Shown in pieces: positions 1-23,378 of a stretch of DNA of 23,378 bases. Both the position numbers and the translations under genes were made by a program. This DNA comes from a virus. Positions within the stretch are counted from its first letter, which is position 1. Each line of letters begins with the position of its first letter. The DNA is taken from the IMG/VR virus record IMGVR_UViG_3300034521_000095, positions 1 to 23,378 of that record; one strand, written 5' to 3'. Under the pieces are notes generated by a model. It saw nothing but the letters and a program-made list of their open reading frames with translations, was not told where the DNA came from and searched no databases.

Positions 1-721
1 TGACCCGGCCTACCGCCGCCGTCGCATTATCCTGCAGAACATGAAGGATGAGGAGCTGGCGATTGCCCAGGTGGAAGAGAAACAGGCGGTGGCTGCTGTC
101 CTCAACGGTAAATACACCATGACCGGCGAAGCGTTTGAACCGGTTGAGGTGGATATGGGACGCAGTGCCGGAAACAACATCATCCAGGCAGGCGCTGCGG
201 CATGGAGCACCCGCGACAAAGAAACCTATGACCCCACTGACGATATTGAAACCTATGCGCTGAACGCCAGCGGCGTGGTCAATATTATCGTTTTTGATCC
301 GAAGGGCTGGGCGTTGTTCCGTTCATTCAAAGCGGTAAAAGAGAAGCTCGACACCCGTCGCGGTTCTAACTCTGAACTGGAAACGGCGCTGAAGGATCTG
401 GGTGAAGCGGTCTCCTATAAGGGAATGTATGGCGATGTGGCCATTGTCGTCTACTCCGGGCAATACATTGAAGACGACACCAAAAAGAACTACCTGCCGG
501 ATTTGAGCATGGTGCTGGGTAATACCCAGGCCCGCGGCTTGCGCACCTACGGCTGCATTCAGGATGTGGATGCCCAGCGTGAAGGCATTAACGCTTCCAC
601 GCGGTATCCGAAAAACTGGGTACAGACAGGCGATCCGGCGCGTGAGTTCACCATGATCCAGTCTGCACCACTGATGCTGCTGGCTGACCCGGATGCGTTC
701 GTGTCTGTCAAACTCGCCTGA
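1..721 (+). CDS. E: Major capsid protein gpE, 3' part (5' end outside the window)
   Basis: This is the shell-forming head protein of a lambda-type phage. The reading frame is already open at base 2 and runs 239 residues to the TGA at 719-721. The visible part (AYRRRRIILQN, then DEELAIAQVEEKQAV, then NASGVVNIIVFDPKGWALF) lines up almost residue for residue with lambda gpE from about residue 103 of 341, so roughly 100 residues lie to the left of the window. The internal ATG at 41 is not the true start. An intercistronic hairpin follows the stop, then FI. Family assignment (HK97-fold, phage capsid E family) is from recognised similarity. Confidence 0.96.
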   Translation, partial: DPAYRRRRIILQNMKDEELAIAQVEEKQAVAAVLNGKYTMTGEAFEPVEVDMGRSAGNNIIQAGAAAWSTRDKETYDPTDDIETYALNASGVVNIIVFDPKGWALFRSFKAVKEKLDTRRGSNSELETALKDLGEAVSYKGMYGDVAIVVYSGQYIEDDTKKNYLPDLSMVLGNTQARGLRTYGCIQDVDAQREGINASTRYPKNWVQTGDPAREFTMIQSAPLMLLADPDAFVSVKLA

Positions 722-733
722 TGTCCATTCTGT

Positions 734-758
734 GGCCCTGCGGGGCCCTGTTCCGGAG
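734..758 (+). promoter_or_regulatory. Intercistronic hairpin plus Shine-Dalgarno between E and FI
   Basis: GGCCC (734-738), loop TGCG, GGGCC (743-747) can form a short GC-only stem 12 bases after the capsid stop. It is followed by TTCCGGAG (751-758), a ribosome site eight bases before the FI start. There is no T-run, so it is not an intrinsic terminator. A very similar arrangement lies between V and G. Possible roles are mRNA 3'-end protection or translational tuning; that is inference. Confidence 0.5.
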
Positions 759-766
759 TTGTTCTT

Positions 767-1171
767 ATGACAGAAAAAGAAAAGTTGATTGCGCGGCTTA
801 ATGAGCTTGGCGCGCAGCTTGGTCGGGAAGTGAATACGAGTGGCACCATTCAGGAGCTCTCTATGCGCATTGCAGAGCTGGAGGAAGAACTGAATGACGG
901 CACGGATACCGATAGTGTTGAAAATGGTGGCGTGAGTGATGGTAGCGCGTCCACCGTCGCCGCAGAACCCGTTCCGCCAGTGGATACTGTATTAAGCGGT
1001 AGAACAGATGACGCGCTGATGGCCGTCGAAACGCTGGCCACGCTGCACATTGAGGCGCTGCACGCGACCCGTGAGGAGCGGGTATCTATTGTGGAGGCGG
1101 GGACCGTGATCCGCGTGACAGAAGCGGATGCGGACAGCCTGGTTGCACTTGGACTGGTCCGCGAGCAGTAG
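767..1171 (+). CDS. FI: DNA packaging protein gpFI-like
   Basis: A 134-residue acidic protein. In lambda, gpFI helps the terminase-DNA complex dock on the prohead during packaging. The N-terminal part (KLIARLNELGAQLGREV, then RIAELEEELND) and the C-terminal part (ALHATREERV) resemble lambda gpFI, which is about 132 residues. The middle, about residues 45-70, is low-complexity and rich in Asp, Gly and Ser, as expected for a flexible linker. The ATG is preceded by CCGGAG at good spacing. Position directly after E and before FII matches lambda. Confidence 0.88.
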   Translation: MTEKEKLIARLNELGAQLGREVNTSGTIQELSMRIAELEEELNDGTDTDSVENGGVSDGSASTVAAEPVPPVDTVLSGRTDDALMAVETLATLHIEALHATREERVSIVEAGTVIRVTEADADSLVALGLVREQ

Positions 1172-1182
1172 CAGGGGGCTGT

Positions 1183-1536
1183 GTGGCTGATTTCGATAAC
1201 CTTTTTGATGCTGCAATAACACAGGCCGATGACACTATCCGGCAGGTTATGGGGACTTCTGCAACGGTAACGTCCGGCGCGATTTCTGGCGTCACGTTGA
1301 GTGGTGTTTTCGATGAACCGGAAAATATCGGTTACGCCACACCCGGCATCCGTGTCGAGGGGACCAGCCCGTCGTTGTTTGTGAAATCAGCAACGATTGG
1401 GCAGTTGGCGCGGCTGGACACGCTGGATATTAACGGAAAACCTTTCTGGGTTGATCGTATTGGTCCTGATGACTGTGGCTCCTGCCATGTCTGGCTTGGT
1501 ACGGGTTCTCCTCCCGCAGCAACCCGGCGCCGTTAA
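1183..1536 (+). CDS. FII: Head-tail joining protein gpFII
   Basis: A 117-residue protein, the same length as lambda gpFII, which caps the filled head and forms the surface to which the tail attaches. The start is GTG at 1183 (GTG GCT GAT, MADFDNLFDAAI), with AGGGGG just upstream. The lambda features are all present: MADFDNLFDAAI, a GTSAT segment, RVEGTSPSLFV and the C-terminal DDCGSCHVWLG followed by RRR. The gap to FI is short (about 11 bases) and the gap to Z is nine bases, so the genes are clearly co-transcribed. Confidence 0.94.
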   Translation: MADFDNLFDAAITQADDTIRQVMGTSATVTSGAISGVTLSGVFDEPENIGYATPGIRVEGTSPSLFVKSATIGQLARLDTLDINGKPFWVDRIGPDDCGSCHVWLGTGSPPAATRRR

Positions 1537-1545
1537 GGGGAAACT

Positions 1546-2100
1546 ATGTCTTTAAAAGGGCTTGAACAGGCTATAGCAAACCTGAACAGCATCAGCAATA
1601 CGGCGGTTCCGCGGGCCTCGGCACAGGCTGTTAACCGTGTCGCCACCCGGGCTGTCAGCCGAAGCGTTGCCGTTGTCTCGAAAGATACACGGGTGCCACG
1701 CAAGTTGGTAAAACAACGCGCGAGGATAAAACGCGCCACGGCGAAAAAGCCGATGGCAATGATCCGCGTGAACCGGGGCAACCTGCCCGCGATAAAGCTC
1801 GGTACCGCCAGCGTACGGTTATCCCGCAGAAAACGGGACAAAAAAGGGGCCAATAGTGTGTTGCGTATTGGCCCTTTTCGTTTCCCCGGGGCCTTTATTC
1901 AACAGCTGGAAAATGGTCGCTGGCATGTGATGCGACGGACATCCAGACCCCGCTATCCGATCGAAGTGGTCAGCATTCCACTGGCAGCGCCACTGACGAC
2001 CGCATTTAAAGATGAGCTGCCGAAGCTCATGGAATCGGATATGCCTAAAGAACTTAGGGCATCCCTTAAAAACCAACTCAGGTTGATTCTGAAACGATGA
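1546..2100 (+). CDS. Z: Minor tail protein gpZ
   Basis: A 184-residue very basic protein of the lambda Z family (192 in lambda), which acts at the head-proximal end of the tail during tail completion. Matching segments include KGLEQAIANLNSISNTAVP near the start, KLVKQRARIKRATAKKP around residues 50-67, RVNRGNLPAIKLG around 74-86, and PGAFIQQLENGRWHVM around 113-128. The Lys/Arg-rich centre is typical. AAGGGGA lies just before the ATG. The stop overlaps the start of U in an ATGA, which suggests translational coupling. Confidence 0.93.
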   Translation: MSLKGLEQAIANLNSISNTAVPRASAQAVNRVATRAVSRSVAVVSKDTRVPRKLVKQRARIKRATAKKPMAMIRVNRGNLPAIKLGTASVRLSRRKRDKKGANSVLRIGPFRFPGAFIQQLENGRWHVMRRTSRPRYPIEVVSIPLAAPLTTAFKDELPKLMESDMPKELRASLKNQLRLILKR

Positions 2101-2495
2101 AACACACTGATATTAGAAAGGCCATTATTGATGCGCTGGAGAGCCATATTGGTAAAGGCGCGCTCTATTTTGACGGACGTCCAGCGGTACTGGAGGAGGG
2201 GGATTTTCCGGCGGTCGCTGTCTTCCTGACGGATGCCGGGTATACCGGCGAAGAACTGGATGCTGATATCTGGCAGGCCACGCTGCATATCGAAATCTTT
2301 TTACCAGCGCAGGTACCCGATTCCGAGCTCGATGACTGGATGGAGTCACGTATTTATCCGGTGCTTGGCAATGTGCCAGGTCTTTCCCTGCTGATCAATA
2401 ACATGGTGCAGCAAGGGTATGACTACCAGCGCGATGATGATCTTGGGCTGTGGAGTTCGGCTGATTTGAAATATTCCATTACCTACGAAATGTGA
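2097..2495 (+). CDS. U: Tail terminator protein gpU
   Basis: A 132-residue protein (131 in lambda) that forms the ring ending tail-tube polymerisation and joining the tail to the head. Nearly the whole length is recognisable: YFDGRPAV, FPAVAVFLTDAGYTGEELDA, AQVPDSELDDWMESRIYPV and the C-terminal YITYEM-type end (YSITYEM here). The ATG overlaps the stop of Z by four bases. V follows seven bases after the stop. Confidence 0.96.
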   Translation: MKHTDIRKAIIDALESHIGKGALYFDGRPAVLEEGDFPAVAVFLTDAGYTGEELDADIWQATLHIEIFLPAQVPDSELDDWMESRIYPVLGNVPGLSLLINNMVQQGYDYQRDDDLGLWSSADLKYSITYEM

Positions 2496-2502
2496 GGACG
2501 TA

Positions 2503-3240
2503 ATGACTACACCAAACCCACTGGCGCCGGTAAAGGGTGCCACCACCACGCTCTGGATTTATTCCGGATCGGGTAACCCGTTCGCCAACCCGGTATCGGA
2601 TGTTGACTGGACACGCCTGGCGAAGATTAAAGACCTGCAGCCCGGCGAACTGACCGCAGAATCAAACGATGACACCTATCTGGATGATGCGGATGCTGAC
2701 TGGACGTCCACTTCGCAGGGCCAGAAATCGGCGGGGGAGGCCAGTTTTACGCTGGCCTGGAAACCTGCCGAGAGCGGGCAGCAGGATCTGGTTCGCTGGT
2801 TTGATGACGGTACCGTGCTGGTGTACAAAATCAAATACCCGAATGGCGCCATCGATGTTTTCCGTGGCTGGGTAAGCAGCCTGGGTAAAACGGTGACGGC
2901 AAAAGACACCATTACCCGTTCTGTCAAAATCAGCAACAACGGCAAACCAGGCCTTGCTGAAGACACTGCTGCTGCAGTGATCGACGTAACCGGCGTTAGC
3001 CTGGATAAAGCGACCACCACCGTTGCGGTTGCTGCCACCACCACGCTAAATGTCACCGTGGCGCCTGCCAGTGCGAGCGATCAATCTTTCCTAGCCACCA
3101 CCACTGATGCAGGTAAAGCCACGGTGGCTGTCGCCGGCACGGTGCTGACGGTCACCGGCATTGCCGCCGGAACCGCCGACATTATCGTGATGACCAATGA
3201 CGGGTTGTTTGTCGCGACCTGTAAAGTCACCGTTTCCTGA
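2503..3240 (+). CDS. V: Major tail tube protein gpV with C-terminal Ig-like domain
   Basis: A 245-residue protein (246 in lambda) that builds the tail tube. Residues 1 to about 155 form the tube domain (WTRLAKIKDLQPGELTAES and WFDDGTVLVYKIKYPNGAIDVFRGWVSS segments). Residues about 158-245 are a bacterial Ig-like (BIG2) domain with the usual VTGVSLDK opening and an Ala/Thr/Val-rich beta pattern. In lambda this domain decorates the tube surface and is dispensable. GAGGA lies upstream of the ATG. A hairpin resembling the one after E follows the stop. Confidence 0.95.
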   Translation: MTTPNPLAPVKGATTTLWIYSGSGNPFANPVSDVDWTRLAKIKDLQPGELTAESNDDTYLDDADADWTSTSQGQKSAGEASFTLAWKPAESGQQDLVRWFDDGTVLVYKIKYPNGAIDVFRGWVSSLGKTVTAKDTITRSVKISNNGKPGLAEDTAAAVIDVTGVSLDKATTTVAVAATTTLNVTVAPASASDQSFLATTTDAGKATVAVAGTVLTVTGIAAGTADIIVMTNDGLFVATCKVTVS

Positions 3241-3244
3241 CCTT

Positions 3245-3270
3245 CGGGGCTGTGGCCCCGCTTTCCGGAG
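3245..3270 (+). promoter_or_regulatory. Intercistronic hairpin plus Shine-Dalgarno between V and G
   Basis: CGGGGC (3245-3250), loop TGTG, GCCCCG (3255-3260) forms a six-pair GC stem immediately after the V stop, followed by TTTCCGGAG and the ATG of G at 3277. No T-run follows. The layout (GC stem, a few bases, TTCCGGAGT) repeats that between E and FI, and both follow a gene whose protein is needed in hundreds of copies. Function is inferred only. Confidence 0.5.
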
Positions 3271-3276
3271 TAACCC

Positions 3277-3684
3277 ATGTTTTTAAAAAGTGAACCGTTC
3301 GAACGTAACGGTAATACAGTCACGCTCTACGAACTGTCGGCGCTACAGCGTATTGAGCATCTTGAACACCTGAAGTCGCTGGAAAGTATCTCTGATGCCG
3401 ACATGCAGACGGCGATGGATATGACGATTAAATCCGGCGCACTGCTGGTGGCCATGTCTTTATGGCATGACCACCCCCTGAAAGGGACGCACAAAACGCC
3501 GAAAGAAGACGTTGAACAGATCCAGAATGAGGTGCTGATGACATGGCCACTGGAGATTATTTCCGCTGCAGAGTACAGCGTGAAGCTGCTGTCCGGCATG
3601 GTGCCGCTGCAGGAAGCGAATGATCCAGAGGATGTTGCTGTAACTGAGCCGGTCAGTCTGGAAAAGTCCTCGCCAGTGAGCTGA
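3277..3684 (+). CDS. G: Tail assembly chaperone gpG
   Basis: A 135-residue protein (140 in lambda) that coats the tape measure protein during tail assembly and is absent from the virion. The start MFLKSEPFERNGNTVTLYELSALQRIEHL matches lambda gpG in parts, and SLWHDHPLKGT and TWPLEIISAAE are further matches. The last residues include the slippery codons GAA AAG at 3661-3666, where a fraction of ribosomes shift to make gpGT; the zero-frame stop is at 3682-3684. Confidence 0.94.
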   Translation: MFLKSEPFERNGNTVTLYELSALQRIEHLEHLKSLESISDADMQTAMDMTIKSGALLVAMSLWHDHPLKGTHKTPKEDVEQIQNEVLMTWPLEIISAAEYSVKLLSGMVPLQEANDPEDVAVTEPVSLEKSSPVS

Positions 3685-4013
3685 CATTCGTCCTGAAACT
3701 GGCGCGTGAATTTCGCCGCCCGGACTGGCGCGCCATGCTTGCTGGTATGTCGTCAACGGAATATGCCGACTGGCGAACGTTCTACCAGGACAATTTTTTT
3801 AATGATGTGCAACTGGATGCACATTTTTCCTCGCTGATGCATATCGTCATTACCGCGCTTGACCCCAAAACCACATCAACCCCTGCCAGCTTCAGCCTGC
3901 TATCACCTTCTGCGGAGGATATTGCCGACGATGAACCCGGTGACGCTGTGCTGATGGCAAAGGCCGAGGGCATTTCAGGAGGTGTTCGCTATGGCCCAGA
4001 CGGCAGTGGGTGA
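3277..4013 (+). CDS. GT: Frameshift fusion tail assembly chaperone gpGT (join 3277-3666, 3666-4013)
   Basis: Ribosomes that slip back one base at GGAAAAG (3660-3666) read base 3666 twice and continue as VLASELTFVLKLAREF, giving about 245 residues: 130 from G and 115 from T. The T part matches lambda T (FRRPDWRAMLAGMSSTEYADW and the C-terminal GVRYGPDGS). In the -1 frame a TGA at 3645-3647 blocks an earlier shift and the zero-frame stop is at 3682, so the shift must fall in a 37-base stretch where this heptamer is the only slippery run. The T stop lies 23 bases inside the start of H. In lambda, gpGT links gpG-coated tape measure to gpV. Confidence 0.9.
3660..3666 (+). promoter_or_regulatory. 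-1 ribosomal frameshift site GGAAAAG
   Basis: The zero-frame reading is CTG GAA AAG TCC. Lambda uses G GGA AAG at the same place. Here one G is replaced by A, so the A-site Lys tRNA can re-pair (AAG to AAA), but the P-site Glu tRNA would meet GGA instead of GAA. It is therefore a weaker, non-canonical version of the X XXY YYZ pattern. Confidence 0.8.
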
Positions 4014-6507
4014 CCTGGTCGTTAACCTTGACGTTAATTCGTCAAAGTTCAACGAGCAGATGGAGTACGTAAAAAGGCAGTTTAAGCAGACGGGGGACGC
4101 AGCGAATGACTCGGCGCTGAAGGTGCAGCAGTCATTTACCCGCCAGGAGAGCGCCGCGAAGAAGGCCGGTATTTCTGTCGGCCAATACAACGCGGCGATG
4201 CGTATGCTGCCTGCGCAGTTTACGGATATCGCCACCCAGCTGGCCGGTGGGCAGAGTCCGTGGCTTATCCTGCTGCAGCAGGGCGGTCAGGTGAAAGACT
4301 CCTTCGGCGGTATTATTCCGACCTTTCGGGCGCTGCTGGGCACCATATCGCCAGTGATGGTTGGGGTTGGCGCGCTGGCTGCCGCCACTGGCGCGGTGGT
4401 TTACGCCTGGTATCAGGGCTCGTCCACGTTGTCTGATTTCAACAAAACGCTGGTTCTGTCCGGTAATACTGCCGGGCTGACCTCAAACCGCATGCTGGTG
4501 CTGGCGAAATCTGGCGAGCAGGCGGGACTCACGTTTAACCAGACCAGCAGTGCGCTGACGGAGCTGGTCAACGCCGGAGTGCGTGCCGGTGCCCGGTTCG
4601 ATGAGATGAGTCAGGCGATAGCGAAATTTACCGATGCGTCGGGCGTGCCGGTCGATAAGGTGGCGGCGGCATTCGGCAAACTGACGAACGATCCGACCTC
4701 TGGTCTGATTGCCATGGCGCAGCAGTTCCACAACGTTACAGCGGAACAGATTGCTTATGTGGCGCAACTGCAGCGTGCCGGTGATGAGGCCGGGGCTCTA
4801 CAGGCAGCTAATGATGCGGCGACGAACGGTTTTCACGAGCAGACAAAGAGCCTGCGCGACAATATGGGGTCGATTGAAACTGCTGCCGACAGCCTGAAGC
4901 GCGCTTTTAAATCGATGTGGGATGCGGCGCTCGATATCGGACGGCCTGACACCACGCAGGAGATTGTTGCCAAAGCTGAAGCGGCTTTTAAGCGGGCAGA
5001 TGAAATCTGGAATCTGCGTAAAGGCGATCGTTACGTCAATGACGATGCGCGTGCCAGCTACTGGAATGATCGGGAGTCTGCCCGCCTTGCACTGGAAATG
5101 GCGCAGCAGCAGGCCAGTGTGGCAAAGGCAACGGAGGATAACGCCGCCCGCGAGGCGGTGATTGAATCTGACCGCCAGAAGTATGCCGCGCAGGCGCAGT
5201 CGAATTATGCAAAGACGCAGACTGCGCTGGAGAAGTACACGGCCCGTCAGAATGAACTGAACAAGGCGCTGAAAGACGGTCGGATCCTCCAGGCTGACTA
5301 CAACATCAATCTGGAAGCTGCGAAAAAAGAATACGACGACTCGCTGAAGAAACCCAAAGCCCCTTCAGCGGTAAAAACACCTGCAGGTGTAAAAAGTGTC
5401 GATACTGCCAGCGCGCAGACGCTGGAGCTGGAGGCGCAGTTACGCACTCTGCAGGAGCATAAGAGCATCACAGATACCATCAGCCAGCTGCGGCAGGAAT
5501 TGTGGAAACAACAATCCCGCTTTTCGGTGCTGGAAGAGGCCGCCAAAAAGCGCGCGCTGACCGCCGATGAAAAATCGGTGCTGGCGAACAAAGACGAGGT
5601 ACTGGCGCGGGCCGAAGTGAATGCCCGGCTGGGCGATCAGATTGTTGCCCAGGAACGGCTAAACCGCCTGCAGGACAGCTCGCAGAAGTACGTTACCCAG
5701 ATTGGTGAGAAAACCCGGGCGCTTGTGGCCGGGGGCAGCATGAGCAGTCGCGGCGCGCAGCGTCAAAACGAAGAGGCACAGCTGCGGCAGGGCTGGATGA
5801 ATGCCGGCGGTACGGACACCGATCAGGGTTATCAGAACGAACTGGATGCACTGAAGAAATATTATGCCGCACAGGACGAGCTCCGTGGCAACTGGCAGGC
5901 CGGGGCGAAATCAGCGTGGGCTGACTATGCCGATTCAGCAGCTGATGCCTATGGTTCGATGAAGTCCGCTGCTTCAGCCACATTCGATGGTATCAGCCAG
6001 AATATGGCCGATATGCTGACGACAGGGAAAGCAAACTGGGCAGATTTCACCCGTTCCACGTTGTCGATGCTGACGCAGATCCTGATGAAGCAGGCCATGG
6101 CTGGCCTGGTCAGTTCTGCCACGTCAGCGCTGGGTTTTGCTGGCGGTGGTTATACCGGATCCGGCGGCAAGTATGAGCCAGCAGGTGTGGTGCACCGTGG
6201 CGAGTTTGTCTTTACGCAGGAAGCCACTAACCGAATCGGTGTCGGCAACCTTTATCGCATGATGCGCGGTTATGCGACTGGTGGCCTGGTCGGGGGGAGT
6301 GGCGCTGGCGTTGCTTCTCCTTTTGGTGTCAGCGTGTATGCACCGGTTTCGGTTACAACAGGCCAGGGGGATTCCGGTCAGCAGAAAGGAAACGGTGATA
6401 CGCTGGGGAAAGCCTATCAGCAGGTGATCAACAGTTCCATCAGGGAAGGTATCACCAGAGAGGTCCGGCCCGGAGGCATTATCTGGAATGCAACAAAACA
6501 GAGGTAA
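3991..6507 (+). CDS. H: Tape measure protein gpH
   Basis: Sets tail length and is delivered ahead of the DNA. I place the start at ATG 3991 (MAQTAVGDLVVNLDV, 838 residues), because the strong AGGAGG at 3977-3982 is eight bases upstream of it and overlaps the in-frame GTG at 3982. Lambda gpH is 853 residues. Matching segments: ISVGQYNAAMRMLPAQFTD, LAGGQSPWLILLQQGGQV, DFNKTLVLSGN, AEQIAYVAQLQRAGDEAGAL. A hydrophobic stretch lies at about residues 108-135, long Ala/Gln/Lys helices predicted as coiled coil at about 370-640, and a Gly-rich C-terminal part with YEPAGVVHRGEFVFTQEAT, a conserved lambda-type tape-measure segment. In lambda the C terminus is cleaved during maturation. Confidence 0.94.
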   Translation: MAQTAVGDLVVNLDVNSSKFNEQMEYVKRQFKQTGDAANDSALKVQQSFTRQESAAKKAGISVGQYNAAMRMLPAQFTDIATQLAGGQSPWLILLQQGGQVKDSFGGIIPTFRALLGTISPVMVGVGALAAATGAVVYAWYQGSSTLSDFNKTLVLSGNTAGLTSNRMLVLAKSGEQAGLTFNQTSSALTELVNAGVRAGARFDEMSQAIAKFTDASGVPVDKVAAAFGKLTNDPTSGLIAMAQQFHNVTAEQIAYVAQLQRAGDEAGALQAANDAATNGFHEQTKSLRDNMGSIETAADSLKRAFKSMWDAALDIGRPDTTQEIVAKAEAAFKRADEIWNLRKGDRYVNDDARASYWNDRESARLALEMAQQQASVAKATEDNAAREAVIESDRQKYAAQAQSNYAKTQTALEKYTARQNELNKALKDGRILQADYNINLEAAKKEYDDSLKKPKAPSAVKTPAGVKSVDTASAQTLELEAQLRTLQEHKSITDTISQLRQELWKQQSRFSVLEEAAKKRALTADEKSVLANKDEVLARAEVNARLGDQIVAQERLNRLQDSSQKYVTQIGEKTRALVAGGSMSSRGAQRQNEEAQLRQGWMNAGGTDTDQGYQNELDALKKYYAAQDELRGNWQAGAKSAWADYADSAADAYGSMKSAASATFDGISQNMADMLTTGKANWADFTRSTLSMLTQILMKQAMAGLVSSATSALGFAGGGYTGSGGKYEPAGVVHRGEFVFTQEATNRIGVGNLYRMMRGYATGGLVGGSGAGVASPFGVSVYAPVSVTTGQGDSGQQKGNGDTLGKAYQQVINSSIREGITREVRPGGIIWNATKQR

Positions 6508-6510
6508 GCA

Positions 6511-6858
6511 ATGGCGATCGAGCATTTTGCGTGGCGGATTAAAGCATCCAGCCAGCCGACCCTGAAAAGTAAGGATACCGTCCGCACGGCACAGTTTGGT
6601 GATGGCTATAAGCAAGTATCAGGTGCCGGGATGAATGATGAAACGCTCAGCTATGAGTTTTCATTTACCGGCGAACCGGGAACCGTCAAGGATATCTATG
6701 CTTTTCTGCGGCGCCATAAGACGAAATCATTTTCGTTTACCCCGCCAGGCGGTGATCTTGCGCTGTGGCGTGTTGAGGCAGACAGCCTGCAGCGCATCAC
6801 CAAAAGTAAAACGGTGGAAACCGTATCAGCCACCTTTGAACAGGCGTTTGCGCCATGA
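6511..6858 (+). CDS. M: Minor tail protein gpM
   Basis: A 115-residue protein of the phage minor tail M family (109 in lambda), part of the tail-tip initiator. The family pattern is visible: FRWRIK-like start (FAWRIKASSQPTLKS), TAQFGDGYKQV around residues 28-38, and SFSFTPPGG around 69-77. AGAGGT precedes the ATG. The stop overlaps the start of L in ATGA. Confidence 0.9.
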   Translation: MAIEHFAWRIKASSQPTLKSKDTVRTAQFGDGYKQVSGAGMNDETLSYEFSFTGEPGTVKDIYAFLRRHKTKSFSFTPPGGDLALWRVEADSLQRITKSKTVETVSATFEQAFAP

Positions 6859-7610
6859 GCTTAAACAGTGATTATCAGAAACTTGAGCCGGGCAATGTTG
6901 TCCGGCTTTTTGATGTTGATGGCACCGCATTTGGTGTTTCCGACGTTCTCCGCTTCCACGCCCACAACATTGCCCACACTCCCGATGAAATTGCCGCTGC
7001 TGGTGGAGATGAAAATAAGCTACCGGCGAAATCGATCTGGTGGCAGGGGCAGGAATATAAAGCCTGGCCCTGCCAGATAGAGGGTATTGAGACGGCGACC
7101 GACGGGACCAGCGCGCAGCCGACGCTGTCGGTCGCTAACCTGGATAGTTCCATTACGGCGCTGTGTCTTGCTTATGATGACCTGCTGCAGGCAAAGGTCA
7201 CGATTCATGACACGCTGGCGCAGTATCTGGATGCGAAAAACTATCCGGAGGGCAACCCGTCTGCGGATCCGCAGCAGGAAAAGCTGAAGGTGTTTTACAT
7301 TGACGCCAAGAGCACTGAAACCAACGAGGTGGTGGCGTTTACGTTGTCGAGTCCAATGGACCTGCAGGGGGTGATGATCCCGACGCGCCAGCTACATTCG
7401 CTTTGTACCTGGTGTATCCGAAACAAATACCGCTCCGGTGATGGATGCGACTATGCCGGGACGCGTTATTTCGACAAGCACAATAATCCGGTTAACGATC
7501 CGTCGCTCGATGAATGCCCCGGTACACTCACTGCGTGCAAGTTGCGACATGGCGAGGGGAACGAGTTGCCGTTCGGTGGTTTCCCTGGCACATCCCTGAT
7601 CAGGAGTTGA
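6855..7610 (+). CDS. L: Minor tail protein gpL (iron-sulphur tail-tip protein)
   Basis: A 251-residue protein (232 in lambda) of the tail-tip complex. Lambda gpL binds a 4Fe-4S cluster through C-terminal cysteines. Here the C-terminal part has Cys184, Cys187, Cys198, Cys221 and Cys228 within CTWCIRNKYRSGDGCDYAG and DECPGTLTACKLRHG, and ends with the usual NELPFGGFPG. The N-terminal part contains VVRLFDVDGTAFG and FHAHN, shared with lambda. It starts inside the M stop and is followed one base later by K. Confidence 0.93.
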   Translation: MSLNSDYQKLEPGNVVRLFDVDGTAFGVSDVLRFHAHNIAHTPDEIAAAGGDENKLPAKSIWWQGQEYKAWPCQIEGIETATDGTSAQPTLSVANLDSSITALCLAYDDLLQAKVTIHDTLAQYLDAKNYPEGNPSADPQQEKLKVFYIDAKSTETNEVVAFTLSSPMDLQGVMIPTRQLHSLCTWCIRNKYRSGDGCDYAGTRYFDKHNNPVNDPSLDECPGTLTACKLRHGEGNELPFGGFPGTSLIRS

Positions 7611-7611
7611 T

Positions 7612-8322
7612 ATGCGTCAGAAAATTATCGACGACATTATGGCGCATGCTGCTGCTGAATATCCGCGCGAATGCTGCGGCGTAGTGGTGCAAAAAAGCAG
7701 GGTGCAGCGGTACATTCCCTGCCGTAATCTGGCAACCGATCCGACAGAGCATTTCCACCTGTCACCGGAGGATTACGCCGCTGCCGAAGACTGGGGTACG
7801 GTGATTGCCATTGTCCACAGCCACCCTGACGCAACGACACAGCCGAGCGAACTGGATAAAGCGCAATGTGATGCAACGCTCTTACCCTGGCACATCGTGA
7901 GCTGGCCGGATGGGGATCTGCGTACCATCCAGCCGCGCGGGGAACTACCACTGCTGGAACGCCCGTTTGTGCTCGGTCATTTCGATTGCTGGGGGCTGGT
8001 GATGAGCTACTTCAGGCAGACGCATGGTATCGAACTGACGGATTACCGCGTTGATTATCCCTGGTGGGAAGACAGTTACCCCGAAAACTTCTACCACGAT
8101 TGCTGGTATGAATGTGGATTCCGTGAATTCAGTGGCGTACCGCAGCCAGGTGATATGGTTATCATGCAGGTGCAGTCCAACAAGTGGAATCATGCCGGGA
8201 TCCTGCTCGAAGGTAACATGTTACTCCACCATCTATATGGCCATCTGAGTCAACGTGTGCCTTATGGTGGATACTGGCAGGAACGGACAATTAAGGTTCT
8301 ACGGTATAAGGATCTTTTTTAA
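7612..8322 (+). CDS. K: Tail assembly protein gpK, JAMM plus NlpC/P60 two-domain protein
   Basis: A 236-residue protein needed to form the lambda tail tip. The N-terminal domain is a JAB1/MPN-type metallopeptidase: Glu20, then His69-x-His71-x7-Ser79-x2-Asp82 is a complete JAMM zinc motif. The C-terminal domain (about 117-236) is NlpC/P60-like, with Cys126 in HFDCWGLV and His194 in NHAGILL as the likely catalytic pair, so a cell-wall-cutting activity is plausible. AGGAG sits five bases before the ATG. An intrinsic terminator begins at the stop codon, and the next gene rightwards is convergent. Confidence 0.94.
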   Translation: MRQKIIDDIMAHAAAEYPRECCGVVVQKSRVQRYIPCRNLATDPTEHFHLSPEDYAAAEDWGTVIAIVHSHPDATTQPSELDKAQCDATLLPWHIVSWPDGDLRTIQPRGELPLLERPFVLGHFDCWGLVMSYFRQTHGIELTDYRVDYPWWEDSYPENFYHDCWYECGFREFSGVPQPGDMVIMQVQSNKWNHAGILLEGNMLLHHLYGHLSQRVPYGGYWQERTIKVLRYKDLF

Positions 8323-8343
8323 GCCCACATAAGGTGGGCTTTT
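8322..8343 (+). terminator. Intrinsic terminator after gpK
   Basis: AGCCCAC (8322-8328), loop, GTGGGCT (8334-8340) followed by TTT overlaps the last base of the K stop. On the other strand no T-run follows the stem, so it works rightwards. It lies within the late tail unit, so J expression needs antitermination or a separate promoter. Confidence 0.75.
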
Positions 8344-8352
8344 ACTGTGACG

Positions 8353-8787
8353 CTATTTCTTGGGAATCTCAACCATGAATCCGTTCACGTCCCAGCTTGA
8401 TTCCCAAATGTTGTAACCTAGGCTTTTTAGGCGGGAGAATGTAGCCTTAAACACAGCTTCAAAATCATCATCGCTCAAGCCTTCAAGGTCTAAGTCGCTA
8501 AGGCTGATATGGAATGTAGTGTGCCCAATACGGATCTTCTCGTTAATGACGGAAAATGTCCGTTTGAAAATTATCCCTGACAGCTCATCCTTCGCGCGAC
8601 TTACGATAAGTAGGGCTTCTTCAGCTGAAACTAATTCATCTACCGGCATTTCGCTTAAGAAACTAGCATCAAGACGCTGAACAATTTCTGCATTCATGGA
8701 GCGATTATTAGACTTAGCTGCTTCCTCAATTTGTTCTTTCAATTCAATAGGAAGCCTGATTCTAAGCTGTGGATCTTCTCTGCTCAT
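8353..8787 (-). CDS. Mnt/Arc-type ribbon-helix-helix repressor
   Basis: A 144-residue protein. Residues 1-45 (SREDPQLRIRLPIELKEQI, then NNRSMNAEIVQRLD) closely follow P22 Mnt and Arc. The beta strand that reads the operator in Mnt (Arg2, His6, Asn8, Arg10, Met not counted) is here Arg2, Gln6, Arg8, Arg10. The remaining 100 residues are not Mnt-like, and Mnt is only about 82 long, so the C-terminal part is an unrecognised alpha/beta domain. Its promoter carries an operator with the Mnt core in the spacer. The gene diverges from a small Arc-like gene that precedes an antirepressor, as in P22 immI. The name mnt is withheld because the C-terminus differs. Confidence 0.85.
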   Translation of the reverse strand: MSREDPQLRIRLPIELKEQIEEAAKSNNRSMNAEIVQRLDASFLSEMPVDELVSAEEALLIVSRAKDELSGIIFKRTFSVINEKIRIGHTTFHISLSDLDLEGLSDDDFEAVFKATFSRLKSLGYNIWESSWDVNGFMVEIPKK

Positions 8788-8823
8788 TTGCTGGCTTGAC
8801 CTCTAAAAATTCACAATTTGTAA

Positions 8824-8852
8824 ATTATGCCCCACGGTGGGGTTGACTTCAA
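8824..8852 (-). promoter_or_regulatory. Leftward promoter of the Mnt-like gene
   Basis: Read on the minus strand: TTGAAG (-35, 8852-8847), 17-base spacer, CATAAT (-10, 8829-8824). The spacer is filled by operator copy 1, so a bound repressor would directly control this promoter. Its -35 overlaps the -35 of the rightward promoter by two bases. Confidence 0.65.
8830..8842. promoter_or_regulatory. Operator copy 1, CCCCACGGTGGGG
   Basis: Perfect 6+1+6 palindrome. Its central nine bases CCACGGTGG are identical to the core of the P22 Mnt operator as I recall it. It sits between -10 and -35 of the leftward promoter. Confidence 0.8.
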
Positions 8853-8871
8853 TGACGCACGGTGTGACACT
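8843..8871 (+). promoter_or_regulatory. Rightward promoter of the Arc-like and antirepressor genes
   Basis: TTGACT (-35, 8843-8848), 17-base spacer ending in an extended -10 TGT, then GACACT (-10, 8866-8871). The degenerate operator copy 2 lies in the spacer and reaches the -10. The predicted start point falls at operator copy 3. Arrangement parallels P22 Pant, whose Arc operator also lies between -35 and -10. Confidence 0.55.
8855..8867. promoter_or_regulatory. Operator copy 2, degenerate
   Basis: ACGCACGGTGTGA keeps the CACGGTG centre of copies 1 and 3 and most outer symmetry. Its centre is 25 bp from copy 1 and 24 bp from copy 3. It lies in the spacer of the rightward promoter. Confidence 0.6.
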
Positions 8872-8878
8872 TTATGTG

Positions 8879-8891
8879 CCCCACGGTGGGG
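8879..8891. promoter_or_regulatory. Operator copy 3, CCCCACGGTGGGG
   Basis: Identical to copy 1; the palindrome extends one more pair to GCCCCACGGTGGGGC (8878-8892). It covers the predicted start point of the rightward transcript, just upstream of AAGGAG. Confidence 0.8.
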
Positions 8892-8905
8892 CTTAAGGAG
8901 ATGAA

Positions 8906-9073
8906 ATGCAAAAAGCGAAAGATATGTACCAGCGCAAAATTCGCATTCCGGAGGATGTTCGTGAGGCGATTGAAAGGAATGGCGGGGAAGAATGTCGTCA
9001 GTTCAATACCGAACTGATTTACCAACTGAGAAAGGCATATGGTTTGACAGGAGAAAAAAGTGCGCAGGCTTAA
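8906..9073 (+). CDS. Arc-like ribbon-helix-helix repressor, 55 residues
   Basis: A small gene easily missed by length cut-offs. ATG 8906 has AAGGAG five bases upstream and the frame ends with TAA at 9071-9073. The product begins MQKAKDMYQRKIRIPEDVRE and continues with IERNGGEECRQFNTELIYQL. This is the full ribbon-helix-helix pattern: a basic beta strand (QRKIRIP), helix A, turn, and helix B with the FNTELIYQL signature that corresponds to Arc SVNSEIYQRV. P22 Arc is 53 residues. It heads the rightward transcript leading to the antirepressor, the position and size of arc in P22. The ATG at 8901 opens a different frame with no family match. Confidence 0.82.
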   Translation: MQKAKDMYQRKIRIPEDVREAIERNGGEECRQFNTELIYQLRKAYGLTGEKSAQA

Positions 9074-9080
9074 ATTCAGT

Positions 9081-9113
9081 GAAGCCCCAACTAATTGCGA
9101 TAGCCGGGGCTTC
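9081..9113. promoter_or_regulatory. Hairpin in the Arc-like/antirepressor gap
   Basis: GAAGCCCC (9081-9088) and GGGGCTTC (9106-9113) are a perfect eight-base inverted repeat around a 17-base loop. It lies between the Arc-like stop and the antirepressor ribosome site AAGGAAAT. No T-run directly follows on either strand. In P22 this gap encodes the antisense RNA sar that limits Ant synthesis, so a similar RNA-level control is possible but not shown. Confidence 0.5.
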
Positions 9114-9146
9114 TTATCGAACAAATCCCGCGAAGGAAATATCGAC

Positions 9147-9728
9147 ATGAATAGTGTAACCAAAACAGAGCTTAAATTCCAAGGTGTATCTTTCCAGACC
9201 ATCTACGATATTGATGGAATTTGGTTGAGCGCAAATCAGATCGGTTTTGCGCTTCAGTATGCAGACGATAAGGCTGTACAGCGCATACATGCTAGGCATT
9301 GTGATGAATTTACAGAAAAAATGACAAGGGTGGTCAAGTTGACCACCCCTGGTGGAAATCAGGAAACTCGGGTTTTTTCTCTACGTGGCGCACACATGGT
9401 CGCTATGTTTGCCAGAACTCCGGTTGCTAAAGAATTCCGACGCTGGGTTTTAGATATTCTGGATCGTGAGGTTTCTATAAACATTCCAGCAACAAAGATG
9501 CTCAGCGATCGTGAAATCCACGCCCACAATGCAAACGCAATGTTCGATTATTTCGAGGTTATGTGTGAAGCATGGTTTAACCAGATAGAACCAGCTTTGA
9601 GGGCAATAGAGTCACCTTTGGCTGGTCGCCTTCATGATCGTTTTAATGATGGGGCGGCCTTCATATACATGATTAAGGAATATGCTGATCAACAACTACA
9701 ACAGGGAGAACGACCGAGGATTTATTGA
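9147..9728 (+). CDS. Bro-N domain phage antirepressor
   Basis: A 193-residue protein. I start it at ATG 9147 (MNSVTKTELKFQGVSFQTI), with AAGGAAA eight to ten bases upstream, because the longer open frame from 9060 would overlap the Arc-like gene and lacks a ribosome site. Residues about 10-110 are a Bro-N domain: DIDGIWLSANQIGFALQYA, a VVKLTTPGGNQETRVFSLRG stretch, and VAKEFRRWVLDIL. This domain binds DNA or partner proteins in phage antirepressors and baculovirus BRO proteins. The C-terminal part (110-193) is unassigned. Not similar by eye to P22 Ant itself, so it is an analogue in the ant position. Likely role: inactivation of a prophage repressor when Mnt/Arc-like control is lost. Confidence 0.8.
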   Translation: MNSVTKTELKFQGVSFQTIYDIDGIWLSANQIGFALQYADDKAVQRIHARHCDEFTEKMTRVVKLTTPGGNQETRVFSLRGAHMVAMFARTPVAKEFRRWVLDILDREVSINIPATKMLSDREIHAHNANAMFDYFEVMCEAWFNQIEPALRAIESPLAGRLHDRFNDGAAFIYMIKEYADQQLQQGERPRIY

Positions 9729-9740
9729 ATTTGCTTAAAT

Positions 9741-9775
9741 GCAAAAAGAAAAGCCGATAGTTCGAGCTATCGGCT
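9741..9775 (-). terminator. Leftward-facing intrinsic terminator between the two antirepressor genes
   Basis: AGCCGATAG (9752-9760) and CTATCGGCT (9767-9775) form a perfect nine-pair stem. On the plus strand no T-run follows, but on the minus strand the stem is followed by TTTTCTTTTTGC. It is thus best read as a terminator for a leftward RNA, though no leftward gene lies to its right until beyond the att region. Confidence 0.6.
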
Positions 9776-9804
9776 ATCCATGAAACCGTCATAAGGACCA
9801 CTTA

Positions 9805-10548
9805 ATGACTTTATCAAATTTAGCATCAAAGGGTAGCGTTGTCACCGAGAAAACCATTGACAGTCAGTACCTGCTGGAGATGGTGAATGCCGCGCGAAAG
9901 CAGTGCGGTGAGCCGGTTGTCCGAAATAACAAGTTCATTGAGAAAGTTGTAGATGAGCTTGATGGTGAGACCTACACAAAAAGTGTAGGTCGTAAAAATG
10001 GCCAAGACATTGAAGTAATTATAATGTCTATCAAGCAAGCCCTCCGCGTAGCAGCTCGTGAATCGAAAGCAGTTCGACGTTCTCTGGTTGATAAGTTGGA
10101 AGATATGCAGGCTATTCAGATTTCAGCGCAAAATAGCTCGGGTCTTCCTGAATATCGACGTGCAAAGGCTGAGCAGTTGAAAGCTCTGGCGCTGGAGAAA
10201 AATATCGCCTCGGCTCGCGAGTTGATGTCAATGTTCCCGAGACTTGGTGAATCAGCCAACCAGGTGATCGTTGCAACGCTCGTTAATCCACTGCTTGGGC
10301 ACGAGATCATGCCTTTGCCGTTGATTGATCAGCACTACTCCACAGCTGGCGAAGTTGCTGCTGAGATCGGCTGTTCTGCCAATAAGGTTGGTCGCTTGGC
10401 AAACAAGCACAATCTGAAAACAGAGCAATACGGGAAATTCTTCCTCGACAAGTCGAAACATTCCGATAAACAGGTTGAGGTGTTTCGCTACAACTCTGAA
10501 GGCGTCAAGGCATTACGACATTTGCTCCAAGGAGCTAGCGTGGCCTGA
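9805..10548 (+). CDS. Second antirepressor-like or regulatory phage protein
   Basis: A 247-residue protein with AAGGA eight bases before its ATG. Residues about 18-55 (IDSQYLLEMVNAARKQCGEPVVRNNKFIEKVVDEL) form a domain seen at the N-terminus of many phage antirepressor-type proteins. Residues about 180-205 (YSTAGEVAAEIGCSANKVGRLANKHNL, read as two parts) look like a winged or plain helix-turn-helix, followed by a short beta region and RYNSEGVKALRHLL. It follows the Bro-N gene in the same direction and ends before a rightward terminator. The precise target is unknown; I infer a regulatory role from the domains and the neighbours. Confidence 0.6.
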   Translation: MTLSNLASKGSVVTEKTIDSQYLLEMVNAARKQCGEPVVRNNKFIEKVVDELDGETYTKSVGRKNGQDIEVIIMSIKQALRVAARESKAVRRSLVDKLEDMQAIQISAQNSSGLPEYRRAKAEQLKALALEKNIASARELMSMFPRLGESANQVIVATLVNPLLGHEIMPLPLIDQHYSTAGEVAAEIGCSANKVGRLANKHNLKTEQYGKFFLDKSKHSDKQVEVFRYNSEGVKALRHLLQGASVA

Positions 10549-10584
10549 TCAGGCTACAGTTCAAGTATTCATCGTATTACTCAC

Positions 10585-10608
10585 AACCCGCTTAACTGCG
10601 GGTTTTGT
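10585..10608 (+). terminator. Intrinsic terminator after the second antirepressor-like gene
   Basis: AACCCGC (10585-10591), loop TTAACT, GCGGGTT (10598-10604), then TTGT. It ends the antirepressor transcript before the lipoprotein gene. Confidence 0.7.
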
Positions 10609-10610
10609 CA

Positions 10611-10640
10611 TTGCTAGTTCCCTGATATTCTTTTGTAAAA
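10611..10640 (+). promoter_or_regulatory. Possible promoter of the lipoprotein gene
   Basis: TTGCTA (10611-10616) and TGTAAA (10635-10640) are 18 bases apart, directly after a terminator and before a gene that has its own terminator. This is the layout of an independently expressed moron. The match is modest. Confidence 0.3.
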
Positions 10641-10662
10641 CTAATGAAAAGGGAACAGGGAA

Positions 10663-11001
10663 ATGAAAAAGGCTGTCATATGGACATTGCTCTTACTCTC
10701 TGGATGTTCAAGCATGCAGGATTTGAGATCAGAAGCTCCATCTAATTCTTATAAATCTTCCAAGCAAGTTGACATCATAGCAAACTGCATCCTTACTGGC
10801 TGGCAACAACAAAGCCAGAAATACGGAAGTGTGTTCATACAGCCATATGAAAATGGCAAAACGGTTTATACGCAGTCTCAGCTTGAGATGGCTGATATAA
10901 ATAGAGATGGTGAACTGACCACGATAGAGTTTCGCCATCAGGGGGGCTTGTTCTCATATCGACTTAACAGTCGGACAGGTGTGATAGAACAATGCCTTTA
11001 A
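10663..11001 (+). CDS. Phage-encoded lipoprotein with an EF-hand-like loop
   Basis: A 112-residue protein. Lys-Lys, a hydrophobic core (AVIWTLLLL) and LLSGC give a signal peptidase II site with Cys15 as the lipidated residue; the mature protein would be about 98 residues attached to a membrane. The next residues are Ser-Ser-Met, without Asp at +2, so outer-membrane sorting is expected. DINRDGELTTIE (78-89) fits the canonical 12-residue calcium-binding EF-hand loop at positions 1, 3, 5, 6, 8 and 12. Cys42 and Cys111 could form a disulphide. Flanked by terminators on both sides, it looks like a lysogenic-conversion gene. I do not recognise the family; a role such as superinfection exclusion is only a guess. 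Confidence 0.7.
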   Translation: MKKAVIWTLLLLSGCSSMQDLRSEAPSNSYKSSKQVDIIANCILTGWQQQSQKYGSVFIQPYENGKTVYTQSQLEMADINRDGELTTIEFRHQGGLFSYRLNSRTGVIEQCL

Positions 11002-11011
11002 TTAATGAAAC

Positions 11012-11034
11012 ACCCGCCTAGCGCGGGTTTTTTT
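11012..11034 (+). terminator. Intrinsic terminator after the lipoprotein gene
   Basis: ACCCGC (11012-11017), loop CTAGC, GCGGGT (11023-11028) followed by a run of seven T. It stands only 12 bases before the gpI start. Confidence 0.8.
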
Positions 11035-11045
11035 ATGGTGGAAAT

Positions 11046-11651
11046 ATGAAAGAAGTAATGGCAAGAATTGAACTTGGAGGAGTTTTAGGTAAAGTTTTTG
11101 GTAAATATCACAATAGATTAATAAGTAGAACAGGTGAAGCAGCAATCGCATTGAGTAAAACAATCCCTGGATTTGAAAGCTACATGGTTAGCAGCAAACG
11201 ACGAGGATTGACCTTTGCTATATTCAAAGGAAAGAAGAATGTTGGTATAGACGAAATGGGGTTCCCAATTGATGGAGATATTGTTCGAATTATCCCAGTA
11301 ATCATGGGTAGCAAGCGAGCAGGACTCCTGCAAACAATATTAGGTGCTGTGCTTATTACAACGGCAATTTTTGTTTCAGGAGGCATAGGTGCAGCGTTTA
11401 CAGCTGGTGGATTAACTGGTTTTGCTGCAGCAACTGGTGCCTCGTTAGTTCTTGGCGGAATTGTTCAAATGCTATCCCCACAGCCAGCAGGACTTGCCAG
11501 CAAACAGGATGCCGAAAATCGGGCATCGTATGCATTCGGTGGTGTAACTAACACTGCAGCTCAGGGTAATCCAGTTCCGCTTCTATACGGACGCAGGCGT
11601 ATTGGTGGGGCGATCATCTCTGCTGGTATATACGTCGAAGACCAGCAATAA
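11046..11651 (+). CDS. I: Tail assembly protein gpI
   Basis: A 201-residue protein (223 in lambda) required for tail-tip formation together with K and J and not found in the mature virion. The central Gly/Ala-rich hydrophobic region (about residues 92-146, GLLQTILGAVLI to GASLVLGGIVQML) and the C-terminal AQGNPVPLLYGRRRIGGAIIS match the lambda I family. The first 90 residues are diverged and their coding sequence is clearly AT-richer than that of K or J, like the inserted block before it. An ATG at 11061 is an alternative start. Intrinsic terminators lie on both sides of the gene. Confidence 0.88.
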   Translation: MKEVMARIELGGVLGKVFGKYHNRLISRTGEAAIALSKTIPGFESYMVSSKRRGLTFAIFKGKKNVGIDEMGFPIDGDIVRIIPVIMGSKRAGLLQTILGAVLITTAIFVSGGIGAAFTAGGLTGFAAATGASLVLGGIVQMLSPQPAGLASKQDAENRASYAFGGVTNTAAQGNPVPLLYGRRRIGGAIISAGIYVEDQQ

Positions 11652-11669
11652 CAAAATAATCTTCCTTTC

Positions 11670-11694
11670 AGGCTACCTTATGGTGGCTTTTTTT
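11670..11694 (+). terminator. Intrinsic terminator between I and J
   Basis: AGGCTACC (11670-11677), loop TTAT, GGTGGCTT (11682-11689), with two G-T pairs, running into seven T. J starts 11 bases later. Confidence 0.65.
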
Positions 11695-11705
11695 ATGGGC
11701 GCAAT

Positions 11706-14700
11706 ATGGCTACAGCAACCCCGATTAAAGGCCGCAAGGGCGGCAGTTCCAGTTCACGAACCCCTACCGAACAGCCTGATGATCTGCAATCTGTAGCGAA
11801 GGCCAAAATCCTCGTTGCGCTTGGGGAAGGGGAATTTGCAGGGCAATTAACCGGAAAAAATATCTACCTGGACGGCACGGCGCTGGAAAACGCCGATGGC
11901 TCCCAAAACTTTAGCGGCGTGACGTGGGAGTTTCGCGCGGGAACTCAGGCACAAAATTACATTCAGGGCATTCCCGGTACCGAAAACGAAATCAACGTTG
12001 GAACTGAAGTATCAAGCGCAACAGCTTGGACGCGTACATTTACCAACACCCAACTATCAGCCGTTCGCCTGCGACTGAAATGGCCTTCACTGTTTAAGCA
12101 GGAGGACAACGGCGATCTGGTTGGGTATTCCATCAATTATGCAATAGACCTGCAAACTGATGGTGGGACCTGGCAAACCGTGCTTAATACCAGCGCAATC
12201 GGCAAAACGACGTCTGGTTATGAGCGCAGCCACCGTATTGATTTACCGCAGGCTGGCAGCACCTGGACAATCCGACTGCGTAAGATTACCGCTGACGCAA
12301 ACAGCGCCAAGATCGGCGACACGATGATGCTGCAAAGCTTCACGGAAGTGATTGATGCCAAGCTGCGCTATCCGAACACCGCGCTGCTGTACATAGAATT
12401 CGATTCAAGTCAGTTCAACGGTTCGATTCCACAGATATCCTGTGAACCACGTGGCCGGGTGATCCGCGTGCCTGATAACTATGACCCCGATACGCGGACT
12501 TATAGTGGTACATGGCAGGGCGCGTTTAAGTGGGCCTGGACCGATAACCCGGCGTGGATATTTTACGATCTGGTTATTACCGATCGCTTTGGTCTGGGTA
12601 ATCGCCTGAGTGCAGCCAACATCGATAAATGGACGTTGTACCAGGTATCGCAGTATTGCGATCAGCCGGTACCGGATGGAAAGGGTGGAAGCGGGACAGA
12701 GCCACGCTATACCTGTAACGTCTATGTTCAGGACAGGAATGACGCTTACACTGTGCTGCGTGACTTTGCGGCTATATTCCGGGGTATGACGTACTGGGGC
12801 GGTGATCAGATTGTTGCGCTTGCCGATATGCCGAGAGATGTGGATTACGCTTACACCCGCGCTAACGTTATCGACGGACGCTTTACCTATTCCAGCAGCA
12901 CGACAAAAACGCGGTATACCACCGCGCTGGTTTCCTGGTCTGATCCGGGTAACGCTTATGCGGATGCGATGGAGCCAGTATTTGAGCAGCCTCTGGTGGC
13001 CCGGTACGGATTTAATCAGCTGGAAATGACAGCCATCGGTTGTACCCGTCAATCAGAAGCGAACCGAAAGGGGCGCTGGGGTATTCTCACCAACAATAAG
13101 GATCGTGTTGTTTCGTTTGATGTTGGCCTGGACGGAAACATTCCGCAGCCGGGATACATCATCGCCGTGTCAGACGAGCTTCTGTCCGGCAAAGTTATGG
13201 GTGGCCGCATCAGTGCTGTTAACGGTCGCGTGATAAAACTTGACCGCGTAGCTGATGCAGCAGCAGGCGATCGCCTTATTATCAATCTTCCCTCCGGTGC
13301 GTCACAGAGCAGGACTATTCAGGCGATTAATGGGGAATCAGTCACAGTCACCACGGCATACAGTGAGACACCACAGGCCGAAGCTGTATGGGTGGTTGAG
13401 TCAGATGAACTCTACGCCCAGCAGTATCGAGTTGTCAGCGTCTCCGATAATGATGATGGCACTTTCTCTATTACCGGCGCATGGCATGACCCGGATAAAT
13501 ATGCCCGTATCGATACCGGAGCCATCATTGACCAGCGGCCCGTGAGTGTAATCCCGCCTGGTAACCAGTCGCCGCCGGCTAACATTGTGATCAGCTCGTT
13601 TTCAGTGGTGCAGCAGAATATCAGCGTCGAAACCATGCGTGTGAGCTGGGACCAGGCGCAGAATGCTATCGCCTACGAGGCACAGTGGCGCCGCAATGAT
13701 GGTAACTGGGTAAACGTGCCGCGCAGCTCCACCACCTCATTTGATGTATCGGGTATTTATGCAGGGCGCTACCTCGTGCGTGTGCGTGCCATTAATGCCG
13801 CTGAAATTTCCTCTGGCTGGGGCTACTCCGAAGAGAAAACGCTGACGGGCAAGGTGGGAAATCCGCCGAAACCTGTCGGCTTTGCGACAACGCCGATCAA
13901 CTGGGGGATTCGCCTGAACTGGGGATTCCCGGCTAACACCGGGGATACGCTGAAAACGGAAATTCAGTACACTGCGAACAGTGATTTCTCTAATCCTCTG
14001 TTGCTGTCGGATGTACCTTATCCATCTGCCGAATACACCCAACTTGGGCTGAAGGCGGGGCAGGAATTCTGGTACCGCGCGCAGCTGGTAGACAGAACGG
14101 GTAATGAATCAGGCTGGACCGACTGGGTTCGTGGCCAATCCAACGCGAATGCTGACGACTACCTGGGAGATATTGCTGATGACTTCCTGACGTCTGCCGA
14201 TGGTGACCTCCTGACAAGCGACATTGATACCAATCTGGAAGCTGCGTTGCAGAATGCGCTGGCCAACCATGGAACGGTGGAACACCAGTGGGCGCAGTAC
14301 GGCGAAGTGCGCGCGGATATTCTGGTGGTTAAAACGACCATTGCAAATGTTGATAAAGCGATGGCTGAAATGTCCACGCAGGTGCAGGCGCAGTTCAATG
14401 ATGTGACTGCAGCGCTGGAAGATAAGCTCACCGCCGTAGTTGATGCTACAGGAGCATCTGCAATTTACACCCTCAAAACCGGAGTCCGGATTAACGGTGT
14501 GATGTATAACGCCGGGATGTCGATTGCAGTGCTGGCCGAAGCGGGTAAACCGGTAGTCACTCGTGTCGGATTTAACGCCAATCAGTTCGTCCTGATGAGT
14601 GGCAGCGGTGATACGCAATATTCACCCTTTGCAGTGGTGAATGGTCAGGTGTTTATCAGTGATGCGTTTTTCCGTGATGCCTCAATTGATTTCGGAAAAA

Positions 14701-14918
14701 TTACTGACAGCCTGCAGTCATCAAACTTTATAGCAGGTCCGGGCGGGCGTGGATGGAAATTACCAAAATCAGGGAATGCAGAGTTTCATGGAACCCTGTA
14801 CGCAGATGGCGGAGCATTTGCATTTAACGGCACCAATAACACCGTCGTAATCAACGGGAATGGGCTTACGGTTAATTTGTCCGGTGGCGGTCGGGTTGTC
14901 GTCGGGAGGTGGTCATAA
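11706..14918 (+). CDS. J: Host specificity protein gpJ (central tail-tip fibre)
   Basis: A 1070-residue protein (1132 in lambda) that forms the tail tip and binds the outer-membrane receptor. The N-terminal part follows lambda J (SGVTWEFRAGTQAQ, GTEV, and further on YTCNVYVQDRNDAY and FRGMTYWGGDQI around 340-370). Two fibronectin type III domains lie at about 625-715 and 718-812. A helical, probably coiled-coil stretch at about 840-910 is followed by a DUF1983-type domain (about 915-1010, with AGKPVVTRVGFNANQFVL). The last 60 residues end in a Gly-rich beta segment. The receptor-binding end differs from lambda, so the receptor cannot be named. The stop overlaps the start of the next gene. Confidence 0.94.
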   Translation: MATATPIKGRKGGSSSSRTPTEQPDDLQSVAKAKILVALGEGEFAGQLTGKNIYLDGTALENADGSQNFSGVTWEFRAGTQAQNYIQGIPGTENEINVGTEVSSATAWTRTFTNTQLSAVRLRLKWPSLFKQEDNGDLVGYSINYAIDLQTDGGTWQTVLNTSAIGKTTSGYERSHRIDLPQAGSTWTIRLRKITADANSAKIGDTMMLQSFTEVIDAKLRYPNTALLYIEFDSSQFNGSIPQISCEPRGRVIRVPDNYDPDTRTYSGTWQGAFKWAWTDNPAWIFYDLVITDRFGLGNRLSAANIDKWTLYQVSQYCDQPVPDGKGGSGTEPRYTCNVYVQDRNDAYTVLRDFAAIFRGMTYWGGDQIVALADMPRDVDYAYTRANVIDGRFTYSSSTTKTRYTTALVSWSDPGNAYADAMEPVFEQPLVARYGFNQLEMTAIGCTRQSEANRKGRWGILTNNKDRVVSFDVGLDGNIPQPGYIIAVSDELLSGKVMGGRISAVNGRVIKLDRVADAAAGDRLIINLPSGASQSRTIQAINGESVTVTTAYSETPQAEAVWVVESDELYAQQYRVVSVSDNDDGTFSITGAWHDPDKYARIDTGAIIDQRPVSVIPPGNQSPPANIVISSFSVVQQNISVETMRVSWDQAQNAIAYEAQWRRNDGNWVNVPRSSTTSFDVSGIYAGRYLVRVRAINAAEISSGWGYSEEKTLTGKVGNPPKPVGFATTPINWGIRLNWGFPANTGDTLKTEIQYTANSDFSNPLLLSDVPYPSAEYTQLGLKAGQEFWYRAQLVDRTGNESGWTDWVRGQSNANADDYLGDIADDFLTSADGDLLTSDIDTNLEAALQNALANHGTVEHQWAQYGEVRADILVVKTTIANVDKAMAEMSTQVQAQFNDVTAALEDKLTAVVDATGASAIYTLKTGVRINGVMYNAGMSIAVLAEAGKPVVTRVGFNANQFVLMSGSGDTQYSPFAVVNGQVFISDAFFRDASIDFGKITDSLQSSNFIAGPGGRGWKLPKSGNAEFHGTLYADGGAFAFNGTNNTVVINGNGLTVNLSGGGRVVVGRWS

Positions 14919-15862
14919 TGCCGGAAGGGATATTAATCGACTATAACGATGGCCGTCCGGTGATGGCGATTACTGCGGGGCTGCGTGCCCCGAGTTTTTG
15001 TACATCGTTTTCAGGCTGGTCATCCCAGTCAATGCAGTACCCGGTCAATACACCACTTGTTCCCGGCTCACTGGCTATCGTGGTGCCCACCAATCCCATT
15101 TACATCTATTCCTTTGCTGAATTTGACGTGGCCATTATGACAGGGGTCACCCGAAACGGGGACGCCGGGGTCATCATTGGTGCTGAGACAATCGGCGGAA
15201 AAAGCCTTATCCCTGACTGGTCAGGCTACGTCATGGAGCTGCTGCCTGCGGCGACTTATAACGAAGGATTACTGGTTTCAAACTCGACTGACTTTACCGC
15301 CATATCCAACCAGGCCGCGCTGATGACCTGCGCTTATTTCGGGCGTATTACGGTTAACGGCAGCGCGCCGCTTCCGGTGAGCGGTATTCCTTTCGGCAAA
15401 TGGGATAACCCGAATGTGTCGGTAGGGTTTGATGGCAGCAACATCATCGTTCGCGATATTTCCTACACAGGGCGGGACGACGTGGCCGGAACGGCGACGA
15501 TTGACTTGGTGATATTCAATCAGGCAGCACCTGTCGGCGGCGACGGTATCACGATGACTAACGCCGCAGGCCAGGTCACGTTCTCCACGCTGAAACGCCC
15601 GTTTGTATATGACCGACAAATCCAGATCACCGATGCATTCCAGGATATAGGCGGCGGGTTCTGCCAGATAGTCTATACCGGCGTTCAGGTACGAATGATT
15701 GGTGGATGGGGAAATATCAGAACCAAAGGCGTGGTTATGTCAGGCGGTAGCGTCAGGTCAGCCTACAACAAAGTTTTTGCGGACCGTAATTCCGGTTCAT
15801 GGGATATGACCCGTAACAGGAATATCGCCATGCCCATTCTTATTCTTCCGAACATGTATTAA
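14918..15862 (+). CDS. Post-J tail-associated protein of unknown function
   Basis: A 314-residue protein. ATG 14918 overlaps the J stop (TAATG) and has GGGAGGT seven bases upstream. The GTG at 14909 in the same frame lies inside that ribosome site and is less likely. The sequence is rich in Gly, Val, Ile and Thr with few charges, as expected for a beta-structured virion protein. It opens with MPEGILIDYNDGRPVMAIT, a pattern I associate with proteins following J in enterobacterial siphophages (possibly the DUF6453 family; from memory). Translational coupling to J suggests the product works with the tail tip. Confidence 0.7.
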   Translation: MPEGILIDYNDGRPVMAITAGLRAPSFCTSFSGWSSQSMQYPVNTPLVPGSLAIVVPTNPIYIYSFAEFDVAIMTGVTRNGDAGVIIGAETIGGKSLIPDWSGYVMELLPAATYNEGLLVSNSTDFTAISNQAALMTCAYFGRITVNGSAPLPVSGIPFGKWDNPNVSVGFDGSNIIVRDISYTGRDDVAGTATIDLVIFNQAAPVGGDGITMTNAAGQVTFSTLKRPFVYDRQIQITDAFQDIGGGFCQIVYTGVQVRMIGGWGNIRTKGVVMSGGSVRSAYNKVFADRNSGSWDMTRNRNIAMPILILPNMY

Positions 15863-15871
15863 GGAACCACC

Positions 15872-17284
15872 ATGTCAGCAGGTGTTATTCAGTTAACTCA
15901 TAACTCGGCAACAGTTCTTGGCTATCAGGCCTCTTTCAGTACGATGCTTCAGCCTGGTGACTTTGTCGTTTCTGTTGTGGGCGGCATAGCCTACACCCTT
16001 CCGGTAAAATCTATTGAGAACAATGACTCGCTGACACTCGTCAGTGCCTTTACTGGTCCTACAGCAAATAACCTGGCCTGGGATGCAGTTTCCCGTGTGA
16101 CGCTGAATATGGTCACTGCCGCAATGGTGGTACAGAACACCGAAGCCCTTCGCGGACTGAACTACGACAAACAGAACTGGCAGCAGGTGTTTAGTGCCCC
16201 TGGTATGATAAATGTGAAGCTGCCAGATGGCTCCAGCTTTCCGGGGCCGTCGTGGAAGTACCTCGCAGACCAGGTTGGGAATATTGATAGCGATATGCTG
16301 AAAAGGTCGAAGAATTTTTCAGACGTAGTGGACAAGGCACAATCGCGCTCTAATCTGGGATTAAAAGCACTTGCTGTGAAAAGTGCTGTAGAGCTGGGCG
16401 GTGATGACACGACGGGAATACTGCCATTATCGAAAGGTGGTTCAGGTTTTGGTACGACTGCTGGTTTTCGTCAAGCTGCAGTAATTCACGGTGTTGATGG
16501 TGCGTTTGGCACCATCAACAATATTCTGACGTACTTTAATAATGCATCTGCCGGTGCGGGAATGTTCTCTTTTCGTGATGCTGCTGGTGATGCGACCGCC
16601 ACATATCAGTGGTCAGCAGCTGTGTTGCACAGGACCTCTGATACCTATTCGATTTTATGCGTTAATCATGCAAACGGTAATGTGAAGGTTGCGAGTGGCG
16701 CTGTTTCAGGCGGGATAGCATCCACATTTAACCAGAACACGTTATGGGGTACACGAAACACAACCGTTGATGGTAATGGTTTTATAAAACAGGCATCCCC
16801 GGTAGTCATCTTTCACCGTGACGGTTCTTATGAGACTAACCATGAATCAGAAGGGTGCACGGTAGAGCGGATTTCTGTGGGTGAATATCTTATCACCGGC
16901 TGCATTGGCCTGAATGCTGATGCTGCATGGGGGGGGATCGATGGCGGTTTTGAAATTCCGGTAGACAGAAACAAGCAACCCCGCATCTGGCTGGACTACA
17001 AAGTCAATGCTGATGGCTCAGTACTGGTCAGAACGTTTCACCGGATTCATCCCTCGGCGCCACTGTTTGCTCAGAACAGAATAGGGAATACTGATAATAA
17101 CGGCGTGTTCACTGAGACTGTGGCGGACGGTGAGCCTGTCGATATTCCGGCAGATTCTTTTATTTCTGTACGTGTGGAAATGCCGGAGGACAGTATCTGG
17201 AATCAGATGCAGAAAGCGACACGTGAGGCGATCGAAAAAGCTGAACGCGAGCGCCAGCAAAATCAGCCGGATATCCAGCTATAA
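15872..17284 (+). CDS. Side tail fibre protein
   Basis: A 470-residue protein with AAGGA before its ATG. Residues 1-110 form an attachment domain (VIQLTHNSATVLGYQASF, LQPGDFVVSVVGGIAYTLPV, RGLNYDKQNWQQVFS) shared with many lambdoid fibres. The segment TTGILPLSKGGSGFGTT at about 190-206 is the typical L-S-K-G-G-[ST]-G fibre repeat, here once. The C-terminal half ends in KQPRIWLDYKVNADGSVLVRT and DSFISVRVEMPEDSIW, a conserved fibre tip, then an Arg/Glu-rich helix (MQKATREAIEKAERERQQ). It is shorter than lambda Stf, and no tfa-type assembly chaperone follows. Confidence 0.83.
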   Translation: MSAGVIQLTHNSATVLGYQASFSTMLQPGDFVVSVVGGIAYTLPVKSIENNDSLTLVSAFTGPTANNLAWDAVSRVTLNMVTAAMVVQNTEALRGLNYDKQNWQQVFSAPGMINVKLPDGSSFPGPSWKYLADQVGNIDSDMLKRSKNFSDVVDKAQSRSNLGLKALAVKSAVELGGDDTTGILPLSKGGSGFGTTAGFRQAAVIHGVDGAFGTINNILTYFNNASAGAGMFSFRDAAGDATATYQWSAAVLHRTSDTYSILCVNHANGNVKVASGAVSGGIASTFNQNTLWGTRNTTVDGNGFIKQASPVVIFHRDGSYETNHESEGCTVERISVGEYLITGCIGLNADAAWGGIDGGFEIPVDRNKQPRIWLDYKVNADGSVLVRTFHRIHPSAPLFAQNRIGNTDNNGVFTETVADGEPVDIPADSFISVRVEMPEDSIWNQMQKATREAIEKAERERQQNQPDIQL

Positions 17285-17418
17285 AATTGATAGTTGCCGC
17301 AACCAGGCCGTATGCAAGAGCATGATTGCGGCTGACTGACGAACGTCCGATAGTGCGAATATTGAATGATTGCCAGTCACGGCGGATTGTACTTAAGCAA
17401 TATGACGGTTCAAGGCGT
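17285..17418. other. Non-coding gap between tail fibre and SOS cassette, with an inverted repeat
   Basis: No plausible gene. GCCGCAA (17296-17302) and TTGCGGC (17326-17332) are inverted and enclose a second short stem, ATGC-AAGA-GCAT. No T-run follows, so I do not call a terminator, although both flanking genes converge here and one would be expected. Confidence 0.4.
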
Positions 17419-17661
17419 TTAATCTGAAACCAGCCACATATCCGCCTCTTCAAACATTTCCTGAACAGTACGGCTTATCTGTTCTTTCTCATGCTTGCTG
17501 GCGTCAGTGTTGATCGCCGGCAGTGTCATCATCGGCTTAACCCGAATATCAGCATCGGGGAAGATCCGGTGAACCCTCCTGGTCAGTTCGCCCAGAATGA
17601 TATCTTTTGCACCGGGCAGCCCATCAAAATTCCTTTTATCATAAACGAGTTCCACGAACAT
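17419..17661 (-). CDS. DinI-like SOS regulator
   Basis: An 80-residue protein of the DinI family (E. coli DinI is 81). DinI modulates RecA filaments and thereby UmuD and LexA cleavage. Shared features: [17 protein letters not shown] (E. coli GELSRRIQYAFPD), [27 protein letters not shown], with the acidic C-terminal helix and the W-[FL]-V-S-[DE] ending. GAGGAG lies upstream of the ATG. It diverges from umuDC over a LexA box, so both should rise during the SOS response. Whether it stimulates or restrains the neighbouring UmuD is not visible. Confidence 0.87.
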
Positions 17662-17678
17662 GCTTTAACTCCTCTTTA

Positions 17679-17694
17679 CTGTGTTTAATGCCAG
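17679..17694. promoter_or_regulatory. Degenerate LexA-like site
   Basis: CTGT-N8-CCAG differs from the LexA rule CTGT-N8-ACAG by one base. It lies seven bases from the perfect box and between it and the DinI-like gene, next to AGTATA (17693-17698), the reverse complement of a good -10 (TATACT) for that gene. Confidence 0.4.
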
Positions 17695-17698
17695 TATA

Positions 17699-17718
17699 TA
17701 CTGTATATATAAACAGTA
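17699..17718. promoter_or_regulatory. LexA box between the DinI-like gene and umuD
   Basis: TACTGTATATATAAACAGTA contains CTGT-N8-ACAG (17701-17716) and matches the 20-base LexA consensus with its alternating TA centre almost completely. It overlaps TATAAA at 17717-17722, a likely -10 for umuD. It should repress both divergent transcripts. Confidence 0.92.
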
Positions 17719-17738
17719 TAAATGTGAGTGAGTTTATT

Positions 17739-18158
17739 ATGAAGTTTTATTCACCAGCTGAGTTGCGCCAGATAGTTGCGCTTCCTTTATTTAGTGATCT
17801 TGTTCCATGCGGTTTTCCCTCCCCGGCGCATGATTACGTTGAACAACGCATTGATCTCAATGAACTATTAGTCCAGCACCCATGTGCAACATACTTCGTG
17901 AAGTCGTCCGGCGATTCTATGACTGGAGCGGGGATCGGGAATGGCGATTTGCTGGTCGTCGACCGTTCCAGAAAGCCTGCACATGGAGATATTGTTATCG
18001 CTGCCATTGATGGCGAGTTCACGGTTAAACGTCTTCAGTTACATCCAATACTTATGCTTGTTCCTGAAAACAGCTCCTATGCACCCATTATGATAAACAG
18101 CGAAGATACGCTGGATATCTTTGGGGTGGTGACGTTTATCGTGAAAGCGGCAAGCTGA
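17739..18158 (+). CDS. umuD: UmuD, Pol V accessory subunit precursor
   Basis: A 139-residue protein, the same length as E. coli UmuD. RecA filaments trigger self-cleavage between Cys24 and Gly25 (PCGFPSP), giving UmuD', which joins UmuC to form Pol V. The Ser-Lys catalytic pair is intact: Ser60 in SSGDSM and Lys97 in FTVKRL. The open frame extends far upstream, but ATG 17739 gives the E. coli-type N-terminus ([13 protein letters not shown]); a GTG at 17724 would add five residues. umuC begins one base after the stop, so the two are an operon. Confidence 0.95.
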
Positions 18159-18159
18159 C

Positions 18160-19428
18160 ATGTTTGCCCTGGTTGATGTGAACTCGGTTTATGCCAGTTG
18201 TGAGACTGCATTCCGGCCAGATCTGAAAGGCAGGCCGGTAGTTGTTCTGTCAAATAACGATGGCTGTGTTATTGCCCGTAACACTGAAGCCAAAAGAGCT
18301 GGTGTAAAAATGGGTGATCCGTATTTCAGGCAGAAGGACTTATTCCGTCGATATGGTGTGGTTTGTTTCAGCAGCAATTACGAGCTTTATGCAGATATGT
18401 CCAGCAGAGTAATGTCCACGCTGGAGGCAATGTCTCCCCGTTGCGAAATATATTCAATTGATGAAGCCTTCTGTGACCTCACTGGTGTAAGAAACTGCCG
18501 GGTTCTGCAGGAGTTTGGGCAGGAATTAAAAGATGCCGTTTATCAAAATACGGGTCTGGCGGTTGGCGTTGGTATTGCCCAGACAAAGACGCTGGCGAAA
18601 CTGGCGAATCATGCCGCCAAAAAGTGGCAGAGACAAACGGGTGGGGTGGTGGACTTATCTAACCAGGAACGCCAGCGCAAACTGATGGCTGCACTGCCGG
18701 TTGATGAGGTCTGGGGAGTAGGGCGCCGTATCAGCAAAAAGCTGGAGGCTATGGGGATTAAAACGGTTCTGGATCTGGCTGATACTGATATTCGTTTTAT
18801 CCGGAAGCACTTCAATGTTGTCCTCGAAAGAACGGTGCGCGAACTGCGTGGCGAACCCTGTCTTGAACTGGAGGAATTTGCCCCCGTAAAGCAGGAAATT
18901 GTCTGTTCCAGATCATTCGGGGAACGTATTACGGATTATGACGCTATGCGACAGGCCATCTGCAGCTACGCATCGCGCGCCGCAGAAAAGTTACGTGGAG
19001 AGCATCAGTATTGCCGTTTCATATCTACTTTTGTCAAAACGTCACCCTTTGCGTTGAACGAACCGTACTACGGTAACAGCGCGTCGGTGAAGCTGCTCAC
19101 CCCGACACAGGACAGCCGGGATATCATTGCAGCAGCGACGCGGAATCTGGATGCAATATGGAAAGACGGGCACAGATATCAGAAAGCAGGGGTAATGCTG
19201 GGGGACTTCTTCAGTCAGGGCATCGCCCAGTTGAATCTGTTCGATGATAATGCGCCGCGCCGGGGTAGTGAGAAATTGATGGAAGTACTGGATCATTTGA
19301 ATGCAAAGGAAGGAAAGGGGGCGCTTTATTTCGCCGGACAGGGGATCCAGCAACAATGGGCGATGAAGAGAGAGATGCTTTCACCACGATACACGACCCG
19401 CTATGAGGACCTGCTTCAGGTTAAGTAA
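18160..19428 (+). CDS. umuC: UmuC, catalytic subunit of translesion DNA polymerase V
   Basis: A 422-residue Y-family polymerase, exactly the E. coli length. The metal ligands Asp6 (LVDVNS) and Asp101-Glu102 (YSIDEAF) are present, as are the palm and finger landmarks (SNNDGCVIARN, FSSNYELYADMS), the helix-hairpin-helix region (VWGVGRRISKKLEAMGI at 184-200) and a beta-clamp-binding QLNLF at 357-361. Nothing suggests decay. Its stop lies eight bases inside the convergent yedK. Confidence 0.97.
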   Translation: MFALVDVNSVYASCETAFRPDLKGRPVVVLSNNDGCVIARNTEAKRAGVKMGDPYFRQKDLFRRYGVVCFSSNYELYADMSSRVMSTLEAMSPRCEIYSIDEAFCDLTGVRNCRVLQEFGQELKDAVYQNTGLAVGVGIAQTKTLAKLANHAAKKWQRQTGGVVDLSNQERQRKLMAALPVDEVWGVGRRISKKLEAMGIKTVLDLADTDIRFIRKHFNVVLERTVRELRGEPCLELEEFAPVKQEIVCSRSFGERITDYDAMRQAICSYASRAAEKLRGEHQYCRFISTFVKTSPFALNEPYYGNSASVKLLTPTQDSRDIIAAATRNLDAIWKDGHRYQKAGVMLGDFFSQGIAQLNLFDDNAPRRGSEKLMEVLDHLNAKEGKGALYFAGQGIQQQWAMKREMLSPRYTTRYEDLLQVK

Positions 19429-20092
19429 CAGGCTTAATTAAATCTGCTCCCTGATTTTTCACATTCCCGACGTCACGTGTTACGGCATGCCATATAAATT
19501 TATCAGCCGACACGGAACCGTCAGCTACAATCTCCTCCGCTTCTTTCCCTCCAGTGTCCTGCCTCATCCATTCGCGAGCGGCTTCTGGTGACAGCACCAG
19601 TGGCCGCCTGTCGTGAATATCTACCAGTCCACTGTCGGCAGCAGCCGTCACTATCAGGAAACCTTCTGCCTCATCTCCACGTTCGAATGGTGTGCTGCCG
19701 ATCGCCGCCATAAAAATTGGCTGACCGTCTGCCCGGTGAATAAAGTAGGGCTGCTTCTTGTCCCCTTCCTTTTTCCACTCAAACCATCCATCAGCAAAGC
19801 AAATCGCGCGGCCATGCTGCCAGAGTGGTTTAAACATTCTGCTGGTGGCCGCAGTTTCAGACCGTGCGTTAATCAGCGGCGGTTTATCCCACCAACCGGG
19901 GGCGTATCCCCAGATAACTGGATCAAGATGCAACTGCTCATCACGTTCGCTCAGAAGCAGAACCTTTGTCCCTGGCGCTACGTTGAATCTTCCGATGGGT
20001 TCTGGATCGTATGGAATGTCGCGTTCTGATTCATTAGCGAGCAGGATAAGATAATCTTCACGCGTCATTGACTGTGCAAACCGTCCACACAT
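19421..20092 (-). CDS. yedK: YedK/HMCES-type SRAP protein (abasic-site DNA-protein crosslinker)
   Basis: A 223-residue protein that looks close to E. coli YedK over its whole length. SRAP proteins link covalently to abasic sites in single-stranded DNA through Cys2 after removal of Met1. All key residues are in place: Cys2 (MCGRF), Asn75 (LINARSET), Glu105 (WFEWKKEG) and His160 (VDIHDRRPL). GGAGG lies five bases before the ATG, and TATACT (minus strand, 20127-20122) is a plausible -10. It converges on umuC with an eight-base overlap of the 3' ends. Confidence 0.95.
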   Translation of the reverse strand: MCGRFAQSMTREDYLILLANESERDIPYDPEPIGRFNVAPGTKVLLLSERDEQLHLDPVIWGYAPGWWDKPPLINARSETAATSRMFKPLWQHGRAICFADGWFEWKKEGDKKQPYFIHRADGQPIFMAAIGSTPFERGDEAEGFLIVTAAADSGLVDIHDRRPLVLSPEAAREWMRQDTGGKEAEEIVADGSVSADKFIWHAVTRDVGNVKNQGADLIKPVT

Positions 20093-20282
20093 AGAAACCT
20101 CCAGCCATATGTCAGACTGAAAGTATAGGGCAGTAAGAAAAAGTGGTGCGCACCGTTAAAGATTTAAAAGGAGCTTGTAAGGTAAATCGGAATGATAGTT
20201 TTGTGAATTGATGAATTCCGAAAGTGAAAAGGATACTTAATCATCGTGTGCTAGCGATCCGGGGGCAACATTTGACGGGGTT

Positions 20283-20311
20283 ATTCCCCAGTAATTCCCC
20301 ATTGCTTCCCC
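20283..20311. repeat. Three phased ATTCCCC repeats beside the attachment core
   Basis: ATTCCCC at 20283 and 20294 and CTTCCCC at 20305 recur every 11 bases, one helical turn. GGGGGCAAC and GACGGGG occur shortly before (about 20260-20280). They lie within 20 bases of the tRNA terminator and attachment core, so they may be arm-type integrase sites; that is inference. Confidence 0.5.
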
Positions 20312-20328
20312 GTTCAGAAAACAGGCAT

Positions 20329-20355
20329 AAAAAAACCAGCCGTAACAGGCTGGTT
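20329..20355 (-). terminator. Terminator of the tRNA-Pro gene, minus strand
   Basis: On the minus strand AACCAGCC, loop TGTTAC, GGCTGGTT runs into seven T. It follows the CCA end of the tRNA fragment by 13 bases and looks like the proL terminator of enterobacteria (from memory), so it is probably part of the duplicated att core. Confidence 0.8.
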
Positions 20356-20368
20356 CTTAGAGGATTTT

Positions 20369-20415
20369 TGGTCGGCACGAGAGGATTTGAACCTCCGACC
20401 CCCGACACCCCATGA
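20369..20415 (-). pseudogene. 3' fragment of tRNA-Pro(GGG), attachment-site core
   Basis: On the minus strand: from TCATGGGGTG (anticodon loop with GGG) through the complete T arm (GGAGG, TTCAAAT, CCTC) and the 3' acceptor strand CGTGCCG to ACCA. It matches E. coli proL over this stretch. The 5' half is missing: further upstream only GGTAGC and a few other bases agree with the D arm. This is the typical remnant left when an element integrates at a tRNA 3' end. It is not a functional tRNA. Confidence 0.88.
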
Positions 20416-20505
20416 TGGCAAGCTACCGTCTTAAGAGCTATTCTGCGCCAGAAGCTGACGTTGCTTACATAGTGTTATGCTTGTTTATGGGAGCAAGTCA
20501 CCAAT

Positions 20506-20883
20506 TTAGGCTTTTATTTTGCGATGAACACCAGCCATGAGGCTATGCTTCTCTTCTAAATCTACGTCAGATGTCCATACAGTGTTATTGCGGCTCCTGC
20601 GAACAGAGGCAACGATCTTACGCTTAATTTCTTTTGGAGACATGTTCTTTGCTTGGCCAGCAAGAACATAGTCTCTGGATGCTTTCTCTACTGTTTTCAG
20701 TAAATTATCAGTGAGGAGTTGTCCGGCGTTACGACATCTGCGAGTGTTAAACCGCACAGCGAATATCAGCACATCCTGATAATCAGAGCGGACAATTTCA
20801 GTTTTGAGCATCTGTTGCACACGTTTTTGGGCAGTTGTCGAGTTGCCCAAGTGTTTAACTGCCGCTAGCTTACTTGGTCTCAT
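20506..20883 (-). CDS. Hypothetical basic protein, 125 residues
   Basis: Not recognised. A very strong ribosome site (AGGAGGG, five bases from ATG 20883) supports it as a real gene. The product is rich in Lys and Arg, notably SPKEIKRKIVASVRRSRNN at about residues 82-100, has no signal peptide or membrane segment and only one Cys, and is probably mostly helical. A nucleic-acid-binding role is conceivable from charge alone. It lies 66 bases downstream of the 193-residue gene on the same strand, so the two are likely co-transcribed. It ends about 90 bases from the att core. Confidence 0.65.
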   Translation of the reverse strand: MRPSKLAAVKHLGNSTTAQKRVQQMLKTEIVRSDYQDVLIFAVRFNTRRCRNAGQLLTDNLLKTVEKASRDYVLAGQAKNMSPKEIKRKIVASVRRSRNNTVWTSDVDLEEKHSLMAGVHRKIKA

Positions 20884-20949
20884 ATAACCCTCCTAACATT
20901 CTTCTCATAAGTATTTTATCATAACAGTTCACAAAATACTCAGTGCGTT

Positions 20950-21531
20950 CTATCTGATCAGTTTAGTTAACAGCTTAGCCCGGGGATTATTATTCCGCTT
21001 TACTCGAGCTTTGTCTGCAGCGTTTAGGAAATAGCCAAACGATTGATATCTATTGATAAGTTCCTTATCAGGCCGACTTATATTGACCTGGCTTATACCA
21101 TATGCATCAGCGAAGCTCTCTGAAATAATCAGGGCAATCGGCATGACGAAACCTTTCAGGGGATGGTCATTGGGATTTCCTTCGAGGTAGCGAAGGGTTA
21201 TGCAGAGCCGATTTTTTGAACGCCTCCCAAGCATCAACCCGCAAAGAAATTCGCGGCATCGAATACTTACATCAATGCGCTTGGTTTGGTTACTCCTTTC
21301 CTGGCTCCAGTTGAAGTCAATAAATTGACGTTTTTCTGGCAGACGCCAACTACTACTAGCCTCTTCTGAATCTATATAATAAATATGACCCAATCTGATT
21401 TCATCAACCGGAAGTTGGCTACTAAAGTTCTCAGTAATGGAAACCATAGCATCCGCAATTGCCATGGAATAGATTAACTCATGATTTAGCTCTTCACCGG
21501 CAGAAAGGATGCCAGCTTGTACCGACGCCAT
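20950..21531 (-). CDS. Hypothetical protein, 193 residues, possible GNAT fold
   Basis: Start MASVQAGILSAG at 21531 with AGGGAG five bases upstream. Not confidently recognised. The segment RYLEGNPNDHPLKGFVMPIAL, then SESFADAYGISQVNISRPDKELINRYQSFGY, at about residues 113-163 resembles the second half of GNAT acetyltransferases (acetyl-CoA loop, helix, strand, and a Y-x2-F-G-[FY] ending). I do not see the classic Q/R-x2-G-x-G/A, so this is tentative. The N-terminal half is unassigned. A perfect 15-base palindrome lies just upstream of the ribosome site. Confidence 0.65.
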   Translation of the reverse strand: MASVQAGILSAGEELNHELIYSMAIADAMVSITENFSSQLPVDEIRLGHIYYIDSEEASSSWRLPEKRQFIDFNWSQERSNQTKRIDVSIRCREFLCGLMLGRRSKNRLCITLRYLEGNPNDHPLKGFVMPIALIISESFADAYGISQVNISRPDKELINRYQSFGYFLNAADKARVKRNNNPRAKLLTKLIR

Positions 21532-21547
21532 GTCAACTCCCTTTTTA

Positions 21548-21562
21548 TTATTGTTACAATAA
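21548..21562. promoter_or_regulatory. Palindrome TTATTGTTACAATAA upstream of the 193-residue gene
   Basis: Seven-base arms around one central base, 16 bases upstream of the start codon. A second, imperfect inverted repeat, CTTAAAACAT and ATGTTTAAAG (21570-21596), lies just behind it. The pair looks like an operator region; the regulator is unknown. Confidence 0.45.
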
Positions 21563-21664
21563 CCTTCAACTTAAAACATTTTATTGATGTTTAAAGCAAA
21601 CACTGATGTCAGTTCCTCGCCCAATGCTGGCAGTAGGATTTGATTGTGTGCTGCACGAGAAAAC

Positions 21665-21716
21665 TGTCAGATCATACCTAAACTAATACATATGTATTAA
21701 CTCTTATTGGATCTGA
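21665..21716. repeat. Nested palindrome, 52 bp, two dyads with one centre
   Basis: GTCAGATC (21665-21672) and GATCTGAC (21709-21716) form the outer perfect inverted repeat. TAATACATATGTATTA (21683-21698) is a perfect inner 16-base palindrome. Both share the centre 21690.5 and are separated by ten unpaired bases on each side. It lies between two minus-strand genes, without a T-run typical of a terminator. Confidence 0.75.
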
Positions 21717-21768
21717 CACTGGTACGGCACAGGGCTAAAACTGATCTTACAGGCACATCTATCCAATT

Positions 21769-22863
21769 TCAGTCATTAAGGTACTTAGTATTCCCTTCAC
21801 AAAATCCACAGCCAACCAGTCCACTCATTTCACTAACTGATGTAGAGCTTCCACCACAGTAGCCGCAAGTACTGATTGAATCATGAAAAACAAGGCAGTT
21901 CGTGCACAGATATCCACCTCCGTACTCACATACCGTCTCATAGCCGTCACAATCGGAACAACTTGCTGGAAGGCCTGAATAACTAATATCTTCTAGTTTG
22001 CCGACCCATTCATCCAGCAAATCGTATCTGGATGATGAGTAATTGCAGTTGTTGCAATTGAAATTCGTTTCACCGGTAGCGTTCAGATCCTGCCTTACTC
22101 CGCAACTAGGGCATGTAACTTCGACATAAGGATCAGATCTGCAACCGCAGACTAAGCAATTTGCTTCGTGAAGAGTATTTCCTCTCTCCTCATTGATGGA
22201 TATATCAACGGCAGCATTTTTACTGCAAGCACGACAGTTTGAGATCGTGCATCCCTGTTTTCTGAGATCATCGAGTGTTGGCTGTAAATAACGAAATTTT
22301 GCATTAGCATAAAACAACGAACTTTCGAGCATACGATCCTCATCTGATGCCAACTTTGAGTTTAGAGGTTCTCCAAAAAGATAGAACCACTGATCACGCA
22401 TAAAACGGTTAAGCGCAAACCAAGCGTCAGCCTGTTCATCAAGGATTGTCTTCACCTGAGTGTCGGTAAAGTCGGAATGATAAAAATGAACCACACGATT
22501 GCGGTGGTCTTTAACTTTTTTGAATACAGCGATGGTTTCTTTTGGTAGGGGATTTTGAAGTACATCACCTAACCGCTGACAGGTTTCATCGTATGTGACC
22601 GACTGGAAATCACCGGCAAGGTATTTTGCGCGCTCAATTTTCCTCCCGGAGCACACCAGACTCCAGTGTTCGTGTACTAGCGGCACTTTCAGCATGATCT
22701 CTACCGCGGTCCAGAAACTGACAATCGAAAATTTTGGCTTGGAAGCCTCTAGTTCTTCGCGTGCCTTATCTAGAAACTCCAGACCGTTGTTGATCAGAGC
22801 TTGAACGTCTTTAGATACAAACGATTCGTCATTGTGCTGGAAGCTGTATTTTTTATTTTTCAT
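21769..22863 (-). CDS. HEPN-like protein with four zinc ribbons
   Basis: A 364-residue protein I do not recognise as a named family. The N-terminal half (about 20-165) is helical, with a HEPN-type R-x4-H motif at Arg121-His126 (KDHRNRVVHFYH); in HEPN RNases these residues are catalytic. The C-terminal half holds eight CxxC knuckles that pair into four zinc ribbons: Cys210/213 with 236/239, 251/254 with 270/273, 302/305 with 320/323, and 333/336 with 352/355. No membrane segment. The domain pair suggests an RNA- or stress-triggered nuclease with a sensor module, such as an abortive-infection gene; function is inferred from architecture and position beside an att site. Confidence 0.72.
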   Translation of the reverse strand: MKNKKYSFQHNDESFVSKDVQALINNGLEFLDKAREELEASKPKFSIVSFWTAVEIMLKVPLVHEHWSLVCSGRKIERAKYLAGDFQSVTYDETCQRLGDVLQNPLPKETIAVFKKVKDHRNRVVHFYHSDFTDTQVKTILDEQADAWFALNRFMRDQWFYLFGEPLNSKLASDEDRMLESSLFYANAKFRYLQPTLDDLRKQGCTISNCRACSKNAAVDISINEERGNTLHEANCLVCGCRSDPYVEVTCPSCGVRQDLNATGETNFNCNNCNYSSSRYDLLDEWVGKLEDISYSGLPASCSDCDGYETVCEYGGGYLCTNCLVFHDSISTCGYCGGSSTSVSEMSGLVGCGFCEGNTKYLND

Positions 22864-23378
22864 GGCTATATAACCTGTTTATTCATCCGGTACCCATTGT
22901 AAATGTCCTACTTAAACGGAGCACTAATTTTTAGAAATCTTCCAGCGGGCTGATTATATCTTGGACTAGCCCCCATTTGACTAATACACCTGTGTGCTGC
23001 GTCCATCAGTTGAACTCACAGCTCCTAGCGGACATTCGCAACATTAAATTCTTCACCATTTAGATTGTCTAATAGTGATAACCTTTTGAATAATCAAGAG
23101 TGGCAATATTAAATTTTTGGCGAAAAGATGATGTAACGTATTGATAAAGCATGATAACACGCATGATTTAAAATCCCTTTATCGTGAAAGGGCTGATAGG
23201 TACAGGCACTTGTTTTGCCCTATAAAACGGTTATCAAAATTCAAAAACATACATTGATAATCAATCGGTTAGGAGAATGCTGCAAACTAGTTGATTTACA
23301 ATAAAATTATAGAATTATTTTTATTTATCATGTGGTTGTATATGAAGCATCTAACTACTGCTGCGCCACATGGGTTGG
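22864..23378. other. AT-rich stretch without a convincing gene
   Basis: No open frame of useful length with a ribosome site. It holds a cluster of TGATAA motifs (23076-23265), a 13-base palindrome ATTGATAATCAAT (23253-23265), a small hairpin CCCTTT-ATCGTG-AAAGGG (23175-23192) and a tandem GCATGAT pair (23149-23155, 23161-23167). ATG 23342 opens a frame to the window end, but without a ribosome site. The left part must hold the promoter of the HEPN-like gene; I see no clear -35/-10. Confidence 0.4.

What the first reader, a model, noticed from the sequence alone, without database searches (positions are those of the whole stretch)
8353..9728. A P22 immI-like mnt/arc/ant switch placed inside a lambda-type tail operon
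A leftward Mnt-like repressor, a rightward 55-residue Arc-like repressor and a Bro-N antirepressor stand in the same order and orientation as mnt-arc-ant of P22, but between tail genes K and I. The antirepressor is of a different family from P22 Ant, and the Mnt-like protein carries 100 extra residues. The control logic thus appears kept while the effector was exchanged. Such a second immunity region in this position could let the lysogen answer to other phages or to other prophages.
Basis: partly seen in the sequence, partly recalled or inferred. Interest (0 to 1): 0.75.

Follow-up and report, generated by a model that had tools for sequence, protein, structure and literature searches.

The report
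P22-type antirepressor switch in tail operon
A phage that looks like lambda carries, between two tail genes, a complete second immunity switch of the kind known from Salmonella phage P22 (two small repressors, their DNA sites and an antisense RNA), driving different antirepressor proteins; related switches sit in the tail genes of many other enteric prophages, so it looks like a mobile module for phage-on-phage conflict.

Summary
Between lambda-type tail genes K and I lie a leftward Mnt-like repressor (8353-8787), a rightward Arc-like repressor (8906-9073), a Bro-N antirepressor (Ant1, 9147-9728) and a missed second antirepressor (Ant2, 9805-10548). Two further parts of P22 immI are present. 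Mnt-type operators CCCCACGGTGGGG sit at both predicted promoters (core CCACGGTGG as in P22 Omnt), with a third palindrome between the -35 and -10 of Pant. A sar-like antisense RNA covers the arc-ant junction on the minus strand (9145-9078). All three operators persist in all 38 distinct relatives that carry the middle palindrome. The RNA recurs in most other cassettes and covaries. The same control head drives either Bro-N or genuine P22_AR_N antirepressors, so effector exchange is visible by comparison. Relatives without the insert place it at about 8310-10629. P22's own immI also lies in its late operon, and such 'ant morons' are described in P22-like phages, so the kind is known; siphophage setting, swapped effector and second antirepressor make a new variant. 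Likely role: Mnt keeps Ant silent in the lysogen; an incoming phage briefly makes Ant to disarm resident repressors. That role is inferred.

The parts
7612..8322 (+). tail gene K (JAB + NlpC/P60), left neighbour of the insert
8321..8343 (+). terminator-like hairpin AAGCCCAC-loop-GTGGGCTT + TTTT after K
   Evidence: read directly from the sequence; inference
8353..8787 (-). Mnt-like ribbon-helix-helix repressor, 144 aa; RHH domain nearly invariant in close relatives, C-terminal alpha/beta domain swapped for other C-termini in some relatives
8824..8852 (-). predicted Pmnt (TTGAAG-N17-CATAAT), O1 in its spacer
   Evidence: conserved in relatives
8830..8842 (.). operator O1 CCCCACGGTGGGG
   Evidence: present in 38 of 38 distinct sequences carrying the O2 core
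8843..8871 (+). predicted Pant (TTGACT-N17-GACACT, TGT before the -10; TTGACA in most relatives)
   Evidence: by eye; not transcript-mapped
8853..8869 (.). palindrome O2 TGACGCACGGTGTGACA in the Pant spacer, where P22 has the Arc operator
   Evidence: nearly invariant; that the Arc-like protein binds it is inference
8879..8891 (.). operator O3 CCCCACGGTGGGG at the Pant start, where P22 has Omnt
   Evidence: kept while its distance from O2 varies over 21-24 nt
8906..9073 (+). Arc-like RHH repressor, 55 aa
9078..9145 (-). sar-like antisense RNA over the arc-ant1 junction (anti-SD hairpin + terminator-like hairpin)
9153..9182 (-). predicted Psar (TTGGAA-N18-TACACT); the -10 overlaps ant1 codons 3-4
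   Evidence: TA[CT]A[AC]T conserved in most relatives; confounded with coding
9147..9728 (+). Ant1: antirepressor with Bro-N N-domain and a weak P22_AR_C-like C-terminus
9805..10548 (+). Ant2: second antirepressor, phrog_1726, KilAC/Rha-like by weak fold matches
10585..10604 (+). terminator-like hairpin closing the cassette
10663..11001 (+). lipoprotein gene (phrog_914), present at K-I without the cassette in relatives: neighbour, not part of the switch
11046..11651 (+). tail gene I, right neighbour

Best explanation
It is an 'ant moron': an independently transcribed P22 immI-type second immunity region inserted in the K-I interval of a lambda-type tail operon. In the lysogen the Mnt-like protein, made leftward from Pmnt, binds O3 at the Pant start (and O1 within Pmnt, so it likely controls itself) and keeps arc, ant1 and ant2 silent. 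When the phage enters a cell without this repressor, Pant fires. Ant1 and Ant2 are made briefly and can inactivate CI-type repressors of resident prophages or of the phage itself. The Arc-like protein, probably at O2 between the -35 and -10 of Pant, and the sar-like antisense RNA that covers the ant1 ribosome site then shut the burst off. Shown here: homology, order, operators and their conservation, RNA conservation and covariation, insertion boundaries. Inferred: promoter activity, who binds which operator, targets of Ant1 and Ant2, benefit to the phage.
For: Arc-family hits for both repressors. Two perfect CCCCACGGTGGGG sites plus O2; all three present in 38 of 38 distinct relatives that carry the O2 core, with O1 and O2 nearly fixed and O3 kept despite a drifting distance. 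P22 has CCACGGTGG at the same place after the Pant -10 and the Arc site in the spacer. Rfam sar hits 9145-9078(-) over its full length, E 0.0032; the minus strand folds at -32.3 kcal/mol, z -6.3, in the P22 sar shape; the minus strand folds better than the plus strand in all 36 junctions, mean -30.4 vs -19.5. A model built on 14 sequences finds the RNA in most of 76 other loci, P22 included at E 5e-5; on those matches 18 of 23 pairs show changes on both sides, covariation score 0.349 vs 0.183 shuffled and at most 0.081 when slid (alignment fitted to the model). K and the lipoprotein gene are directly adjacent in L248 and others, so the insert is about 8310-10629. Nine carriers sampled all encode S24-type proteins of CI size; the two read in full are HTH + S24 proteins, so the switch is a second immunity region. 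In P22, Mnt represses arc/ant, sar pairs with ant mRNA and Ant complexes C2 (PMC11016777).
Against: No binding, transcript or phage data. The Arc-like protein is only at the Pfam cut-off and its PDB matches to Arc are weak. The sar-like hit is below Rfam's gathering score (33.1 vs 43) and the window copy has a weaker U-run (AATTT) than its relatives (TTTTT). Psar signals overlap coding sequence. The window is a fragment without its main immunity region, so the antirepressor target in this phage is unseen. Ant1 lacks the P22_AR_N domain.
Confidence: 0.85

Rival explanations
1. Induction relay: the cassette serves mainly to induce its own prophage under stress, as the LexA-controlled Gifsy antirepressors do.
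For: Antirepressors in Salmonella prophages do this (PMC3121763).
Against: No LexA box near the cassette; the window's only perfect LexA box is at 17699-17718. Two CI-type repressors read in full from relatives are HTH + S24 proteins, with an Ala-Gly in the linker by eye, the arrangement expected of RecA-cleavable repressors, so no relay is needed. Pant carries Mnt/Arc-type sites instead.
Confidence: 0.07
2. Late-operon throttle: the main selected effect is to set how much late transcription reads through into I and J, with antirepression secondary.
For: The P22 ant moron has been thought to affect readthrough into the tailspike gene (PMC2629481); the cassette sits just before I and J.
Against: Conserved intact Ant1 and Ant2 frames, conserved sar-like RNA over the ant1 start, and the variety of insertion points (V-H, H-M, L-K, K-I) do not fit a position-specific throttle.
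Confidence: 0.05
3. Decayed moron without function in this phage.
For: The window's U-run after the sar-like hairpin and the Pant -35 (TTGACT) are slightly weaker than in relatives.
Against: All four frames are open, all three operators are intact, and near-identical copies exist in another contig (L007, 97-100% protein identity over the cassette).
Confidence: 0.03

Closest known systems
P22 immI (mnt-arc-sar-ant), the 'ant moron' of P22-like phages
   Same: divergent mnt/arc, Mnt-type operator core CCACGGTGG right after the Pant -10, second palindrome in the Pant spacer, sar-like antisense RNA at the arc-ant junction, location in a late operon (PMC2629481)
   Different: Bro-N effector instead of P22_AR_N, a second antirepressor gene, an extra Mnt-type site in Pmnt, a longer Mnt C-terminus, siphophage tail operon between K and I
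SPN3UB and Erwinia phage Midgardsormr38 tail-operon cassettes
   Same: Arc(-)/Arc(+)/Ant/second-antirepressor order inside the tail operon between the major tail and tape-measure genes; SPN3UB also has the sar-like RNA
   Different: other repressor and operator classes, other insertion point; no sar match in Midgardsormr38 at E<=1
Gifsy antirepressors (GfoA/GftA) and N15 AntC
   Same: small phage antirepressors acting on CI-type repressors
   Different: those are LexA-controlled (PMC3121763); no LexA box here

Membership tests
P22 immI / ant moron | divergent mnt and arc genes encoding Arc-family RHH proteins, ant downstream of arc | tested here: met
P22 immI / ant moron | Mnt operator at the Pant start | tested here: met
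   by sequence and position only:
P22 immI / ant moron | Arc operator between -35 and -10 of Pant | tested here: inconclusive
   a near-invariant palindrome O2 lies there, but its sequence is unlike P22 Oarc and binding is untested
P22 immI / ant moron | sar antisense RNA at the arc-ant junction | tested here: met
   the window hit alone is below Rfam's gathering score
P22 immI / ant moron | Ant with P22_AR_N and P22_AR_C domains | tested here: not met
   Bro-N instead of P22_AR_N; P22_AR_C match 21.2 bits vs cut-off 22.4; some cassettes with the same head do have P22_AR_N
P22 immI / ant moron | independently promoted insert in the late operon with an empty site in relatives | tested here: met
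   insertion boundaries; promoters only predicted
P22 immI / ant moron | Ant inactivates the phage repressor and Mnt gives immI immunity | not testable with these tools
   needs bench work
LexA-controlled antirepressors (Gifsy, N15) | LexA box at the antirepressor promoter | tested here: not met
Bro-N / KilA-type phage antirepressors | Bro-N domain | tested here: met

The most novel reading that the evidence does not exclude
Tail-operon ant morons form a large modular family in which an antisense RNA (sar-like) and the antirepressor core stay constant while three parts are exchanged independently: the repressor-operator head (setting many immI immunity classes), the Ant N-domain (Bro-N or P22_AR_N) and the Ant C-terminus (setting which prophage repressor is hit). 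Together with Ant2 they would give each phage two swappable weapons against heteroimmune prophages.
Probability: 0.4. Interest if true: 0.7.

Novelty: new variant of a known kind. Interest (0 to 1): 0.5.

Why it matters
[quoted passage not shown] Finding the intact control circuit, antisense RNA included, in dozens of siphophage-type contigs, with related cassettes in podo-type and myo-type prophages and natural exchanges of repressor class and effector, turns that question into a comparative one: natural chimeras can be tested for which part decides the target. It also extends the described location of ant morons, reported for P22-like phages only between genes 16 and 9 (PMC2629481), to several tail-operon sites.

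Tried and rejected
Structure of the Mnt-like C-terminus: AlphaFold mean pLDDT 77 but no PDB match at E<=0.001; no function assigned. Ant2 has no Pfam hit; only PHROGs and weak fold matches to KilAC/Rha/antirepressor proteins (model pLDDT 69). phmmer of the Arc-like protein ranks TALE repeat proteins first: single repeats score at most 6 bits, so this is a summed-repeat artefact. RNAalifold on the plain MAFFT alignment found only 4 pairs because the alignment slips between hairpin variants; replaced by per-sequence folding and a covariance model. Ten paper searches found no description of immI/sar in siphophage tail operons; only open-licence papers are held, so absence is weak evidence. A SOS-controlled reading was rejected.

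Full report
OBSERVATION. The window is an IMG/VR virus record of 23,378 bases, a fragment. Between K (7612-8322) and I (11046-11651) lie, in order, a leftward 144-aa protein, a rightward 55-aa protein, a rightward Bro-N protein and a rightward 247-aa protein. Pfam Arc hits the first at E 6e-15 and the second at E 5e-4, exactly its gathering score; Bro-N hits the third at E 9e-10 with a P22_AR_C match just under cut-off; the fourth is phrog_1726, anti-repressor, E 8e-84. Fourteen of 19 members of the 55-aa family hit Pfam Arc. The leftward protein aligns with P22 Mnt over 83 residues at 30%, E 2e-12.

OPERATORS. Between the divergent starts stand CCCCACGGTGGGG at 8830-8842 and again at 8879-8891, with a third palindrome, TGACGCACGGTGTGACA, at 8853-8869. 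The 13-mer with up to two mismatches occurs nowhere else in the window; 9 of 100 shuffles reach two such matches, but both copies here are perfect. In P22 the order is TTGACA, Arc site, TATATT, then GGTCCACGGTGGACC (operator names from established P22 knowledge). Here it is TTGACT, O2, GACACT, then O3, whose core CCACGGTGG is the same and lies at the same distance within a base. A predicted leftward promoter (TTGAAG/CATAAT) has O1 in its spacer. Among 39 distinct relatives, 38 carry the O2 core; in all of these O1 and O3 are present, O1 at a fixed distance from O2 in all but one, and O3 at 21-24 nt from O2. O3 is kept while the spacing changes, which argues for selection on the site. The 39th (L046) is a divergent relative with a different palindrome. 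Cassettes with other Mnt-like N-termini show other palindromes, e.g. CTACAT-N-ATGTAG with MKGASLIAPFGLR.

ANTISENSE RNA. Rfam's sar model (P22 antisense RNA) matches 9145-9078 on the minus strand over its whole length, E 0.0032, 33 bits, below the 43-bit gathering score. That alone would be suggestive. The minus strand folds to -32.3 kcal/mol (z -6.3) in two hairpins like P22 sar (-30.2, z -5.8); a longer plus-strand stretch folds to -21.0. In 36 distinct arc-ant junctions the minus strand is the better folder every time, mean -30.4 vs -19.5. A covariance model from 14 sequences finds the RNA antisense at this junction in most of 76 other loci, with P22 at E 5e-5 and SPN3UB at E 1e-11. On those matches 18 of 23 pairs have changes on both sides; the covariation score is 0.349 against 0.183 in shuffles and at most 0.081 when slid; all six pairs of the 5' hairpin covary (this alignment is fitted to the model). 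On the unfitted alignment of the 14 training sequences the score is 0.205 vs 0.139, with 0 of 500 shuffles as high. A -10 like TA[CT]A[AC]T on the minus strand at ant1 codons 3-5 is kept in most relatives, but it also encodes protein.

EFFECTORS. The Bro-N domain of Ant1 is strongly conserved in 30 relatives while the C-terminus falls into several unrelated-looking types. Some cassettes with the same Mnt, Arc, operators and sar-like RNA carry P22_AR_N antirepressors instead (L006, L033, L039, L048, L057, L136). Effector exchange under a constant control head is therefore seen by comparison, not only supposed. The Mnt-like protein is itself modular: a near-invariant RHH domain is joined to different C-termini, giving total lengths from 76 to 152 aa in close relatives.

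PLACE. In L248 and others K is followed directly by the lipoprotein gene and I; window homology breaks at about 8309 and resumes at about 10630, so the insert is about 2.3 kb and coincides with the cassette. Of 80 close K loci, 5 have an empty K-I gap of 12-15 nt, 9 a lipoprotein homologue only, 60 other small inserts, 5 an ant cassette, and 1 lacked I within the locus: K-I is an insertion-rich interval. Related cassettes also lie at V-H, H-M and L-K (counts there include several loci from the same contigs), in a podo-type E. coli prophage and in a baseplate operon on a Klebsiella plasmid. P22 immI itself sits between late genes 16 and 9 and is called the 'ant moron' (PMC2629481); that paper notes morons at no other morphogenetic location in P22-like phages.

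MAIN REPRESSOR. The window lacks its main immunity region. Nine contigs carrying related cassettes each encode an S24-domain protein in an open frame of 220-276 codons. The two read in full (L336, L337) are HTH + S24 proteins with an Ala-Gly in the linker by eye. This fits a cassette that is a second immunity region beside a RecA-cleavable repressor, as in P22. No LexA box lies near Pant.

MECHANISM. From the anatomy and established P22 biology (Mnt represses ant; sar pairs with ant mRNA; Arc moderates ant and inhibits mnt; Ant complexes C2: PMC11016777): the prophage's Mnt-like protein keeps Pant off; an incoming phage makes a burst of Ant1 and Ant2 that can disarm resident CI-type repressors; Arc and sar-like RNA end the burst. 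P22 Ant acts on repressors of other phages, which supports cross-phage action (PMC3121763). For this phage each step after 'homologous parts in the same order' is inferred.

VERDICT. New variant of a known kind. The finding is real and stronger than first stated; its position is less strange than claimed. The antisense RNA, the second antirepressor, the exchange of effectors and repressor classes and the spread over tail operons are the parts that would interest a specialist.

Noticed in passing
17677-19428: A perfect LexA box (17699-17718) with a one-mismatch one beside it (17677-17696) stands before an S24 (UmuD-like) and an ImpB/MucB (UmuC-like) gene; an SRAP gene follows on the other strand (19421-20092)..
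   Followed up: partly
9752-9775 and 9325-9351: Leftward terminator-like hairpins after and inside ant1; a leftward RNA other than the sar-like one is possible.
   Followed up: no
L329 (Klebsiella plasmid NZ_CP142972.1, 39985-42173): An Arc/Arc/Ant/Bro-N cassette of the same order sits in a phage baseplate operon on a 236-kb conjugative plasmid.
   Followed up: partly
8353-8787 and relatives: Mnt-like proteins share an almost fixed RHH domain but carry several different C-terminal domains; function of these is unknown.
   Followed up: partly
2503-3240: Tail tube protein with a C-terminal Big_2 Ig-like domain.
   Followed up: no
L057-L060: Cassette of this class in a diverged phage placed between L and K rather than K and I.
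   Followed up: partly

Follow-up and report, generated by a model that had tools for sequence, protein, structure and literature searches.

An immI-type cassette in a lambda-type tail operon carries three candidate operators of one class between divergent promoters

Mnt and Arc belong to the 'second immunity' switch of Salmonella phage P22; they are textbook RHH repressors and are known mainly from one natural operator each. The region described here is the control region of a switch of this sort. In the P22 record Omnt is annotated as CTCAATAGGTCCACGGTGGACCT and Oarc as ATGATAGAAGCACTCTACTAT, placed at +43 and +15, respectively, from the first base of the Pant -35 box. The promoters Pant and Pmnt are superimposed there (2794-2822 on the plus strand and 2799-2827 on the minus strand of L006).

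The window analysed here is the whole of a virus record of 23,378 bases. It holds an immI-type 'ant moron', a kind of cassette that is already known, inserted in a lambda-type tail operon. The genes of the cassette and their setting are as follows.

7612-8322, upstream of the cassette: lambda-K-like tail gene (JAB plus NlpC/P60)
8321..8341: hairpin AAGCCCAC/GTGGGCTT between tail gene K and the mnt-like gene (fold z -2.6 on the plus strand, -3.1 on the minus strand), a possible terminator for both strands
8353..8787, minus strand: mnt-like RHH repressor, 144 aa (Pfam Arc, PF03869, 5.9e-15, 55.3 bits; phmmer to 1mnt 2.1e-6; PHROG 1388)
8906..9073, plus strand: arc-like RHH protein, 55 aa, with Q9/K11/R13 (Pfam Arc 4.7e-4; PHROG 228, Arc-like repressor)
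9147..9728, plus strand: ant, Bro-N antirepressor (Pfam Bro-N 1.2e-9, weak P22_AR_C; PHROG anti-repressor Ant)
9805..10548, plus strand: second antirepressor gene (PHROG 1726, anti-repressor, 7.7e-84)
11046-11651, downstream of the cassette: gene with a weak match to lambda tail protein I

The mnt-type and arc-type RHH genes are divergently transcribed, and the antirepressor lies 3' of arc on the same strand. As judged by Pfam, both small proteins have an RHH domain with an N-terminal reading strand, the arc-like protein scoring 20.4 bits, which is exactly the curated cut-off of 20.4. The open frame of ant starts at GTG 9060, and the ATG start given above was picked by comparison with relatives. 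The C-terminal 95 aa of the mnt-like protein are unlike P22 Mnt, which has a tetramerisation segment at its C-terminus, and a moderate-confidence model of this part gave no PDB match with E < 0.001; winged-helix-like matches were weak, none reached that threshold, and they were disregarded. In PDB the arc-like protein matched TAL effectors and designed repeats by sequence, and these matches were set aside as repeat artefacts. Among the Mnt-like proteins of relatives (L043-L067; L001) the N-terminal 44 residues stay alike, with the C-terminal part swapped for unrelated ones. A small lipoprotein-like gene after the antirepressors (10663-11001) weakly matches Cor superinfection exclusion proteins.

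Two promoters and three similar sites lie between the divergent RHH genes.

8824..8852, minus strand: Pmnt, the leftward promoter, from a consensus scan and kept in relatives (-35 TTGAAG 8852-8847, 17-bp spacer, -10 CATAAT 8829-8824)
8830..8842: candidate operator site 1, CCCCACGGTGGGG, between the -35 and -10 boxes of the leftward (mnt) promoter (17-bp spacer); almost all relatives have CCCCACnGTGGGG
8843..8871, plus strand: Pant, the rightward (arc-ant) promoter, read from the sequence (-35 TTGACT 8843-8848, 17-bp spacer, extended -10 TGT-GACACT to 8871)
8855..8867: candidate operator site 2, ACGCACGGTGTGA, in the rightward promoter spacer, overlapping the extended -10; CACGGTGTGA in 64/65 relatives
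8879..8891: candidate operator site 3, CCCCACGGTGGGG, where rightward transcription is expected to start

By exact search the repeat of sites 1 and 3 is absent elsewhere in the window, and the degenerate copy at site 2 lies between them; the centres at 8836, 8861 and 8885 give spacings of 25 and 24 bp. The original prediction had described one repeat present twice exactly with a degenerate copy midway at these distances, and had assigned the copies to the leftward spacer, the rightward spacer and the rightward start point, all of which the coordinates and promoter positions bear out. The divergent promoters that it called overlapping stand back to back, with -35 boxes that share 2 bp. The Pmnt spacer reads TCAACCCCACCGTGGGG and contains site 1. 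Pant is a weak promoter with a poor -10 (GACACT, 3/6), and the consensus promoter scan of the window did not list it; its TTGAC and GACA[AC]T are conserved in relatives, the latter nearly invariant. The best triple of similar palindromes in the window reaches a score of 47, whereas the highest score among 40 dinucleotide shuffles was 37. The 9-bp core CCACGGTGG alone has three exact matches, which is unexceptional in 23 kb, so that the significance of the sites comes from their arrangement and conservation and not from the core by itself. These features support the view that a repressor of the Mnt type has its operators here, between the divergent promoters.

The prediction had given the core as that of the P22 Mnt operator. 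The annotated Omnt does contain it, and the core common to P22 and the window is therefore real. Site 3 lies at +42 from the first base of the Pant -35 box, the counterpart of Omnt at +43, and the window has a candidate Mnt operator at the Pant start point. Site 2 lies at +18, against +15 for Oarc. P22 has in the Pant spacer an Arc operator with a sequence of its own. The window lacks this; site 2 is of the same CACnGTG class as its neighbours, which makes the window a variant layout. The window does not have superimposed promoters of the P22 kind either, and inspection by eye gave no promoter matching the superimposed Pmnt. The regions L318, L320 and L323 resemble P22 in having one Mnt site and a dissimilar Arc-type site. 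One P22-type region (L266) carries a second, extra Mnt-type core upstream of arc.

Relatives were gathered with both proteins and a DNA pattern, and about a hundred were compared. They were found in IMG/VR, E. coli, phage TL-2011b, Raoultella, Kluyvera, Pluralibacter, Pantoea, Proteus and Xenorhabdus; E. coli genomes gave two near matches only, and relatives on plasmids were merely scattered. We defined the family as 65 distinct intergenic regions beside an Mnt with an SREDPQ[LF]R-type N-terminus. All 65 have three sites, 64 by a strict rule and L125 with one altered flank base, and the finding that the prediction had named as fatal to itself, related prophages with these genes but without the repeats, was not encountered among them. 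Across the 65 regions identity to the window is 98% at site 1, 99% at site 2 and 88% at site 3, and falls to 44-55% outside them, in the flanks and in the linker that joins sites 2 and 3. Sites 1 and 2 are 25 bp apart in 63/64 regions, and sites 2 and 3 are 24-27 bp apart. Of the regular spacing first proposed, the fixed distance between sites 1 and 2 thus stands and that between sites 2 and 3 gives way. Strict periodicity is not required given this variation, and helically phased regular spacing was ruled out by it; 24-25 bp also corresponds to a non-integral number of helical turns.

The junction of arc and ant carries two further features, both on the minus strand.

9078..9145, minus strand: sar-like antisense RNA across the arc-ant junction (Rfam RF00262, 33.1 bits, E 2e-4, model positions 1-68/68)
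9153..9182, minus strand: putative sar promoter, TTGGAA-18-TACACT, within the first ant codons; a TA[TC]A[AC]T-like hexamer is present in most relatives

The RF00262 match of 33.1 bits is below the gathering threshold of 43, though full-length; P22 itself scores 97.8. At this junction the minus strand has a strong fold (z -5.3 to -5.4), much superior to that of the plus strand. Of 52 distinct relatives, 44 have the more stable fold on the minus strand and 2 on the plus strand, and G-U pairs number 150 and 32, respectively; these counts describe hairpin-bearing relatives only, 7 of 59 regions without a comparable hairpin having been omitted by hand. An alignment of 28 relatives has 99.6% of its cells paired and a covariation score higher than in any of 500 shuffles or any slid version. 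Judged from the full-length Rfam match and the covariation, a sar-like antisense RNA is encoded across the arc-ant junction of the window.

P22 Mnt begins MARDDPHFNFR (R2/H6/N8/R10) and the mnt-like protein of the window MSREDPQLRIR (R2/Q6/R8/R10). The reading residues thus differ at two positions, as had been noticed, namely 6 and 8 (H/N to Q/R). The outer operator bases were also said to differ, and do: the base beside the core is T in P22 and C in the window. The proposal that this is a natural specificity-change pair gains from a wider comparison, in which, across phages, the base that flanks the CCAC core changes with residue 8; R goes with C, K mostly with A, and the N of P22, accompanied by H6, with T.

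We scanned IMG/VR with a homology-free pattern, CCACNGTGGHNTTGACNNCA, that bars G beside the core, and with a complementary pattern that demands G. The non-G pattern gave 80 loci, 30 of which adjoin a leftward RHH gene; residue 8 is K in nearly all of these, N in two and R in none (0/30). The G pattern gave 78 usable loci, and the 63 that adjoin an RHH gene comprise 60 with Q6/R8, two with Q6/K8 and one that is unreadable. In the two K8 loci of the G pattern A is kept in 5/6 half-sites. A Fisher test of 60/2 against 0/30 gives 3e-22, a value that overstates the independent evidence because the loci are related by descent and no ancestry correction was made. The K8 set covers both inoviruses and tailed phages. 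Exceptions to the rule exist, such as C-type flanks in site 3 of L352 and L394. Overall, the comparison suggests that a single repressor residue varies in step with the operator bases that it reads.

Divergent RHH pairs elsewhere have three sites in the same places with other sequences: AACCAnnnTGGTT-like in L049, GAACCACnGTGGTTC in L312 and, less uniformly, in L064, and ACCTAnTAGGT-like in L065, L071 and L074. All three sites change together in these loci, which indicates a common reader. In the Pf-type inovirus PfAC03 (L493, Inoviridae) the right-hand gene is xis, which is non-RHH, and in L345, L354, L362 and L377 it encodes a small protein without an RHH match. Three sites are kept in all five and in most Pf-type loci read, and the Pf-type contig L363 has two sites only. 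Since three sites are kept beside a right-hand gene that is not RHH, a single protein of the Mnt type may be enough. A further Arc-like gene lies elsewhere in PfAC03, so action in trans is possible. This evidence favours an Mnt-type protein as the predicted reader of all three sites, with the Arc-like protein possibly having a role at site 2.

In our judgement the locus is very probably an immI-type switch, in which the Mnt-like protein represses Pant through operators of one class, the Arc-like protein and sar limit ant, and specificity has diverged jointly from that of P22. Its basis is gene content, the sites, promoter geometry, conservation, the covariation of repressor and operator and that of the RNA structure. 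Points against it are the arc-like Pfam score at its cut-off, the sar score below the Rfam gathering threshold, the poor -10 of Pant and the two-site contig L363. Leftward transcription from Pmnt would supply the prophage with the Mnt-like repressor, which would bind the one-class operators and keep Pant, and with it arc, ant and the second antirepressor, off, site 3 covering the start and site 2 the spacer. Site 1, which fills the Pmnt spacer, would give negative autoregulation of the Mnt-like repressor. Three sites may allow graded repression, as the prediction had suggested. Expressed from Pant upon infection or when Mnt is lost, the Arc-like protein would shut this promoter, probably mainly via site 2, and so limit Ant, and the leftward sar-like RNA across the arc-ant junction would further limit ant translation. 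The specificities of repressor and operator would have diverged from P22 together, R8 occurring with C beside CCAC and the H6/N8 of P22 with T. We infer repressor binding, the direction of regulation and the target of Ant with the help of P22 descriptions (PMC7549136 and PMC2629481), and likewise the division of labour between the repressors.

The roles of the two repressors could be arranged otherwise. Both might read one operator class and compete for the three sites, with their amounts and oligomeric state setting the switch. The similar reading strands (Q-x-R-x-R in the Mnt-like and Q-x-K-x-R in the Arc-like protein) and the CACnGTG common to all three sites make this conceivable, but among Mnt proteins a central lysine rather than arginine goes with different outer bases, so different preferences are expected of the two proteins and we hold competition to be rather doubtful. 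A division of labour as in P22, with the Mnt-like protein on sites 1 and 3 only and the Arc-like protein alone on a merely similar site 2, is in our view unlikely. It would account for a feature that counts against the preferred switch, the near-invariant sequence of site 2's own, which is partly explained by overlap with the Pant -10: in the 65 regions this site is consistently [A/C/G]C[G/T]CACGGTGTGA and never CCCCACnGTGGGG. It also lies near the P22 Oarc position, and separate Arc-type sites do exist in P22 and in L318, L320 and L323, so site 2 is possibly an Arc-specific site. Yet L049 and L312 have a second RHH gene and a site 2 that matches their other sites, most lineages without a second RHH gene retain site 2, and GTGTGA or GTGCGA half-sites occur in site 3 too (L091, L141, L143 and L294). 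That the repeats are chance palindromes or are constrained by the promoters alone is highly improbable: although the core by itself is unexceptional and promoter boxes overlap the sites, this is contradicted by the shuffles, by conservation in relatives of spacer and start-point bases that promoters do not fix, and by other phages, in which the three sites have changed in concert.

Beyond this locus, we lean towards a more general reading: a three-operator Mnt-type RHH switch common to tailed and filamentous Pf phages, with a recognition rule for residue 8 readable from natural covariation (R reads C, K reads A, and N with H6 reads T) and a sar-like RNA kept across a lambdoid prophage family. 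As far as we searched, four things are new: a layout of three sites of one class, the fact that it recurs in different phage groups, the covariation at residue 8 and, in this family, a sar-like RNA. The literature search found no description of the three-site layout, its coverage taking in few of the subscription papers on Mnt and Arc biochemistry, so an earlier description is possible. The relatives form a natural series of repressor-operator pairs in which an RHH recognition rule is directly testable. They also present the immI cassette, sar RNA included, as portable across tail modules, and the layout can be used in prophage annotation for locating antirepressor control regions.

Compared with P22 immI, the window is alike in its divergent RHH genes, the antirepressor after arc, sar across the arc-ant junction and the shared core at the Pant start. 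It has three operators of one class, whereas P22 has one Omnt and a dissimilar Oarc. The flanks of the core, Mnt residues 6 and 8 and the C-terminal part of Mnt also differ, as do the second antirepressor and the position in a lambda-type tail operon between genes K and I. Escherichia phage TL-2011b (L003) and the E. coli prophages L001 and L002 share with the window the three sites and the arc-like and ant genes. In contrast to the window, L001 has a different mnt C-terminal domain, and in TL-2011b the mnt-like frame is frameshifted near the N-terminus (about 3040-3180) and site 1 is degenerate; relatives have intact copies. In TL-2011b as in L001 and L002 the position of the module within the late operon differs from that in the window; the cassette of L001 and L002 lies between tail genes L and K, and that of the window between K and I.

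Pseudomonas Pf inoviruses (PfAC03) resemble the window in that a divergent Mnt-type gene adjoins CCAC-core operators (three of them in PfAC03), and differ in a K8 repressor, A-type flanks and a right-hand xis in place of R8 and arc-ant. An Arc/Mnt-family gene next to xis is described for these phages in a paper from which the word operator is absent (PMC7549136). CCAC-core operators between the Arc/Mnt-type gene and xis in PfAC03, L379, L390, L393 and L404 mark a possible control region not described there. For the ant morons of P22-like phages such as epsilon34, no comparison of Mnt or Arc operators was noticed in the part of PMC2629481 consulted. As that part describes them, these morons sit in P22-type morphogenetic operons, whereas the cassette of the window sits in a lambda-type tail operon; like it, they are portable, independently expressed regulatory cassettes of a late operon (PMC2629481).
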